Assembly (NCBI GenBank): GCA_018266075.1
Contig: JAFEBB010000006.1
Location: 1 to 64,000, forward strand
Origin: Deltaproteobacteria bacterium
GTDB taxonomy: Bacteria; Myxococcota; Myxococcia; Myxococcales; SZAS-1
Direction of reading: 5' to 3'
Length of the DNA stretch: 64,000 nt
Both the position numbers and the translations under genes were made by a program. How positions within the stretch are numbered: position 1 is the first letter of the stretch; every line of letters begins with the position of its first letter. The notes below the pieces were generated by a model. That model saw only the letters and a list, made by a program, of their open reading frames with translations. It had not been told where the DNA came from and searched no databases. Below are positions 1 to 64,000 of the stretch, one piece after another.

Positions 1-55
1 TCGCGACAACGAGCCTTGGTATCGCGACAACGAGCCTTGGTATCGCGACAACGAG
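1..55. repeat. 21-bp tandem repeat at the left edge
   Basis: Two identical 21-base units (tcgcgacaacgagccttggt plus a) lie at 1-21 and 22-42. A third copy matches for its first 13 bases (43-55) and then diverges. The array runs off the left edge, so its copy number is unknown. It sits downstream of the minus-strand ferredoxin gene. No coding function is evident. Confidence 0.85.
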
Positions 56-113
56 GCTCCAGGACGGGCCCACGAGACTTCAGGACGCGTCCTGGTACCG
101 CACCCCGCCTCAA

Positions 114-467
114 TCAGCGTGTTTGGGTAGCGCCCTGGAGCTCAATGATGGGCGAATCGCCGGCCACGTGCTCACGCATCACCCGCTCGAGCTTGAGGGC
201 ATCCATCTCTTTGTAGTGCGTCTCGCCGGGGCTCCCGTTGAGCTCGAAGTCCTCGGACGCGAATGGGTCCACCGGCGCGCCGGTGTCCACGCGGACGATC
301 ACGTTCGCGCCTTGCTCGCACAAGCCGTAGCACCCGCCGCGCTTGAGGCTGCACTTCGACGCCAGGCCGAGCTCGCGCACGCAGCGCTCGGCCAGGGGCA
401 CGAGCGCGTTCGAGCCATTGCCGGTGCAGTCCGGCCCCTGGCAGATGCTGACCACGTACTTCGTCAC
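114..467 (-). CDS. [2Fe-2S] ferredoxin-like protein (thioredoxin-fold type)
   Basis: This 117-residue protein begins with a GTG codon at 467. It carries the cysteine pattern of the thioredoxin-fold [2Fe-2S] ferredoxins: CQGPDC near residues 9-14, then a GGCYGLCEQGANVIV segment in the middle that matches the second pair of cluster ligands and the following strand. The family is related to NuoE and HoxE-type subunits and to stand-alone electron carriers. The start overlaps the stop of the upstream permease gene as GTGA, so translation is probably coupled. It is the last gene of a minus-strand run that begins with nuoG, which suggests an electron-transfer role near complex I, but the partner is not known. 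Confidence 0.8.
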   Translation of the reverse strand: MTKYVVSICQGPDCTGNGSNALVPLAERCVRELGLASKCSLKRGGCYGLCEQGANVIVRVDTGAPVDPFASEDFELNGSPGETHYKEMDALKLERVMREHVAGDSPIIELQGATQTR

Positions 468-1783
468 GCCACCGGCTCCACGGCCTGCGCCGCCTGCTCC
501 TTCTCCAGCATGCGCCGGTCGTAGCGCCGGAGGAAGGGCGCGTAGATGGCGAAGCTCAGCGCCAGGTTGACGAGCGAGAGCACCACCGCTCGCACGTCGC
601 CGCCGGTGGTCAGGTAGGCGCCGATGGGCGCGGGCAGCGTCCAGATCACCTCGACGCGCGGCCGGGCCACCAGGTCGAAGTGCATCGCGCACCAGGTGGT
701 GGTGGCCGTGACCAGCGGCGCGCAGATGAAGGGCACCGCCAGGGCGCCGTTGAGCACCATGGGCAGCCCGAAGAGGATGGGCTCGTTGATGTTGAAGAAC
801 GCCGGCACCGCCGCCAGCTTGCCCACGCCGCGCAGGGCCGAGCTCTTCGCGCGCAGGAGCCACAGCGCCACGGCGAGCGTGCCGCCGGAGCCGCCCTGCC
901 ACACGAAGAACTGGAAGAGCTCCTGCACGCCCACGTTCGGCAGCGGCAGTCCGGCCGCGGCGGCGTTCATGTTCTCCACCAGCATCTCCAGCCACACCGG
1001 TCGGAACGCGGCCAGCACCGCCGACGCGTGCAGCCCCAGCAGCCACATCCCCGAGTCGATGAGCACCACGGCCCAGGCTGCGGGCAGCGCGTTGCCTGCG
1101 TGGACCAGGTGCTGCGCGAGCTGCGCGGCGAGCCCCACGATGTCGATGTGCAGCAGGTGCACCACCGTGAAGACGACGACGATGGCCACGAACGTGGGAA
1201 TCAGCGCGGCGAACGATCGGACGACGACCTCGGGCGCGCCGCCCGGCAACTGAATCGTCCAGCGCCGCTTCTCGAACTGCCGGGTGAGCTCCACGAAGAA
1301 GATGGCGAGCGAGATGGCGCCGAACATGCCGCCCGCGCCCAGGCGTTCGAGCGCGATGCCCGAGCCGCTCGCGGCGAGCTTCACCGGTCCCAGCGCGACC
1401 AGAAAGGTGGCCGCCGAGCCCAGCGCGTTCGACAGCGGATCCAGCCCGTAGCGCTTGGCCAGCGCGAACGCGCAGCCGAAGCACACGTACAAGCCGAGCA
1501 CGCCGCCCAGCATCCGGTAGGGGATGAGGAGCGTGTCCTGGTACGGCTTCACCAGCTCCATCAACTTCGCGCTCGGCGGCTGCGCGGCGAGCAGGAACAC
1601 CGAGCCCACCAGCAGCAGCGGGAGCGCGCCCACCACGCCGTCCCGAACGGAGAGCAGGTGCGGCTGTCTGCCGAGCGCCTCGGCGAAGCCACGCAGCCTG
1701 GCGCTGGTGCGTTGGAGTCCCGTGGCCGCTTCAGCCGGCGCGGGTGCAGGCGCAGCGGGCGCGGCTGGGTCGGGCGCGCCCAG
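464..1783 (-). CDS. PTS lactose/cellobiose-type EIIC permease, probable CTG start
   Basis: This is a hydrophobic protein with the EIIC signature FFNINEPILFGLPMVLN in its C-terminal half, as in CelB-type permeases. EIIC moves a sugar across the inner membrane while it is phosphorylated by EIIB. The first ATG/GTG/TTG is a GTG at 1636, but that lies inside the conserved N-terminal block (LSVRDGVVGALPLLLVGS) and would give a truncated 390-residue product. The frame stays open back to the nuoI stop at 1790-1792. A CTG at 1783, about ten bases after AAGGA, gives 439 residues, the usual family length, with an Ala/Pro-rich start. No EIIA or EIIB gene is near. The family call is firm; the start is inferred. 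Confidence 0.8.
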   Translation of the reverse strand: MGAPDPAAPAAPAPAPAEAATGLQRTSARLRGFAEALGRQPHLLSVRDGVVGALPLLLVGSVFLLAAQPPSAKLMELVKPYQDTLLIPYRMLGGVLGLYVCFGCAFALAKRYGLDPLSNALGSAATFLVALGPVKLAASGSGIALERLGAGGMFGAISLAIFFVELTRQFEKRRWTIQLPGGAPEVVVRSFAALIPTFVAIVVVFTVVHLLHIDIVGLAAQLAQHLVHAGNALPAAWAVVLIDSGMWLLGLHASAVLAAFRPVWLEMLVENMNAAAAGLPLPNVGVQELFQFFVWQGGSGGTLAVALWLLRAKSSALRGVGKLAAVPAFFNINEPILFGLPMVLNGALAVPFICAPLVTATTTWCAMHFDLVARPRVEVIWTLPAPIGAYLTTGGDVRAVVLSLVNLALSFAIYAPFLRRYDRRMLEKEQAAQAVEPVA

Positions 1784-1789
1784 GGAGAA

Positions 1790-2482
1790 TCAGTCCTTCT
1801 TGTCGAAGCGGGTGATCTCCACGGGCGTGGGCGCGTGCGCGATGCGCATGTGCGCCTCCTTGTGCCCGTGGGCGGGCTGCGCGGAGTCGGGACGCTTGAG
1901 CCAGGGATCCGACGGGTGCGCCACGGCCGGGCCGGTCAGGAGCCGGTCGATGCCCCAGAGGAAGCCGGGGCGCTCGTAGGCGGGCGGCGCGTGGGTGCCG
2001 GTGTCCATGCGGATGGCGTCCTTGGGGCACGCCTCGACGCACAAGCCGCAGACCACGCAGCGCAGCTCGTCGATGATGAACTTCACCGGGTACTTCTCGA
2101 TCACCGCGCTCGCGGCGTCGGCGCCATCGGGAGCAGTGGGGTACTCGCCGGCCTCGATGTAGATGCACTGCGCCGGGCACGCGGTGGCGCACATGTAGCA
2201 AGCCACGCAGCGCGGCCGTCCATCTTCACGGGGAACGAGCCGGTGCAGCCCGCGGTAGCCCACGGCGTAGGGCTTCTTCTCTTCCGGGTACGAGACCGTG
2301 GACATGAGATTCCCGCCCTTGCGGTCGAGGATCTCGGGGTTGGTGTCGCGGCCACGGAAGAGGTTGGCGAGGAAGTGCCGCGTGGTGACGGCCAGACCCT
2401 TGATGAGCTCGGGCAGGTAGAGCTTCTCGCGCACCGTCTCCGGCTGCGACTCGGGGACCTGGTAACCGGGCGTCTTTCCCAC
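1790..2482 (-). CDS. nuoI: NADH-quinone oxidoreductase subunit I
   Basis: NuoI carries clusters N6a and N6b in the peripheral arm of complex I and passes electrons toward quinone. The 230-residue protein has both CxxCxxCxxxCP motifs: [15 protein letters not shown] near residues 92-106 and [15 protein letters not shown] near 142-156. The start is GTG at 2482 with GAGGTGG just upstream. It lies 42 bases after nuoH. The C-terminal tail of about 60 residues after the second cluster is longer than in the E. coli protein. The next frame downstream, a PTS permease, is in the same reading frame after the TGA. Confidence 0.97.
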
Positions 2483-2524
2483 GTTCCACCTCAGGACTTC
2501 ACACTACCAAATATCAACTTCGAA

Positions 2525-3994
2525 TCAGTGACCATGGCCGGCTGCTGCCGCGCCGTGCGCGTCGTGGCCGCCATGTCCGCCGTGCGAGCCGTGTCCGTGC
2601 GCGCCCGCGGGCGTCACTTCCTTCGACGGCCCCGGAATGAGCGCCATCAGCGCGGCGATCTCGATGAAGCCCAGGATGGCCAGCGCGTGCAGCGAGGGAT
2701 CCCAGAGAATCAGCGCGCCGGAGACGAACACGTTGATGAGGCCCGCGGGCAGGAGCATCTGCCAGCCGAGGCGCTGGATCTGGTCGTAGCGGAAGCGCGG
2801 GAAGCTCCAGCGCACGGCGAGCTGCACGTAGCAGAGGAACATCACCTTCAGCCAGAAGACGGTGGCCAGCGTGCTGCCGAAGATGATCTCGCCCCAGAGG
2901 TTGGTGCCGTCGCTGAGCGCGTCGTGGAGGGTCTTCTCCAGGAACGGCAGGTGGTAGCCGCCCAGGAAGATCGCGGTGGTCACGGCGGCCAGCACCACCA
3001 CCTCCACGAACTCGGTGATCATGAACAGGCCGAAACCCATTCCCGAGTACTCCACGAAGTAGCCGATGACCTCGCTCTCGCCCTCGGGCAGGTCGAAGGG
3101 GGCGCGCTTGGTCTCGGCGAACGCGGCGGTGAAGAAGAGGATGAAACCGATGGGCTGCAGGAAGATGCCCCAGCGCGGCAGGCCGAAGTCGTGGTCGCCC
3201 ACCTGCCAGAGGTACGCGCCCTGGAAGCTGGTCATCTCCTCCAGCCGCAGGGTGTTGGTGAGGCACATCATGCCCACCAGGCCCAGGCCCAGCGCGACCT
3301 CGTAGCTGATCATCTGCGAGGTGGCGCGCACGCCGCCCAGCAGCGCGAACTTGTTGCTCGAGGCCCAGCCCGCCAGCGCCGTGCCGTACACCGCGATGCT
3401 CGCCAGCGCGAAGAGGTAGAGCAGGCCGAAGTCGGGGTGGAGCACCTGCAGGTCCACCGAGCCAGGGATGAGCTGGTGGACGCTCTGGGCCATGATCCCG
3501 GTGAAGATGCGCGGGCCCACGGGCACGATGGCGAAGAGGCAGAACACCGGCGCGAAGTTCAGCACCGGGGCGAGGCGGAAGAGGAAGCCGTAGGCCTCGT
3601 CGGGGACGAAGCCCTCCTTGGTCAGCATCTTCAAGCTGTCGGCGATGATGTGCGGGATGCCCGCGAGCGGCCGATCGCTCAGGCCGGGGATCACCGAGAA
3701 GCGCGCGCGGTTGGGGCCCACGCGGTCCTGCATGAACGCGCTCCACTTGCGCTCGGCGAGCGTGAGCAGGGTGGCGATGATCATCACCCCGCCCAGCATC
3801 AGCACCAGCATGTTGAAGACCGACGAGATCACCCCGGCCCACTGCGGCGCGAGGCACTTCTCGGGCACGTCCGACCAGTTGGTCATCTTGACCACCAGCC
3901 AGCCGGAGAGCGCGTACGCCGCGAACGAGAAGCCGAAGAAGATGCCCGGGATGAGCCCGAACACCACGAACAACATGCCCAGGGTGCGCTTCAT
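2525..3994 (-). CDS. nuoH: NADH-quinone oxidoreductase subunit H
   Basis: NuoH is the membrane subunit that, with the peripheral arm, forms the quinone-binding site of complex I. The 489-residue product has many membrane helices and family motifs including ERKWSAFMQDRVGPNR and FAETKRAPFDLPEGESE. The chosen ATG at 3994 overlaps the nuoG stop as ATGA, which indicates coupling. The protein is longer than E. coli NuoH (325 residues); part of the excess is in the N-terminal region and part is a C-terminal tail rich in His and Gly (about eight HG or GH pairs), which may bind metal or simply be a disordered tail. Confidence 0.97.
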   Translation of the reverse strand: MKRTLGMLFVVFGLIPGIFFGFSFAAYALSGWLVVKMTNWSDVPEKCLAPQWAGVISSVFNMLVLMLGGVMIIATLLTLAERKWSAFMQDRVGPNRARFSVIPGLSDRPLAGIPHIIADSLKMLTKEGFVPDEAYGFLFRLAPVLNFAPVFCLFAIVPVGPRIFTGIMAQSVHQLIPGSVDLQVLHPDFGLLYLFALASIAVYGTALAGWASSNKFALLGGVRATSQMISYEVALGLGLVGMMCLTNTLRLEEMTSFQGAYLWQVGDHDFGLPRWGIFLQPIGFILFFTAAFAETKRAPFDLPEGESEVIGYFVEYSGMGFGLFMITEFVEVVVLAAVTTAIFLGGYHLPFLEKTLHDALSDGTNLWGEIIFGSTLATVFWLKVMFLCYVQLAVRWSFPRFRYDQIQRLGWQMLLPAGLINVFVSGALILWDPSLHALAILGFIEIAALMALIPGPSKEVTPAGAHGHGSHGGHGGHDAHGAAAAGHGH

Positions 3995-5640
3995 CGCGCC
4001 TCCATCCACTCGCGGTAGCCCGCGGGACGCCCATCGCCGCCCGCCGACAGCGGATGCAACGAGCCCTTGCGCGCGGTCGCCCGCGGCTGGGCCTTCTGCC
4101 AGTCGAAGTCCTTGAGCTCCGGCACGATCGTAGAGAGCGCGGCGAAGACCTCCGCGGCCGTCTTGAACGCGGCCTCGCCGCCGAGGGTGCGCGAGATGGC
4201 GCTCGCCCACTGCCAGTGCGGCTTGGCGTTGCCGGGCGCGGGGTAGCACTTCACGAAGCGCTGGGCGCGGCCCTCGAAGTTCACGAAGGTGCCGTGGTCC
4301 TCGACGTGGGTCGCGGCCGGGAGCAGCACGTGGGCCTCGTCGGTGAGCTCGCTGTGGTTCGTCGCGGAGGCCACGAAGAGCTCGAGCTTGCTGAAGACCA
4401 CGCCGGCGTCGCGGGCGCCCACCGGCACCTCGCCGCCCACCGCGTAGACCGAGCGCACCTTGCCGCCGTTGATGTCATCGACGAGCGCGCTGAACGGCTT
4501 CACCTCGAAGCCGTTGGCCTTGGCGATCTGCGTGAGGCCCGTGCGGTTGGGGTTCTTGTCGGCCTGCATGAGGATCTTGTCGCTGGCGCCGTCGGCGCGG
4601 CCGCCCACGAACACGGTCTTCAGGCCGAGCTGCTTGGCGAGCGCGAAGCCCGCGAGCAGGTCCTCCACGCTGGCCACCGGCGAGGCGAGGAAGCCGAGGT
4701 TCGCCGCGCCGACCTTGAGCTTCTCCGCGGCGCTGGCCACGGCCTGCTCGAAGACGGCGGTCTTGCCCTCGGCCTTCTTGCCCAGGCGCGCGTCCTCCAC
4801 GCGATCGGCGTTCAGCGACTTGTACGAGAGCCGGCCCTGGTCGCACATCCAGCTCTTGTTGACGGCCTCGTTCTCGCGCGGGCGGTAGCGGTAGGTGACG
4901 CCGTTGAACCAGTCCGCGTAGGTGTTGCAGCCGCGCGAGCAGCCGGTGCACACGCTGGGCGTGGCGGAGAGGAACCAGCTGCGCGCCTTGAAGCGGAAGT
5001 CGCGGGAGAGCAGGGCGCCCACCGGGCAGATGTCGACGGTGTTGCCCGCGTAGTTCGAGTCCAGCGGCTTGTTGGGGAAGATGTCGACCACTTCGTGCGA
5101 GCCGCGGCCGAACACGCCCAGCTGGCGATCCTGGGCGACCTCTTCCATGAAGCGCACGCAGCGGGTGCAGAGGATGCAGCGCTCCTGGTCGATGACCACC
5201 AGCGGCCCGAGCACCTTGCGCTTGTTCTTGAGGACCTTGCCGCCTTCGAGCCGCGAGGGCTTGAAGTCGTACATCATGTAGTAGTCCTCGAGCTTGCACT
5301 CACCGGCCTGGTCGCAGATGGAGCAGTCGACCGGGTGGTTCAGCAAGAGGAACTCGAGCACCGCGCGCTGCGCGTCCTTCACGCGCGCGCTGCGCGTCTG
5401 CACCGCGAGGTTCTCGGCCACGGGCGTCTGGCAGCCGGGGACCAGCTTGGGCGCGTTGCTGACCTCCACCAGGCACATGCGGCAGTTGGCCGCGATGGTG
5501 AGCCGGGGGTGGTAGCAGTAGTAGGGGATCTGCGCGCCGGCCTGCTTGGCGGCCTCGATGAGGTTCGTTCCGGGCTTCACCTCGACGGGCTTGCCGTCGA
5601 CGGTGAGCTTCACGGACGTGGGCTTGGGGGCGTCTGCCAT
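3991..5640 (-). CDS. nuoG: NADH-quinone oxidoreductase subunit G (short form)
   Basis: NuoG carries iron-sulfur clusters in the peripheral arm of complex I. The 549-residue protein starts with a plant-type [2Fe-2S] domain (CYHPRLTIAANCRMC), followed by the His/Cys-ligated segment HPVDCSICDQAGEC, a CILCTRC motif and the CTGCSRGC motif that opens a shortened molybdopterin-oxidoreductase-like domain. E. coli NuoG is about 900 residues, so this is the compact form. The ATG at 5640 is preceded by no clear Shine-Dalgarno sequence and lies inside an 11-bp inverted repeat. It heads the nuoG-nuoH-nuoI run. Confidence 0.95.
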   Translation of the reverse strand: MADAPKPTSVKLTVDGKPVEVKPGTNLIEAAKQAGAQIPYYCYHPRLTIAANCRMCLVEVSNAPKLVPGCQTPVAENLAVQTRSARVKDAQRAVLEFLLLNHPVDCSICDQAGECKLEDYYMMYDFKPSRLEGGKVLKNKRKVLGPLVVIDQERCILCTRCVRFMEEVAQDRQLGVFGRGSHEVVDIFPNKPLDSNYAGNTVDICPVGALLSRDFRFKARSWFLSATPSVCTGCSRGCNTYADWFNGVTYRYRPRENEAVNKSWMCDQGRLSYKSLNADRVEDARLGKKAEGKTAVFEQAVASAAEKLKVGAANLGFLASPVASVEDLLAGFALAKQLGLKTVFVGGRADGASDKILMQADKNPNRTGLTQIAKANGFEVKPFSALVDDINGGKVRSVYAVGGEVPVGARDAGVVFSKLELFVASATNHSELTDEAHVLLPAATHVEDHGTFVNFEGRAQRFVKCYPAPGNAKPHWQWASAISRTLGGEAAFKTAAEVFAALSTIVPELKDFDWQKAQPRATARKGSLHPLSAGGDGRPAGYREWMEAR

Positions 5641-5673
5641 GGCGCGGCGATGATAGTCGCGAGCCGCGCCATG
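5638..5673 (-). promoter_or_regulatory. Inverted repeat that includes the nuoG start codon
   Basis: The arms catggcgcggc (5638-5648) and gccgcgccatg (5663-5673) are perfectly complementary over 11 bp with a 14-base loop. On the nuoG transcript the start codon forms the 3' end of this hairpin. It could modulate translation; that is inference, and no known riboswitch class is recognised. Confidence 0.55.
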
Positions 5674-5690
5674 TAAAGCGATTCTGGCCC

Positions 5691-6377
5691 TCAGGTCTTG
5701 GCGGGTTGGGGGCCTGCAGCCGGGGGCGGCTTGGGTGGCTTCACCGCGTGCTTGAAGAACCGCTCCGGCCAGTCTCGGGGGAGCTTGTTCGGTCCCACCC
5801 GCGTGGTGAGCGTCCCATAGAGCGACTGCCGGGCGGCGTTCACGTCGTCGATGAAGGTGTTGATGCCCCGGGCGCGCCCGTCGGCGCGGGCCCCGGCGGC
5901 GGCGGTGCGCGAGGCGAGGGCGGCGTCGCCGGCGGTGATCGCCGCCTGGAGCTGGGCCCCGAAGGCCTGGAGCTGCGGCTCCGGCTCGCCGCCGATGGAG
6001 GCCGGCCAGCTCCGCACCTTGGTCAGCTCCGACTCCAGCCCGAGCTTGATGATGGCGCTCGGGTTGTCGCCGAAGTAGCGCGTGAACCGCGCCTGGGTGC
6101 GGTCGTTGCCGAGTGCGAAGAGCAGGTTGTCGGCGAACCCACGCACCACGTCGTCGAGCTGGTCGTCGGCTGCGTCGACCGAAGCCTGGGCCCGGATCTC
6201 CGCTTGCCAGCTCGTCTGCTGGCTGGACTTCAGCGCCTGCATCCGCTGGATGAACTGCGAGAACAGCGCGGCCAGATCGGAGGCCTTCGAGTCGGCCAGC
6301 AGCCGGGCCTCCGTGTAGACCAGCTCCTCCCAGATGACATCCAACGAATCGCCATACCTGAGGACGTGAATCGCCAT
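5691..6377 (-). CDS. Uncharacterised cytoplasmic protein, 228 residues
   Basis: I do not recognise this protein. The ATG at 6377 follows a strong GGGAGGGG ribosome site. No signal peptide or membrane segment is visible. Most of the protein looks helical and mixed-charge (residues 10-190), and the last 20 residues are rich in Pro and Lys. The frame extends upstream of this ATG through the 42-bp repeats, but those codons lack a ribosome site and look non-coding. It lies 50 bases upstream of nuoG on the same strand, so it could share a transcript with the complex I genes, but nothing in the sequence links it to respiration. Confidence 0.75.
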   Translation of the reverse strand: MAIHVLRYGDSLDVIWEELVYTEARLLADSKASDLAALFSQFIQRMQALKSSQQTSWQAEIRAQASVDAADDQLDDVVRGFADNLLFALGNDRTQARFTRYFGDNPSAIIKLGLESELTKVRSWPASIGGEPEPQLQAFGAQLQAAITAGDAALASRTAAAGARADGRARGINTFIDDVNAARQSLYGTLTTRVGPNKLPRDWPERFFKHAVKPPKPPPAAGPQPAKT

Positions 6378-6526
6378 GTTCCCCTCCCGTTTCGGCCATC
6401 TTTCCTGGCCTGCCAGGATCGAATCAAAGGAATTGTGAGCCCGCTCACTCCGCGAATGAAAGTCGAGTGATCCCGGACTGATGGGCCGGTCGTCGGGGCG
6501 CCGCAGAAGGGGTCGAAACGGAGTCC

Positions 6527-6694
6527 CGGGGTTCTGCGGCAGGCGCAGGAGGTGGCGAAGCCGCTTCTCGGGGTTCTGCGGCAGGCGCAGGAGGGGTCGA
6601 CGCCACTTCTGGGGGTTCTGCGGCAGGCGCAGGAGGGGGCGAAACGGGTTCTCGGGGTTCTGCGGCCGGCGCAGGGGCGGTGGCGGCCCGGTGA
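6527..6694. repeat. Four 42-bp tandem repeats in a 364-base intergenic region
   Basis: Copies begin at 6527, 6569, 6611 and 6653, each opening with cggggttctgcggc or a close variant; a more decayed copy precedes them from about 6500. The unit is 14 codons long, so all frames stay open; one minus-strand frame reads as a Pro/Ala/Glu-rich repeat (PPAPAAEP). No start codon with a ribosome site leads into that frame. The array occupies the 6378-6741 gap between a minus-strand unknown gene and the plus-strand sigma factor gene. Confidence 0.85.
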
Positions 6695-6741
6695 AAGGTC
6701 CCTCCGCCTGTCGGGACTCCTTGGGTAGGTTGGGAGCTCCC

Positions 6742-7260
6742 ATGGGCGAGACCGACAGCGAGCGTCTGGAGCGCATCCGCCGCGAGTACGGACCGCAGCT
6801 CTCGCGCGTGGTGCAGAGCTACGCCCGCCCCGGCGCCGACGCCGACGACCTCGGCCAGGAGGTGCTGCTCGCCCTCTGGCGCGCGCTGCCCGGGTTTCGC
6901 AACGAGTGTCCGGAGCGGGCGTTCGTGCTGCGCATCGCCCACAACCGGGGGATGAACCACCTCTTCCGACGCAAGCCGATGGATCCGGACGTCCCCGACG
7001 TCGCCGATGAGCGTCCCGGCGCCGAAGCGCAGCTCGCGCAGCATCAACAGGTGGAGCGGCTCTACGCGGCGATCCGCCAGCTGCCGCTCGGCATGCGGCA
7101 GGTGCTCACCCTGGCGCTGGAGGAGCTGCCGCACGCGGAGATCGCGGAGATCCTCGGGGTGAAGACGGAGAACGTGGCGGTGCGGCTGACGCGCGCGAGG
7201 CAGGCGCTGCGCGAGAGGCTCAGCGCTCCTGCAGTTGAAGCGAGGAGGGCGACGTCATGA
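6742..7260 (+). CDS. ECF-type RNA polymerase sigma factor
   Basis: This 172-residue protein has the two-domain layout of ECF (sigma-70 group 4) factors. Region 2 spans about residues 10-75 with the DADDLGQEVLLALWRAL helix that contacts the -10 element. Region 4 spans about 110-160 with the helix-turn-helix ELPHAEIAEILGVKTENV. The ATG at 6742 follows GGGAGC, and a TAGGTT box at 6726-6731 may be the -10 of its own promoter. Its stop overlaps the start of the next gene as ATGA, so the membrane protein that follows is the likely partner that controls it. The target promoters are unknown. Confidence 0.93.
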   Translation: MGETDSERLERIRREYGPQLSRVVQSYARPGADADDLGQEVLLALWRALPGFRNECPERAFVLRIAHNRGMNHLFRRKPMDPDVPDVADERPGAEAQLAQHQQVERLYAAIRQLPLGMRQVLTLALEELPHAEIAEILGVKTENVAVRLTRARQALRERLSAPAVEARRATS

Positions 7261-7829
7261 GCGACAACGAGTGGGAGTCCTGGCAGAAGACCTTCCAGGC
7301 GAAGAAGGATCCGCTCCCGGAGATCTCCAAGCGCGCGAGCCGCACCCGCCGCGGCATGTGGGCCGCGAACGTCATCTTCTTCGGCATCGTGATCGTCGAG
7401 CTCCTCGCCGCCATCCCCATGCTCCGCGACACCGGCCACGACGCCGACATTTCCCACGTCACCGGCCTGGGCCTGATCCTGGTGATGCTCGGCATGAGCG
7501 TGGGCTTCGTGAAGCTGCAGCGCGGCCTCTGGAGCCCCGTCACCAGCAACGCCCGCGAACAGCTCGAGTACATGGAGCGCTGGACCCGCGGCAGCGAACG
7601 CGCCGCCATGCTCGCGCGCCAGGGTGGCGTGGTGTGCGGCGGCTTCACCGCCGTGGTCTGCACCGCCGCCTGGATGAACCAGCGGCCGCCCCTGGCCGTC
7701 ATGGTTGTCGGCGCGCTCTTCATCGCCGCGGTGGTGATCGGCTGCTGGTACTCGCCTGTCCTCAACGAGCGCCGGCTGAAGCGCTACCGCGCGCGGCTCG
7801 ACCAGTGGCGCGCCGAGCTCGACGGCTGA
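7257..7829 (+). CDS. Four-helix membrane protein, candidate regulator of the adjacent sigma factor
   Basis: The 190-residue protein has a charged N-terminus of about 35 residues, then four predicted membrane helices in two pairs (around residues 37-54, 67-85, 125-140 and 143-162), and a basic C-terminus. It overlaps the sigma factor gene by ATGA. Classical anti-sigma factors of this position carry a HxxxCxxC zinc motif; none is present, so if it binds the sigma factor it does so by another surface. The pairing is the only functional evidence. It might instead be a target gene. Confidence 0.8.
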   Translation: MSDNEWESWQKTFQAKKDPLPEISKRASRTRRGMWAANVIFFGIVIVELLAAIPMLRDTGHDADISHVTGLGLILVMLGMSVGFVKLQRGLWSPVTSNAREQLEYMERWTRGSERAAMLARQGGVVCGGFTAVVCTAAWMNQRPPLAVMVVGALFIAAVVIGCWYSPVLNERRLKRYRARLDQWRAELDG

Positions 7830-7880
7830 GTAGATCGAATCGCGAAGCGGTGCGTTCCAGGGCGAAACAGGAGACTGCCC

Positions 7881-9344
7881 ATGTCCGTTCGACGCCGCCT
7901 CGTCGGCGCGCTGGCCGCGCTTTGCCTGGCCGCCACCGCCCAAGCCAAGAGCGCTGCCATCAAGGAGCCGCTGCCGCATCTCAACGTCGCCCAGGCGCAG
8001 GTTCAGTCGCAGGTCGCGCCCATCTCTGCTCCCGTCAACGCCGACGGCGCGCGCGGCGGCTCGGTGCAGCAGCTGCCGCTGGACGGACTCAAGGCCGAGA
8101 AGCTCACCGTCGACGGCAAGACCGGCTGGAAGGTGCACATCCCCGGCAACCGCGCGCTGGCGACGCCCGCGGTCATCGGCGGCACGGTGTACGTGGGCGG
8201 CGGCTTCGGCTCGAACGAGTTCTACGCGTTCGACGCCGCCACCGGAAAAGCGCGCTGGGCCATCCGCGTGAGCGACGACGGCCCGACCGCGGCCGTGGTC
8301 AGCGACGGCAGGGTGGTCTTCAACACCGAGTCGTGCACGCTCTTCGTGGTCGACGCCGAGACGGGCAAGGAGGTCTGGTCGCGCTGGCTGGGCGATCCGC
8401 TCATGAGCCAGCCCGCGGTCCACGACGGCGTGGTCTACATGGCCTACCCGGGCGAGGGCGGACACCGCTTGATCGCGCTCGCGCTCAAGGACGGCAAGGC
8501 GAAGTGGAGCGTGCCCATCGCCGGCGACATCATCACCGCGCCGGTGATCGACGGCGACTCGGTGTACCTGTCGACCAACGACGGCACCGTGTACCGCTAC
8601 AAGACCGCCGACGGGAAGCAGGTCTGGAGCAAGGCCATGCACGCCACCAGCGCGCCGTGGATCGCCTCGGACGGCGTGCACGTGTCGCAGGGCGAGGTCT
8701 CCGGCAACGCCCGCGAAGAGGGCTACCGCACGCTCGCCCAGGACGGCAGCTTCAAGGGCGGCGTGCAGGGCAAGCGCGGCGCGGACTGGCTCGACTCCAA
8801 CGTCCAGTCGCACTCCGGCTACGCCGCCAAGCAGAAGGCCGACGACAGCTCGGTGGGCTTCTCCACCGCGCCCGCGACGGCGCAGACCGGCGAGGCCGCG
8901 GCCAACCTCGGCCAGGGCAACGTGCGCGGCCTCTGGGAGTTCCAGGGCAGCCGTCCCACGATCATCGACGGCAACAACTACTCCACCCAGGGCGACCGCG
9001 TGCGCGCGCTGGATTCGTACGGCGTGCTGGAGTGGGAGAAGAAGCTCGTCGGCGACGTGCGGCAGGTGGGCGGCGCGCTCGGCGCTCCTCCGGCATACGC
9101 GGCCGGCAAGCTCGTGGTCGCGACGACCAGCGGCGACGTGGTCGGCTACGACGCCAAGGGCGGCAACGAGCTCTTCCGCTACAAGATCGGCGAGGAGCTG
9201 CGCTTCCAGCCCGCGCTCTCCGGCGGGCGGATCTTTCTGGGCACGGCTTCGGGCACGCTCGTCGCCATCGACACCCAGGACAAGGGGATCGACCACTGGA
9301 CGATGTGGGGCGGCGGCGCCAAGCACAACGGATCGGAGAACTGA
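7881..9344 (+). CDS. Exported PQQ-type beta-propeller protein
   Basis: The 487-residue product starts with a cleavable signal peptide ending near AQA-K (residues 20-24). The rest consists of repeated blades typical of PQQ-binding-like propellers, for example VYVGGGFGSNEFYAFDAATG, VYMAYPGEGGHRLIALALKD and VYLSTNDGTVYRYKTADG. It lacks dehydrogenase catalytic features, so it is more like BamB-type or scaffold propellers than an alcohol dehydrogenase. A CAGGAG site precedes the ATG by seven bases. It lies 51 bases after the membrane gene and may be read with it. Ligand and partner are unknown. Confidence 0.88.
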   Translation: MSVRRRLVGALAALCLAATAQAKSAAIKEPLPHLNVAQAQVQSQVAPISAPVNADGARGGSVQQLPLDGLKAEKLTVDGKTGWKVHIPGNRALATPAVIGGTVYVGGGFGSNEFYAFDAATGKARWAIRVSDDGPTAAVVSDGRVVFNTESCTLFVVDAETGKEVWSRWLGDPLMSQPAVHDGVVYMAYPGEGGHRLIALALKDGKAKWSVPIAGDIITAPVIDGDSVYLSTNDGTVYRYKTADGKQVWSKAMHATSAPWIASDGVHVSQGEVSGNAREEGYRTLAQDGSFKGGVQGKRGADWLDSNVQSHSGYAAKQKADDSSVGFSTAPATAQTGEAAANLGQGNVRGLWEFQGSRPTIIDGNNYSTQGDRVRALDSYGVLEWEKKLVGDVRQVGGALGAPPAYAAGKLVVATTSGDVVGYDAKGGNELFRYKIGEELRFQPALSGGRIFLGTASGTLVAIDTQDKGIDHWTMWGGGAKHNGSEN

Positions 9345-9391
9345 TCCAGTTCCTGGTTCCGGGTTTTGTTGGCGAATCGGCCGCGTGAAAC

Positions 9392-9419
9392 TTGGGGCCC
9401 GCGCGCGGGTTGGTACCAT
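9392..9419 (+). promoter_or_regulatory. Possible sigma-70 promoter of the FecR-domain gene
   Basis: TTGGGG (9392-9397) and TACCAT (9414-9419) are separated by 16 bases and lie 20 bases upstream of the ATG at 9439. The match is moderate and untested. Confidence 0.35.
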
Positions 9420-9438
9420 CGACGCCGGAGGTGGCTCG

Positions 9439-10209
9439 ATGTCGTACGCCCGCGCGCTGGTCCTGCTGAGCTTGCTCGCGTCGTCCACCGCCGCCGCCGA
9501 GACCACCGCGCGTGTCTCGTTCCTCGAGGGAAGCGCGACGCGAAGTGCCAAGGGGCAATCGTCGCCGCTGGCGCAGGGCGATTCCGTCCACCTCGGCGAC
9601 CATGTCACGACCGCGGACAAGAGCCGGCTGGAGCTCGTTCTCGAAGACGGCTCCGTGCTCCGCGTGGGACCCAAGAGCGAGCTCGAGGTTCAGGACCTCC
9701 GCTTCGACGCCAGCTCCAGCACCTTGAACGCGCGGGTGATGCTGCTGCTGGGCAAGGTCTGGTCGCACGTCGAGCACCTCTCCAGCGGCGGTACCTACGA
9801 GATCGCCACCGAACGCGCCGTGGCGGGCGTGCGCGGCACCGAGTTTCGCGTCGACGCCGATCCGGGAAACGCGAGCGTCGAGGTGGAGAAGGGCAAGGTC
9901 GCGGTCGCGAGCGAGAAGCTCGCGTTCGCCGGCGAGGGACCGGGCGCGCCAGGCTCGGCCGTCGGTGCAGGCGATGCCGCGCGTCACGAAGTCATGGTCG
10001 AGCCCGGGCAGCACCTCGCGCTCGCCGACGAGGGCATGAAGCTCTTTCACCAGCAGCGACCCGCCGACGAGTTCCACGCCTTCACCCGACGCGCGCTGCC
10101 CGAGCGTGACAAGCTCTTCGGCGAGCACCGCCGCGAGCGCGAAGAGCGCGTGCGCCAGCACCGCGAGCGGCGCCAGGAGCGGCTCGATCGGCTGCGCTGG
10201 CGGCACTGA
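9439..10209 (+). CDS. Exported FecR-domain protein
   Basis: The ATG at 9439 follows GGAGGTGG, so the protein is 256 residues with a signal peptide cut near AAA-E (about residue 20). Residues 25-140 form a FecR domain, with the typical phrases GDHVTTADKSRLELVLEDGSVLRVGPKSEL (quoted in part: GDHVTTADKSRLELVLEDG) and ATERAVAGVRGTEF. In classical systems FecR transmits an outer-membrane signal to a sigma factor; stand-alone exported FecR-domain proteins are common in Myxococcota and of unknown role. The C-terminal 60 residues are strongly basic and helical (RRERREERV-like). It ends directly against the opposite-strand DUF72 gene with no base between the stops. Confidence 0.87.
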   Translation: MSYARALVLLSLLASSTAAAETTARVSFLEGSATRSAKGQSSPLAQGDSVHLGDHVTTADKSRLELVLEDGSVLRVGPKSELEVQDLRFDASSSTLNARVMLLLGKVWSHVEHLSSGGTYEIATERAVAGVRGTEFRVDADPGNASVEVEKGKVAVASEKLAFAGEGPGAPGSAVGAGDAARHEVMVEPGQHLALADEGMKLFHQQRPADEFHAFTRRALPERDKLFGEHRREREERVRQHRERRQERLDRLRWRH

Positions 10210-10968
10210 TCAAGACAGCGATGGACGTGGCTCTTCGTGGGTCAGGGGCGTGGCCGCGAGCCGCATGAAGTCGCGCGCGTCGCGGACCGCGTGGCCGAGG
10301 CGGTCGTTGTTGAAGAAGACGAAGGCGTCGCCGTGTGCCGTCCAGGCCGCGAGCGCGTGCGCGGTGTGCGCGAGCCGCCGACCGCCGTAGCGACCCAGGT
10401 GGCGCGCGGTGGCGCCATGAAAGCGCAGGTAGCGAAACCCGCCCGTCGGCCGCGGCGGCGCGCGATCCACGAGATCGTGCTCCACGAACGCCGCCCCGTG
10501 CGCATCGAGCACGTCGCAGATCTCGGGCGTGTACCAGGCCGGATGGCGGAAATCGAACGCGTGCCGCACGTCCTCGGGCGTGCGCGAGAGGAAGTGGTCG
10601 AGCCGCTCGGGGTCGGGGTGCGCCATCTGCGGCGGCAGCTGCCAGAGCACCACCGCCAGCTTGTGCCCCAGGTGATCCACCCGGGCGAAGTAGCGGTCGA
10701 GCCCGCGCGCTGGCGCTCGAAGCCGCTTCAGGTGCGTGAGGTAGCGGCTGCCCTTGGCCGCAAAGATGAAGCGCTCGGGCGTCGCGTCGCGCCAGCCGTC
10801 GACCGCCGACGTGCTCGGCAAGCGGTAGAACGTCGCGTTGAGCTCCAGCGCCGAGAACTCGGTGGCGTAGTGCGCAAGCCACGAGCGCTCGGGCAGCCCG
10901 GGCGGGTAGAGCACGCCGCGCCAGTCGTCGTAGCAATAGCCGCTGGTGCCCAGGAACAGCCGACCCAT
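10210..10968 (-). CDS. DUF72 (YecE) family protein
   Basis: The 252-residue protein opens with FLGTSGYCYDDWRGVLYPPG, the signature start of DUF72 proteins, and keeps the TIM-barrel-like motifs NATFYRLPS, FAAKGSRYLTH and DFRHPAWYTPE and the closing segment FVFFNNDRLGHAVRDA. Length is normal for the family (about 240-280). The biochemical function of YecE proteins is not settled. The gene starts 33 bases from a divergent FG-GAP gene and converges exactly on the FecR-domain gene. Confidence 0.95.
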   Translation of the reverse strand: MGRLFLGTSGYCYDDWRGVLYPPGLPERSWLAHYATEFSALELNATFYRLPSTSAVDGWRDATPERFIFAAKGSRYLTHLKRLRAPARGLDRYFARVDHLGHKLAVVLWQLPPQMAHPDPERLDHFLSRTPEDVRHAFDFRHPAWYTPEICDVLDAHGAAFVEHDLVDRAPPRPTGGFRYLRFHGATARHLGRYGGRRLAHTAHALAAWTAHGDAFVFFNNDRLGHAVRDARDFMRLAATPLTHEEPRPSLS

Positions 10969-11001
10969 GATCGCAATCTGCGCGTGCTAGCGTCTCGGCA
11001 C

Positions 11002-12255
11002 ATGCGCCACCTCGTCGCCATCCTCGCGCTCGTGCCGCTCGCCTGCTCCGCGAGCCCCACCGGCAGCGGCTCCAGCGCGGGCTCGACCGGAACCAGCACC
11101 TCGACCAGCTCGACGAGCACGGGCACCAGCGGCAGCTCGACGTCCACGGGCACGAACAGCACGGGCACCACCGGCAGCACCAGCGGCAGCTCGGGGAGCA
11201 GCGGCACCACGGGCCGCGTCTGTCCGCTCAATCTGGTCGCCGAGCCGCCCGCAGCCACCGGCGCAGGGCCCAACGGCATCGCCCTCGCGGACCTGAACGG
11301 CGACGGCAAGCTCGACGTGGTCACCTCGGACTTCTCGGTGAACGGGGCGAGCGTGCTCCTCGGCCAGGGCGACGGCACGTTCGGCGCGCACAAGGAGTTC
11401 AGCGTGGGCTCGCACCCTGCGGGCATCGCGGTGGGCGACCTCGACGGCGACGGCGTGCGCGATCTCGCGGTGGCCAACGGCTTCGACGACTCGATGAGCA
11501 TCTTGATCGGCAAGGGCGACGGCACGTTCGACGCCGCCGCCACCTATCCCGCTGGCAGCGGGCCGACCGCGATCGCCGTGGGCGACTTCAACCGCGACGG
11601 CCTCGACGACGTGGCCGTGACCGCCGGCCTCACCAGCACCGTCTCGGTGTTCTTGAGCGTGGGCGACGGCGGCTTCCGCGCGCGCGAGGACGTGATCGTG
11701 GCCGACTCCGCCAGCGCCATCGCCCTCGCGGACGTGAACGGCGACGGGAACCTCGACCTGGTGGTCACCAGCGACTCCACCGGGGCGCTCCAGGTGGCGC
11801 TCGGCTTCGGCGACGGAACGTTCGACAACCCCATCGCCTCGACCACGAGCACCGATTCGGTGGGCGTCGCGCTCGGCGACTTCGACGGCGACGGCAAGCT
11901 CGACGCCGCGCTCGCCAACTCGCTCGACAATCAGGTCGGCGTGATGCTCGGAAGCGGCGACGGCCACTTCGGCACCATGAACACCTTCGCCACCGGCCAC
12001 CTCGCGGGCGCCGTGGCCACCGCCGACATCGACGGCGACGGCCACCTCGACCTCGTCGTGGCCAACGCGCAGACCAACAACGTCAGCGTGCTCCTCGGCT
12101 ACGGCGACGGCGGCTTCGCGCCGCACGTGGACTACCCCGCAGGCTCGCTCCCGTCCGCGGTGGCGCTCGGCGACCTCGACGGCGACGGCACGCCCGACCT
12201 CGCCACGCCGACGGACGACAACACCGTGGTCGTGCTCCGGAACCCGTGTCCGTGA
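11002..12255 (+). CDS. FG-GAP/VCBS repeat lipoprotein 1
   Basis: This 417-residue protein begins with a lipoprotein signal (lipobox LVPLAC, Cys 15). Residues 16-75 are a Ser/Gly/Thr linker. The remainder is about six or seven FG-GAP blades, each with a calcium-type loop such as DLNGDGKLDVV or DFDGDGKLDAA followed by LLGxGDGxF. Such integrin-like propellers sit on the cell surface and bind ligands or polysaccharide. A TAGCGT box at 10988-10993 lies eight bases before the ATG, so the mRNA may be leaderless. The next gene encodes a paralogue and overlaps it as GTGA. Confidence 0.92.
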   Translation: MRHLVAILALVPLACSASPTGSGSSAGSTGTSTSTSSTSTGTSGSSTSTGTNSTGTTGSTSGSSGSSGTTGRVCPLNLVAEPPAATGAGPNGIALADLNGDGKLDVVTSDFSVNGASVLLGQGDGTFGAHKEFSVGSHPAGIAVGDLDGDGVRDLAVANGFDDSMSILIGKGDGTFDAAATYPAGSGPTAIAVGDFNRDGLDDVAVTAGLTSTVSVFLSVGDGGFRAREDVIVADSASAIALADVNGDGNLDLVVTSDSTGALQVALGFGDGTFDNPIASTTSTDSVGVALGDFDGDGKLDAALANSLDNQVGVMLGSGDGHFGTMNTFATGHLAGAVATADIDGDGHLDLVVANAQTNNVSVLLGYGDGGFAPHVDYPAGSLPSAVALGDLDGDGTPDLATPTDDNTVVVLRNPCP

Positions 12256-13526
12256 TTCGTTCGACGTTCATCGCGCTCGCCGTGTGCGCGCTCGCCGCCT
12301 GCGACAACCGCGGGCTCTGGCGCGATCCCAAGCTGCACGTCCTCGGCGGGAGCGATGCGGCGTCGACCGGAAGCAGCGGCTCGAGCGGCACCACCGGCGT
12401 CTCGGGCTCCACCGGCTCGGGCTCGTCGAACGGCGGCTCGACGGGACTCTCCGGCAGCAGCGGCAGCTCGGGCGGCACCACGGGACTGTCGGGCTGCACC
12501 TTCCCCTTCGAGCAGCAGCTCGCGGTGGGGAATGGCCCCATCTCGGTGGCCGCGGTCGATCTCGACGGCGACGGACGCCTCGATCTGGTGAGCGCCAATG
12601 CCGGCGACTCGTCGGTGAGCGTGCTCCTCGGCTACGGCGACGGCGGCTTCGCGGCGCACCAGGATTTTCCGGTCGGTCAGATCCCCTCGGTGGTGCGCGT
12701 GGCCGACATGAACCACGACGGCCGGCCGGATCTGCTCACCAGCAACCTCCACGGCAACAGCGTGAGCGTGCTCCTCGGCTACGGCGACGGGGGCTTCGCG
12801 CCCAAGCAAGACGCCGCCGCCGGAAACGCGCCCTACGACATCCAGGTGGGCGACTTCGACCGCGACGGCAAGCTCGACGTGATCGCCGCCAACAACCTCG
12901 ACGACACCCTCACGCTCCTCCTCGGCGACGGCGAGGGCGCGCTCAGCAAGCTGACCACCTGGCCCACCAACGGCGATCCGTACGCGCTCGTCGCGGCCGA
13001 CCTCGACGGCGACGGAAACCCGGATGTGGCCGTGGCGGTGGGCTTCTCCAACGACATCGAGGTGCGCCTCGGCTACGGCGACGGCGGCCTGGGCGCAGCC
13101 ACGCCGTACGCCACCGGCGACGACCCGGTGGCCATCACCCTCGGCGACTTCAACGTCGACGGGAACGTCGACCTGGTCACCGCGAACAGCATCGGCCGCT
13201 CGGCGAGCGTCTTCATCGGCCACGGCGACGGCACCCTGCGCGCCCGCACCGACGCAGACACCAACGCCGCGAGCCAGGCCATCGACGCCCTCGACTACGA
13301 CGGCGACGGCAGCCCCGACCTCTTCGTCGCCAGCCCCGACAGCCACTCCATCGCGCTCCTCAAGGGCCGCGGCACCGGCCAGTTCGATTACACGCTCACC
13401 TATCCCGCAGGGACGTCACCGGTGGGGCTCACCCACGGCGACTTCAACGGCGATGGCCACGTGGATCTCGCCGTCGCCGACCACGACGCAAACGCCATCC
13501 GCGTGCGCTTGCAGGTCTGCCACTGA
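12252..13526 (+). CDS. FG-GAP/VCBS repeat lipoprotein 2
   Basis: This paralogue of the preceding gene has 424 residues from the GTG at 12252, which overlaps the upstream TGA; a GTG two codons earlier (12246) is the other possible start, but it lies too close to the CCGGAA ribosome site. The lipobox is LAAC (ALAVCALAAC). A Ser/Gly/Thr-rich linker of about 50 residues is followed by a Cys and then FG-GAP blades with loops such as DLDGDGRLDLV and DFNGDGHVDLA. Several LLGYGDGGF blocks are nearly identical to those in the first gene, which points to tandem duplication. Confidence 0.92.
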   Translation: MIRSTFIALAVCALAACDNRGLWRDPKLHVLGGSDAASTGSSGSSGTTGVSGSTGSGSSNGGSTGLSGSSGSSGGTTGLSGCTFPFEQQLAVGNGPISVAAVDLDGDGRLDLVSANAGDSSVSVLLGYGDGGFAAHQDFPVGQIPSVVRVADMNHDGRPDLLTSNLHGNSVSVLLGYGDGGFAPKQDAAAGNAPYDIQVGDFDRDGKLDVIAANNLDDTLTLLLGDGEGALSKLTTWPTNGDPYALVAADLDGDGNPDVAVAVGFSNDIEVRLGYGDGGLGAATPYATGDDPVAITLGDFNVDGNVDLVTANSIGRSASVFIGHGDGTLRARTDADTNAASQAIDALDYDGDGSPDLFVASPDSHSIALLKGRGTGQFDYTLTYPAGTSPVGLTHGDFNGDGHVDLAVADHDANAIRVRLQVCH

Positions 13527-13642
13527 CTTCACGGGGTGTCCGGGCGCTTCGAAAGAAACCTCGGGCCCGCGCGCGTTGAATCTCGTTCCGCGCCCTACGT
13601 CCGTACGCCATGATTCGGGCACGTTTTCTGGGAGAGAAGACC

Positions 13643-14146
13643 ATGCGCACGCTGATGATCGCTGTCACGCTGCTGGCCTGCTCGAGCACCGCGCTCGCCG
13701 CCGGCAAGGACATCAAGGGCTTCGGGCTGTACCACTGGGGCATGACGTTGGATGAAGTTCTCAACGCCAATCACAAGGAGCCCGCGCACCGCGCCGACGG
13801 CAAGCTGGGCAAGCTGCACGTGCTCGCCGCCACGTCCGCGCAGATGCTCCCCAAGCGCGATCCGCTGGGCCAGCAGTTCCTCTTCGCCGACGACGGCAAG
13901 CTGGTGGGCATCGGCTTCTTCCACAAGGAGGAGGGCGCCGCTGCCGACATCAAGGAGTGCGAGGAGCTGCAGAAGCACTTCGAGGGCGTGTGGGGCGCGC
14001 CCAGCCGCACCATCCACACCTCCGACAACGTGAAGTGGGACCTGGAGTGGGACCTCGGCGAGTCGGTCGGCGCGCTGCACTGCTCCCAGGTCGGCGCCAA
14101 GCGCCTCATGAACGTGCAGCTCCGCAAGAAGGGCTTCGGCGAGTAG
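13643..14146 (+). CDS. Small exported protein of unknown function
   Basis: The ATG at 13643 follows GGAGAGAAG. The 167-residue protein has a signal peptide cut near ALA-A (about residue 20). The mature part begins GKDIKGFGLYHWGMTLDEV, a pattern seen in small periplasmic proteins of unknown role, and has three cysteines in the second half. No enzyme motif is visible. It is a single gene, closed by a strong hairpin terminator at 14173-14200. Confidence 0.75.
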   Translation: MRTLMIAVTLLACSSTALAAGKDIKGFGLYHWGMTLDEVLNANHKEPAHRADGKLGKLHVLAATSAQMLPKRDPLGQQFLFADDGKLVGIGFFHKEEGAAADIKECEELQKHFEGVWGAPSRTIHTSDNVKWDLEWDLGESVGALHCSQVGAKRLMNVQLRKKGFGE

Positions 14147-14172
14147 CGCCGGCTTCATCGCGCGGCACCGCG

Positions 14173-14210
14173 AGGGCGCTTCCTGCGAAGGAGGCGCCCT
14201 TCGACGTTTT
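14173..14210 (+). terminator. Rho-independent terminator
   Basis: Arms AGGGCGCTTCCT (14173-14184) and AGGAGGCGCCCT (14189-14200) pair over 12 bp with one G-U pair and a GCGA tetraloop. Four T residues follow at 14207-14210. It ends the gene at 13643-14146. Confidence 0.7.
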
Positions 14211-14241
14211 CGACGGCGCGGGCGTCGGGTAAGATCGTGAG

Positions 14242-15075
14242 ATGCACGACACTTCACGCTTGGTGAAACTCGCGATCGCGTTGGCCGGGACCTTGAGCGC
14301 GGCGTCGGCGTGGGGGCAGGGACAGCCGGCGTGCCAGCGGGACACGGACTGCCCCGGCACGCAGATCTGCCAGGGCGGCGTGTGCACCGCGAACAACGGC
14401 CAGGCGCTGCCCTCGACCTACGTGGCCCCGCCGCCGCCCACGACCCAGCCCGCCAGCCCCGCGCCTGGGCCGTCGGCCACACCCGCGCCTGCGCCCGCGC
14501 CGACGACCTCGAGCCCGCCCTCGACGCTGCCGCCACCCGCGCTGCCGCCGCAGACCCGGCACGAGATGGAGGGCGACTACTTCGGCGTGCACGCCTTCGG
14601 CGACTTCTTCCCGACCGTCGACCAGGGCAGCTACGACCCTCTGACGCGGACGCTCGTGCCCACCCAGCAGGCCATCTTCACCGGCCTCCGCCTCACGGTT
14701 CCCATCTACCGGTACAAGCAGGGCAGCGTCGCCAAGTTCCTTCCCGGCGCGCTGGGCACCGCCGAGTTCGGTTACACGGCGGCGGGCAAGAGCGCGGGCA
14801 GCGGCGACGACGGCTTTGCCGTGGCGGTGGGCCTCGAGCTGCGCTGGCAGGTGGAGGCGCTCGACAACCTGATCATGCCCTTCGTGCGCTTCACCTACGT
14901 GGATCGCATCACCCAGTTCAGCGAGAGCCCCAACGGGACGCTCTTCGAGACCGCGGCCACGCTCTCGATCGGCGCGCACTTCGTCCGGGTGTTCGACCTG
15001 CACCTGCTCTGGGGCGGTACCTACGCGGGCTCGACGGCCATCGGCCTCGGCGTGGGCATCGGCTACGACATCTAG
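14242..15075 (+). CDS. Outer-membrane beta-barrel protein with N-terminal Cys module
   Basis: The 277-residue protein has a signal peptide cut near ASA-W (about residue 23), then a small four-Cys module (CQRDTDCPGTQICQGGVC) of the kind seen in many myxobacterial surface proteins. A Pro/Ala/Thr-rich linker follows (residues 58-105). The C-terminal 170 residues alternate hydrophobic and polar residues and end in YDI, typical of a small beta-barrel. A TAAGAT box at 14230-14235 lies six bases before the ATG, so the transcript may be leaderless. Role unknown. Confidence 0.8.
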   Translation: MHDTSRLVKLAIALAGTLSAASAWGQGQPACQRDTDCPGTQICQGGVCTANNGQALPSTYVAPPPPTTQPASPAPGPSATPAPAPAPTTSSPPSTLPPPALPPQTRHEMEGDYFGVHAFGDFFPTVDQGSYDPLTRTLVPTQQAIFTGLRLTVPIYRYKQGSVAKFLPGALGTAEFGYTAAGKSAGSGDDGFAVAVGLELRWQVEALDNLIMPFVRFTYVDRITQFSESPNGTLFETAATLSIGAHFVRVFDLHLLWGGTYAGSTAIGLGVGIGYDI

Positions 15076-15077
15076 AG

Positions 15078-15465
15078 TTACAGACTGGTATTCGATAGCG
15101 AGCGCACGCCGAGCGTGCCGCCGGCCGATTCTGAAATATAGCCCCCGTCGAAGGCCTGCTTGACGTTGCCGCCGTCCTGGGTGGTCGCGTCCCCGGCAGG
15201 TGCGCCGAGCACGGTCCGGTGGGCGCGGTTGGACACGCGTTGGCGCGGGCGGCGCATCGCTCGGCCGTTGGGCTCGTTGCCCAGTTCGAAGTCCTTCACG
15301 CCGAACTGCGAGGCGGTGCCGCAACCTCGCGGCCTGCCGGGCGTACTGCTGCCCGTACTTCGTTGGCCTGGCCCGCGCCTGCCGGCGCGTCGGTGAAGAC
15401 GGTGACGTCGCGGTCCACGCCCACCATGACCTCCACCGGGTTGCCCGGCGCGTACTTCAAGCCAG
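15078..15465 (-). pseudogene. Frameshifted remnant resembling a clan-A glycoside hydrolase
   Basis: Protein-like segments follow one another in three different minus-strand frames: PVEVMVGVDRDVTVFTD (about 15375-15450), KYGQQYARQAARLR (about 15315-15360) and QFGVKDFELGNEPNGRAM (about 15255-15310). The ELGNEPN string matches the acid/base Glu region of several (beta/alpha)8 glycoside hydrolases. No single frame links them and no start codon is present. I read it as a decayed or twice-frameshifted fragment; the family is uncertain. Confidence 0.35.
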
Positions 15466-15468
15466 CCC

Positions 15469-15580
15469 CAGCAGGGCGCGGAGTTCCGAGTGCAGCTGCC
15501 GCTCCTCACCGAGCCGATGCCGGTGATCATCCAGACCGAGAGCGCGCCCGTCGACGCCTCGCCCGAGGCGCCGCGCTGAC
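15469..15580 (+). pseudogene. Remnant of the C-terminus of a sensor histidine kinase
   Basis: The frame from 15469 reads QQGAEFRVQLPLLTEP and stops at 15578-15580. GxEFRVxLPL is the usual end of a HATPase domain in histidine kinases. Upstream of 15469 the similarity stops, where the opposite-strand remnant begins. The rest of the kinase is absent, so this is a truncated fragment. Confidence 0.4.
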
Positions 15581-15583
15581 AGC

Positions 15584-15618
15584 ACAGCCCCGGCCCGCCG
15601 GAGCGGACGCGGGGCTGT
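15584..15618. terminator. Perfect 9-bp hairpin after the kinase remnant
   Basis: Arms acagccccg (15584-15592) and cggggctgt (15610-15618) are perfectly complementary with a 17-base loop. It lies four bases after the remnant stop and 20 bases beyond the end of the opposite-strand lipoprotein gene. No T-run follows, so termination is likely but not certain. Confidence 0.4.
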
Positions 15619-15637
15619 TGGTCCAGCGGGTGAAGGG

Positions 15638-17032
15638 CTACTGGCAGTGCTTGGTGGTGGTGCCCGCACACGCGCCCGCGCCGACGCCGCTGCAGTCGCT
15701 GCAGATGCCGGCGACGATGTTCGTGGCGCACTCCGTGTCGGCGTTGCCCTTGTAGCAGGCGCCTCCCGTGGCGCTGCTGCAGCAGCCCGAGTGGCAGAGG
15801 TTGGCCGAGTCACACGAGCCGCCGCAGAGGAAGAACTCGTTCGGCCCGTAGGTGTTGCCGGAGCCGTCCGTGGAGGTGCAGGTCGCCACGCACTGGTACG
15901 AGCCATTGACCAGGTCGCAGTATTGATAGCTACCGATCGGGCACTCGTTGTTCGCGCTGCAGGAGCCGCCGCACACGCCCTGGCCGTTGGGATGCTGGCC
16001 GCTTGGGCACGACGTCACGCAGGTGCCGCCGGTGGTGCAATAGCCGCTGAGGCAGTCGGACGAGCCCACGCAGCCGCCGCCGCACTCGTAGCGCGCGTCG
16101 GGCGCCTGGCCGCCGGAGCACGTCGCGACGCAGGTGCCGTTGTCGCAGTAGGGGGCGCCGGAGTCGGTGCACTGGTGGCCCTGGCTGCAGGGCTCACAGA
16201 AGTTCGCGCTGTCCGGGAAGTTGGGGCTGGGGCAGACGGTGACGCAGGTGCCGTTGCTGGTCGCGCTGCAGTAGCTGCCCGCCGCGCACGTGGACGTGGG
16301 GGCGCTGCAGGGGCCGCCGCAGACGCCGTTGCCGTCGACGCCCACGCCGGAGGGGCAGGCCAGCACGCAGGTGCCGTTGCTCGTCGCGCTGCAGAATCCG
16401 GTGGCGCACGGGTTGCTGGCGTCGCAGTTGCCGCCGCAGACGTCACCCGAGTCCACGCCGGCGGTGCCGTCGCTGCACGTGGACGCGCACGTGCCGTTGT
16501 CGCAGACGCCCGAGCCGCAGGGGTTGCTCGCGTCGCAGCCGCCGGTGCTGCCGCCGGAGGAGCCCGAGCCGCTCGTGCCCGTGGTCGACGCGCCGGAGCC
16601 GCTGGTGCCGGTGGTGCTTCCCGTGGACGCGGCGGCGGTGGTGGACGAGGAGGTGGTCGCGGTGGTTCCGCCGGTCGAGGCACCGTTGGTGGTCGTGCCC
16701 GACGACGAGCCGTGCGACGTCCCGTTGCTGGACGTGGACGCGCCGGTCGACGCGCCGTTCGAGGCGCCGTTGGTGGTGCCCGCTGCGCCGCTGGAGCCGT
16801 CGGTGGCGCCCGTTGACGAAGCCGTGCTGCCGCCGGTCGAGGTGGAGCCCGCCGCGGTGGAGCCGGAGGCGCCCGAGGCGGCGGCGCTGGGCTCGGAGCA
16901 CGCTCCGTTCACGCAGATGCGATCGCCCTTGCAGTCGCTGTCGACTTTGCAGGAGCTGGAGGAGCCGCAGCCGGTGAGCGCGAGCGCGCCCCACGCGGCC
17001 GCGACGGACAGACAGAGTTTGAGCGCACGCAT
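15638..17032 (-). CDS. Cys-rich surface lipoprotein with Ser/Gly/Thr linker
   Basis: The ATG at 17032 follows GGAG and gives 464 residues. The lipobox is LALTGC (about residue 20), followed by a four-Cys module (CKVDSDCKGDRICVNGAC). Residues 45-165 are almost all Ser, Gly, Thr and Ala. The C-terminal 290 residues contain repeated Cys-rich modules built on SNGTCVxxCP, CDNGTC and CGGxC, several nearly identical at DNA level. The layout resembles other myxobacterial surface lipoproteins. It likely sits on the outer face of the cell; the role is unknown. Confidence 0.85.
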   Translation of the reverse strand: MRALKLCLSVAAAWGALALTGCGSSSSCKVDSDCKGDRICVNGACSEPSAAASGASGSTAAGSTSTGGSTASSTGATDGSSGAAGTTNGASNGASTGASTSSNGTSHGSSSGTTTNGASTGGTTATTSSSTTAAASTGSTTGTSGSGASTTGTSGSGSSGGSTGGCDASNPCGSGVCDNGTCASTCSDGTAGVDSGDVCGGNCDASNPCATGFCSATSNGTCVLACPSGVGVDGNGVCGGPCSAPTSTCAAGSYCSATSNGTCVTVCPSPNFPDSANFCEPCSQGHQCTDSGAPYCDNGTCVATCSGGQAPDARYECGGGCVGSSDCLSGYCTTGGTCVTSCPSGQHPNGQGVCGGSCSANNECPIGSYQYCDLVNGSYQCVATCTSTDGSGNTYGPNEFFLCGGSCDSANLCHSGCCSSATGGACYKGNADTECATNIVAGICSDCSGVGAGACAGTTTKHCQ

Positions 17033-17417
17033 CGCAGAGCTCCAGGCCGGGCGGGGTTGCCGCCCGGCGGAAAGTGAGATCTGCAAGCTAGAAAAAAGAA
17101 ATCCGTTTGGAAACAGGACCACTGCAGATTCTTCCGCACCCGCAATGGATTTCTGAACCGGTCGAAATGACTGTTCGCCTCGGTCTTGCGCTGGTCCCAG
17201 CATTCCATTGGAGGAACCACGCGCGTCCTGCGCGCTGCTCTGGTGCTCGCCCGGCGATCGCCCTGCGGTGAAGCGCGGCGGGGGGAGGAGATCGCCGACA
17301 TCGACGCGTTCGCGCGCAAGCCCGGTGGCGGGCAGGTTCTTCGACTTCCGCGGCGTGCTCGACCGCGGGGCCACGCGTGCGCTGCGGATTCGCTGAGCCG
17401 CTGCGGAGAAGGGACGG
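17033..17417. other. Intergenic region, 385 bases
   Basis: No convincing gene. It separates two minus-strand genes. Bases around 17085-17165 are clearly more AT-rich than the surroundings (including a run of six A at 17093-17098), as expected for the promoter region of the Cys-rich lipoprotein. I could not assign -35/-10 or -24/-12 boxes with confidence. Confidence 0.5.
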
Positions 17418-19070
<1,653 letters not shown>

Positions 19071-19130
19071 GGGCGGAGCCTAACCCAGAATTCCTCCTCG
19101 GGCGCGTAACCCCTGAATGGGTTTCGTGGG

Positions 19131-19634
19131 CTACTCGGTCGCCATCGGTGCGGGCGGCGGATAGCGCTCGAGCAGCTTGGTGATCGCGGCGTCGATCTTG
19201 CTCGCGTCGGGGTTCTCGGGGTGGCTCACCACGCTCGTCGCCGTGCCGTGCCAGAAGACCTTGTTCGTCTTGGGATCGATGAAGTCGAGGACGATGGTTC
19301 CCTGGGTGTACGTGTAGAAGTCCGGTCCCCAGCCGCCCCAGTAGCCGTAGCCGTAGTTGGTGGCGGAGAGCTTCTGCTGCAGCTGCGTGTGGTACGCCAC
19401 CAGGAAGTCGGGCTTGCCCGTTGCGGGCACCATCCCGTGGGTGGCCAGGTTGCGCTCCAGCGAGCCGCGGATGTCCTGCTCGACCACCGTCTCGGGCGCG
19501 CCCGGGGCGAGCGCTGTGAAGAACGCGTAGGTCTTGTAGCCCGCGAAGTTCACGTCCGGCGCGGCCTGCGAGCGCACCGAGATCGGCGCGCAGCCCGCCA
19601 ACGCCAGCGCGGCAATCACGAACACGGACTTCAT
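19131..19634 (-). CDS. DUF4136-type lipoprotein
   Basis: The ATG at 19634 gives 167 residues with lipobox LALAGC (about residue 15). The mature part has the DUF4136 pattern: DVNFAGYKTYAFF at the start, a central stretch in which a Tyr/Gly/Trp-rich segment (YGYGYWGGWGPDFYTYTQG) leads into a strand (TIVLDFIDPKTNKVFWHGTA), and a final helix with ITKLLERYPP. Family members are small outer-membrane lipoproteins of unknown function. The gene is divergent from the ArsR operon. Confidence 0.88.
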   Translation of the reverse strand: MKSVFVIAALALAGCAPISVRSQAAPDVNFAGYKTYAFFTALAPGAPETVVEQDIRGSLERNLATHGMVPATGKPDFLVAYHTQLQQKLSATNYGYGYWGGWGPDFYTYTQGTIVLDFIDPKTNKVFWHGTATSVVSHPENPDASKIDAAITKLLERYPPPAPMATE

Positions 19635-19745
19635 CGGCGCGTCCCCTCGCCGCGGCCGTCGAGGTCGCAGCCCCAAGAGAAAGTTGGAGACGCCGGCCCC
19701 CAGGCGCCAGTCGTCCGCGGGAACGAGGCTCGCGGCGTATATGAC

Positions 19746-19774
19746 TTGACGGGAATATAAGCAGCTGGCTATAT
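19746..19774 (+). promoter_or_regulatory. Promoter and palindromic operator of the ArsR operon
   Basis: TTGACG (19746-19751) and CTATAT (19769-19774) are 17 bases apart, and the ATG at 19782 lies seven bases after the -10, so the mRNA would start at or next to the start codon. A 20-bp imperfect palindrome (19755-19774, ATATAAGC..GGCTATAT, eight of ten pairs) overlaps the -10, the usual place for ArsR autorepression. The operator role is inference. Confidence 0.55.
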
Positions 19775-19781
19775 GAACGAC

Positions 19782-20123
19782 ATGGAATCCGCGTTCGCCA
19801 TCGTCGCCGAGCCGAACCGGCGCGCCATCCTGAGCCTGCTGCTCGACTCGGAGCGGTCGGTGGGAGAGCTCGAGCGCGCGCTTCGGCTCTCGCAGCCGTC
19901 GGTCTCCAAGCACCTGCGGGTGCTCAAGGAGGCAGGCTTCGTCGAGTCGCGCATCGAGGCGCAGAAGCGCGTCTATCGCCTGCGACCGGAGCCGCTCATG
20001 GAGCTCGACGAATGGCTGGTGCCCTTCCGGCGCTTCTGGACCAAGCACGTGGACGCGCTGGAGCGCCACCTGGACGCGATGGACAAGCTGCCCCCTGCGA
20101 AAGGAAAGAAGCGTCATGAGTAA
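19782..20123 (+). CDS. ArsR-family transcriptional regulator
   Basis: The 113-residue protein starts MESAFAIVAEPNRRAIL, exactly the N-terminal helix pattern of ArsR proteins paired with SRPBCC genes. The winged helix is at about residues 10-75 with SVGELERALRLSQPSVSKHLRVL as the recognition part. No metal-binding cysteines are present, so it is of the non-metal subgroup. An in-frame ATG at 19773 overlaps the -10 box, so the ATG at 19782 is preferred. It overlaps the next gene by eight bases and probably represses its own operon. Confidence 0.92.
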   Translation: MESAFAIVAEPNRRAILSLLLDSERSVGELERALRLSQPSVSKHLRVLKEAGFVESRIEAQKRVYRLRPEPLMELDEWLVPFRRFWTKHVDALERHLDAMDKLPPAKGKKRHE

Positions 20124-20658
20124 GCCGTATGAGCCGAGCGCCGCGTTCGGCGCCGAGATCAAGAAGGACGCGGAGGCGTGGACGCTGGTCCTCGTCCGAG
20201 ATCTGAACCACCCGCCGGAGAAGGTCTGGACGGCGATCACCGAGCCCGAGCACCTGCGCGAGTGGGCGCCCTTCGACGCCGACACGAGCCTGAGCAAGGT
20301 GGGAACCGTGGCCAAGCTCACCACGGTGGGTGCGCCCAAGCCGCACGTGACCGAGACGCAGGTGAAGCGCGCCGAGGCGCCCAAGCTGCTCGAGTTCAGC
20401 TGGGGCGATCAGAACATCCGCTGGGAGCTGGAGCCCAAGGGCGCGGGCACGCGGCTGACGATCTGGCACAACATCAACCGCAACTACATCTCCATGGGCG
20501 CCGCGGGCTGGCACATCTGCATCGACGTGATGGATGCGCACCTGGCCGGCGAGCCCATCGGACGCACCGTCGGACCGGCGGCGATGAAGGTCGCGGGTTG
20601 GCCGCGGCTGCTCGGTGAGTACGTCAAGCTGCTCGGCGTGGAGGCCCCCAAATGGTAG
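20116..20658 (+). CDS. SRPBCC (AHSA1-like) domain protein
   Basis: The 180-residue protein has the START/Bet v1-like pattern of AHSA1-related proteins: LVLVRDLNHPPEKVWTAITEPEHLREW near the start, a middle strand LLEFSWGDQNIRWELEPKGAGTRL (quoted in part: LLEFSWGDQNIRWELEP), and a C-terminal helix. Such proteins bind small hydrophobic ligands, and genes of this type often follow an ArsR regulator, as here. The ligand is unknown. Both neighbours overlap it (8 bp upstream, 7 bp downstream), which indicates one operon. Confidence 0.88.
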   Translation: MSKPYEPSAAFGAEIKKDAEAWTLVLVRDLNHPPEKVWTAITEPEHLREWAPFDADTSLSKVGTVAKLTTVGAPKPHVTETQVKRAEAPKLLEFSWGDQNIRWELEPKGAGTRLTIWHNINRNYISMGAAGWHICIDVMDAHLAGEPIGRTVGPAAMKVAGWPRLLGEYVKLLGVEAPKW

Positions 20659-21062
20659 CCCAGACGAATGCAGTGCCGACGCCGATCGCGCCCTCGAAGG
20701 GCGCGGGGATCGCGTTCTGGATTGTCACCGCGCTGTTCAGTCTGCAGATCGCCTTCACGGCGTATGCGCAGCTGGCGAAGCCGGAGGTGGCCGAGGCGTT
20801 CAAGCACCTCGGCTTCCCCGACTACTTCCGGATTGAGCTCTCGTGGGCCAAGTTGCTCGGCGTGCTGGTGCTGCTCGCGCCCGCGCCCGCGCGGCTCAAG
20901 GAGTGGGCCTACGCCGGCTTCGCGATCAACCTGACATCGGCCGTGATCGCGCACGTGTCGGTGGGCGACGGTCCGCAGGCGTGGGGCTGGGCGTTGGGCA
21001 CCGGCGTGCTCTGGGCGAGCTCGTACCTGCTCTGGCGTCGCCGGCAGTCGGCTACGGCGTAG
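20652..21062 (+). CDS. DoxX-like small membrane protein
   Basis: The 136-residue protein has four predicted membrane helices (about 22-40, 66-84, 89-107, 113-128). The layout and the segment GFPDYFRIELSWAKLLGVLVLL match DoxX-like family proteins. It is the third gene of the ArsR-SRPBCC operon. Its last 11 bases overlap the end of the convergent DUF3108 gene. Function unknown. Confidence 0.85.
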   Translation: MVAQTNAVPTPIAPSKGAGIAFWIVTALFSLQIAFTAYAQLAKPEVAEAFKHLGFPDYFRIELSWAKLLGVLVLLAPAPARLKEWAYAGFAINLTSAVIAHVSVGDGPQAWGWALGTGVLWASSYLLWRRRQSATA

Positions 21063-21822
21063 CCACGTCGAGCGATGCACCCGGGTGATACGCGACCGCC
21101 TCGGCGTTGAGCGAGCCGAGCGCGAGCTCCGCGGAGAGCTTGAGCAGCGCGTGGTGCTCGTCGTTGCTCACCCAGACCTTCAAGCTGCGCTTGCTCTCGA
21201 GCTTGCCCTCGAAGTGCACTTCGACATCGAGCGGCAGGGCGTCGAACTTGCCGGCCTTCACCTCGACGGGCTCGACGGTGCCCACGTGCGCGGTGAGATC
21301 CCACGAGTGCCGGCCGGTGAAGACGGGCACCTTCACGTCGCTGCCGGGCTCGAGCTTCATGCGGCGCATGGTGAAGAACGCGGCCGCGATGTCCTGTGAG
21401 TCGGGCGGCGTGTCGAGGACGCCGGACGTGCTGCCGGTGTCGTCGGAGCTGCGCTGCACCTGGGCCTTGCCCGATTCGGGCGTGTTCAGGCGGCAGCGCT
21501 CCTTGCGCCCCTTGCGGTTCTCGTTGGCGGTGAAGTCCCAGCCCATGGAGTGGCCCGCGTTGAAGTCCCACCACGAGACGAACTTGTCGTGGAGCGGGTA
21601 GAGCGCGAAGAGCGACGCGGTGTCCGCGAGCGTCACGATGGGCCAGACATCGGTCAGGCCCTGCTTGGTGGGCGCGCCGACGGTGATGACGGCGGTGCCC
21701 GCCTTGATGCCTGAGTAGTCCACATCGAGGACGGTCTGCTCGCCCGGCGCGAAGGCGTCGGCGTGGGCGGGCGAGGCGAGCGCGAGGGTCCCCGCGGCGG
21801 CGATGCTAGAAAGGATTCTCAC
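21052..21822 (-). CDS. Exported DUF3108 family protein
   Basis: The 256-residue protein (GTG start at 21822 after AGGAG) has a signal peptide cut near AHA-D (about residue 21). The mature part shows the DUF3108 pattern: PGEQTVLDVDYSGIKAGTAVI at the start, then a central YPLHDKFVSWWDFN segment, and KVWVSNDEHHALLKL near the end. The family is periplasmic or outer-membrane associated with no defined activity. A TATATT box upstream may serve as -10. The C-terminus is antisense to the DoxX-like gene for 11 bases. Confidence 0.85.
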   Translation of the reverse strand: MRILSSIAAAGTLALASPAHADAFAPGEQTVLDVDYSGIKAGTAVITVGAPTKQGLTDVWPIVTLADTASLFALYPLHDKFVSWWDFNAGHSMGWDFTANENRKGRKERCRLNTPESGKAQVQRSSDDTGSTSGVLDTPPDSQDIAAAFFTMRRMKLEPGSDVKVPVFTGRHSWDLTAHVGTVEPVEVKAGKFDALPLDVEVHFEGKLESKRSLKVWVSNDEHHALLKLSAELALGSLNAEAVAYHPGASLDVATP

Positions 21823-21897
21823 CCGGGGCTCCTGCGGCCGAATATAGCCACAACACCGTCCCCACCCCGATTTGACGGCCGACCGAGCTGGTCATTC

Positions 21898-23148
21898 ATG
21901 CGCAAAGCCATCGTTCTCTTCGCGCTCTTGTGTCCGGCCCTGGCCAGCGCCGATGCCTACCACGGCAACGTCGCGCTGCTTGGTGGGCGGGCGAGCGGGC
22001 TCGGCGGCGCAGCGGCCGGCCTGCCCGAGGACGACGCGGCGCCCTTCTACAACCCCGCCTGCGTGGCGCTCGATCCTTGGATTCAGATCAGCTTCTCCGC
22101 GCAGGCCTTGCAGCTGCAGCAGCGCTCGTACGCGCCGTACCTGGGCAGCAAGGCGACCGAGACCGCGGCCGCGCTCGTGCCCAACGCGAGCTCGGGCTCG
22201 TTCCCCTGGCGCGGCGGGCGAGCGAGCTTCTCGGCGTTCACGACGGACGACGAGAGCCTCACGCTCAACCAGACCTTTGAGAATCCCGGCGGCAACTCGG
22301 GCGTGGCGGTGGCGCACATCCGCCGGCTCGAGAGCAACGTGACCTACCAGCTCGGCCCCAGCTACGGCCGGCCGGTGAACGACATCTTGAGCGTGGGCGC
22401 GTCGGTGCTCTACGTGTACCAAACGGTGTCGCAGCGCGCGGACGAGGACTTCACCGCCTCGGATGTGAACGCCGTTCCGTTCGCGGTGACGCACACCCTG
22501 GCCGCCGACTCGATCAGCCAGGGGCTCGCGTTCGTCGGCGGCGTGCGGCTCCAGCCGACCGGACCGGAGGGCCGCTTCACGTTCGGGCTGTCGCTGCGCT
22601 CGGGAGCCAGCCTCTCCAAGCCGCTGGGCGCGACGCGCGAGCAGAAGTTCGTGGGTACGCGCCAGGCCGACGGCTCCGTGGTCTACACGCTCCAACCCGT
22701 GACCTCGCCCTCGGCGACGTCGTCTGGCTTGCCCGCGGCAGCGATGGGCGGCGGGTCCATGAAGCTCGGGCCGGCCCTCTTCAGCGCGCAGCTCACCGTG
22801 ACCTCGGCCGCGGGCGACATCGGCAACGGCGTGCCCGGCAAGCTCACCATCGACGGCGCGCTTGGCACCGAGCTCGCCATCGACAACGGCTGGAGCGCGC
22901 GCGCGGGTGTCTTCTCGCGGCGCTCGTCGGTGGCCGACGGCAGCAGCGCGCCGCGGATCGACCAGTACGGCGCGGCGCTCGGCACGAGCAAAGTGGATCC
23001 GCACCACGTGACCGACGCAGCCCTGGTGCTGGTGCGCGACTCGGGCGACGCGCCGGTGGCCAGCGTGACCGGCGGCACCACGCAGGCCACGGTCTCCGGC
23101 TACACGCTGATGATCACCCTCGGCGGCGCGTTCCGCTTCGCGGAGTGA
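21898..23148 (+). CDS. Outer-membrane transport protein of the FadL/OmpP1 type
   Basis: The 416-residue protein has a signal peptide cut near ASA-D (about 17). The mature N-terminus reads GRASGLGGAAAGLPEDDAA followed by PFYNPAC, the hallmark of FadL-like barrels, in which this segment forms the hatch. The rest has alternating beta-strand character and ends in FRFAE, typical of barrel proteins. FadL-type proteins carry hydrophobic compounds across the outer membrane. The substrate here is unknown. It is divergent from the DUF3108 gene and lies three bases before an MmcQ-like gene. Confidence 0.85.
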   Translation: MRKAIVLFALLCPALASADAYHGNVALLGGRASGLGGAAAGLPEDDAAPFYNPACVALDPWIQISFSAQALQLQQRSYAPYLGSKATETAAALVPNASSGSFPWRGGRASFSAFTTDDESLTLNQTFENPGGNSGVAVAHIRRLESNVTYQLGPSYGRPVNDILSVGASVLYVYQTVSQRADEDFTASDVNAVPFAVTHTLAADSISQGLAFVGGVRLQPTGPEGRFTFGLSLRSGASLSKPLGATREQKFVGTRQADGSVVYTLQPVTSPSATSSGLPAAAMGGGSMKLGPALFSAQLTVTSAAGDIGNGVPGKLTIDGALGTELAIDNGWSARAGVFSRRSSVADGSSAPRIDQYGAALGTSKVDPHHVTDAALVLVRDSGDAPVASVTGGTTQATVSGYTLMITLGGAFRFAE

Positions 23149-23151
23149 ACC

Positions 23152-23514
23152 ATGGCCAGGCGCAAGGCGGGGCTGACCTACGACGACGTCCGCGAGCTGG
23201 CGCGCGCGTTCCCCGGCGTGGAAGAGGGCACCTCGTACGGCACGGCGGCCTTGAAGGTGAAGGGCAAGCTCATCGCGCGCCTCAAGGAAGACGGCGAGAC
23301 GCTGGTGCTCAAGACGGATCTCTTCGAGCGCGAAGTGCTGCTCTCCGCCGCGCCCGAGGTCTTCTTCATCACCGATCACTACGCGGCGTATCCGTGGGTG
23401 CTGGTCCGGCTCGCGAAGATCAAGCCGGAGCAGCTGCGCGGGTTGCTCGCGAACGCGGTCAGAGGCCTTGCGTCCGCAGGAACGCGTACACGTCGGCGGC
23501 GTCCTGCGCGGTGA
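23152..23514 (+). CDS. MmcQ/YjbR family protein
   Basis: The 120-residue protein has the MmcQ/YjbR fold pattern: TYDDVRELARAFPGVEEGTSYGTAALKV (quoted in part: ARAFPGVEEGTSYGTAALKV), KVKGKLIARL, and a C-terminal PWVLVRLAKIKPEQLRGLL helix. Family members are called DNA-binding by fold, but their role is unclear. The last 16 codons are basic (RTRRRRPAR) and lie antisense to the end of the convergent cytochrome gene for 56 bases. Confidence 0.88.
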   Translation: MARRKAGLTYDDVRELARAFPGVEEGTSYGTAALKVKGKLIARLKEDGETLVLKTDLFEREVLLSAAPEVFFITDHYAAYPWVLVRLAKIKPEQLRGLLANAVRGLASAGTRTRRRRPAR

Positions 23515-24250
23515 AGCCGCGTCCGAGGTAGTCCGGCATCGGGGGACGAAGCACCACACCTGCATTGTCCATATCGGCGCGCACCGCCATCGCCAGCAGC
23601 GCCGCGTTCCAGTCCGGATCCGACGCGAGGCCTCCCGCTGCGGCATCGAGCGGCGGACCGGGCAAGACCGCGGGCGAGAGCGCCGCACCCTGGGCTTCAT
23701 CCCCGTGGCAGCGCGCGCAATCGAAGCCTTGCGCGCCATAGAGCAGCTGACCTCGAGCGACATCGCCCGTCGGCATTGGCAAGATCGAAACCGTCGCGCT
23801 CACGGTCCCGCTCGCTGAGCCGCCGAGCCGCGCGTTCACGGTCACCGCGTCGCTCGGCTTGCCCACGCCCACCACGAAGAGCACGCCGGAGAGGTCGTCC
23901 GCGTGATCCGCCCGCTGTGCGTTCGCGAGGAAGAACGCAGCGGGCAAGGGCGCGCCGTCCGCGTCGGGCGCGAGTGCGTTCACGGTCATCGGCGCGCTCC
24001 ACGCGATCGTCGCGCCCTCGGGCAGCGGCTGCTCCGTCCCATCGGACAGCTCGACGCGCACCGCGAGCGCCAGCGCGTCGCCCACCTGCGCCTGCAGCGG
24101 CCCTCCCTCGCGCGCAACGATGCGATAGCCCGCGATCGACGCGCTCGGGGTTGCCTCCGACGGCTCGCCACCGCAGCCCAATGCGAGCATCACCAGCGCC
24201 GATGCGGTCGGCGCGCCGAAGCGGATCCATCCCTGCGAAAGAAAGGTCAT
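23459..24250 (-). CDS. Monohaem cytochrome c lipoprotein
   Basis: The ATG at 24250 follows a GGGGGGG stretch and gives 263 residues. A lipobox (LALGC, about residue 27) is followed by a 140-residue beta-rich domain of Big/cadherin-like type with hydrophobic alternation. The C-terminal 95 residues form a class I cytochrome c with CARCH as haem attachment and PPMPDY carrying the distal Met. The layout suggests an outer-membrane-facing electron carrier. Its 3' end is antisense to the MmcQ-like gene. Confidence 0.87.
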   Translation of the reverse strand: MTFLSQGWIRFGAPTASALVMLALGCGGEPSEATPSASIAGYRIVAREGGPLQAQVGDALALAVRVELSDGTEQPLPEGATIAWSAPMTVNALAPDADGAPLPAAFFLANAQRADHADDLSGVLFVVGVGKPSDAVTVNARLGGSASGTVSATVSILPMPTGDVARGQLLYGAQGFDCARCHGDEAQGAALSPAVLPGPPLDAAAGGLASDPDWNAALLAMAVRADMDNAGVVLRPPMPDYLGRGFTAQDAADVYAFLRTQGL

Positions 24251-24350
24251 CGTCCCCCCCTGGAAGTTGGTTGCAGCGCGGCGCGCGTTTGCGAATGCGG
24301 TGCCAGCGTGCAAGCGCGCGGAACGCCAGCGAAGGCAGCGCGAGGCGATC

Positions 24351-24384
24351 GCCGCGCGATCACCGTCCGGCCGCCGCGCGATCA
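24351..24384. repeat. 12-bp direct repeat with 22-bp spacing in a divergent promoter region
   Basis: gccgcgcgatca occurs at 24351-24362 and again at 24373-24384, 22 bp apart centre to centre, which is about two helical turns. It lies in the 214-base gap between the cytochrome lipoprotein and the esterase genes. This is a possible regulator site; no regulator is known. Confidence 0.45.
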
Positions 24385-24464
24385 GTGCAGCACGTTGTCA
24401 GTCCCGCCCAGCCGCACCGGGGGCGTCTTTCAAGGGCCCGTGCGAACGAGTAGGTTCGCGCGCC

Positions 24465-26684
24465 ATGACTTCACGCTCTTCCCGGTTCCTCGCCTGCGCG
24501 CTCGTGGTGCTCGCCGCCGGCTGCCACAAGTCGACCGACTCGAACGACGGAGGCCCGGCCGTCGACGCCGGCCCGCCCGACGCCGGCGTGCTCCACACCA
24601 CCTACCGCGTGATCGGCGGGGTGAGCATGGGCGCGCTCGGCGCGAGCATGGTGGGGCTCAAGCACCCCGACAAGTTCGACGCGGTGGTCGCGCTCGGCGG
24701 GCCGATGGACGCGGCCTTCCTGGGCACGCACATGATCGAGCAGCGGCTGATGGCTGGCTTCTGCACCCGCGAGCAGCTTGAGGCGGCGCTGGCCACGAAT
24801 CCGCAGAGCCTCAACGACCCCAAGGTCATGACCTGCACCCAGGACGTGGCTCCGACCGTGTCGACCGAGCACGCCGAGAGCTTCAACCACTGGCGCTTCA
24901 CGCACTCGGGCGGGCACTTCACGCGCTCGAGCTACCTCGACCTCTTCTACGACCTCACCTCGGCGCTCGGGAACTTCGGCACCTACAACCCGGACTCGGC
25001 GATCGCGCCCACGGGCGTTCCCGAGTCGTGGGTGAAGAACCCGCCCGCGGACGCGTGCACCAACCCCATCCGCATCAAGGGCAAGCTCTCCGACCCCAAC
25101 GGCACCCCCATCTACAACGCCGAGTACAACCCCGAGGGCAAGTACGACGCGATCACCTTCTGCGACGGCGAGGAATCGCCGATCTACTACTGCACCCACA
25201 GCAAGATCGCGGTCGACTTCTGCGGCGACGGCGGCGGAGCGATCGTCCCCCAGGCGCAAGAGGCCACGTACGCCGCTGCGTTCTGCGCCGGCGACACCGT
25301 GAGCCAGGCGACCGACGACCAGGGCACGCCGCAGGACATCCTCGACATCTACAACGCCGCGCAGGGCCGCTATGACCCGTGCCGGCAGCACTTCGAGCCC
25401 ATCCGCGTGGCGCTGGCCTTCGACTACAACGGCAACGGCATGCGCGACTACGCCGAGCCCGTGGTGAACAACTCGCACGAGCGCTACGACGACGTGGGCA
25501 CCGACGGATGCCCGGACAACCTCGAGGACGGCGACGGCGGCTGCGTGACGGATCCCTCGCAATCGCCGTTCGCGCACGGCGTGGCCGACCCGAACCACGA
25601 CAACTACGACTACGCCAACAACGCGCTCGGCACCGAGGGGGACTGGCGCTACGAGCCGGGCGAGCCGTTCCAGGACAACGGCCTCGACGGCGTGCCCAAC
25701 ACGCACGACTTCGGCGAGGGCAACGGCACGTACGACGAGAGCCGCGGCCTGGCCAAGCTGCACGCCTACGACCCGCGTCACAACTACCTGGCGCTCACCA
25801 CGCAGCAGCAGCACCAGATGGACCTCTACCTCGAGGGCGGCATCCGCGATGTCTTCAACTTCGGCGTCGCAGCCGAGGTCTTCGCCGGCGCCGTGAAGGC
25901 GACGGACCCGATGCGCATCGCCGAGTTCAGCGACTTCCCCACCATCCCCGCGAGCAACAACCCGCCCGACGAGACCAACTCGCACGGCGACGACGCGCTC
26001 TGGAACACGCTGCCGCCCAACACGCTCGAGATCTACGGCTTCGCCGACGCGGGCCCGGACGACCTCGAGGCCGGCGACGGCGACCACGTGGGCACCGATC
26101 TCCAGGCGCTGCTGCGCTTCGCGTTCATGGAGAGCTGGGTGGCCAACCGCTGGCAGGCGCTGCCGTTGCCGCCCAAGCCGCCGTCCAGCGGCGACTTCAA
26201 CCAGCGCGTGACGTACACGACGTACCACTCCAACGCGCTCAACGCCGACCGCGACTTCAGCATCTACCTGCCGCCCGGCTACTACGACCCCAGCGAGGCC
26301 AACACCCACTACCCGGTGCTCTACCTGCTCCACGGCTACGGCCAGGACGCCACCGACCTCGCGGCCACCGCCATCGCCCTCTTCGAGCCGCCCATGGGCG
26401 CGCTGCCCCGCGGCTCGCCGATCACCAACGGCCGGCCGTACATCGTGGTCTTCCCCTCGGGGCGCTGCTGCTTCCAGAACGACAGCACCCAGGCGATCGA
26501 CTGCACGCTCGCGCACCAGAACGACACCGGCTGGAGCAGCATGTGCAACCAGGGCAGCTTCTACATCAATGCCAGCGGCCCAACGGCCGACGCCCCTGCC
26601 TACGAAGACGGCCTGCTGGATCTGGTAGACTACGTGGACGCGCACTACCGCACGCTCGCGCCTGCGGACGTGCCCCAGCGCTGA
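24465..26684 (+). CDS. Large esterase-like lipoprotein with circularly permuted alpha/beta-hydrolase motifs
   Basis: The 739-residue protein has lipobox LAAGC (Cys 20). The nucleophile elbow VIGGVSMGALGASMVGLKHP, with Ser 54, stands right after the signal. A candidate catalytic Asp is D462 (LYLEGGIRD) and a candidate His is H541 (GDGDHVG). The segment that opens a normal esterase domain, SIYLPPGYYD and YPVLYLLHGYGQD with His 623, is at the C-terminus, and the protein ends with VDYVDAHYRTLAPADVPQR, the part that usually precedes the nucleophile. So the domain is circularly permuted. The middle holds calcium-type loops (DYNGNGMRDYAE). A TAGGTT box eight bases before the ATG suggests a leaderless mRNA. 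Substrate unknown. Confidence 0.85.
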   Translation: MTSRSSRFLACALVVLAAGCHKSTDSNDGGPAVDAGPPDAGVLHTTYRVIGGVSMGALGASMVGLKHPDKFDAVVALGGPMDAAFLGTHMIEQRLMAGFCTREQLEAALATNPQSLNDPKVMTCTQDVAPTVSTEHAESFNHWRFTHSGGHFTRSSYLDLFYDLTSALGNFGTYNPDSAIAPTGVPESWVKNPPADACTNPIRIKGKLSDPNGTPIYNAEYNPEGKYDAITFCDGEESPIYYCTHSKIAVDFCGDGGGAIVPQAQEATYAAAFCAGDTVSQATDDQGTPQDILDIYNAAQGRYDPCRQHFEPIRVALAFDYNGNGMRDYAEPVVNNSHERYDDVGTDGCPDNLEDGDGGCVTDPSQSPFAHGVADPNHDNYDYANNALGTEGDWRYEPGEPFQDNGLDGVPNTHDFGEGNGTYDESRGLAKLHAYDPRHNYLALTTQQQHQMDLYLEGGIRDVFNFGVAAEVFAGAVKATDPMRIAEFSDFPTIPASNNPPDETNSHGDDALWNTLPPNTLEIYGFADAGPDDLEAGDGDHVGTDLQALLRFAFMESWVANRWQALPLPPKPPSSGDFNQRVTYTTYHSNALNADRDFSIYLPPGYYDPSEANTHYPVLYLLHGYGQDATDLAATAIALFEPPMGALPRGSPITNGRPYIVVFPSGRCCFQNDSTQAIDCTLAHQNDTGWSSMCNQGSFYINASGPTADAPAYEDGLLDLVDYVDAHYRTLAPADVPQR

Positions 26685-26707
26685 ACCGTTTCGTGGAGTG
26701 AGCCAGC

Positions 26708-27202
26708 ATGGCGGATCCATCGCGGCCGGTGGTGCAGGTCCAGATCAAGCGGCTCACGCTCGCCGAATTCATCGCCCAGGACCCGCTCCTGGAGACGAGC
26801 CTCCTGCTCAAGGCCGTGCCCGGCGCGCTCCGGCAGGAGTTCCTCTCCAAGGCGGCGCTCAAGCGCCTGGGAAAGGGCGCGTCAATCTACCGGATCGGCG
26901 AGATCAGCGGCCCGCTCTACCTGGTGCTCAAGGGCGAGGTGGCCCTGGAGAACGCCAAGGGCGTGGAGAGCCACCGCGCGCTCAAGGGCGAGTTCTTCGG
27001 CGAGAGCGAGATCGTGGATCCCTCGCCGGCCCGGCGCGGAAATGCGGTCGCTGCGACGGATCTCGACTTCGCGGAGTTCTCGGCCGAGTACGTGGCCTCG
27101 CTGCTTAAGCGCATCCCTGGCTTGCGCGGGGTGCTGGGCGAGACCGACGCCGGCCGCCGCCAGGCCGACGGCGAGCTCGACGACTTCCTCAACCGCTGGT
27201 AG
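26708..27202 (+). CDS. Stand-alone cyclic-nucleotide-binding-like domain protein
   Basis: The 164-residue protein has a cupin-like cNMP-binding fold at about residues 40-140 (LGKGASIYRIGEISGPLYLVLKGEV, quoted in part: GEISGPLYLVLKGEV; then GEFFGESEIVDPSPARRGNAVA). The GE..x6..R..A phosphate-binding cassette is partly kept (FGESEIVDPSPARRGNAVA), so ligand binding is possible. There is no DNA-binding domain. It lies six bases upstream of a zinc-ribbon gene on the same strand, so the two are probably co-transcribed. Its role is unknown. Confidence 0.8.
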   Translation: MADPSRPVVQVQIKRLTLAEFIAQDPLLETSLLLKAVPGALRQEFLSKAALKRLGKGASIYRIGEISGPLYLVLKGEVALENAKGVESHRALKGEFFGESEIVDPSPARRGNAVAATDLDFAEFSAEYVASLLKRIPGLRGVLGETDAGRRQADGELDDFLNRW

Positions 27203-27208
27203 GCGCCC

Positions 27209-27418
27209 ATGCCCCTCGACCAATTCGAAGACGAAGACGCGAAGCCGACCGACGCCGCGGGGCCGAAGGGCAAGGCCTTCGACTGCCCGGACTGCAGCGC
27301 GAACAACCCCTACGACGACGGCTTCGTCGCGGGCGACGAGATCCGCTGCTACTACTGCGGCAACGAGTACAAGGTCGAAGTCCGCGACGACGGCCGCTTC
27401 AAGTTCCGCGCAGTCTGA
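27209..27418 (+). CDS. Small zinc-ribbon protein
   Basis: The 69-residue protein has an acidic start and then two CxxC knuckles, CPDC and CYYC, separated by about 19 residues, as in a zinc ribbon. The body ends in a short beta-hairpin (EYKVEVRDDGRFKFRAV). It follows the cNMP-domain gene by six bases and lies tail to tail with yggS. Function unknown. Confidence 0.8.
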   Translation: MPLDQFEDEDAKPTDAAGPKGKAFDCPDCSANNPYDDGFVAGDEIRCYYCGNEYKVEVRDDGRFKFRAV

Positions 27419-27458
27419 TGCCGGCCAAGAAGACCGCCGCGAAGCGCGCGCGCGACGC

Positions 27459-28133
27459 CTAGCGACTTCCGAAGATCGCCGTGCCCACGCGGACGATCGT
27501 GGCGCCCTCGGCGATGGCGACCTCGTAGTCGCCGCTCATGCCCATCGACAGCCCGACGATGCTCGGCACGCGTGCACGCAGCCCATCGCGGAGCGTTCGC
27601 AGCCGCTGGAAGAACGGCCGCGCCGACTCGGGATCGTCGAGGTTCGGCGGGATGCACATCAAGCCCACCAGCCGGATCCCGGGCAGCTTCGACGCGGCGT
27701 CCGCGAGCACGTCCAGCGCTTCCGGCGCGACGCCGCCTTTCTGCGCCTCGCCCATGTTCACCTCGATGAAGCAGGGCAGCACGCGTCCGAGCGCCACGCA
27801 GCGCTTCGACAGCTCTTCGGCCAGCCCGATGCGATCCAGCGCCTGGAAGGACGCCGCGCTCTGGGCCACGTACTTGGCCTTGTTGCTCTGCAGCGGCCCG
27901 ATCGCGTGCAGCTCGAGCCCGGGGAGATCCGCGAGCGCGGCGGCCTTGTCGCGAAGCTCCTGGGCGTAGTTCTCGCCGAACGCGCGCTGACCGGCGGCGT
28001 AGGCCTCGCGCACGAGCTCCGCGGGCTTGGTCTTGCTCACCGCGAGCAGGGTGATCTCTTTCGGATCGCGTCCGGCCGCGCGCGCGGCCGCCTCGACGCG
28101 CGCCTGCACCGCGCGGAGGTTGTCGGCGATCAC
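27459..28133 (-). CDS. yggS: YggS/PLPBP family pyridoxal-phosphate homeostasis protein
   Basis: The 224-residue protein is a full-length YggS-type PLP-binding protein. The PLP lysine is in [11 protein letters not shown] (about residue 36). Other family motifs are [34 protein letters not shown] and [13 protein letters not shown]. YggS has no known catalytic activity; it buffers PLP and amino/keto acid pools. The GTG start at 28133 overlaps the maf stop as GTGA. Classical neighbours (proC, sep genes) are absent here. Confidence 0.96.
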
Positions 28134-28714
28134 GGCGCGCTCCACGGCAGCGGGAAGCCCACGCGCGCGAGCAGCTTGAGCGCGGTGTGCAGCGGCAGGC
28201 CGATCACGTTCGACGCCGAGCCGCTGATCTTCGTGATGAACCCGCCCGCAGCGCCCTGGATCGCGTAGCCGCCAGCCTTGTCGTACGGCTCGGGCAAGCG
28301 CACGTACCAGGCGATCTCGCGGGGCGTGAGCGCGCGGAAGGTGACGCGGGTGCGTGCGGCCGTCGCGACGAGCTTCTTCCCGCGGCGCACGGCCACGCCG
28401 GTGAAGACGTCGTGCGCGCGGCCGGAGAGCAGCTTGATCATCCGCGCGGCGTCGGCGCGATCGCGCGGCTTGCCGAGGATCTTGCCGTCCACGACCACGG
28501 AGGTGTCCGCAGCGAGCACCGTCGCACCATCGTGCGCGTGCACCGCGCGGGCCTTCTCGCGCGCGAGCCGCACCACGTACGCGCGCGGCGACTCGCCCCG
28601 TCGAACGCGCTCGTCGATGTCGGGCGAGGCCAGCGTGAACCGCAGCCCCACACCTGCGAGCAGCTCCCGCCGGCGCGGCGAGCGCGAAGCGAGGATGAGC
28701 GGAGGCGCGGCCAT
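28130..28714 (-). CDS. maf: Maf-like nucleotide pyrophosphatase
   Basis: Starting at the ATG at 28714, the 194-residue protein opens with [15 protein letters not shown], the hallmark of Maf. The catalytic Asp is in [18 protein letters not shown] and the segment [14 protein letters not shown] matches the substrate-binding loop. Maf proteins hydrolyse dTTP/UTP or modified nucleotides to the monophosphate, which removes non-canonical nucleotides. The frame extends 27 codons further upstream, but that part lacks similarity. The gene is coupled to yggS and divergent from the GGDEF gene. Confidence 0.96.
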
Positions 28715-28830
28715 GGCGGCGAATATGCTCGCACCGCCCCGCGGGGACCAGCCTGAAACAACCAGCCTTGAGGGCACCGCCGACCCCGTGCTCAAAATAG
28801 AAAGCTCGCTCTGCGGGGAGCGCCAACGAG

Positions 28831-29904
28831 ATGGAAGCCTCCAACCTCCTGCGCGACTTGAAGCGCCACGTGGGCGAGCTCGCCGCGCTCCACGAGGTGG
28901 GCAAGGCGCTCACCAGCTCGCTCGAGCTCTCCGAGGTCCTGCAGCTCATCATGCAGAAGGTGGGCGAGCTGCTTCAGCCCAAGCACTACTCGCTCATGCT
29001 CATGGATGACGCGGGCGGGCTGAAGTTCGAGATCGCCGCGGGCTCGGGCGAGGCCGCGCTGCCGGGCAAGACGCTCGCGCCGGGAGAGGGTCTCGCGGGC
29101 GCCGCTGCAGTATCTGGCGTCCCGGTTCTCGTGGAGGACGTTCGCCAGGATCCGCGCTTCTCGCCGCGCATGGATCAGGCGCTTGGCTTCGAGACGCGCT
29201 CGGTGCTGGCGCTGCCCTTGCGCGCCCGCGAGCGCACGCTGGGGGTCATCGAGCTGGTGAATGGCCCGGATGGCCGCGCCTTCACCGAAGACGACGTGGC
29301 CACCCTGCGCGCGCTCGGCGACTACGCGGCCATCGCGGTGGAGAACGCGCGCAACTTCCACCGCGTGCAGGAGCTCACCGTCATCGACGAGCACACCGGG
29401 CTCTACAACGCGCGCCATTTGAAGGCGATGCTCGAGGCCGAGGTGCGTCGCGCCAACCGCTTCCGGCACCCGGTGAGCCTGGTGTTCATCGACGTCGATC
29501 ACTTCAAGCACGTGAACGACGGCCACGGGCACATGGTCGGCTCGAGCGTGCTCAAGGAGCTCGGCCAGCGGCTGCGGCAGCACCTGCGCTCCACCGATGT
29601 GCCCACCCGCTATGGCGGCGACGAGTTCGCGGTCATCCTCCCCGAGACGGATCCCGAGGCGGCCGTGCGCGCGGCAGAGCGTTGGCGTGCGGCGCTCACC
29701 GAGACGCCGTTTGCCCAGGAGCACGGCCTGGCGCTGCGGATCACCGGCTCCTTCGGCGTCGCCACCATGCCGGATCACGCGCTCAACGCCGAAGAGCTGC
29801 TGCGCGCGGCCGACGCGGCCATGTACCGCGCCAAAGCAGCCGGCCGCGATCGGGTGATTCGCTACGAGTCACCGCTGCAGGGCGCGATCGCGGCGGCGAA
29901 GTAG
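28831..29904 (+). CDS. GAF-GGDEF diguanylate cyclase
   Basis: The 357-residue protein has an N-terminal GAF sensor domain (about 25-180) and a C-terminal GGDEF domain (about 190-350). The active-site motif GGDEF is at 262-266, and RSTD at 253-256, five residues before it, is the RxxD inhibitory site for c-di-GMP. So it should be an active, product-inhibited cyclase that makes c-di-GMP. No membrane segment is present, so it is soluble. The GAF ligand is unknown. It stands alone, divergent from maf. Confidence 0.95.
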
Positions 29905-29984
29905 TTAACCAGATTGTTCACAAAACACGACGGCCGCGACACCCGAAGGCGCCGCGGCCGCAGTGCTTCGAGAGCGCGCCGTGC

Positions 29985-31565
29985 TCAGCTCGGCTGGCCA
30001 CCCTGCTGCGGCATGGTCAGGGCCTGGTTCTCTTCCACCTTGCCCGAGTCACGCAGCTCCTTGAGGAAGCCGGTGAGGATGTCGTTCTGCTTCCGGCTCA
30101 GCATGGCCTGGCGCAGGTCCTCCTTGGCCTTCTCGAAGTCGGCCTCGGCCGGCTTCTCGTGCGCCTTCAGCTCCACCACGTAGTACGCGTTCGCGTTCTG
30201 GAACACCTTCGGGGCCACCGGCTTGTCGGCGGTGAGCTGGAACGCGGCCTGGGCGATCTCTGGCGCCTGGCCGATGCGGGGCACGAACTCGCCCGCCGAG
30301 AAGGTGCCCGTCTCCTGGGCCTCCACCTTGTTGGCCGCGGCGAAGTTCACCTCGCCCTCCTTCTTCTCCTCGGCCGGGTACTGCTCCTCGAGCTTCTTGC
30401 CCGCCTGCGCGGCCTTCAGCGCCTCCTCGGCCTTCTGCTGGGCGAGGGTCTTGGCCGCGTCGGTCTTCATGAGCTCGAGGGCAATGTCCTTCTTCACGTC
30501 GTCGAGCTTCTTGTCCTCGGGCGGCAGCACCTTGTTCACCTGGATGATCTGGTAGCCGAAGTGCGTCTTCACCGGCTCCGTGAACTGGCCGGGCTGCAGC
30601 TTCGACACCGCCGCGTCGAGCGCCTTGTCCAGGCCCGGCGAGAGCGTGCCCATGTCGCCGCCCTTGTCCTTGGTGGTGGCGTCGTCGCTGAACTGCTTGG
30701 CCACGTCGCCGAAGGGCTTGCCGGCCTTGAGCGCCTGGTAGGCCTGGTCGGCCTTGGCCTTGGCCTTCGCGTCGTCATCCGCCGACGCGCCCTCCTCGAC
30801 CTTCACCAAGATGTCCTTGGCCTCGTAGCGCTGCGGCTTGTGGTAGCGGAAGCCGTTGCGGTTGTAGAACTCCTCGATCTGCGGGCCGTGCGCGGCGACG
30901 AAGGCGTCGAGCTCCGCGTCGCTGGGGTTCAGCTTCACCTCGCTCACGAACTGGCTGGGCAAGAAGCGCACGAAGGTGACGTTGGCGCGGTCGTGCTCCT
31001 TCACGAACTCCGCGTGGACCTCCTCGTCGGTCACCACCGCCGAGCCCATCACGATGCTGGCCATCTTCTGCGCGAGCAGCGCGTCGCGCTCCTTGGCCTC
31101 GAACTCGTCGGGGGTCGTGTTCTGGTAGGTGAGCACCTTCTCGTAGGCGTCCTTGTCGAAGGCGCCGTCCTTTTGGAACGAGGGCACCTTCTGCAGCTCG
31201 GCGGCGAGCTCGGCGTCGCCCACGGCCAGGCCGCGCTTCTTCGCCTCCTGGACGAGCAGGGTGGTGTTCACCAGGCTCTCCAGCGCCTGCTTGCGGAAGC
31301 CCATGCGCTCCGCCAGCTCCTCGTTGATGGGCTGGCCCGCGCGCTGCTCGATCTGCGCGAGCTGCAGGCGGTACTGGCGGTTGAAGTCGTGGATGCTGAT
31401 GGACTCGTCGTTCACCTTGGCGGCGAACTCCGTGCTGCCCGTGAGCGAGCCGGACTTGAAGCCCTGGCTGCCCTGGCCGAACGAGACCACGAACACGACG
31501 ATCAGCGCGCCGAAGATCAAGTAGATGAGCGTGGAGTTCGAGTGCTTGCGGAACGTATCGAGCAT
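29985..31565 (-). CDS. ppiD: PpiD/SurA-type periplasmic folding protein
   Basis: The ATG at 31565 gives 526 residues. One N-terminal membrane anchor (about residues 13-30) is followed by a SurA_N-like helical domain (about 45-210) and a parvulin-type PPIase domain (about 255-365; FGDVAKQFSDDATTKDKGGDMG and FGYQIIQVN). This matches PpiD, an inner-membrane-anchored chaperone for outer-membrane proteins. The second PPIase-like part (about 430-490) is diverged. The ribosome site is weak. It is divergent from mreC across a 416-base gap. Confidence 0.93.
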   Translation of the reverse strand: MLDTFRKHSNSTLIYLIFGALIVVFVVSFGQGSQGFKSGSLTGSTEFAAKVNDESISIHDFNRQYRLQLAQIEQRAGQPINEELAERMGFRKQALESLVNTTLLVQEAKKRGLAVGDAELAAELQKVPSFQKDGAFDKDAYEKVLTYQNTTPDEFEAKERDALLAQKMASIVMGSAVVTDEEVHAEFVKEHDRANVTFVRFLPSQFVSEVKLNPSDAELDAFVAAHGPQIEEFYNRNGFRYHKPQRYEAKDILVKVEEGASADDDAKAKAKADQAYQALKAGKPFGDVAKQFSDDATTKDKGGDMGTLSPGLDKALDAAVSKLQPGQFTEPVKTHFGYQIIQVNKVLPPEDKKLDDVKKDIALELMKTDAAKTLAQQKAEEALKAAQAGKKLEEQYPAEEKKEGEVNFAAANKVEAQETGTFSAGEFVPRIGQAPEIAQAAFQLTADKPVAPKVFQNANAYYVVELKAHEKPAEADFEKAKEDLRQAMLSRKQNDILTGFLKELRDSGKVEENQALTMPQQGGQPS

Positions 31566-31981
31566 GGGTTCTTTGCCTCTGCCAAAAGCCTGGGAGCCGC
31601 AGCGCACAACCGCGGGCGCGGCTCGGAATTTCTCCAGCGGTCCCCGCCGGAAAGCGGCGCATCCTGCACCAAGCGGGTCGGCCAATCAATCGATCTGACA
31701 CCGAGAACGCCTGGAGAAACGGCGAGCGGCGGAGCGGTGGGGCCCTGGAGAAACGGCGAGCGGTGGAGCGGCGGAACGCACCACCCGCGATCGGGAATGG
31801 ACCCGCCCGGCCGCTCGGTTCTCGGAGGCAGGGCAGGACGGCCGGAGGGTGTCTCACGGATTCTTGACGCGCCGCACCGATCCGTACGAAAATTCAAGAG
31901 AATTCTCGCGAACGACGTGTGTTCGCCGCGGGTGTTCCACGGGCCTGATTCGGGGCTCGCGCAGTCCCGGCGGGAGAGGCC
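31566..31981. other. Intergenic region between ppiD and mreC with a 34-bp repeat
   Basis: No gene was found in this 416-base gap. A 30-base unit occurs twice with a 34-base period (31711-31740 and 31745-31774; core ctggagaaacggcgagcgg), with two differences. A perfect 10-bp palindrome gagaattctc lies at 31898-31907. TTGACG at 31864-31869 may be a -35 for mreC. The region holds both divergent promoters. Confidence 0.6.
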
Positions 31982-32902
31982 GTGTTCGCCCTGCTCAAGC
32001 AATATCGAGAGCTGGTCGTGTTCCTGGGTCTTCTGGGAATCGGCCTGGCGAGCTACCTCTCTCACGCCAAGCAAGGCCGCGATCTCAATCGCTTCGATCG
32101 GGTGGTGCTCGCGACCACCGGTCCGCTCGAGCGCGGCATGAACGCCGCCGTGGGCTGGGTCGAGGACGAGTGGAACAGCTACGTGGATCTGCGCGGCGTG
32201 CGCGCCCAGAACCAGGAGCTCCGCGCGCAGCTGCTGCATCTGCAGGACGAGAACCTCGCGCTGCAAGAGTCCAAGCTCGAGAACGAGCGGCTCCGACAGC
32301 TGCTGGATTTCGCGCGGCCGCAGGCGTCGCCCACCGTCGTCGCGCAAGTCGTGGGAACTGGCCTCACCACGAACTTCCTCTCGGTGCGCGTGTCGCGCGG
32401 CTCGAACGACGGGCTCCGCAAGGGCATGGCCGTGGTCACGCCGACGGGTGTGGTGGGCAAAGTCCAAGACGTCGGGCAGACGTACTCCGACGTGGAGCTC
32501 TTCACCGATATCTACTCCAAGATTGCGGTTGAGGATCAGAAGAGCCGTGCCCGGGCCACGGTGATTGGCGGCGGCGAGAACAAGCGCGCCCAGCTCGTGA
32601 ACGCTGAGCACGGCGCGCTCATCGAGGACGGCGATCTGCTGATCACCTCCGGCACCGACGGCGTGTTCCCCAAGGGCCTCGCGGTCGGTCGCGTGACCCA
32701 CCTCGACAAGCACAAGACCGGCTTCTACGTGGCAGGTGAAGTGGAGCCCGCGGTCGAGCTCTCGACGGTCGAGGAAGTGCTGGTGCTCACCGCGGTGATG
32801 GCGGGCCACGAGGGCAATCCGTCGCCGGTGAACTCGGCGTCGAACGACAAGCCCGACGCGAACTCGAAGATGGGCGTGCTCAAGGCGGGGGTGGCGCCAT
32901 GA
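31982..32902 (+). CDS. mreC: Rod-shape protein MreC
   Basis: The 306-residue protein has an N-terminal membrane helix (about 8-25), a coiled coil (about 68-115; ELRAQLLHLQDENLALQESK) and the MreC beta-domain (about 120-275), with GLRKGMAVVTPTGVVGKV and LLITSGTDGVFPKGLAVG. MreC links the cytoskeleton to the cell-wall elongation complex. The GTG start at 31982 follows GGGAGAGG. The next gene starts inside its stop as ATGA. Confidence 0.97.
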   Translation: MFALLKQYRELVVFLGLLGIGLASYLSHAKQGRDLNRFDRVVLATTGPLERGMNAAVGWVEDEWNSYVDLRGVRAQNQELRAQLLHLQDENLALQESKLENERLRQLLDFARPQASPTVVAQVVGTGLTTNFLSVRVSRGSNDGLRKGMAVVTPTGVVGKVQDVGQTYSDVELFTDIYSKIAVEDQKSRARATVIGGGENKRAQLVNAEHGALIEDGDLLITSGTDGVFPKGLAVGRVTHLDKHKTGFYVAGEVEPAVELSTVEEVLVLTAVMAGHEGNPSPVNSASNDKPDANSKMGVLKAGVAP

Positions 32903-33420
32903 ACGCCAAGCTCGTCCTCGCGCTCGCCATGGGGCTCGCGGCGATGGCCGTCGCCAGCGTGATCGTGCACGCGTTCGGGCTTCCGTCCGCGCGCATCGAG
33001 ATCGCGGCCATCCTCGTGGTCTGGGCCTGCCTCTCGCTCGACACCACGCGCGCCGCGATGTGCAGCTACGCCGCGGGCTATTTGTTCGACGTGATGGGGG
33101 GCGCGCCGACGGGACTCTACGCGTTCGTGGCCATGCTCACGTTCGTGGTCTGCCGCGTGGTCGTCGTGGTCGTCGACGTGCGCGGACCGGTGGGCTTCGC
33201 CGCGCTCTGCTTCTTCATCGACTCGATTCACCAGCTCATCGCGCACGGGCTCATCGCCTTCTTCGCGGGCCGCACGGGACCGCAGCCGGCGCACGCCGCG
33301 CTCGTGGCCCTGCCCGCGACGGCGCTCTTCACCGCGCTCGCGGCGGCCGCGATGCATCCTCTGTTTCAACGACTCGACCGCGCGTTCGATCGCGAGGAGT
33401 CGAGCGCCTTGCTCCGGTGA
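32899..33420 (+). CDS. mreD: Rod-shape protein MreD
   Basis: This 173-residue protein is very hydrophobic with five or six membrane helices. It has the MreD-like pattern GYLFDVMGGAPTGLYAFVAM followed by TFVVCRVV. It overlaps mreC by ATGA and is followed three bases later by mrdA. MreD is part of the elongasome with MreC, PBP2 and RodA. mreB is not in this window. Confidence 0.92.
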   Translation: MNAKLVLALAMGLAAMAVASVIVHAFGLPSARIEIAAILVVWACLSLDTTRAAMCSYAAGYLFDVMGGAPTGLYAFVAMLTFVVCRVVVVVVDVRGPVGFAALCFFIDSIHQLIAHGLIAFFAGRTGPQPAHAALVALPATALFTALAAAAMHPLFQRLDRAFDREESSALLR

Positions 33421-33423
33421 CGC

Positions 33424-35709
33424 GTGAACATCGGCTCGAGCCAGCAAGGCGGGCGCGCCTACGGAAACCGGCTCCTCACCGCCGGCGGCGTGGCTGCGCT
33501 CTTCTTCTTCGTGCTCCTGGGCCGGCTCTACGTGCTGCAGATCGCGCGCGGTGAAGAGTTCGCCGAGAAGAGCCAGGAGAACTTCATCAAGGAGCTGCGC
33601 GTGCCCGCCACGCGCGGGATGATCTTCGACCGCCACGGCCGCGCGCTCGTGGACGAGCGGCCCAGCTACGACATCTTCCTCACGCCCGCGTTCTGCAAGA
33701 GCTGCGACGAGACCATCACCCGGCTGGCCGACACGCTCAGCCTGGATTCCGACGCGGTCACGCACATCAAGGACCAGGTGAAGAAGAGCCACGGCCTGGT
33801 GCGCTTCCGCGCGTTCCCGGTGAAGATCGACGTCCCGCGCGACGATCTCGACAAGCTCAACGCCGTCTTCATCGACCTGCAGGGCGTGGACATCCTTCCC
33901 ACGCCGCACCGCAACTACCGCTACGGCATGCTCGCGGCGCAGGTGCTCGGGTACATGAACGAGATCCGCCCGGAGGAGCTGGAGGAGCTCCCCGCCAACG
34001 GTCCGCACTACGAGCAGGGCGACTTCATCGGCCGCACCGGCATCGAGCGGCAGTACGAGAAGGAGCTGAAAGGCAAAGACGGCATCGAGCGCGTGGTCGT
34101 CGACGCCAAGGGCAACCAGAGCGCCGACAAGAGCGACCTCATCAAGGACGAGCAGCGCCTGGTGCCGGCGATCCCGGGCCACAACCTGGTGCTGTCCATC
34201 GACGAGAAGCTGCAGGCCGCGGCGGAGAAGATCTTCCCGGGCAAGGCAGGCGTGGTGATCGTGCTCGACGTGAACACCGGCGACGTGCTCGCGCTGGTGT
34301 CGCGCCCCGGCTTCGACCCGAACAAGATGAGCGGCCGTATCAGCCGCCAGGAGCTGCAGGCGCTCAGCGAAGATCCGTTCAAGCCGCTGCGTTTCCGCGC
34401 CACGCAGGACCACTACAACCCTGGCTCGACGTTCAAGATTGTCACCGGGCTCGCCGCGCTCGAGAGCGGCGCGCTGAAAGACGGAGGAACCATCTTCTGC
34501 AACGGCGGCTACACCCTCGGCCGCCGCCGCTGGCGCTGCGACAAGGAGAGCGGCCACGGCTCGCTGGATCTCACCCACGCCATCGGCGCCTCGTGCGACA
34601 CGTTCTTCTACGCGCTCGCGGATCGCATGGGCATCGAGCCCATCGCGGCCATGTCGCACGACTTGGGACTGGGCTCCCCCACGGGCATCGATCTCGGCTA
34701 CGAAGATCCAGGCGTGGTGCCCAGCAAGGCCTGGCACGACGCCCACACCCCGGGCGGCTACCAGAAGGGCTTCGCGCTCAACACCGCCATCGGGCAGGGC
34801 GACAACCTCGTCACGCCCATGCAGCTCGCGGTGCTCTACGCGGCCATCGCCAACGGCGGCACGGTCTACAAGCCGCACCTGTTGCGCCGGGTGGAGGACT
34901 CCGAGGGCCACCTCATCCGCGAGGTGCAGCCCGAGGTGGAACGAAAGCTGCCGGTGAAGCCCGAGCACCTCGCGGCGATCGTCGAGGGCCTCAAGGCCGT
35001 GGTGAACGAGCCCGGCGGCACCGCCTACGGCGCGCGCCTGAAGGACTTCCCCATCATGGTCGCCGGCAAGACGGGCACCGCGCAGGTGGCCAACATGACC
35101 GGCGCGCGCGTGAAGGAGAAGGACCTCGATTACTGGCACAAGTCGAACTCGTGGTTCGCGAGCTTCGCGCCCGCGGACAAGCCGGAGATCGCCGTCGTGG
35201 TGCTGAACGAGCACGGCGGCTTCGGCGCCTCGGCTGCGGCGCCCACGGCGATGGCGGTGACCAAGGCCTACTTCGATCTCAAGAACGAGTACCAGGCCGA
35301 GAGCGAAGGCCAGCCGCTGACGGTGCCGCCGCCGCAGGCCAAGACCGCTCCGCCGCCGGAGCCGCCGCGCGAGAAGCCGCCGCGCATCGACACGGGCAAC
35401 ACGGGGCCCGCGCTCGCGGCGAGCGAGTCCGACGCTGCGCCCGAGCCCGACGCCGCGCCGCCCGAGCACAAGGGCAAGTCGAAGACGGCCGTGCAGCCGT
35501 CGGATGTCGATGCTTCGCCGGTGCCGGAGCTCGAGCAGGAGCCCATCGCGCCGAAAGAGAGCGCGCCCGCCAAGCCCAAGGCCGATCCCAAGCCGAGCGC
35601 GGAATCCGAAAAGTCCGACGACGATTCCGACTCTGATTCCGACGACGCCAGTCCCCAGCCGCCAGCCCCCAATCCCCAGGCTTTGCCCGCCGAGCAGAAA
35701 CCCGAATGA
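33424..35709 (+). CDS. mrdA: Penicillin-binding protein 2 (elongasome transpeptidase) with long tail
   Basis: The 761-residue protein has one membrane anchor (about 20-40), a PBP dimer domain (about 60-240) and a transpeptidase domain with the three motifs STFK at 335-338 (Ser 335 nucleophile), SCD at 390-392 and KTG at 549-551. PBP2 cross-links peptidoglycan with RodA as glycosyltransferase. The last 130 residues are low-complexity: rich in Pro, Ala, Glu and Ser, with a run of Asp/Ser (DDDSDSDSDD) near the end. PBP2 proteins usually end soon after the catalytic domain (about 630 residues), so this tail is unusual. Start is GTG at 33424; the stop overlaps rodA. Confidence 0.96.
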   Translation: MNIGSSQQGGRAYGNRLLTAGGVAALFFFVLLGRLYVLQIARGEEFAEKSQENFIKELRVPATRGMIFDRHGRALVDERPSYDIFLTPAFCKSCDETITRLADTLSLDSDAVTHIKDQVKKSHGLVRFRAFPVKIDVPRDDLDKLNAVFIDLQGVDILPTPHRNYRYGMLAAQVLGYMNEIRPEELEELPANGPHYEQGDFIGRTGIERQYEKELKGKDGIERVVVDAKGNQSADKSDLIKDEQRLVPAIPGHNLVLSIDEKLQAAAEKIFPGKAGVVIVLDVNTGDVLALVSRPGFDPNKMSGRISRQELQALSEDPFKPLRFRATQDHYNPGSTFKIVTGLAALESGALKDGGTIFCNGGYTLGRRRWRCDKESGHGSLDLTHAIGASCDTFFYALADRMGIEPIAAMSHDLGLGSPTGIDLGYEDPGVVPSKAWHDAHTPGGYQKGFALNTAIGQGDNLVTPMQLAVLYAAIANGGTVYKPHLLRRVEDSEGHLIREVQPEVERKLPVKPEHLAAIVEGLKAVVNEPGGTAYGARLKDFPIMVAGKTGTAQVANMTGARVKEKDLDYWHKSNSWFASFAPADKPEIAVVVLNEHGGFGASAAAPTAMAVTKAYFDLKNEYQAESEGQPLTVPPPQAKTAPPPEPPREKPPRIDTGNTGPALAASESDAAPEPDAAPPEHKGKSKTAVQPSDVDASPVPELEQEPIAPKESAPAKPKADPKPSAESEKSDDDSDSDSDDASPQPPAPNPQALPAEQKPE

Positions 35710-36845
35710 CGTCTGCCGAGACTCGCCTCTTCCGACACGTCCCGTGGCACGTGGTGCTGCTCGCGGCGATGATCTGCGCGCTCGGCGTGTGGAACCTGGC
35801 GTCGGCGTCGGGCAAGTCGCTCACGGATCGCTGGCTCAGCCAGGCCGAGCTCATGGGCGCGGGCGCGGTGGTGATGGCCGCGATCTGCCTGGTCGACTAC
35901 CGGGTGCTCATGCGGCTCGCGTATCCCATCTACGCGGCCGTGGTGCTGATGCTGGTGGGCGTGACCGTGCACGGCAAGGTGGTGATGGGCGCGCGGCGCT
36001 GGCTGCAAATCGGCCCGCTCCAAATCCAGCCCAGCGAGTTCGCCAAGCTGGCCATCATCCTCGCGCTGGCGCGCTGGTTCCACGAGGACAAGACCGACGC
36101 CGACACCGAGCGCCGCGGCTACAGCCTGCAGCGCCTCTGGCAACCGTTCTTGATGCTGCTGGTTCCCGTCATCCTCACGCTCAAGCAGCCCGACCTGGGC
36201 ACGGCGATGCTCATCGCAGCCATCGCGCTCTCGTGCATCCTCTTTGCGAAGGTGCGCTGGCGGTCGCTGGCGGTTCTGGGCGTGGTGGGGCTGCTCGGCG
36301 TGACCGTGGCGTTCACGGGCATCCCCACCGGCCACGGCACCAAGCAGGTGCTCAAGGACTACCAGCGCAAGCGGCTCCTCACGTTCTTGAACCCCGAGGG
36401 CGACGCGCTCGGCGCGGGCTACCACGCGAACCAGTCGATGATCGCTGTGGGCTCGGGGCAGCTCTCGGGCAAGGGCTGGGGCCAGGGCACGCAGACGCAG
36501 CTCTCGTTCCTGCCCGAGCAGCACACCGACTTCATCTTCAGCGTCTGGGCGGAGGAGCAGGGCTTCCTGGGCGCGATGGTGCTGCTCGCGCTGTACATGG
36601 TGCTCATCCTCAGCGGGCTCTCCGTCGCGTATGGGGCGCGCGAGCGGTTCGGCGCGTTCCTGGCGTTCGGCATCGTGGCGATGATCTTCTGGCACGTGTT
36701 CATCAACATCGGGATGGTCACCGGGACGCTGCCCGTGGTCGGCGTGCCGCTGCCGCTGATGAGCTACGGGCGCTCGAGCGTGCTCACGTTCATGGTGGGA
36801 TTGGGCCTGTTGCTGAACGTGCAGATGCGAAGGTTCAACTTCTGA
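35706..36845 (+). CDS. rodA: Rod-shape-determining glycosyltransferase RodA
   Basis: The 379-residue SEDS protein polymerises lipid II in the elongasome. It has about ten membrane helices and family signatures RRWLQIGPLQIQPSEFAKL, LKQPDLGTAML (with the Asp needed for activity in this loop region) and GVPLPLMSYGRSSVLTFMVG. It overlaps mrdA by ATGA, so PBP2 and RodA are made together. A perfect terminator hairpin follows at 36865-36886. Confidence 0.97.
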   Translation: MTSAETRLFRHVPWHVVLLAAMICALGVWNLASASGKSLTDRWLSQAELMGAGAVVMAAICLVDYRVLMRLAYPIYAAVVLMLVGVTVHGKVVMGARRWLQIGPLQIQPSEFAKLAIILALARWFHEDKTDADTERRGYSLQRLWQPFLMLLVPVILTLKQPDLGTAMLIAAIALSCILFAKVRWRSLAVLGVVGLLGVTVAFTGIPTGHGTKQVLKDYQRKRLLTFLNPEGDALGAGYHANQSMIAVGSGQLSGKGWGQGTQTQLSFLPEQHTDFIFSVWAEEQGFLGAMVLLALYMVLILSGLSVAYGARERFGAFLAFGIVAMIFWHVFINIGMVTGTLPVVGVPLPLMSYGRSSVLTFMVGLGLLLNVQMRRFNF

Positions 36846-36864
36846 GCGCAGGCCCGCAACGCAA

Positions 36865-36886
36865 AGGGGCCGCGCGAGCGGCCCCT
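36865..36886. terminator. Perfect hairpin between rodA and thioredoxin genes
   Basis: AGGGGCCGC (36865-36873) and GCGGCCCCT (36878-36886) form a 9-bp stem with a GCGA tetraloop. Two A residues precede it, giving TTT on the minus strand after the stem, so it acts best for the thioredoxin gene and may serve both convergent genes. Confidence 0.7.
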
Positions 36887-36911
36887 GAGTGCTCTTCACT
36901 CTGCGTGAAGG

Positions 36912-37241
36912 TCAGCCCGCGACCTTCTTGATCATCCCCTCGATCTTGTCCTTGAACGCGCCGACCACGGAGTCGGCCACCTGGCCCTTGTTGAAGAGCA
37001 GCACGGTGGGGATGCTCATCACCCGGTAGTTCTGGGCGGTGTCGCGGTGGTCGTCGATGTTGAGCTTCACGACCTTGATCTTGCCCTTGTACTTGGCGGC
37101 GAAGTCTTCCAGCGCCGGCGCGATCTGACGGCACGGGCCGCACCAGGTGGCCCAGAAGTCCACCACGACAGGTACGGGTGACTCGAGGACTTCAGTCTTG
37201 AAGTTGTCGTCGCCCACGTTGACGATGTCTGGACTGGCCAT
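36912..37241 (-). CDS. trxA: Thioredoxin
   Basis: The 109-residue protein is a canonical thioredoxin with active site WATWCGPCRQIAP at about residues 28-40 and the cis-Pro loop MSIPTVLLFNKGQ. Thioredoxin reduces protein disulfides in the cytoplasm. The ATG at 37241 is preceded by GGGAG. Nine additional codons in frame upstream are not needed. The next gene upstream encodes an FAD enzyme and ends 43 bases before this start. Confidence 0.97.
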   Translation of the reverse strand: MASPDIVNVGDDNFKTEVLESPVPVVVDFWATWCGPCRQIAPALEDFAAKYKGKIKVVKLNIDDHRDTAQNYRVMSIPTVLLFNKGQVADSVVGAFKDKIEGMIKKVAG

Positions 37242-37283
37242 GGCATTCGCTCCCTTGCTCGGACCCACTACATAACAAGCTGC

Positions 37284-38840
37284 TCACGGTCCTGCGAGCG
37301 GGTCTTTCTTCTTCAGCAAAGCCTGCACCTTGGACGCCACCCGCAACCCGGCCAGGAGCTCGCCCTCCAGGCCCAGTCCGGGCAGCACCTCGCGCGAGGC
37401 CAGGAAGAGGTTCTTCATGGGCGTATCGAGCGAGAGCCCGGTGATGCCCAGGAACGGCGGTTCGTCGATCTCGAAGAGCGGGTGCAGCTGGAGCCGCGAG
37501 CCGCGCTGGGCGCCCTTGGCGAGCTGGGGCACGCTCACGAGCGACGGCCGCGCAAACGGCAGCACGCCGAGCATCGCCTCGCGCACGCGCGTGGCCAGCC
37601 CATCGAGGTGCTCGTCGCCCAGGTCGCGGGCCTGCGCAGGCACCAGCGCCGCGGCGCAGACCACGCGCTGATCCGTCGTCGGCGCCGGGCTGGCACCGCC
37701 GGAGCCCGGGCGCGCGGCCTTGGCCTCGCCGCTCTCCGGGCGGGCCTTCTTGGCCGACGCGTCGTGGCGGACCGCGTTCGAGACCTCGTAGACGATGAGC
37801 CCGAGCTCCTCGTCGGCCGGCGCGAGCACGCCCAGCGGCGCCAGGCCGGCGGGCAGCTGCTCGGCCGGAAGCACGATGTTCACCGCGAGCAGGAAGCGCT
37901 TGAGCCGCACGGCGTCGAGCTGCTCGGCGAGCTTCTTCTTGCGCGCCTGGGGCGGAACCAGGCGCCGCAGCGCGCCGGCGTCGGTCGCGGAGATGACGGC
38001 GCGGCCCACGTGCACGCCCTCGTCGCCCACCAGCTTCACGCCCGAGACGCGCGAGCCGGCAATCTGCAGCTCCTCCACGATGGCCGCGCGTTCCGAGCCC
38101 AGGACCTCCGAGCCCAGCTCGCGGATGCGCTTGTGCATCAGCCCGCGCAGGGCCTCGCGTCCGCCCGAGATTCGCTGCGGCCCGCGCAGCCAGAGCGCCA
38201 GCGCGCGCGACACGGCCAGGCCCTGGAGCGGCGCGCCGTCGCGGTAGGAGAGGAAGCCCGTGAGCCCGCGCGCGACGGCCGCGAGCGGGTGTCCTTCGGG
38301 CGGCGTTGCGGCGAGGGCCTTCTGGAGGCCGGCGTCGGCGTTGGCGCGGCGCTTCTCCTTCCAGCGATCGAAGAAGCCCGTGGCCGGGAAGGGCGGCTCG
38401 CCCTTCAAAAAGGGCTCGGCCTGGTCGGCCACGGCGCCGAGCGCGCTCCAGGCGGCGTCGGCGGCCTTGGCGTCGGCGAACTCGCGCGAGAGCTCGCGCC
38501 CGCGGCGGGCGGCGTCGCGAGAGAGGTCGAAGCGGTGGCCCGGGAGCAGAACCTGGAGCTCGGGATCGTGCGGCGTGAGCAGCCGCCCCAGGTCGGTGAG
38601 CATGCCCAGCTCGCCAAACGCCGACTCCGCCGCGGGGATGCTCTTGAGCGGCGGCAGCAGCACCGGCGCGTAGGGCAGGGTGTAGCCGCCGTCGTGGTAG
38701 CCCTCGCCGAGGCCGTCGTGATCGACCACGAGCACCCGGTGACCGCGCTTGGCGAGCAACGCCGCCGCCACCAGCCCGCCCAGCTGCGAGCCGATGACCA
38801 GCGCGTCGTGGTGCCGCTTTGTGGCAGGTGCCGAGGCCAT
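37284..38840 (-). CDS. Phytoene-desaturase-like FAD oxidoreductase
   Basis: The 518-residue protein has an N-terminal FAD-binding motif (DALVIGSQLGGLVAAALLAKRGHRVLVVD, GxGxxG-like with GSQLGG, about 14-42) and a C-terminal FAD motif near GLSLDTPMKNLFLASREVLPG. These ends are the arrangement of the CrtI/phytoene-desaturase and related carotenoid enzymes. A Pro/Gly/Ala-rich insert lies near 370-395. The substrate cannot be told. No carotenoid genes are nearby. It may be read with the thioredoxin gene. Confidence 0.8.
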   Translation of the reverse strand: MASAPATKRHHDALVIGSQLGGLVAAALLAKRGHRVLVVDHDGLGEGYHDGGYTLPYAPVLLPPLKSIPAAESAFGELGMLTDLGRLLTPHDPELQVLLPGHRFDLSRDAARRGRELSREFADAKAADAAWSALGAVADQAEPFLKGEPPFPATGFFDRWKEKRRANADAGLQKALAATPPEGHPLAAVARGLTGFLSYRDGAPLQGLAVSRALALWLRGPQRISGGREALRGLMHKRIRELGSEVLGSERAAIVEELQIAGSRVSGVKLVGDEGVHVGRAVISATDAGALRRLVPPQARKKKLAEQLDAVRLKRFLLAVNIVLPAEQLPAGLAPLGVLAPADEELGLIVYEVSNAVRHDASAKKARPESGEAKAARPGSGGASPAPTTDQRVVCAAALVPAQARDLGDEHLDGLATRVREAMLGVLPFARPSLVSVPQLAKGAQRGSRLQLHPLFEIDEPPFLGITGLSLDTPMKNLFLASREVLPGLGLEGELLAGLRVASKVQALLKKKDPLAGP

Positions 38841-38969
38841 CCGTGCGTCGGTGTAGCGCAGGTTTCAAGGCCTGTCGACGCCACCTGTCTCAACGGTTTG
38901 GCCCGATCGTGGTCCGTGGGTCGTGGTTCGTTCGGCCGATACGGGCGATGCCAGCTGTTAACCGTTCGG

Positions 38970-39614
38970 TTAAACCGAAACCGGTCCCACGAGCACGCCC
39001 TCCGCCGGCCTGCCATCGATGCGCACGGTGCGTCCGCGCACGGTCACCCGGTTCTCGACGAAGAGCTTCACCGCGGCCGGATAGAGCTGGTGCTCCTGGG
39101 CGTGGATGCGCGCGGCGAGCGTCTCTTCGGTATCGCCGGGCTGCACCGGAACGGCGGCCTGGAGCAGGATCGGCCCGGTGTCGGTGCCCGAGTCCACCAC
39201 GTGGACCGTACAGCCCGTCAGGGCGACGCGGTACTCGAGCGCCTGGCGGACCGCATTCAGCCCGGGAAACGCCGGCAGCAGCGACGGGTGGATGTTCAAG
39301 ATGCGTCCGGCGAACGGCGCGAGCAGCGTCTGGCCCACCAAGCGCATGAAGCCCGCGAGGCAGACCAGATCCACCTTCGCCGATTGAAGCGCGCGCACCA
39401 GCTCCCGCTCGAAGAGCGCGCGATCCGTGAAGGCCTGGTGGTCGATCACCGTGGCCGGGACGCCGAGCTTCTCCGCGCGCGCGAGCGCCCCCGCGCCCGG
39501 CACGTTCACGATCAGCGTGGCCACCTCGGCGTCGATGCGCTTCTCGCGGCACGCCTCGGCCAGCGCCTGGAAGTTCGTCCCCGAGCCGGACGCGAGGATG
39601 CCCAGCCGCAACAT
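38970..39614 (-). CDS. purN: Phosphoribosylglycinamide formyltransferase
   Basis: The 214-residue enzyme transfers a formyl group from 10-formyl-THF to GAR in purine synthesis. Family motifs: ILASGSGTNFQALAEA at the start, the catalytic NIHPSLLPAFPG (Asn, His) near residue 109, and HVVDSGTDTGPILLQ with the catalytic Asp near 146. Its ATG overlaps the purM stop by one base (TGATG). A perfect 16-bp palindrome (38958-38973, ttaaccg-tt-cggttaa) overlaps the stop codon and may help terminate the transcript. Confidence 0.97.
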   Translation of the reverse strand: MLRLGILASGSGTNFQALAEACREKRIDAEVATLIVNVPGAGALARAEKLGVPATVIDHQAFTDRALFERELVRALQSAKVDLVCLAGFMRLVGQTLLAPFAGRILNIHPSLLPAFPGLNAVRQALEYRVALTGCTVHVVDSGTDTGPILLQAAVPVQPGDTEETLAARIHAQEHQLYPAAVKLFVENRVTVRGRTVRIDGRPAEGVLVGPVSV

Positions 39615-40648
39615 CAGACGACCTCCGCCGTCGCCTCGCCGCTGCCCGGCGCGATCTCGCCCACGCGCCACGCGGAGAGGCCGCTCTGCTTCAGGCTCGC
39701 CAGCGCCGCGTCCACGTGCTCCGGCGCGACGATCGTGCAGAGCCCAATGCCCATGTTCAGCGTGCGCAGCATCTCGTCCCGGGCCACGCTGCCCAGCTTG
39801 GCGATGAGCGCGAAGATCGCCGGCTCGGGCCAACTGCCAGACTGGAGCACGGCCTTCAACCCATCGGGGATGCAGCGGGGAAGATTTCCCGGGAGTCCGC
39901 CGCCCGTGATGTGCGCGAAGCCTTTCACCGGCACGGCCTTGGCGAGCGCGAGCATCTGCTTGGCGTAGATGATGGTCGGCGTGAGCAGCGCGTCGCCGAG
40001 CGTCTTCCCGAGCTCGGGCACGTGCGCGTCGAGCTCGAGGCCCGCGTGCTCGAGCAGAACCTTGCGCGCGAGCGAGAAGCCGTTCGAGTGCAGGCCGCTC
40101 GAGGCCACGCCGATCACCTGGTCGCCGGCTTTGGTTTTGGTGCCGTCGATGATCGCGTCGCGCTCCACGCAGCCCACCGCGAAGCCGGCGAGGTCGTACT
40201 CGTCGCCCTGGTAGAAGCCGGGGAGCTCCGCCGTCTCGCCGCCGAGCAAGGTGCAGCCCGCCTGCGCGCAGCCCTCGGCAATGCCGGCGATCACGTTCTT
40301 CGCCACGTCGGCGTGCAGCTTCGAGGTCGCGTAGTAGTCGAGGAAGAAGAGCGGCTCCGCGCCGCACACGGCCACGTCGTTCACGCTCATGGCCACGAGG
40401 TCGATGCCGACCGTCTCGTGCTTGCCGGTCATGAACGCGAGCTTGAGCTTGGTGCCCACGCCGTCGGTGCCGCTCACGAGCACCGGCTTCTTCCACTTCG
40501 ACAAGTCCATCGCGAACAGGCCGCCGAAGCCGCCGATGCCGGCGACGACCTCCGGACGCATGGTGCGCTTGGCGAGCGGCTTGATGAGCTCGACCAACCG
40601 ATCGCCTTCGTCGATGTCGACGCCTGCGTCGCGGTAGGTGATCCCCAT
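39614..40648 (-). CDS. purM: Phosphoribosylformylglycinamidine cyclo-ligase
   Basis: The 344-residue enzyme closes the imidazole ring to AIR, one step of purine synthesis. The signature SGTDGVGTKLKLAF is at about 58-71, with MSVNDVAVCGAEPLFFLDYYA and LLGGETAELPGFY further on, and the C-terminal GGGLPGNLPR. Length equals the family norm (about 345). It overlaps purN, so the two form an operon. No purL or purF lies here. Confidence 0.97.
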   Translation of the reverse strand: MGITYRDAGVDIDEGDRLVELIKPLAKRTMRPEVVAGIGGFGGLFAMDLSKWKKPVLVSGTDGVGTKLKLAFMTGKHETVGIDLVAMSVNDVAVCGAEPLFFLDYYATSKLHADVAKNVIAGIAEGCAQAGCTLLGGETAELPGFYQGDEYDLAGFAVGCVERDAIIDGTKTKAGDQVIGVASSGLHSNGFSLARKVLLEHAGLELDAHVPELGKTLGDALLTPTIIYAKQMLALAKAVPVKGFAHITGGGLPGNLPRCIPDGLKAVLQSGSWPEPAIFALIAKLGSVARDEMLRTLNMGIGLCTIVAPEHVDAALASLKQSGLSAWRVGEIAPGSGEATAEVV

Positions 40649-40761
40649 GGCGCGCCTCGCGATGAACCGCGCCCGTTTAGCACGCCGAACCGGGCGCGGG
40701 AACCTTCACGCGGCATCTGATGTCCAACCGTCGGGCCGGTGTTCCACGAAAGGGGCGTGCA

Positions 40762-42006
40762 ATGCCGAACGCCAGAGCTGCGCTGCGCGTGGCCGTGCTC
40801 CAGCGCGGCCGAATCCTCGACGAGCGCACCTTCGCCCCCGGGGCGCGCGTGCACGTCGGTCCCGGTGGCGAGCTGGCGCAGGTTCCGGGTTCGCGCGAGC
40901 TCTTCCGATCGCGACACGGCCGTCCCGCGCTGCGGCTCGGCGAGTCGATGCAAGGTCAGCTCGCGCGTCCGGAGCGTCCCTACGTCGACTTCGAAGCGCT
41001 CCGGACCGCTGCGGGCAAGGCCGAGCTCGACGTCGAGCTCGAGCTCGGCGCGCGCGGACGCGTGGTGCTCGGCGAGCTCCTGGTGCTCTTCCAGACCGTC
41101 GCGCCCATGCCGCCGCCCCCGCGTCCGACGCTTCCGCCCGAGGCGCGCGGCAAGCTCTTCGAGCGCGTGGACGGCACGTTCTTCACGGTGCTGGCGATGT
41201 TCCTCGTCGCCGATGCCACCGGCCTTGCGGCGCTCTCTCGGCGGCCGATTCCCAAAGACGACCTTGCGCTCGAAGACCTCGGCGAGCGCTGGGCCAGGCC
41301 CGAGCCGATCTTCCTGAAAAAGAAGCCGGAGCCGCCCAGCGAGCACCAGGTGGCGAAGAACGACCGCCCTGCGCCGTCGCACGTCCCGTCCCACGGGGCG
41401 CCTCCGCCAGGCGGCGTGCGGGGAATGGGCCTGCTCGGAGCGGTGAACCACCTCGGCGGTCCAGGCGTGACCGACGTCATGGGCATGCAGGACATCGGCA
41501 AGAGCGTCGCCGACGCGCTCCACGACGCGCAGGGCAAGAGCGGCCTCGCCGGCGACTCGATTGCCGGTGCGGGTCCACGCGGCGAAGGCCACGGTCAGGC
41601 CGAGTCGATCGGCGAGCAAGGGACCGAGGGCGGCGATCGCGTCGACGACGGCGAACATCAGGACGCAGAGCTGCCCGTGATCGTCGACCTGCCGCCGCCG
41701 ATCGTGGAGAAGGGCGGCCTTCCGCCCGAGCTGGTCGCGCGCTTCGTGAAGGCGCACCTGCGCGCCATCTCCAGCTGCTACGAGCGCGAGCTCAAGCGCG
41801 ACCGCAGCCTGCACGGCCGCTTGGAGATCCGCTTCGTCGTCGGAACGCGCGGCCAGGTCACCGAAGCCGAAGCCGGCGACGACGAGCTCCACAGCGCCAA
41901 CGTCACGGAGTGCGTGCTCCGCCAGGTGCGCCACTGGGTGCTGCCGGCGCATCCGCCGGACGAGGTCGAGGTCAGCTACCCGTTCGTCTTCACGCCCGCC
42001 GGATAG
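40762..42006 (+). CDS. AgmX/PglI C-terminal domain protein
   Basis: The ATG at 40762 follows AAAGGGG. The 414-residue protein has an N-terminal FHA-like or unidentified beta-rich part (about 5-110), one hydrophobic stretch (about 135-150), a disordered Pro/Gly region and a C-terminal TonB-like domain (about 325-412) with VKAHLRAISSCYERELKRD and LEIRFVVGTRGQVTEAE. This C-terminal type occurs in AgmX/PglI gliding motility proteins and many other myxobacterial envelope proteins. It may span the periplasm; the role here is unknown. Confidence 0.82.
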   Translation: MPNARAALRVAVLQRGRILDERTFAPGARVHVGPGGELAQVPGSRELFRSRHGRPALRLGESMQGQLARPERPYVDFEALRTAAGKAELDVELELGARGRVVLGELLVLFQTVAPMPPPPRPTLPPEARGKLFERVDGTFFTVLAMFLVADATGLAALSRRPIPKDDLALEDLGERWARPEPIFLKKKPEPPSEHQVAKNDRPAPSHVPSHGAPPPGGVRGMGLLGAVNHLGGPGVTDVMGMQDIGKSVADALHDAQGKSGLAGDSIAGAGPRGEGHGQAESIGEQGTEGGDRVDDGEHQDAELPVIVDLPPPIVEKGGLPPELVARFVKAHLRAISSCYERELKRDRSLHGRLEIRFVVGTRGQVTEAEAGDDELHSANVTECVLRQVRHWVLPAHPPDEVEVSYPFVFTPAG

Positions 42007-42054
42007 CTAGGGCACTCCAGCATCCGGTGCTACGCTCCGCGCACGCACAGCGGG

Positions 42055-44529
42055 GTGCACCAGGGCATGCTCAAGAAGCTGCTTCGGCCATCGGCGTTCA
42101 AGGTTGCGCTCGCGCTGGGGCTCGTCTTCGCCGCGCTGCACTTCTGCCGCCGCACCGGGCTCATCAGCGCGTACTACCTGGACCTCGTCGAATCCAAAGC
42201 CATCGACGTGAAGTTCCGCTGGCGCGGGCCGCTGCCGCTCTCGCACAAGGTCGCGCTCGCGGAGATCGACGACCGCGCCGTGCAGGCCTACGGGCTCTGG
42301 CCGTGGAACCGCGCGCTGGTGGCCGAGGCGGTGCAGAAGCTCGTCGACGACGGCGCCGCGGCCGTCGGTCTGGACATGGTCTTCTCCGACCCGGATCGGA
42401 ACTCGGCGTACCTCACGCTCTCCAGCTTGAAGGACAAGCTCGGCGCGCCCGACCCGGAGCTCGAAGCCAGGCTCAAGGCCGTGCTCGCCAAGGCACCCGC
42501 AAACTTGAAGGGCGAGCTCCAGCCCGCGGTCGACGCGGCGCTGCGCGAGCACGCCCGCCTCGCCGACGATCGCGAGCTCGTTTCGCACGCGGTGGGCAAG
42601 GCGCCCGACGCCGTGCTGCACGACGCCTTCGACAAGGACAGCGACACAGTGGTGCTCGGCACCATCGGCCTCGACGATGAGGCGACGCGCGCCTTCCAGC
42701 CCGCGGTGATCGAGGACTGGCAGCGCGCGACGCGCAGCTCGTTGGTGACGCAGGCCTTCGTGATGGTGAACCGCGCGCCCAAGCCGCTCCAGACCAAGGT
42801 GAACTGGAAGAACGTGGTGCACGACGCCGCGGTGCAGGCCTGGCTGCCGTCGATCAGCAGCGACGGCTTGCACTACGGCTCGTTCGCGATGTCGAGCGAC
42901 CTCGACGGCACCATGCGTCGCTACGCGCCGCTGCGCATGGTGAACGACGGCTTCTTCCCCTCGCTCGCGGTGGCGGCGGTCTCGCGCATCGGCGGCTTTC
43001 CGCCGCGCCCGCTGCAGAGCCCGGTGGAGAAGACCGGCCTCGAGGGCGTGGCCGTGAATGTCGGCGCGGACGACGCCATCGTGCCCGTCGACGCCTTCGA
43101 TGGCAGCAAGATGCTCATCAACTGGCTCGGGCCGAACGAGTCGTGGTGGCACGCGCCCACCGACCGCGGCGCCGACGGCAAGCCGCTCTGCGAGGGCGCC
43201 ACCTGCGACCGGGTGAGCATGGCCGACGTGCTCTCCGGCAAGGCCGATCCGAAGATCGTCAAGGACAAGGTCGTGTTCGTGGGCGTCACCGCGCTCGGCG
43301 ACTACGACCAGCGCGTCACGCCCTTCACGCCCTTCGGCCCCGGCGTCTACGTGCACATGAACGTGGCCGAGGACATGCTCAGCGGCCGCTTCCTCACCCA
43401 CGGCTCGGAGCTCACGCTGGTGGAGTGCGGGCTGCTCCTGGGCATCGCGCTGCTGCTGGGCCTGCTCATCCCGCGGCTGAACCTCACCGCTCAGCTCGCC
43501 ACCGTGCCCATCGGCTTGGGCGGCTATTTGGGCAGCAACGTCTTCCTCTTCAACCACGGCACGCAGCTCTTCACGGTCACGCCGCTCATCGAGATCGCCG
43601 CGGTGATCTTCGGCGTCGTCTTCTTCCAGTACTTCACCGTCGACGCCGAGAAGCGCCAGGTGCGCACCGCGTTCCAGTACTACCTCACCGAGAGCGTGAT
43701 GACGGAGATGTTGAAGGATCCGTCGAAGCTCAAGCTGGGCGGGCAGAAGAAGAACTTAACCGTTCTGTTTAGCGACATCCGCGGCTTCACCACGCTCTCG
43801 GAGATGCTCGAGCCGAGCGAGGTCGTGCGCCGACTCAACGAGTACCTCACGCCCATGACCAACCTGGTCTTCAAGACCGGGGGCACGCTCGACAAGTACA
43901 TGGGCGACGCCATCATGGCCTTCTGGGGCGCGCCGGTGGACCAGCCCGATCACGCGCTCCGGGCCTGCGAGACGGCCGTGGCCATGCTCAAGGAGCTGCA
44001 CGCGCTGCGCGCCAAGTGGAAGGCCAAGGGCGAGGCCGACATCGACATCGGCATCGGTCTCAACTCCGGCGACATCCACGTGGGCAACATGGGCAGCGAC
44101 AACCGGTTCGACTACACCGTCATCGGCGACGACGTGAACCTCGCCAGCCGCCTCGAGGGCACCAACAAGAGCTACGGCACCCGGGTGATCATCGGCGAGA
44201 ACACCTACGCGCAGGTGAAGGGCAAGGTCGTCGCGCGCGAGCTCGGCGGGGTGATGGTGAAGGGCAAGAAGAAGCCCGTCACCATCTACGAGCTGCGCGA
44301 CATGGGCGCGCCCGGCCCGACCGAGGCCGCGACCATCGCCGCGTTCGAGAAGGGCCTCGTGGCCTACCGCGCGCGCGACTGGGACGGCGCCGAGGCCTGC
44401 TTCCACGAGGTCATGAAGACCTGGGCCAACGACGGCCCGAGCGAGAAGTACCTCGAGGACATCGCCGACAAGCGCGCCCACCCGCCCGACGCCGGCTGGG
44501 ACGGCGTGTACGTGATGAAGACCAAGTAG
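42055..44529 (+). CDS. CHASE2-domain adenylate cyclase (class III)
   Basis: The 824-residue membrane protein has an N-terminal anchor (about 17-30), a periplasmic CHASE2 sensor domain (about 40-420), three or so membrane helices (about 455-525) and a cyclase domain (about 550-750). Metal ligands are D574 (FSDIRGF) and D618 (DKYMGD); K614 is the adenine-selecting Lys, and VIGDDVNLASRLEG carries the second half of the base pocket and the transition-state Asn/Arg. So it should make cAMP in response to an extracytoplasmic signal. The last 70 residues look like a TPR-like helical tail. A GTG at 42055 or ATG at 42067 starts it. Confidence 0.95.
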   Translation: MHQGMLKKLLRPSAFKVALALGLVFAALHFCRRTGLISAYYLDLVESKAIDVKFRWRGPLPLSHKVALAEIDDRAVQAYGLWPWNRALVAEAVQKLVDDGAAAVGLDMVFSDPDRNSAYLTLSSLKDKLGAPDPELEARLKAVLAKAPANLKGELQPAVDAALREHARLADDRELVSHAVGKAPDAVLHDAFDKDSDTVVLGTIGLDDEATRAFQPAVIEDWQRATRSSLVTQAFVMVNRAPKPLQTKVNWKNVVHDAAVQAWLPSISSDGLHYGSFAMSSDLDGTMRRYAPLRMVNDGFFPSLAVAAVSRIGGFPPRPLQSPVEKTGLEGVAVNVGADDAIVPVDAFDGSKMLINWLGPNESWWHAPTDRGADGKPLCEGATCDRVSMADVLSGKADPKIVKDKVVFVGVTALGDYDQRVTPFTPFGPGVYVHMNVAEDMLSGRFLTHGSELTLVECGLLLGIALLLGLLIPRLNLTAQLATVPIGLGGYLGSNVFLFNHGTQLFTVTPLIEIAAVIFGVVFFQYFTVDAEKRQVRTAFQYYLTESVMTEMLKDPSKLKLGGQKKNLTVLFSDIRGFTTLSEMLEPSEVVRRLNEYLTPMTNLVFKTGGTLDKYMGDAIMAFWGAPVDQPDHALRACETAVAMLKELHALRAKWKAKGEADIDIGIGLNSGDIHVGNMGSDNRFDYTVIGDDVNLASRLEGTNKSYGTRVIIGENTYAQVKGKVVARELGGVMVKGKKKPVTIYELRDMGAPGPTEAATIAAFEKGLVAYRARDWDGAEACFHEVMKTWANDGPSEKYLEDIADKRAHPPDAGWDGVYVMKTK

Positions 44530-44543
44530 CGCTTCGCCAGAAG

Positions 44544-44559
44544 CGTGACGGCCGTCACA
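44544..44559. promoter_or_regulatory. CRP-like operator between the cyclase and the Crp-type gene
   Basis: The site cGTGAcggccgTCACa matches the CRP consensus TGTGA-N6-TCACA at nine of ten fixed positions; the core gtgacggccgtcac is a perfect 14-bp palindrome. It ends 86 bases before the start of the Crp-family gene, and a TTTAAT box lies at 44588-44593. Autoregulation of the cassette is the likely role (inference). Confidence 0.6.
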
Positions 44560-44645
44560 TCGTGCGGACAGCGCGCGTCGACGGGTGTTTAATTGATCTG
44601 TTGGGGGACGGGTGGTGTACTCGGCAGCAGGAGTTTTGCGCCCTC

Positions 44646-45290
44646 ATGGCCGATGATTCCCTCTTCAGTCGCTTCGGCCGCGAGTTCCCTGTCGGAACCG
44701 TGCTCTTTCACGAGGGCGAGGTCGGCAAGGAGATGTACGTCATCCAGAGCGGGCGCATCACCGTCAGCAAGAAGGTCCGCGACGTGGAGAAGGTGCTGGG
44801 CACGCTCGGCCAGGGCGAGTTCGTGGGCGAGATGGCCATCATCTCCAACAAGCCCCGCTCGGCCACGGCCGTCGTCGCCGACGCCGCCAAGCTCCTGGTG
44901 ATCGACTCCAAGACCTTCGAGGCCATGGTGCGCGCCAACGCGGAGATCGCGGTGCGCATGATCAAGAAGCTCACCGAGCGCCTTCAGGAAGCCGACCGGC
45001 AAATTGAAAATCTGCTCCTGGCAGACCCGACTTCACGCGTGGTGCACTACCTGATGCACCAGGGCGCCGCGCGCGGTGCCGAGGGCGGGGCGGGCCTCCA
45101 CCTCGAGTTCAACGTGAAGGACCTGCCCACCGTGCTCGGCCTGCGCGAGGAGCAGATCCGCGACACGCTCATCAAGCTGGAGAAGGGCAAGCTGGCGACG
45201 CTCGACTCGGACGGGGTGAACATTCCGAGCCTGCAGAAGCTGAAGGAGTATCTGGATTTCTTGGAGATGAAGGCGAAGTTCAGCGAGTAG
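44646..45290 (+). CDS. Crp/Fnr-family cAMP receptor-type regulator
   Basis: The 214-residue protein has an N-terminal cNMP-binding domain (about 10-120) with the phosphate cassette FVGEMAIISNKPRSATAVV (GE...R.A), a long dimer helix (about 105-135) and a C-terminal winged helix (VKDLPTVLGLREEQIRDTLIKLE). The cassette is intact, so it should bind a cyclic nucleotide. It sits between the adenylate cyclase and a phosphodiesterase gene, with a CRP-like palindrome upstream. The second gene starts 19 bases after its stop. Confidence 0.93.
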   Translation: MADDSLFSRFGREFPVGTVLFHEGEVGKEMYVIQSGRITVSKKVRDVEKVLGTLGQGEFVGEMAIISNKPRSATAVVADAAKLLVIDSKTFEAMVRANAEIAVRMIKKLTERLQEADRQIENLLLADPTSRVVHYLMHQGAARGAEGGAGLHLEFNVKDLPTVLGLREEQIRDTLIKLEKGKLATLDSDGVNIPSLQKLKEYLDFLEMKAKFSE

Positions 45291-45309
45291 GAATGGGGTG
45301 GCCGTCTCG

Positions 45310-46074
45310 ATGAAGCTGCGCGTCCTTGGATGTCACGGCGGTGAGCTGCCCAAGCACCGCACCACGTGCTTCCTCATCGACGGCGTCCTGGCACTGGACG
45401 CCGGCGCGCTGACGCAGTCCTTGTCGCTCGAGGAGCTCGACAAGGTCGACGACATCATCGTCAGCCACTCGCACTTCGACCACGTGAAGGACCTGCCGCT
45501 GCTCGCCGACTTGATGGTCGGCCGCCGCGACACGCCCGTGGTCATCCACGCCTCCACCGAGTGCGCGCGCACCTTGCGCGACAACATGTTCAACAACGCG
45601 CTCTGGCCGGACTTCACCCAGATCCCGACCCGAAAGAACCCGGTCTTCAAGATCAAGCCGTTCAAGGCGGGCGCGAGCTTCAAGGTCGGCAAGTACGACG
45701 TGCGCACCGTGCCGGTGACGCACCCGGTGGAGAGCTGCGGGTTCGTGGTCTCCAACGGCAGGAGCGCGGTGGCCATGAGCGGCGACACCGGGCCCACCGA
45801 CAAGCTCTGGGACCTGCTCAACGCGACCAAGAACTTGAAGGCCGTGCTCCTCGAGGCCAGCTTCCCCAACCAGCTGCAGGGGCTCGCGGACATCAGCGGG
45901 CACCTCACCCCGAACACGGTGCGCAGCGAGCTCTCCAAGTTCCACGCGCGCAACGGCGCGGCGGTGATGCTGTACCACCTCAAGCCCGCATTCGTGCCCC
46001 AGCTCAAGAAGGAGCTGAAGAGCCTGGATGTGGGCGCGCAGGTGCTCGAGCTCGATCAGATCTTCGAGTTCTGA
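45310..46074 (+). CDS. MBL-fold cyclic-nucleotide phosphodiesterase-like protein
   Basis: From the ATG at 45310 the protein has 254 residues with a metallo-beta-lactamase fold. The metal motif HSHFDHVKDLP (HxHxDH) is at about 53-63, other ligands lie in VTHPV, SGDTGPTD and the final YHLKP. The overall pattern matches class II cNMP phosphodiesterases (CpdP/PDE1 type). With the upstream cyclase and receptor it would hydrolyse cAMP and close the loop. A GTG 12 bases earlier is the other possible start. An alternative substrate cannot be excluded. Confidence 0.85.
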   Translation: MKLRVLGCHGGELPKHRTTCFLIDGVLALDAGALTQSLSLEELDKVDDIIVSHSHFDHVKDLPLLADLMVGRRDTPVVIHASTECARTLRDNMFNNALWPDFTQIPTRKNPVFKIKPFKAGASFKVGKYDVRTVPVTHPVESCGFVVSNGRSAVAMSGDTGPTDKLWDLLNATKNLKAVLLEASFPNQLQGLADISGHLTPNTVRSELSKFHARNGAAVMLYHLKPAFVPQLKKELKSLDVGAQVLELDQIFEF

Positions 46075-46153
46075 GCGTTTTTCAAATTGTGTGAAGCTTC
46101 CCGGTCTGCCGCGCACCCAGCCGCGTGGGGACGACCGTCCAGGAGGCAGCACG

Positions 46154-46795
46154 ATGGCCAAGAATCGTAAGCCGAGGAAGCTGCTCATCGCGCGCGGTGG
46201 CATCGCCGCGATCGCGTTTGGCGGACACGTGGCCTGCGCCAACGGCGCGGACATCGGCAACAGCAGCAGCGGCGGTTTCGTGGCGGGCGCGGCAGCGACC
46301 GGGCCGAACACCACCGGGCCCACCGGCACGCTCTCGACCCAAGGCACCAACAGTTCCTCTTCGGCGTCGAGCACGTTGGGTACCAGCTCGTTTGGAAACA
46401 CGGCCATGGGCACGACCCTCGCGACCGGCTCCAGCGGGAGCGACGGCTCGAACGGCACCCAAGGCTCGGGCACGGTCTCGGGCTCCTCGGGCGCGTCGAG
46501 CTCCGGCTACGTGGGCACCGGCACCATCGGCACCGTGAGCAGCGCCAGCGACGGCACGGCCTCTTCCGGATCGGGCTCGACCGGCTTCCTCACGACGGGC
46601 GTCGTGGCCACCAGCGGCACCGGGACGAACTCGCAGGGCTCCGGCACCTCGGGCTCGGGCTCCGGTTCGTTTGGCGGTGCGGTCACTGGCTCCACCGTCG
46701 GCGGCATCTGCTCGCCCGACGACGGCGGCCCCGACTTCAACTGCTTCCCTGACGGTGGTCCGGACTCGACCACCGGCAGCGGGAGTACGACGTGA
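46154..46795 (+). CDS. Exported Ser/Gly/Thr-rich protein
   Basis: AGGAGG stands eight bases before the ATG at 46154. The 213-residue protein has a basic start (MAKNRKPRKLL), a short hydrophobic stretch and a possible export signal ending near HVACANG, though the lipobox is not standard. Residues 38-180 are almost only Ser, Gly, Thr and Ala. The C-terminus holds two cysteines in an acidic setting (ICSPDDGGPDFNCFPDGGPD). It overlaps the next gene as GTGA, so it is made together with a diiron protein. Function unknown. Confidence 0.75.
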   Translation: MAKNRKPRKLLIARGGIAAIAFGGHVACANGADIGNSSSGGFVAGAAATGPNTTGPTGTLSTQGTNSSSSASSTLGTSSFGNTAMGTTLATGSSGSDGSNGTQGSGTVSGSSGASSSGYVGTGTIGTVSSASDGTASSGSGSTGFLTTGVVATSGTGTNSQGSGTSGSGSGSFGGAVTGSTVGGICSPDDGGPDFNCFPDGGPDSTTGSGSTT

Positions 46796-47586
46796 GCGCC
46801 GAGATCTTCGAGCTCGAGCTGGCCGGCGGCGACGCCGAGAACCGGTACCGCGCGCTCCGTCCGGACATCGAGAGCATCGACTGGGATTCGCTTCGCACCG
46901 ACGACGCCACGCCCGCGCAGCTCGCTTTTGCGCGCGGACAGTGGACCGCGTCGTCGCTGCAGGAGTACGCCACCGCGGCCACCCACGCGGTGACGCTCAA
47001 CTTGCTGCTGCGCGCGCGCGTGCCGCTCGATCTCTCGGGCATGTTCTCCAGCTTCGGGCTCGACGAGATCGCGCACGCCGAGCTCTGCGCGCGCGTGGCG
47101 GAAGCGCTGGGAGGCGGTGCGCCGGTGAAGTACCAGCCCGACGCCGTCTTTGCGTTGCCGGGTGAAGTGGAGCGGCCGCTCTTCGCCGCCGCGGTGCGCG
47201 TGCTGCGCGACTGTTGCGTGGCCGAGACCATCGCGCAGGCGGTGCTCCGCGCGGGCGCAAAGGCGGCGACGCTGCCGGTGCTGAAGAGCGTGCACGGTTC
47301 GTTGGCACGCGACGAGGCCGCGCATGGCCGCTTCGGCTGGCTCTTCTTCGAGTGGGCTGCGCCACGCATGAGCGAGCCCGATCGCGCCGCGCTGGGCAGG
47401 CTGGCGAACGAAGAGCTCGCGCGACACCGCGACATCTGGAAGGTCCTCGAAAAGGACGCCGCGGGCTTCTCGGCGTGGAGCGTGTGCGGCGACCTCGAAG
47501 TGGAGGGCTATGTCGCTGCCGCGCAGCGCGCGGTGGAGCGGCTCGTGCGTCCGGGCTTCGCGCGCGTCGGCCTGGCGCTCGACTAG
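46792..47586 (+). CDS. Ferritin-like diiron protein
   Basis: The 264-residue all-helical protein keeps all ligands of a ferritin-like diiron centre: Glu 58 (LQEY), Glu 92 and His 95 (DEIAH), Glu 145 (AETI) and Glu 175 and His 178 (DEAAH), that is E, ExxH, E, ExxH. This suggests an oxidase or oxygenase rather than an iron store, because of its length. There is no signal peptide. The GTG start overlaps the stop of the Ser/Gly-rich gene, so the two are co-translated. It ends by sharing CTAG with a convergent gene. The substrate is unknown. Confidence 0.85.
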   Translation: MSAEIFELELAGGDAENRYRALRPDIESIDWDSLRTDDATPAQLAFARGQWTASSLQEYATAATHAVTLNLLLRARVPLDLSGMFSSFGLDEIAHAELCARVAEALGGGAPVKYQPDAVFALPGEVERPLFAAAVRVLRDCCVAETIAQAVLRAGAKAATLPVLKSVHGSLARDEAAHGRFGWLFFEWAAPRMSEPDRAALGRLANEELARHRDIWKVLEKDAAGFSAWSVCGDLEVEGYVAAAQRAVERLVRPGFARVGLALD

Positions 47587-48680
47587 AACGCCGCCATTCC
47601 CACCACGCCGGCCATCACGCCCTGGCCGCTCTGCGCGCCCACGAAGAAGCCGCCGCGCGTGGGCCCGAGCCCGCTCATCAACGCGCCCGTCGCGCCCAGC
47701 TTGCCGCTCACGCTCTCGCGCCAGAGCACGCTGTGCAGCCGAAACGCGCCCGCATGCGCCACCGCCTCGAGGCTCCACACTGGCGGCCCCGTGGGCGGAT
47801 CGTGCCAGCCCACGGCGCCATCGAGGTTCGCGCTCTCGAGGCGGAGCCGCAGCTGTCGCTCGGGCAAGAGGCCCTGGGTGCCGCCGCGCTGGGCGGTGAC
47901 CGCGCCCTCGATGGACACGTCGCGCACGAAGCTCACCGTCGGCTCGAAGCGCATGAGGTGCAGCCGCGACGAGAGATCCACCGCGGCGTTCTTCAGTCCC
48001 GGATCGCAGTGCAGCGCCACGGCCTGATCGAGCGCGCCACCGAAGAGCGTGACGTGCCCGCGCGGCGCCAGGCCCAGCGCGCTCGCCCGCGCCGTGCCCA
48101 TCCTCGCCACCACGGCCGCGGCCAGGAGCGCCGCGACACCGCGGGTGGACCAGAGCGCGCTCTCGCTCTCGCCAAAGAGCGAGCGCTCGGTGCGCATGAG
48201 CAGGCTGTTGTGCGAGGTCGCCAGCCGTCCAAGATCACGGAGCCGGACAGCGCCCGCGTCGGCCGTCTCCGGGGCGAGCAGGCTTCCCAGCGTGCCGCCG
48301 AGCGGGAGCGCCGCGAGCGGGGCATCGAGCGCCGGCGCTCGCAGGACGTCGAGGTCGCGGGTGGTCGCCCCGGGAGCGAGCGCCGGTGCGCCTGCCCGCA
48401 GCGCCACGCCCACGGACGACGCCTTCAGCCCATGCGGCTGGCCGAGCCCTTGGGGGCGGCCGAGGTCCATCAACAGCCCTTCGAATGTGGGCGCGTCGGG
48501 GAGCATCAGCGCCGGCGGACTCGGCTTGGGCGCCGGCGCGTCGGTCGGATGCTGCGGCTGCGCAGGGTCGGGAAGGAGCGGCTCGCGGAGCGTCGGCGCG
48601 TCCAGCGCATGGGCTCCGAGCGGCGCGCCGAGCGCACCGCAGAGCAGGAGCCCGAGTGTCCATCGCGCCAGCCTCCGCAC
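47583..48680 (-). CDS. Exported protein of unknown function
   Basis: The 365-residue protein has a clear signal peptide cut near AHA-L (about residue 25), then a Pro-rich stretch (about 30-70). The rest has beta-strand alternation but no motif I recognise; the segment LESANLDGAVGWHDPPTGPP and the end SGQGVMAGVVGMAAF are Gly-rich. It could be an outer-membrane or periplasmic protein. It shares its stop-codon bases with the convergent diiron gene. I cannot assign a role. Confidence 0.7.
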   Translation of the reverse strand: MRRLARWTLGLLLCGALGAPLGAHALDAPTLREPLLPDPAQPQHPTDAPAPKPSPPALMLPDAPTFEGLLMDLGRPQGLGQPHGLKASSVGVALRAGAPALAPGATTRDLDVLRAPALDAPLAALPLGGTLGSLLAPETADAGAVRLRDLGRLATSHNSLLMRTERSLFGESESALWSTRGVAALLAAAVVARMGTARASALGLAPRGHVTLFGGALDQAVALHCDPGLKNAAVDLSSRLHLMRFEPTVSFVRDVSIEGAVTAQRGGTQGLLPERQLRLRLESANLDGAVGWHDPPTGPPVWSLEAVAHAGAFRLHSVLWRESVSGKLGATGALMSGLGPTRGGFFVGAQSGQGVMAGVVGMAAF

Positions 48681-48791
48681 ATTGCGCCCCGTCTCCCTCC
48701 AAACCCACGGCCAAGGTAGGCACCGCAGTCCCTGTCACCGCTCCGCAGCCCGCAAGGGCGTCGAGCGGCCCGTCGGAGCGCCCCGTCGGTC

Positions 48792-48820
48792 TGGCAGGCG
48801 CTCGGCAACGGGTGTAGGGT
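48792..48820 (+). promoter_or_regulatory. Possible accD promoter
   Basis: TGGCAG (48792-48797) and TAGGGT (48815-48820) are 17 bases apart. They lie upstream of the AGGAG ribosome site and the accD start at 48848. The -35 match is weak. Confidence 0.3.
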
Positions 48821-48847
48821 CCGCCGCCCCGCAGGAGCGCTTTCTCG

Positions 48848-49690
48848 ATGGCGTGGTTCACCAAGAAGGCCGAGCCCAAGGTCGCCGCCGGTCCCGACAA
48901 GAAGAGCCGCATGGAAGGGCTCTGGACCAAGTGCGACAAGTGCGAGGAGATCCTCTACCGCCAGGAGCTGGAGCGGAACTGGAACGTCTGCCCGCTCTGC
49001 GGCCACCACATGCCCTGGCCCGCGCGCGCCCGGCTGCAGGCCCTCCTCGACGACGGCGTCTTCCAGGAGCTCGACACCGAGCTCGCCAGCGAGGATCCGC
49101 TCCAGTTCAGCGACTCCAAGAAGTACCGCGACCGCCTCAAGAGCACGCGCAAGAACCTCGAGGAGAACGACGCCTTCATCTCCGGGCTGGGCCGCATCAA
49201 CGGCCATCCGGTGTCGGTGGGCTGCTTCAACTTCGAGTTCATGGGCGGCTCGATGGGATCCGTCGTCGGCGAGAAGGTGACGCGGGTGTTCGAGCGCGCC
49301 TTCGAGCAGCGCTGCGCGGCCATCGTGTTCAGCGCCTCGGGCGGCGCGCGCATGCAGGAGGGCATCTTTTCGCTGATGCAGATGGCCAAGACCTCCGCCG
49401 CCATCAACCGCTTCCGCGAGGTCCGCAAACCCTACATCTCGGTGATGTTGCACCCGACCACCGGCGGCGTGGCCGCGAGCTTCTCCTGGCTGGGCGACGT
49501 GATCATCGCCGAGCCGAACGCGCTCATCGGCTTCGCCGGGCCACGCGTGATCGAGCAGACCATCCGCCAGAAGCTCCCCGAGGGCTTCCAGCGCAGCGAG
49601 TTCCTCATCGAGAAGGGGATGATCGACGGCATCGTCCCGCGCAAGGAGCTCCGCGACCGGCTCATCCAGCTGCTCGGACTCCTGGATTAG
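48848..49690 (+). CDS. accD: Acetyl-CoA carboxylase carboxyltransferase subunit beta
   Basis: The 280-residue subunit transfers the carboxyl group from biotin to acetyl-CoA in fatty acid synthesis. The N-terminal zinc ribbon (CDKCEE and CPLCGHH, about 29-53) and the crotonase-fold motifs [20 protein letters not shown] and [22 protein letters not shown] are intact. Length is normal. An AGGAG site precedes the ATG. It is followed by folC after a small Cys-cluster gene, the same accD-folC order found in many proteobacteria. Confidence 0.98.
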
Positions 49691-49694
49691 CGCC

Positions 49695-49973
49695 GTGGAG
49701 TGCACCAAGTGCGGCGCGTGCTGCGTCGCCCCGGACATCGCCGCGCTGGGCAAGCCGCTCGGGCTCGCGTGTCCGCACCTCGGGCCCGACAACCTGTGCC
49801 GTGTGTACGAGAGCCGGCCGCAGGTGTGTCGCGACTACGAGCCCGACGAGCTGTGTAACAAAATTGTTGCATCGACGCTCGACGCGCGCGTGAAGAACTA
49901 CCTCGAGATCTTCGATTTGCTCGACGAGGCGAACGAGCTTCGCCAGGCGCGCAAGCTGCCGGTGCTGAAATGA
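49695..49973 (+). CDS. YkgJ-type cysteine-cluster protein
   Basis: The 92-residue protein starts with GTG at 49695, four bases after the accD stop. It opens CTKCGACC and continues with ACPHL, NLCRVYESRPQVCRDY, the eight-Cys pattern of YkgJ-type proteins, which probably bind zinc or an Fe-S cluster. It overlaps folC by ATGA. Function unknown; the C-terminal half is a short helical tail. Confidence 0.88.
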   Translation: MECTKCGACCVAPDIAALGKPLGLACPHLGPDNLCRVYESRPQVCRDYEPDELCNKIVASTLDARVKNYLEIFDLLDEANELRQARKLPVLK

Positions 49974-51217
49974 ATCCGCACGCGTTCCTCGAGTCGCTGA
50001 CGCCGTCGACGATGAAGTTCGGGCTCGACCGCATGCGCGCGGCCGACGACGCGCTTGGCAATCCGTGGAAGAGCTACCGCACGCTGCACGTGGCGGGCAC
50101 GAACGGGAAGGGCAGCACCTGCGCGTTCGCCGAGGCGATCCTCACCGAGCACGGCGCGCGCGTGGGCGTGTACACCTCGCCGCACCTCGATCGCGTCAAC
50201 GAGCGCATCACCGCCAACGGCCGCGACATCAGCGACGCCGAGCTCGCCCGCGGCATCGACGCCATCTGCACCGCGTACCCGCCGGCTGCAGATCCGAAGC
50301 ATCCCGACACGCTGACCTACTTCGAGTTTCTGACCGCGCTCGCGTTCTGGCACTTCCAGCACGCGCGCGTGGACGTGGGCATCATCGAGGTCGGGCTCGG
50401 CGGCCGGCACGACGCGACCAACGTCATCACCGCGAACGCCTGCGCCATCGCGACCATCGGCTTCGATCACACCGAGTACCTGGGCAACACGCTCGCGAAG
50501 ATCGCGTCGGAGAAGGCCGGCATCCTGAAGCCCGGCGTGCCTGCCGCAGTGCTCACGCGCGAGCCCGAGGCGCTCGACGAAATCCAGCAGATCGCGAAGG
50601 AGCTCGGCGCGCCGCTCAAGCTGCACGGACGCGACTTCGAGATCACGGACGACTGGCTGCGGCTCGGCGAAGAGAAGTTCGGACCGGTGATGCTCGCGCT
50701 CGCCGGCGAGCACCAGAAGGGCAACGCCGCGCTCGCCGCACAATTGACGCGGCTCCTGCTCCCGAACATCGACGAGACCGCCATCGTGAACGGGCTCGCC
50801 ATGACCCACTGGCCGGGCCGGCTCGAGACCGTGAACGGCGTGCTCCTCGACGGCGCCCACAACGCCGAGGGTGCCCGGGCGCTCGCGATATATCTCGATA
50901 CCCTGGGCAAGCCGGTGCACCTGGTCTTCGGCGCGCTCGGCGACAAGGACGTCGCGGCGATGGTGGACAGCCTGGCGCCGCGGGCGAAGGCCGCCTACCT
51001 GGTCACGCCCGACAGCCCTCGCGCCCTCGCGCCGAGCGCCTATTTGCCTCGCATCGCAGAGCGGACGCGCGCCCAGGCGTTCGACTCGCTGGAGGCCGGA
51101 ATCCAAGCCGCGAGGGCCGCCGCTCGAGCAGACGGCGGCCAGGTGGTCGTGGCCGGCAGCCTGTACCTCGTGGGGCCTGCGCGTCGGCTACTGAGCATTG
51201 CGCTTGGCGCGGGGTGA
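49970..51217 (+). CDS. folC: Folylpolyglutamate/dihydrofolate synthase
   Basis: The 415-residue enzyme adds glutamate to folates (and to dihydropteroate). The Mur-ligase ATP site GTNGKGSTCAFAEAIL (about 43-58), YTSPHLDRVNERI, the central GRHDATNVI and the C-terminal LDGAHNAEGARAL are all present. Length is typical. It starts inside the stop of the cysteine-cluster gene (ATGA), after accD. Confidence 0.97.
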   Translation: MNPHAFLESLTPSTMKFGLDRMRAADDALGNPWKSYRTLHVAGTNGKGSTCAFAEAILTEHGARVGVYTSPHLDRVNERITANGRDISDAELARGIDAICTAYPPAADPKHPDTLTYFEFLTALAFWHFQHARVDVGIIEVGLGGRHDATNVITANACAIATIGFDHTEYLGNTLAKIASEKAGILKPGVPAAVLTREPEALDEIQQIAKELGAPLKLHGRDFEITDDWLRLGEEKFGPVMLALAGEHQKGNAALAAQLTRLLLPNIDETAIVNGLAMTHWPGRLETVNGVLLDGAHNAEGARALAIYLDTLGKPVHLVFGALGDKDVAAMVDSLAPRAKAAYLVTPDSPRALAPSAYLPRIAERTRAQAFDSLEAGIQAARAAARADGGQVVVAGSLYLVGPARRLLSIALGAG

Positions 51218-51286
51218 ACTGCCTTTTAGATTGGGGGTGCGGACGGGGGTCCGGCGCCAGCCCGGTGGCGCCCCGAGGGTCGCGTG

Positions 51287-52552
51287 ATGCGGGTCTTGTC
51301 GGAGCCGCCGCTGAAGCCGCCCACGGTCGACGAGATCGACTTCAAGGCGCTGTACAAAAAGTCCGAGTACGACGTCGAGACCGCCGACGGCTGGCTGCTG
51401 AAGATCACCCGCTACCAGCCGCGCCCTCAGGCGTTCGAGCAGCCTGTCCTCGACGAGCCCTTGCTGCTCGTGCACGGCTTCTCGCAGAACCGCCACGCCT
51501 GGACCGCCGGGCAGTTCGTGAAGAACCTGCTCTACTTCGGCGTGGACATCCACATCCTGGAGCTGCGCGGCCACGGCAAGAGCTCGGTGGGCCTGCAGCG
51601 CGAGCGGCACGAGAAGCTCGGCACGCCGCTCCCCAAGGATCTCGCCTACGAGTGGGACCTCGACAGCTACCTGCTTTACGACCTGCCCGCAGCCATCCAC
51701 GCAATGAAGCGCGTCACCGGGCGGGAGAAGATCTTCTATTGCGGCCACTCCATGGGCGGCATCCTCGGCTACGGCCACGCGGGGATGCACGACGACCTCG
51801 AGGGCCTCATCACCATCGGCTCGCCGAGCGAGCTGGGCAGCGACTTCTTCTTGCTGCGCATCCTGGCGCACATCGAGCCCGCGCTGACCACGGGCGTGGA
51901 CGCGCTGCTGGTGGGCGTGAACGCGACGACCGCCGCGCACCGCGGACTGCAGAAGGCCGCGAACGCGCTGCGGGCCTTGCCAGGCGTGGGGACGCTCGCT
52001 TCACGGCTCGCCGACGCGCCCTCGCCGCGCAAGCTCTCGCGCAAGATCGTGCCCATGGACGCGGTGCTGAAGCTCTTCGAGAAGGCGCTCTCGAGCGAGA
52101 AGGCGTACCGCCGCTACGAGACGCTCTCGCGGTACCTGGTGCTGCTCTCGAACCCGGATCGCGTCACCGCCGACGACATCCGCTGGCTCCTGCGCAACGG
52201 CGGCGAGAAGGAGCCGCGCAAGGTGCTGGTGCAGTTCTCACGCTGGATTCGCCGGGGCGAGATGCGCTGCTACCGCACCGGCTACGACTTCCACCAGGGC
52301 TTCGCGCGCATCCAGATCCCCATGGCGATCATCTTTGGCGACATGGACAAGCTGGCGAGCGTGAAGAGCACGCGACGCATCTACCGCGCGGCCAAGAGCG
52401 AATATCTCCTGTGGCGGCCGGTGAAGGGCAACAGCCACCTCGAGCTCACGATGGGGCACGACATCCGTCAGATTTGCTACGACGTGAAGAACCTCATCGC
52501 CTACGCCAAGGAGCACCGCGGGCGCGCGCCGAGCCTGCCCCGCGTCCAGTAG
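51287..52552 (+). CDS. Alpha/beta-fold hydrolase
   Basis: From the ATG at 51287 (a GTG at 51284 is the alternative) the protein has about 421 residues. The first third has the hydrolase opening PLLLVHGFSQNRHAWT (oxyanion HG), then LELRGHGKSS and the nucleophile elbow YCGHSMGGILGYGH (GHSMGG). The later segment IQIPMAIIFGDMDKLASV carries the catalytic Asp and GNSHLEL the catalytic His. The length and the inserted helical part (about 185-300) are larger than in simple esterases, similar to lipase-type enzymes. No signal peptide. Substrate unknown. Confidence 0.88.
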   Translation: MRVLSEPPLKPPTVDEIDFKALYKKSEYDVETADGWLLKITRYQPRPQAFEQPVLDEPLLLVHGFSQNRHAWTAGQFVKNLLYFGVDIHILELRGHGKSSVGLQRERHEKLGTPLPKDLAYEWDLDSYLLYDLPAAIHAMKRVTGREKIFYCGHSMGGILGYGHAGMHDDLEGLITIGSPSELGSDFFLLRILAHIEPALTTGVDALLVGVNATTAAHRGLQKAANALRALPGVGTLASRLADAPSPRKLSRKIVPMDAVLKLFEKALSSEKAYRRYETLSRYLVLLSNPDRVTADDIRWLLRNGGEKEPRKVLVQFSRWIRRGEMRCYRTGYDFHQGFARIQIPMAIIFGDMDKLASVKSTRRIYRAAKSEYLLWRPVKGNSHLELTMGHDIRQICYDVKNLIAYAKEHRGRAPSLPRVQ

Positions 52553-52634
52553 GCCGTTTTTTTGCCCCCCTGTAGCAGGCTGTTAGACTCAGCCTTGCGT
52601 GCCGGCTGACCGGCCGCTTGCCGTCGGGGATTGG

Positions 52635-54233
52635 ATGCGTCTGGGCAGCGCGCTCGGCTTTGTGGCCATGGGGCTCTGGGCCTCGACGGCTGCCGCTCAG
52701 CAAGCGCCGACCACCGCTCTGAACCAGCTCACCCACGTGCAGGTCGTCGACGGCGCGGTCGAGATTGCGTGCAGTGGTCGCCCCAACTTCACCTCGCTGA
52801 ACCTTCAAGCGCCGCCGCGGCTGGTGCTGGATTTCGCGGACACCGTGCTCGTCGAGAAGCCGCACGAGATTTTGGCGAAGGTGCCCGGCCTCAAGGGCCT
52901 GCGCACCGAGAGCTTCCACAGCGACACCGGCGCCGTCGCGCGCGTGGTGCTCACCCTCGAGCCCGACGCCGACGCGGACATCGCCGCCGCGCCGGGCAAC
53001 GTCCTGCGTGTCAAGGTGCTGGGCGCGCACGCCACGGCCGTCGCCAAGGCCGATCCGGGCAAGCTCGACTTTGCCAAGGCCGACGCCGACGCCCGCGCCC
53101 GCGCTGCCGCGGATGCCGAGAATGCCAACTCGCGCGCCGCCGACGCCGAGGCCAAGGCTGCCGCCGAGTCCAAGGCCCGCGCCGATGCCGAAGCCAAGGC
53201 CGCCGCCGAGTCCAGGGCGCGCGCCGATGCCGAAGCGAAGGCCCAGGCCGCGGAAGAGAAGCTCAAGCGCCTCGAGGCCGAGCGCGCCGCCGCCGAAGCG
53301 AAGGCCGACGCGGAGTCGAAGGCCCGCGCGCAGGCCGAAGCCCAGGCCAAGCAGGATCACGCCGACGCCGAGGCGAAGGCCAAGGCCGCCGCCGACGCCA
53401 AGGCCCGTGCGGATGCTGCCGAGAAGGCGCGCCTGGCGGAGGAGGCGCGGCACAAGGAAGAAGAGGCCGCCGCCGCCGAGAAGGCGCGGCTCGCGGAGGC
53501 GCAGCACCAGAAAGAGGAGGCCGCCGCTGCGGAGCAGGCCCGCTTGGCGCAGCAGGCGATCGATCAGCAGCGCGCCGAGCAAGAGAAGCGCCACCAGGAC
53601 GACGAGAAGCGCCGCCAGAAGGAAGCCCGCGCCACCGCAGAGCAGGCCGAGCGCGATCTCAAGGCCGCCGAGGCGAAGAGCCGCGCCGAGCAGGCCGAGC
53701 GCGATCGATTGGCCCAGCGAGCGAAGGCCCAGGCCGAGGCCGAAGCCCGCGCCGAGCAGGAGCACCTCGCTCAGCAGCGCGAGGCCGAGCGCAGCGCGCG
53801 GCTCGCCGAGGCCCGCGCGGCGGTCCAGGACCGTCCGATGCCTGCGCGCGCCGAGACCCGCGTCGCCAGCGCGAACCCGACCGATCACGTGGCCGTGCGT
53901 GCCGGCTTGAAAGATGTGTCGCTCGTCGGCTTCCGTCAGGGTGGGCAAGGGGGGCGGGTGTTCATCCGCGCCAACGATGCCGTCGCGTACACCGTGACCG
54001 AGACCTCGCCCACGCTGCTCGTGGTGGAGCTGCAGGACGCGCGCATCGCCCAGCGCAACGGCGTGCTCCCGCTCGACACCAGCTTCTTCCCCGGCCCGGT
54101 GGCGATGATCACCCCGAGCGAGGACAAGCGGAACCGCACCGTGCGCGTGGAGATCAAGCTCAAGCAGAAGGCGACGTACTCCGCGCGGCTCGACGGATCC
54201 GAAGTGGTCGTCGAGTTCCCCACCGAGCAGTAA
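52635..54233 (+). CDS. AMIN-coiled coil-AMIN exported protein
   Basis: From the ATG at 52635 (after GGGGA) the protein has 532 residues with a signal peptide cut near AAA-Q. Residues 25-135 form an AMIN domain (LNQLTHVQVVDGAVEI, LVLDFADT, RVVLTLEPD). Residues 140-410 are an Ala/Glu/Lys/Arg-rich coiled coil with a 14-residue repeat (AAAESKARADAEAK). The C-terminal 110 residues form a second AMIN-like domain (GGRVFIRANDAVAYTV, LLVVELQDARI). AMIN domains bind peptidoglycan and target proteins such as PilQ. A GTG at 52599, nine bases after TAGACT, is another possible start. lptD follows at 54379. Confidence 0.85.
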   Translation: MRLGSALGFVAMGLWASTAAAQQAPTTALNQLTHVQVVDGAVEIACSGRPNFTSLNLQAPPRLVLDFADTVLVEKPHEILAKVPGLKGLRTESFHSDTGAVARVVLTLEPDADADIAAAPGNVLRVKVLGAHATAVAKADPGKLDFAKADADARARAAADAENANSRAADAEAKAAAESKARADAEAKAAAESRARADAEAKAQAAEEKLKRLEAERAAAEAKADAESKARAQAEAQAKQDHADAEAKAKAAADAKARADAAEKARLAEEARHKEEEAAAAEKARLAEAQHQKEEAAAAEQARLAQQAIDQQRAEQEKRHQDDEKRRQKEARATAEQAERDLKAAEAKSRAEQAERDRLAQRAKAQAEAEARAEQEHLAQQREAERSARLAEARAAVQDRPMPARAETRVASANPTDHVAVRAGLKDVSLVGFRQGGQGGRVFIRANDAVAYTVTETSPTLLVVELQDARIAQRNGVLPLDTSFFPGPVAMITPSEDKRNRTVRVEIKLKQKATYSARLDGSEVVVEFPTEQ

Positions 54234-54295
54234 TTCCCCGCGCCGAGCGGAAGCCTTGTAAGTTCGTCGCGCGGCGCGGCCGGGCGCTGACGTAC

Positions 54296-54369
54296 GCCGA
54301 AAAATCTCCGCCGGTGGGAAGGCAAACTCCGAAGGAGTTGCCGGCTCGGATGAAGAGAGATTTTTCGGC
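54296..54369 (+). promoter_or_regulatory. Long inverted repeat with nested hairpin in the lptD leader
   Basis: Perfect 13-bp arms GCCGAAAAATCTC (54296-54308) and GAGATTTTTCGGC (54357-54369) enclose 48 bases. Inside, GGCAAACTCC (54321-54330) and GGAGTTGCC (54334-54342) form a second stem with one bulged A and a GAA loop. The right outer arm ends nine bases before the lptD ATG and covers the only purine-rich stretch (gaagagag) that could serve as ribosome site. I recognise no known riboswitch class. Confidence 0.7.
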
Positions 54370-54378
54370 AGCTGTCGC

Positions 54379-57000
54379 ATGAGCGCTCCCGCACTGCTGG
54401 CCCTGCTCGTCGCCACCCAGGCGCCTCTGCCGCGCCCGGTGGAGTCCAGCGCCGACACGCTCGAGCTCACGCCGTCCACGCGCGCCTCCAAGCTGCTCGG
54501 GCACGCCACGCTCACCCAGGGCGGGCTCACCCTGCGCGCCGACGAGATCGACTACGACCCGGTGCAGAGCCGCGCGGTGGCCGTGGGCAACGTCCTCTTC
54601 GCCGACGGGCTCCTGGGCGGGACGGCGCTGCGTGTCGACGTGGATCTGCAGAACGAGACGGGCCGCTTCGACGGCGCCACGCTCTGGCAAAAGGGCCGCG
54701 CCACGCCGGCGCAGGTGGCTGCCGCACGGACCGCGGACCAGATGCGGCTGGTGGGAAAGAACGAGCTCACCCTGAAAGCGGACGTGGTGCAGAAGCTCGC
54801 GCACGGGGCGTTCGAGGCCTATGGGCTGTACCTCACGCCCTGCGACTGCGCGGGTCCGGGCTTTCTCACCGAGCCGCCGTCGTGGAGCGTGCGCGCGAGC
54901 CGGGCGCTGGTGAAGCCGGGCGAGAGCGCGCGGCTCACCTGGGCCACGCTCTACATCAAGGACGTGCCCGTGCTGCCCATGCCGGTGATCTTCTTGCCGC
55001 TGTCGAATCGGCAGACCGGGTTTCTGCTGCCCAAGCCGAACTACACCGGGCGCAACGGCTTCCAGCTCGAGCAGCCGTTCTTCTGGGCCATCAACAAGAG
55101 CTGGGACGCGACGATCACGCCCGGGTACTTCTTCGGCGAGGATCACTTCACCACCACCACGTACGACGTCCCGCCGCACGTCTCGTCCCTCGAGCCGTTC
55201 GGGAAGCTGAACCCGGGAGCGGTGTTGTCGCTGTTCCCATACAGCAAGGTCAGCACCAACAACGCCAACGATCCCGGCGCGAACTACGGCATGACCGGCC
55301 CGCGCATCGATACCGAGCTGCGCTACACGCCCAGCCTGGACACGCACGGTCGCCTCACGTTCGCGCTCGTGGACGACCTCAAGCCCGAGGACGATCACCC
55401 GCACCGCGGGCTGCGCGGGGAGATGTCGTTCGCGCACGTGCAGAACCTGGGCGCGGGCTTCTCGGATCGCGTCGACGCCGCGGCCGTCTCGGACCAGGAC
55501 TATTTCCGCGACGTCACCGCCGACCTCTTCGCCGCGCAATCGAGCTACCTGCGCTCCGACGCGCGCGTCGATCACAAGACAGACGACACCCAGGGCTATG
55601 TGACCGCGAGCTACTACCAGGCGCTCAACGGCACGCCGCCGCAGCCCTACTCCCTGCAGCCGTTCTTCGGCCCGAACAACGTCAACGCCGACACCTTCCA
55701 GCGCTTGCCCGCGTTCGCGTTCGCCGTCGAGGAGCAGGGGCTGGGGCCGCTGAGGCTCCTGGGACTGGTGGATGGCGCGCGCTACGCGCCGCTCACTGCG
55801 CGCACGCTTCAGACATGCCCCATCATCGGCACCGATCCGACGACCGGTCAGCCGGTCGCCGATCCCACCTGCGCCAACGACACCGCCCTCGTGAACGCGC
55901 GCAGCGTGGAGAACCGCATCGGCGTCCAGCCCGAGCTTCGCTTGCCGCTGCGGCTCGGCCGGTTCGCGGAGCTCACGCCGTATGTCATCGGTCGCGCGGA
56001 CGCGTGGCACGTGGAGGCGTCGAGCGATGCGGATCGCGCGCGCGCGTTCGGCGTCTTTGGCGCCACGCTCGAGTCGGAGCTCTCGCGCACCTTCGGCCCT
56101 TCAGATGGCGTGCGCTGGCGACACGTGATCTCCCCGGCCGTCGAGGTTCGCGGCACGCCCGGCTCGGTGGGCAAGGGCCCGGATATCCCCGACGACGAGC
56201 TCGACGCGCCCTTCGGCTCTGCGTACGGCGTCGGTCCCATCTCGACGCAGAACGGCCCCGCGCCCAACGCGTACCCCGCCGCCAGCGCCAGCGGAGCCTC
56301 CGTGCCCGCGGCGCTCCAGGGCGTCGCGCTCATTCGCACCCGCCTCGATCGCCGCGACGGCCAGAACGTCAGCGAGCCCCTCCGCGCGGACCTCGGCCAG
56401 GGCTACGACCTGGAGCGCGGCGTCGCCGGCGACACCTTCGCCGACCTCGCGCTGACCGTCGGCCCGGTGAGCACCTCGGGCCAGCTCCGCTACGCCCTGA
56501 ACGAACGCCGCATCGTTGGCCTCAGCGCGCACGCCCTCTGGACCACGCCCACCGGCAGCACGCTCTCGCTCGGCTACGCGCGCATGCGCAGCTTCCTCAC
56601 CGATCCCATGCGCGCCGGCCTCTTCGATCTCGTCGGCCCGCCCGGCGCGCCCGGACCCGGCATCGAGACCGACCGCCTGGACCTCGGCGGCCACTGGCGC
56701 GCGTCGACCTCGCTCAGCCTCGATCTCGGCCTGACCTGGATCCCCAACGCCGTGAAGCTGAATGCCTTCTCATCCAAGCCACCCGGCGAGGGCAACACCT
56801 TCTCCTGGCAGCGCCTGGCCGCCTACTCGGTGGGCATGAACTACGGCTCGCCCTGCGATTGTTGGTCGTTGAGGCTGGGCGTGCTCATCCAGCCGTCGCT
56901 CTTCCCGGGCCAGCCGTTCAAGCCGACCAACTTCTTCTTCGTTTTGGACGCGCACCGGCTTGGGGGTAGTCTGGGACCCTCGACTGCAAGAGAGAACTAG
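54379..57000 (+). CDS. lptD: LPS-assembly outer-membrane protein LptD
   Basis: LptD with LptE inserts lipopolysaccharide into the outer leaflet. The 873-residue protein has a short signal-like start, an OstA/LptA-like jellyroll domain (about 28-150; LTLRADEIDYDPVQSRAVAVGN) and a C-terminal barrel that includes LPMPVIFLPLSNRQTGFLLP, the typical LptD junction. Cysteines CDC near residue 154 and CDCWS near 830 correspond in position to the paired cysteines that fold LptD by disulfides. Length is normal (E. coli 784). No clear Shine-Dalgarno site precedes the ATG; the leader is highly structured. Confidence 0.93.
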   Translation: MSAPALLALLVATQAPLPRPVESSADTLELTPSTRASKLLGHATLTQGGLTLRADEIDYDPVQSRAVAVGNVLFADGLLGGTALRVDVDLQNETGRFDGATLWQKGRATPAQVAAARTADQMRLVGKNELTLKADVVQKLAHGAFEAYGLYLTPCDCAGPGFLTEPPSWSVRASRALVKPGESARLTWATLYIKDVPVLPMPVIFLPLSNRQTGFLLPKPNYTGRNGFQLEQPFFWAINKSWDATITPGYFFGEDHFTTTTYDVPPHVSSLEPFGKLNPGAVLSLFPYSKVSTNNANDPGANYGMTGPRIDTELRYTPSLDTHGRLTFALVDDLKPEDDHPHRGLRGEMSFAHVQNLGAGFSDRVDAAAVSDQDYFRDVTADLFAAQSSYLRSDARVDHKTDDTQGYVTASYYQALNGTPPQPYSLQPFFGPNNVNADTFQRLPAFAFAVEEQGLGPLRLLGLVDGARYAPLTARTLQTCPIIGTDPTTGQPVADPTCANDTALVNARSVENRIGVQPELRLPLRLGRFAELTPYVIGRADAWHVEASSDADRARAFGVFGATLESELSRTFGPSDGVRWRHVISPAVEVRGTPGSVGKGPDIPDDELDAPFGSAYGVGPISTQNGPAPNAYPAASASGASVPAALQGVALIRTRLDRRDGQNVSEPLRADLGQGYDLERGVAGDTFADLALTVGPVSTSGQLRYALNERRIVGLSAHALWTTPTGSTLSLGYARMRSFLTDPMRAGLFDLVGPPGAPGPGIETDRLDLGGHWRASTSLSLDLGLTWIPNAVKLNAFSSKPPGEGNTFSWQRLAAYSVGMNYGSPCDCWSLRLGVLIQPSLFPGQPFKPTNFFFVLDAHRLGGSLGPSTAREN

Positions 57001-57119
57001 AACTAAAGTGCAGACCGTCCCCAAACCAGAAGAGGCGCTGGATCCGTTCCGCTTTGACTGCGGGTCGCTGGCCGGGTTGGAGGGTGGGGCTGAGTCGCGA
57101 GTTTGGTGGGGGTAGGGAG

Positions 57120-57377
57120 ATGACCGTGGACGTCGTTCGACAGCTGGGCCAGCGCATCCGTGAACTGAGGACAGGTCGCCGTAGCGGACCCATGACACAA
57201 GAGGACCTCGCCGAGCGCGCGGACATCTCGGTCTCGTTCCTCTCCATGATTGAGCGCGGAGAGCGCGCGCCCCACCTCCAGACGCTGGCGCACATCGCCG
57301 GCGCGCTCGAGGTGGAGCTGGCGGAGCTCTTCGTGGCCGCGCGAGAAGCGGGCAAGCGCAAGCGGGCGCGCGGCTAG
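57120..57377 (+). CDS. Small XRE-family DNA-binding protein
   Basis: The ATG at 57120 follows a GGGGGTAGGGAG site. The 85-residue protein is a single Cro/CI helix-turn-helix (about 8-70): LGQRIRELRTGRRSGPMTQEDLAERADISVSFLSMIERGERAP (motif core TQEDLAERADISVSFLSMIE). The C-terminus is basic. It follows lptD by 119 bases on the same strand. No phage or toxin gene is near, so it may regulate neighbouring envelope genes, but the target is unknown. Confidence 0.9.
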   Translation: MTVDVVRQLGQRIRELRTGRRSGPMTQEDLAERADISVSFLSMIERGERAPHLQTLAHIAGALEVELAELFVAAREAGKRKRARG

Positions 57378-57462
57378 GGCAGGTCTCTAGACCAAGCCGG
57401 TTCGCCGCTGGCGAGCGTGGCAGGGCATTGAAGCGGGTCGGAGTGTTTGCCATGTGTCGCCA

Positions 57463-57490
57463 GCGCCCGCGCGATTTACGCGCGGGGCGC
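57463..57490. terminator. Hairpin after the XRE gene
   Basis: GCGCCCGCGC (57463-57472) pairs with GCGCGGGGCGC (57480-57490), with one extra G, around a seven-base loop GATTTAC. It is 85 bases after the XRE stop. No T-run follows, so the terminator role is uncertain. Confidence 0.3.
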
Positions 57491-57579
57491 GCGGCGGCAC
57501 TTGCCTGCCCGCTTCGTTTCTTCGACAATTTCCCAGTTCCCGACGAGCGGTCGGCTCGTTGGGCCTTCTGGGAGATTTC

Positions 57580-59493
57580 ATGCAAACCAAGCGTGCGGGC
57601 CGAAACCTCGGCCTCGCTGCAGTCGTGGGTGCGCTGGCCGTGCTGCCTTCATGCGGCGGCGGCGGCCTCGTCATCACCGTCACCCCGCCCGCGGCGTCCA
57701 CGCCTGCGGATGGCACAACGGCCGCGGTCGTCACCATCACGGTGAAGCAGGGCAAGAACCTCGTTCCGGATTCGAACGGCGGCAACCTTTCTCTGAGCAT
57801 CGACAAGGGTCAGTTCGGTCCCTACGACCAGAGTGGCCCGGCCCAAGACGATCCCGGCCAGCAGACGAGCGCGGCCGCGCTCTCCAACGGCACGGCGAAG
57901 ATCCAGATCTACAGCCGCCACACGGCCAACACCGTGTTGACGGTGAACTACACCGACGGCGTAGGCGGAACGGGGACCCAGACGGCGAACATCCCCTTCG
58001 GCAACGTGGCGCAGGCACAGCCAGCTTCGATCAAGTACATCTCGGCGACGCCGACCTCCATCTCGCTGCAGGGCGCTCCGGGACCCCAGACGTCCGCCGT
58101 GGTCTTCGAGGTCGATGATTCCAGCGGCGCCCCCGTCGGCGATGGCATCAACGTGACCTTCACGCTGAGCCAGACCGCCACGGGAGCCAACGCAGCCACC
58201 ATCACCCCGCTTTCGGCGAAGACGGCCAATGGCACCGGCCAGGTGCAGACGGTGCTCTCGTCCTCAGCCACGCCGCAGACGGTGACCATCACCGCCACCG
58301 TGACCGGCATTACGCCGGCCACCTCGCCCAGCATCGCCATCGCCGGCGGCGCAGTGGACCTCGGCTCGATGACGTTCTCCTGCGACACCACCAGCATCGG
58401 CGGCTTCCAGAATGACGGCCTCACCACCAACTGCACGGTGTACGCGTCGGACCGGAACAAGGCCTACGTGCCCGGCACCTCGGTGACCTTCATGACCGAG
58501 GCAGGCGGCCTGCCGCCCTCGGCCATCACCGCGCCCAGCCAGGATCCGGCGACGCATGGTCAAGGTCAGGCGCAGGTGACCTACACCACGCAGTGTCCAT
58601 GGCCGGAGGACGTGGAGCCCAACCAAGACTGCGCGGACTTCCCCGACGCGGGTGCGGGCCGGCCGTGCGAGTTCTCGCAGAACAACGTCGCCTTCTACAA
58701 CCACTGCGCGTTGCCCGGTAGCGAGCACGAGACGCGCACCGTGAACCGCCGCGACGGCTGGGTGGACATGGTGGCCTACACCACGGGCGAGGAGTGCTTC
58801 AACGACGTCAACGGCAACGGTATCTACGACGGCCCGCAGGAGTTCAAGGCGTCGTGCGATGAGGGCGAGCCCTACGTCGATGTGAACGACAACGGTCAGT
58901 ACGACGGCCCCGGCTCCGCGAACCTGCCGCCCGATCTCCAGAACTCCGGAGAGCCGTTCTTCGACTACAACCAGAACGGCGTGTGGGATCCGCCGGATGG
59001 CAAGTGGACCGCGCTGGGTGCCATCTGGGTGCACAACCGCATTGTGTGGACGGGCAGCGCCGGCACGCACCCCATCGGCAACATCACCTCCGAGAACCCG
59101 GGCACCCTCTTCTTCGATCCGGGCACGGTGCCCACGAAGAACCATTGCTCGGTCCCCGTCACGTTCCTGTTCTCGTACGACATCAACGGCAACTGCCCCT
59201 CGGCCACCTCGTCGGGCGACTCCATCAACTTCAATTGCACCGGCGACTGCGACATCCAATCCATCCCGCTTCAGGGGTGCTCGGGTTACCAGGTGGGCGC
59301 AGATCCCAACTACCCCACGCTGCAAGCCCAGGCCGTGCCCATCGGCGATCCCGACTGCGGCTGCGAACAGGCCGGCACCTGCACCCTGGAGAACTACGCG
59401 ATCGGCGTGACCATCGACCGCACCATGGACGAGGGCGGCACCACCGAGGAGCTCGACTACACCGGCCCCAGCGGCGCCTTCGGCCCGAACTAG
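57580..59493 (+). CDS. Big-domain lipoprotein with calcium-type loops
   Basis: The ATG at 57580 follows GGGAG. The 637-residue protein has lipobox LAVLPSC (about residue 25) and two Ig-like (Big/invasin-type) domains in the first 290 residues (SASPTSISLQG-like strands, GDGINVTFTLSQTATGANAA). The middle contains three dockerin-like calcium loops (NDVNGNGIYDGPQEF, VDVNDNGQYDG, FDYNQNGVWDPPDG). The C-terminal 150 residues are Cys-rich. It is probably a surface adhesin or a stabilising protein. A strong terminator follows at 59549. Confidence 0.85.
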   Translation: MQTKRAGRNLGLAAVVGALAVLPSCGGGGLVITVTPPAASTPADGTTAAVVTITVKQGKNLVPDSNGGNLSLSIDKGQFGPYDQSGPAQDDPGQQTSAAALSNGTAKIQIYSRHTANTVLTVNYTDGVGGTGTQTANIPFGNVAQAQPASIKYISATPTSISLQGAPGPQTSAVVFEVDDSSGAPVGDGINVTFTLSQTATGANAATITPLSAKTANGTGQVQTVLSSSATPQTVTITATVTGITPATSPSIAIAGGAVDLGSMTFSCDTTSIGGFQNDGLTTNCTVYASDRNKAYVPGTSVTFMTEAGGLPPSAITAPSQDPATHGQGQAQVTYTTQCPWPEDVEPNQDCADFPDAGAGRPCEFSQNNVAFYNHCALPGSEHETRTVNRRDGWVDMVAYTTGEECFNDVNGNGIYDGPQEFKASCDEGEPYVDVNDNGQYDGPGSANLPPDLQNSGEPFFDYNQNGVWDPPDGKWTALGAIWVHNRIVWTGSAGTHPIGNITSENPGTLFFDPGTVPTKNHCSVPVTFLFSYDINGNCPSATSSGDSINFNCTGDCDIQSIPLQGCSGYQVGADPNYPTLQAQAVPIGDPDCGCEQAGTCTLENYAIGVTIDRTMDEGGTTEELDYTGPSGAFGPN

Positions 59494-59517
59494 CCCGCAC
59501 CGCGCTGCGCCAGCGGC

Positions 59518-59535
59518 GTTGACTTCAAAGTCAAC
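59518..59535. promoter_or_regulatory. Palindrome upstream of the TetR gene
   Basis: GTTGACTT-CA-AAGTCAAC (59518-59535) is a perfect 8-bp inverted repeat. It contains TTGACT (59519-59524), which lies 17 bases from TAGGTT (59542-59547), a possible promoter. This is a likely TetR operator; it is inference. Confidence 0.5.
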
Positions 59536-59548
59536 CCGCCATAGGTTG

Positions 59549-59580
59549 CCCCGGTTGATTCTCCAATCAACCGGGGTTTT
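59549..59580 (+). terminator. Strong rho-independent terminator
   Basis: CCCCGGTTGATT (59549-59560) and AATCAACCGGGG (59565-59576) form a perfect 12-bp stem with loop CTCC. It is followed by TTTTCTTTT, one of the clearest terminators in the window. It ends the Big-domain lipoprotein gene and runs into the start of the TetR gene. Confidence 0.92.
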
Positions 59581-59583
59581 CTT

Positions 59584-60273
59584 TTGAGCCGCGCGCGCGC
59601 CAAGCCAGCACCTACCGAGAACAGCGAGGCCGACCGCCGGGCGGAGATCCTGCGCGCGGCCATCGAGGTGTTCGCCAGCAAGGGCTACCACGGCTGCCGC
59701 ATCGCCGACGTGGCCAAGCAGGCGGGCGTGGCCTACGGGCTCGTGTACCACTACTTCAAGAACAAGGAAGAGCTGCTGGAGAGCGTGTTCTCCGCGAGCT
59801 TCGGCCGGTTCGCGCACGCCATCGACAAGCTGGTGGAGGGCGACGGCTCGGCCTCCGCGATGCTCGAGCGCATCGTCGACTTCGCGTTCGACGCGTACCT
59901 CGCCGACCCGCGCGCGGTGAAGGTCCTCATCTTCGAGATCGTGCGCAGCCCGGCGTTCCGCGAGGCGGCCAAGGTCTCTGCCATGCAGCACGCGATGGAG
60001 GCGACTGCGCGGCTGGTCGCCAAGGGGCAGAAGTCGGGCGAGCTGCGTGACGACGTGGCGCCCTTCGTGGCCGCGAGCATCCTCTTCGGCGCGGTGGAGA
60101 CGGCGCTGACGGCGTTCGTGCTCGGCGCGGTGAGCAGCGCCGAGGGCGTGGCCAAGGTGAAGCGCGACCTGCTCGCGGTGTATCTGCAGGGCATGTCGCC
60201 GCCACAGGGCGCGCCGCTGCCGCGCGGGTACAAGGCGGAGCACCGCGAGAACGGCCGTCGGGCGGCGCGGTAG
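59584..60273 (+). CDS. TetR-family transcriptional regulator
   Basis: The 229-residue protein has the TetR helix-turn-helix at about 18-65 (RAEILRAAIEVFASKGYHG, IADVAKQAGVAYGLVYHYFKNKEELL) and a ligand domain typical of fatty-acid-type regulators. The only start upstream of the helix is the TTG at 59584, within the T-run of the terminator hairpin whose GGGG would act as ribosome site. The two genes that follow (enoyl-CoA hydratase, BKACE) suggest that it controls acyl-CoA or keto-acid breakdown. A palindrome lies upstream at 59518-59535. Confidence 0.9.
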   Translation: MSRARAKPAPTENSEADRRAEILRAAIEVFASKGYHGCRIADVAKQAGVAYGLVYHYFKNKEELLESVFSASFGRFAHAIDKLVEGDGSASAMLERIVDFAFDAYLADPRAVKVLIFEIVRSPAFREAAKVSAMQHAMEATARLVAKGQKSGELRDDVAPFVAASILFGAVETALTAFVLGAVSSAEGVAKVKRDLLAVYLQGMSPPQGAPLPRGYKAEHRENGRRAAR

Positions 60274-60320
60274 GGAAGGGCGTTAGGAAAACGATCGATT
60301 CTGGATTGGGGGGGCGCGTC

Positions 60321-61103
60321 ATGGCCGAGGTCGAGGTCCGCTACGAGGTGAAGGCGCAGCGCGCCTTCTTGACCATCGACAGGCCCACGGTGCGCAACGC
60401 GCTGGGCGCCGAGACCATCAACCAGCTCCTGGCCGCGCTCGAGCGCGCCGATGCCGACGCCGACGTTCGCGCCATCGTGCTCACCGGGGCAGGGGAGAAG
60501 GTCTTCTGCGCGGGCGGCGATCTCTCCTCGATGGCGCCGCCGGATGGATTCCTCTCCGGCCACGAGGGCCGCGCCCGCTACGCGCAGCTGCTCACCGCGT
60601 TCTCGCGCATCGGCAAGCCGTCGGTCGCACGCGTCAATGGTCACGCCATGGCCGGCGGACTGGGGCTCGTGCTCGCGTGCGACTTCGCAGTGATGGCCGA
60701 GGAGGCCGAGCTCGGGCTGCCCGAGGCCGATCGCGGACTCTTTCCGATGATGGTGACTGCCTTGTTGCAACGCCACGTGGGCCGCAAGCGCGCGCTGGAG
60801 TTGCTCATCCTGGGCGACAGGCTCGACCACAAGGCCGCGCTGGCCTGGGGCTTGGTCAATCGCACTGCGCCGCGCGCCGAGCTCGACGCCGCTGTGGACA
60901 AGCTCACCGGTAACCTGGTGGACAAGAGCCCCGCGGTGCTGCGCCTCGGACGCCGCGCGTACTTTACCGTCGAGGACCTGGCGCTGCCGCCGGCGCTGGA
61001 GCACCTGAACGCGCAGCTCTCGATGAACCTGTTATTGGAAGATGCCGCCGAGGGCGTCTCCGCGTTTCTGCAGAAGCGCGCCCCCGAGTGGAAAGGAAAG
61101 TAG
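60321..61103 (+). CDS. Enoyl-CoA hydratase/isomerase family protein
   Basis: The 260-residue protein is a crotonase-fold enzyme: FLTIDRPTVRNALGAETI, GEKVFCAGGDLSSM (oxyanion hole) and VNGHAMAGGLGLVLACDFAV; LPEADRGLFP carries the first of the usual catalytic Glu positions. It should act on an enoyl-CoA. The ATG at 60321 follows GGGGGGG. The gene lies between the TetR regulator and a BKACE gene, two bases upstream of the latter, so these form one operon. Confidence 0.95.
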   Translation: MAEVEVRYEVKAQRAFLTIDRPTVRNALGAETINQLLAALERADADADVRAIVLTGAGEKVFCAGGDLSSMAPPDGFLSGHEGRARYAQLLTAFSRIGKPSVARVNGHAMAGGLGLVLACDFAVMAEEAELGLPEADRGLFPMMVTALLQRHVGRKRALELLILGDRLDHKAALAWGLVNRTAPRAELDAAVDKLTGNLVDKSPAVLRLGRRAYFTVEDLALPPALEHLNAQLSMNLLLEDAAEGVSAFLQKRAPEWKGK

Positions 61104-61105
61104 CC

Positions 61106-61993
61106 ATGAGCCAGGACAAAGTGGTCGTCACCTGTGCGCTGACGGGCGTGCTCGCCAACCGTGAGCAGTGTCCGTACCTGCCGTACACGCCCGTGGAGAT
61201 CGCCGAGGAGGCCAAGCGCGCCTACGACGCCGGCGCCGCCGCGGTGCACATCCACGGCCGCGAGAACGACGGCAGCCAGACCTGGTCCAGCGAGATCTAC
61301 GGCCAGATCAAGGCCGAGGTGCAGAAGCGGTGCCCCATCATCGTGAACTTCAGCACCGGCGGCTTCAACATGGGCCTCACCGATGACGCGGAGAAGAACG
61401 CGCGCATCGAGTACATCCGCAAGGTGAAGCCGGAGATGGCCGCGCTGAACATGGGCTCGATGAACTACGCCAAGTACAGCGAGCGCCGGAAGGACTTCGT
61501 CTTCGACTTCATCTTCGAGAACAAGTTCTCCGACATCGTGATGTGCCTGAAGTCCATGCAGGAGGGCCGCGTGAAGCCGGAGCTGGAGTGCTTCGACGCC
61601 GGCCACATCCACAACGCCGAGCCGCTGCGCGCCATGGGCCTTCTCAACGGCCCCACGCAGTACTCGTTCGTGCTGGGCGTGCTGGGCGGCATCGCGCCCA
61701 CGTCGGAGACGCTGAGCTTCATGTCCCGGGCCATCCCGCGCGACGCGACCTGGGAGGTCATCGGCATCTCCAAGGTGCAGTGGCGCCTGGTCTCGGCGGC
61801 GCTGGCGCTGGGCGGCAACATCCGCGTGGGCCTCGAGGACAACTTCTACCTCGACGCCGCCGGCACCCAGATGGCCAAGGGCAACGGCCAGCTCGTGGAG
61901 AAGGCCGTCCGCATGGCCCGCGACATCGGCCGCGAGCCGGCCACGCCTGATGAGGCGCGGAAGATGCTCTCCGTCGACAAGGCCTGGGCGTGA
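61106..61993 (+). CDS. BKACE-family beta-keto acid cleavage enzyme
   Basis: The 295-residue TIM-barrel enzyme is of the beta-keto acid cleavage family (formerly DUF849; Kce type). It has the zinc motif HIHGREN (about residues 48-54) and DAGHIHNAEP (about residues 169-178), with the NFSTGG segment. BKACE enzymes condense a beta-keto acid with acetyl-CoA to give acetoacetate and a CoA ester; the exact keto acid cannot be read from sequence. It starts two bases after the enoyl-CoA hydratase stop. Confidence 0.93.
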   Translation: MSQDKVVVTCALTGVLANREQCPYLPYTPVEIAEEAKRAYDAGAAAVHIHGRENDGSQTWSSEIYGQIKAEVQKRCPIIVNFSTGGFNMGLTDDAEKNARIEYIRKVKPEMAALNMGSMNYAKYSERRKDFVFDFIFENKFSDIVMCLKSMQEGRVKPELECFDAGHIHNAEPLRAMGLLNGPTQYSFVLGVLGGIAPTSETLSFMSRAIPRDATWEVIGISKVQWRLVSAALALGGNIRVGLEDNFYLDAAGTQMAKGNGQLVEKAVRMARDIGREPATPDEARKMLSVDKAWA

Positions 61994-62397
61994 AGAAGCC
62001 TGCTCCCGCGCCGATGGCGTTGACCCTGCCGCGCCTCGCCTCCGAGGTGGTGCGCATCGTCGACCTGCAGCCGGTGGTGATCCACGACGGCCGCGAGCGC
62101 GCGCTGGCCCTGCGGGTGGAGATCCACGCGCTGTCCGCGGGCGGGTTCGAGTCGCGGGTGTACCAGCGCGAGTTCTACCGGATGCAGCCGAGCTTCCACC
62201 TGAGCCGGCGCGCCGACGAGCGGCTCTGGGCCGAGGACGTGATGTTCGTGTGGGAAGGCCAGCCCGCGCAGAGTGCCGACGAGGCGCTCGCGGCCACGCT
62301 GCTCCGGATTGCGCAGCAGCTCGCGCCCGCGCCGGCCAAGCGCACGGCGAAGGCGACCGCCAAGAAGAAGCCGGTTGCAAAGAAGAAGAAGCGCTGA
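61990..62397 (+). CDS. Small protein with Lys-rich tail, unknown
   Basis: The 135-residue protein begins with GTG at 61990 inside the stop of the BKACE gene (GTGA). The first 100 residues look like a compact beta-rich fold with the segment GFESRVYQREFYRMQPSFHLS; the last 25 residues are Lys/Ala repeats (AKRTAKATAKKKPVAKKKKR), a tail often seen in DNA- or RNA-binding myxobacterial proteins. Role unknown; it may be translationally coupled to the operon only. Confidence 0.75.
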   Translation: MKKPAPAPMALTLPRLASEVVRIVDLQPVVIHDGRERALALRVEIHALSAGGFESRVYQREFYRMQPSFHLSRRADERLWAEDVMFVWEGQPAQSADEALAATLLRIAQQLAPAPAKRTAKATAKKKPVAKKKKR

Positions 62398-62404
62398 GGC
62401 CGTC

Positions 62405-62617
62405 GTGGCTCTCTTTACGTGGGGACAAACGGTCCGGATCCGGACCGGGGCGCCGCAGCATCCAGACGACATCGCCGAGGTCGTGGGTATCAACGACATT
62501 CGAACCGAGGAGCGGGCACATCAACTTGGGGCCGCCGTCGGTTCACGCGTCTACCTGGTCGAATTCGGCGATGGCTCTTCCATCGAGCTCGCGGAGAAGT
62601 GGCTCGCGCCGTTCTAG
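62405..62617 (+). CDS. Small conserved-type protein, possibly Imm31-like
   Basis: The 70-residue protein starts with GTG at 62405, seven bases after the previous stop. The pattern VALFTWGQTVRIRTGAPQHP, AEVVGINDIRTEE and GSRVYLVEFGDGSSIELAEK recalls small beta-rich proteins of the Imm31 (immunity protein 31) type. No toxin gene is adjacent, so I cannot claim an immunity role. Codon usage fits the window. Confidence 0.6.
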   Translation: MALFTWGQTVRIRTGAPQHPDDIAEVVGINDIRTEERAHQLGAAVGSRVYLVEFGDGSSIELAEKWLAPF

Positions 62618-62628
62618 GCGCGAGCCGC

Positions 62629-63513
62629 TCAGATGATGCCGTCCCAGCTCGCGCCGGCGGCCGTGAACGCCTGGCGGATGCTCGAGGCCAGGTCGGCGTC
62701 GAGTGGTCCACCGCCGAGCGCGGCCGCGTTGGCCTCCACGTGCGGCACGGTGCGCATCCCCGCGATGGCCGAGCTCACCCCGGGCGCGAACGCCGCGAAC
62801 CGCAGCGCCAGCTCGGCCCAGCCGAGCGTCCCCGGCTCGACCTTGAGCTTCTGCAGCCGACCCCAGTAGATGCCCACGTCGCTGGCGCCCGGCGAAATCG
62901 GATACGTGAAGCACGCATTCGCGAGCGGCCGCTTGGCGAGGATGCCGATCCCGCGCTCCTGCGCTTCGGCCACGATGCCCGAGCCGAGGCTGCGCTGGTC
63001 GACCACGTTCACCGAGCACTCCAGCACCGTGAACTTCCCCGAGCGCAGCGCCCACTCCAGCGCCGCGCCCTCGCCCGAGTAGCCCGCCTCGCGGATCTTG
63101 CCGGCGTCCTTGGCCTGCAGCAGCGCGTCGACGAGATCCTCGCGCTTGAGCACCTCCAGCGGACAGGAGTGCAGCAGGAACACGTCGAGGTAGTCGGTCT
63201 TGAGCTGCCGCAGGGCGCGGTGGATGCCGTAGGTGATGGCCTCGGGCGTCCAATCCGGCGCGCCTTCGACGAAGTAGCCGCCCTTGGTGCAGAGCACCAC
63301 GTCGCGGCGCCGCGCGCCGAGGTGCCGCCCCAGCCGCGCCTCGGCCAGCGCGTACGAGCGCGCGGTGTCGATGAGGTTCACGCCCAGATCCAGCGCGCGG
63401 TGCAGCACCTTGGCGAAGTCGGACTCGGGGACCTCGGCCGAGCCCAGCCCGGCCGTGCCCAGCCCGAGCACGGAGACGTCGATCCCGGTCTGGCCCAGCG
63501 CGCGCCGCTGCAT
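62629..63513 (-). CDS. Aldo/keto reductase
   Basis: The 294-residue protein has the AKR TIM barrel. LGLGTAGLGSAEVP at the start, the catalytic Asp (NLIDTARSYALAEARLG; Asp and Tyr) and LDVFLLHSCPLEVL are visible. The catalytic Lys region is LCTKGGYF, and the usual His lies in LLHSC. AKRs reduce carbonyls with NADPH. It ends 11 bases from the convergent small gene. Substrate unknown. Confidence 0.93.
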   Translation of the reverse strand: MQRRALGQTGIDVSVLGLGTAGLGSAEVPESDFAKVLHRALDLGVNLIDTARSYALAEARLGRHLGARRRDVVLCTKGGYFVEGAPDWTPEAITYGIHRALRQLKTDYLDVFLLHSCPLEVLKREDLVDALLQAKDAGKIREAGYSGEGAALEWALRSGKFTVLECSVNVVDQRSLGSGIVAEAQERGIGILAKRPLANACFTYPISPGASDVGIYWGRLQKLKVEPGTLGWAELALRFAAFAPGVSSAIAGMRTVPHVEANAAALGGGPLDADLASSIRQAFTAAGASWDGII

Positions 63514-63576
63514 TCGAAGCCCCTGGGGCCACTCTATCTCGCGCGCCCATCGGTGCGCGCCGGTCAGGGAACCACC

Positions 63577-63699
63577 GTGCGCGTGCAAGAACGCGCCAAA
63601 GAGGTGCGCGACCGCGACAGCGTGTCGGTGCGCACGATCCGTGCGGCTCAGTTCCGGTACGGTGCTCCCATCTGCGACGCGCGCGGCTCGAGCACTTGA
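63577..63699 (+). CDS. Possible small gene, 40 codons
   Basis: A GTG at 63577 follows AGGGA by six bases and opens 40 codons with mostly G/C at third positions (about 80 percent). The product is basic and has one Cys. It lies in the 307-base gap between the aldo/keto reductase and the last gene. No similarity is recognised and it may be chance. Confidence 0.3.
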   Translation: MRVQERAKEVRDRDSVSVRTIRAAQFRYGAPICDARGSST

Positions 63700-63820
63700 G
63701 GGGGGCGTTCGAGCCGTGCGGTCGCAGCAGACCGGGCGGCGGTTCTGTTCGCCAGGCGACGCTCTTTGCGCCCGAATGTCCGATGGCCTTCACCCTGCGT
63801 GTGGGGGCTAGGCTTGCGGG

Positions 63821-64000
63821 GTGCGCCCCACCTCCACGGTCCAGGAGTTCCTCTCCGACCCGTACGGCAGGTACTTCTGCGGCCGGCAGCACATCGTCTT
63901 CGCGCACTCGCATGAGCTGATCGGCTTCGTGTGCTGGGGCTACCCGGACGTCGACGACGTGCGCGAGATGCTCACCCTCTGCGAGATCGGCGTGCGCGCC
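63821..64000 (+). CDS. Start of an unidentified gene (truncated at the window edge)
   Basis: The frame opens at GTG 63821 and runs off the right edge after 60 codons. It reads MRPTSTVQEFLSDPYGRYFC and then AHSHELIGFVCWGYPDVDDV. A TAGGCT box at 63809-63814 lies six bases before the GTG, which would give a leaderless mRNA. The fragment has no clear family; a regulator with a sensor domain is one guess. Codon usage supports a real gene. Confidence 0.6.
   Translation, partial: MRPTSTVQEFLSDPYGRYFCGRQHIVFAHSHELIGFVCWGYPDVDDVREMLTLCEIGVRA

What the first reader, a model, noticed from the sequence alone, without database searches (positions are those of the whole stretch)
24465..26684. Circularly permuted alpha/beta-hydrolase in a large lipoprotein
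Seen: the nucleophile elbow GGVSMGALG (Ser 54) stands just after the lipobox, while the segment that normally opens a PF00756-type esterase (LPPGYYD, YPVLYLLHGYGQD) is at residues about 605-625, and the protein ends in DYVDAHYRTLAPADVPQR. In known esterases this last part comes right before the nucleophile elbow, so the end of the protein joins its start. Candidate Asp (462) and His (541) lie between. Known: PF00756 order is oxyanion, nucleophile, Asp, His. Inference: circular permutation, perhaps by tandem duplication and loss of the outer halves, with calcium-type inserts in the middle.
Basis: partly seen in the sequence, partly recalled or inferred. Interest (0 to 1): 0.78.

Follow-up and report, generated by a model that had tools for sequence, protein, structure and literature searches.

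The report
Circularly permuted myxobacterial esterase family
This gene encodes an exported serine esterase whose chain has been re-cut so that its catalytic serine comes first and the usual beginning of the enzyme comes last, a rearrangement shared by its relatives across Myxococcota that appears to have arisen separately from the one known example of the same trick.

Summary
The 739-aa lipoprotein at 24465-26684 is one alpha/beta-hydrolase domain read in the order beta5 (Ser54), beta6, a ~370-aa cap, beta7 (Asp462), beta8 (His541), then beta1-beta4-alphaB. The PF00756 profile, and profile matches to solved CE1 feruloyl esterases, align in two swapped pieces that abut at the cut. AlphaFold2 gives one confident fold (pLDDT 88, pTM 0.89). 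All 66 homologous frames in which both halves were found have the permuted order, while 33 paralogues have the normal order, so it is not an assembly error or a broken gene. The layout itself is known: type 2 PHB depolymerases (2d80) are also nucleophile-first, and 2d80 is the best structural match (Z 15.9 over 242 residues). By sequence, however, the two families descend from different unpermuted parents (CE1 esterase here, type 1 PHB depolymerase there); a common origin of the two permuted families is rejected (AU p 3e-5). So this looks like an independent permutation at the same site, plus a cap domain with calcium-type motifs and no PDB match. Substrate and activity are untested. Verdict: real; a new variant of a known kind.

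The parts
24465..26684 (+). Whole gene: lipoprotein, circularly permuted CE1-type alpha/beta hydrolase, 739 aa
   Evidence: ORF; PF00756 in two swapped pieces
24465..24524 (+). Signal peptide and lipobox LAAGC, lipidated Cys20 (24522-24524)
   Evidence: sequence; Cys20 at least 90% conserved in A1
24594..24710 (+). beta5, nucleophile elbow GVSMG (Ser54 = 24624-24626), alphaC and beta6; the canonical middle now at the N terminus
   Evidence: PF00756 113-153; 7xrt 144-191; model E48-53, H55-66, E73-77
24711..25820 (+). Cap insert between beta6 and beta7 (aa 83-452), Cys-rich
   Evidence: conserved in nearly all homologues; pLDDT 92 when folded alone; no PDB match
25422..25727 (+). Acidic calcium-type motifs DYNGNGMRDYAEP ... 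DVGTDG ... DPNHDNYD ... GEPFQDNGLDGV ... GEGNG (aa 320-421)
   Evidence: D320, N322, N324, G325, R327, D328, E331, P332 invariant in 37 homologues; calcium binding inferred
25821..25910 (+). beta7, GGIRD with catalytic Asp462 (25848-25850), alphaE
   Evidence: invariant; E453-459, H466-480 in model
26013..26153 (+). beta8, GDGDH with catalytic His541 (26085-26087), alphaF
   Evidence: invariant; E519-524, H545-560 in model
26160..26204 (+). Linker joining the old C terminus (alphaF) to the old N terminus (beta1)
   Evidence: lies between the two profile pieces; boundaries approximate
26202..26660 (+). beta1-beta2-beta3-alphaA-beta4-alphaB with oxyanion motif HGYG (His623-Gly624 = 26331-26336); the canonical N-terminal half now at the C terminus
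   Evidence: PF00756 1-34; 7xrt 23-144; model E582-589 to H713-727
26708..27202 (+). Downstream neighbour: cNMP-binding-domain protein (PF00027)
   Evidence: adjacent in L033 and L036 too

Best explanation
This is an exported, lipid-anchored serine esterase of the CE1/PF00756 lineage whose single alpha/beta-hydrolase domain is circularly permuted. The cut lies between alphaB and beta5, just ahead of the nucleophile elbow, and the old ends are joined by a short linker. Shown: the swapped order, family-wide conservation of the order and of the triad Ser54-Asp462-His541 and the oxyanion motif HGYG, one confident predicted fold, CE1 parentage, and separate origin from type 2 PHB depolymerases. Inferred: it folds into a normal active site and hydrolyses an ester outside the cytoplasm; the ~370-aa cap, with calcium-type loops and disulfides, lies over the active site and sets the substrate; and the new N terminus hangs the lipid anchor (or, in long homologues, an N-terminal domain of about 300 aa) on the foot of the central strand, opposite the active site, so the pocket faces away from the membrane. 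Probable origin: in-frame tandem duplication of a CE1 esterase gene, followed by a new start in copy one and a new stop in copy two.
For: PF00756 swapped. Family profile on PDB chain 7xrt: query 483-629 to chain 23-144 and query 19-67 to chain 144-191, abutting at residue 144, E 1e-19. Model pLDDT 88, pTM 0.89, with beta1-beta8 each present once. VIA-align to 2d80: Z 15.9, 242 residues, model 45..729 to chain 30..338 in sequence. 66 permuted frames against 33 canonical paralogues found by the same pair of half-profiles. hhalign: C-terminal half to CE1 columns 42-145 (prob 99.2), N-terminal half to columns 147-180 (97.2), but C-terminal half to type 2 depolymerase only 2.3. Tree: type 1 + type 2 depolymerases split from CE1 + this family at 100/100; one clade of both permuted families rejected, p 3.35e-5 and 1.8e-4 on the front half alone.
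Against: Coordinates of the model were not available, so the triad distances were not measured. No enzyme of the family has been assayed and no substrate is known. Calcium binding is read from motifs only. No duplication intermediate was seen. Type 2 is represented by four sequences, and where this family joins the CE1 group is not resolved.
Confidence: 0.88

Rival explanations
1. It is a divergent branch of the type 2 PHB depolymerases, so the permutation happened only once.
For: Same cut site within a few residues and best structural match 2d80, Z 15.9.
Against: No member of A2 matches NF050059 (type 2) even at E 10; the A2 profile does not find 2d80 at E 10; type 2 halves match the type 1 model while this family's halves match CE1; one clade rejected.
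Confidence: 0.08
2. Two half-domains side by side: the N- and C-terminal parts are separate folds or remnants, and the protein is not a working hydrolase.
For: Pfam reports two fragments; the insert between them is large.
Against: Each half lacks what the other has; pTM 0.89 for the whole; sequential match to 2d80 across both halves; triad and oxyanion residues invariant in 37 homologues.
Confidence: 0.03
3. Assembly or frameshift artefact: the true gene has a normal order and a neighbour supplies the missing half.
For: The source is a draft assembly (166 contigs).
Against: Same order in 66 frames from many independent assemblies; single open frame; neighbours are a cytochrome c and a cNMP-binding protein; synteny conserved.
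Confidence: 0.01
4. Domain-swapped oligomer: the permuted chain completes its sheet with the half of a second molecule rather than its own.
For: Inference only: permuted and split folds can swap halves, and the linker at about 566-580 is short.
Against: The monomer model is confident as one domain.
Confidence: 0.05

Closest known systems
CE1 / PF00756 esterases (feruloyl esterases 7xrt, 1jjf; myxobacterial paralogues L174-L180)
   Same: Both halves, the GxSMGG elbow, the oxyanion HG motif and the YRTRA-[cut]-RAIAG boundary
   Different: Canonical order; lack the ~370-aa cap
Extracellular dPHA-SCL depolymerase, catalytic domain type 2 (NF050059; 2d80 of Penicillium funiculosum)
   Same: Nucleophile-first permuted alpha/beta hydrolase with the oxyanion hole C-terminal to the triad (PMC2666664); cut at the equivalent point; sequential structural match Z 15.9
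   Different: Different parent (type 1 PHB depolymerase), no cap, no sequence match to this family
Alpha/beta hydrolases with permuted edge strands (3fle, 2z8x, 1lgy; PMC11878206)
   Same: A permutation inside the fold
   Different: Only beta1 and beta2 are moved and reversed; here the whole beta1-alphaB half is moved
AlgX/AlgJ/PatB1 SGNH hydrolases (PMC9487903)
   Same: Naturally permuted serine hydrolases
   Different: A different fold (SGNH)

Membership tests
PF00756 (CE1-type esterase) | Score above the curated cut-off (22 bits) | tested here: met
   46.1 bits whole protein
PF00756 (CE1-type esterase) | Collinear order: oxyanion, nucleophile, Asp, His | tested here: not met
   order is nucleophile, Asp, His, oxyanion
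PF00756 (CE1-type esterase) | Ser-Asp-His triad and oxyanion HG motif conserved | tested here: met
   S54, D462, H541, H623, G624 invariant in 37
PF00756 (CE1-type esterase) | Carboxylester hydrolysis | not testable with these tools
   needs an assay
Alpha/beta-hydrolase fold (permuted) | Eight-strand core with each element once | tested here: met
   beta5-alphaC-beta6-cap-beta7-alphaE-beta8-alphaF-beta1-beta2-beta3-alphaA-beta4-alphaB in the model; strand names assigned by me
Alpha/beta-hydrolase fold (permuted) | Triad residues meet in space | not testable with these tools
   model coordinates were not exposed
dPHA-SCL depolymerase type 2 (NF050059) | Model match above 280 bits | tested here: not met
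   no match at E up to 10 in 37 members
dPHA-SCL depolymerase type 2 (NF050059) | Oxyanion hole C-terminal to the triad | tested here: met
   order S54, D462, H541, HGYG 623
dPHA-SCL depolymerase type 2 (NF050059) | Common descent with type 2 | tested here: not met
   AU p 3.35e-5 and 1.8e-4

The most novel reading that the evidence does not exclude
The alpha/beta-hydrolase fold was circularly permuted at the same site, just ahead of the nucleophile elbow, at least twice independently: once from type 1 to type 2 PHB depolymerases and once from a CE1 esterase in Myxococcota. The second family also carries a conserved cap domain, probably calcium-bound, of a fold not seen in the PDB.
Probability: 0.75. 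Interest if true: 0.68.

Novelty: new variant of a known kind. Interest (0 to 1): 0.62.

Why it matters
Natural permutation of the core of the alpha/beta-hydrolase fold appears rare: the 2024 classification read here names only edge-strand cases. A second family, cut at the same place but from another parent, suggests that this site tolerates or favours new termini, something enzyme engineers could test directly. The same genomes hold canonical CE1 relatives and, in the window's genome, a type 2 depolymerase, so parent and permutants can be compared side by side. Database models annotate only fragments of this family and miss its architecture.

Tried and rejected
A single-sequence scan of genome contigs found no relatives; the alignment query found 42 loci. 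Matching type 2 PHB depolymerases by sequence failed, which led to the test of two origins. A search for an unpermuted protein that carries the cap found none in 193 Myxococcota genomes: the only other matches are short acidic stretches in L190 and L191. The idea that the long homologues (950-1,200 aa) are duplication intermediates was rejected: their extra N-terminal ~300 aa precede the nucleophile strand directly and hold no beta1-beta4 half. Plasmids gave only a canonical Rubrobacter esterase. Fold searches with the cap alone gave no PDB match; this does not show that the fold is new.

Full report
Observation. Pfam finds PF00756 in two pieces in the wrong order: profile 1-34 at aa 589-627 and profile 113-153 at aa 44-84. 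When a script moves the C-terminal piece to the front, the model aligns 90-153 straight across the joint and the score rises from 46.1 to 53.1 bits, or 54.9 without the insert.

Not an artefact. Relatives were found by the genome search, by a 42-locus scan of genome contigs and by a profile search of the phylum. The named records are Archangium, Labilithrix, Polyangium sp. 15x6, Byssovorax, Sandaracinaceae and other Myxococcota or unplaced deltaproteobacterial MAGs. With one pair of half-profiles, 66 frames in the fetched loci have the nucleophile half before the oxyanion half (some loci overlap, so there are fewer independent genes), and 33 weaker paralogues have the normal order. The cap is found in 57 of 193 Myxococcota genomes and 42 of 90 genera. 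Ser54, Asp462, His541, His623 and Gly624 are invariant in 37 aligned homologues. The gene also keeps its neighbours: a DUF3108 gene, this gene, a cNMP-binding gene, maf, a 566-aa gene conserved in L033-L037 and the next gene recur in Archangium-like loci (the name maf is my own reading of the sequence).

Structure. AlphaFold2 on the window protein with 36 homologues gives pLDDT 88 and pTM 0.89. The elements run beta5 (48-53), alphaC (55-66), beta6 (73-77), insert, beta7 (453-459), alphaE (466-480), beta8 (519-524), alphaF (545-560), then beta1 (582-589), beta2 (594-601), beta3 (618-622), alphaA (629-639), beta4 (660-664), alphaB (713-727); the strand names are my assignment. Each core element occurs once. 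Sequential aligners match only one half to CE1 enzymes (model 573-733; Z about 10), but match the whole chain to 2d80 and 2d81, the PHB depolymerase of Penicillium funiculosum (Z 15.9, 242 residues, rmsd 3.9, model 45..729). The model coordinates were not exposed, so triad distances were not measured.

The known precedent. [quoted passage not shown] funiculosum there (PMC2666664). My recollection, not checked here, is that Hisano et al. 2006 describe 2d80 as a circularly permuted alpha/beta hydrolase; that paper is not held. So the nucleophile-first layout is known. The 2024 classification of alpha/beta hydrolases (PMC11878206) mentions permutation only for edge strands.

One event or two? The profile of this family finds CE1 feruloyl esterases in the PDB: 7xrt at E 1e-19, query 483-629 to chain 23-144 and query 19-67 to chain 144-191, so the pieces abut. 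It does not find 2d80 at E 10, and no member matches the type 2 model NF050059 at E 10. Type 2 proteins, including one in the window's own genome (L136, 358 bits), match the type 1 model in two swapped pieces. Profile-profile comparison agrees: this family's C-terminal half matches CE1 columns 42-145 and its N-terminal half 147-180; type 2 matches type 1 at 36-129 and 130-228; the oxyanion halves of the two permuted families barely match (prob 2.3). On a tree of cores in canonical order, type 1 and type 2 stand together, apart from CE1 and this family, at 100/100. Holding the two permuted families as one clade is rejected (p 3.35e-5; p 1.8e-4 on the front half alone). Two independent permutations at almost the same residue is the simplest reading; one permutation and one reversal would also fit the unrooted tree but needs a return to normal order. 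Where this family attaches within or beside CE1 is not resolved, and type 2 is represented by only four sequences.

Cap and architecture. The insert (aa 83-452) is present in nearly all relatives, shortened in L071. It holds acidic motifs (DxNGNGxRDxxEP and others) of the kind that bind calcium, and many conserved cysteines. Folded alone it reaches pLDDT 92, with no PDB match, which does not prove a new fold. Two subtypes exist: short lipoproteins like the window's, and long proteins with ~300 extra residues (apparently an Ig-like and a ZU5-like part; the only Pfam support is ZU5 at E 0.11, below cut-off) running directly into the nucleophile strand.

Function. Most likely an exported esterase: triad and oxyanion motif are intact, CE1 is the parent, and the signal is a lipobox. 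Active-site residues of this fold sit at the C-terminal ends of the strands (established knowledge of the fold), so a tether on the start of beta5 would leave the active site facing away from the membrane. This, calcium binding and the substrate are inference.

Verdict.

Noticed in passing
L136 583-2577 (+), G000:C23: The window's own genome also encodes a type 2 (permuted) PHB depolymerase, NF050059 358 bits, so both kinds of permuted hydrolase coexist in one genome.
   Followed up: yes
L054, L044, L063, L062, L069, L068: A long subfamily (about 950-1,200 aa) carries about 300 extra N-terminal residues, apparently Ig-like and ZU5-like, ending directly at the nucleophile strand.
   Followed up: partly
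L003/L022 (G008:C62) and L005/L023 (G014:C5): Recent tandem duplications of this gene: in G008 7 of 2,127 bases differ, all at the 3' end of the gene; in G014 a 3,704-bp unit is repeated exactly, which may be an assembly effect.
   Followed up: partly
window 26708-27202; L033 8040-8540; L036 8031-8519: A small cNMP-binding-domain gene follows the esterase gene closely and is conserved, suggesting a shared transcript.
   Followed up: partly
L190 and L191: The acidic stretch DPxGDxYD..NPxGTEGN..GEPFxD also occurs in an EF-hand-like protein and near the N terminus of what looks like a neutral ceramidase, as if it were a mobile calcium-loop cassette in Myxococcota.
   Followed up: partly
L042, L051, L058: Some homologues have extra CNDGIDNDGDGLxDxxDxxC repeats inserted inside the oxyanion half.
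   Followed up: no
window 23459-24256 (-): Divergent neighbour upstream: a cytochrome c lipoprotein that seems to have an extra N-terminal beta domain.
   Followed up: no
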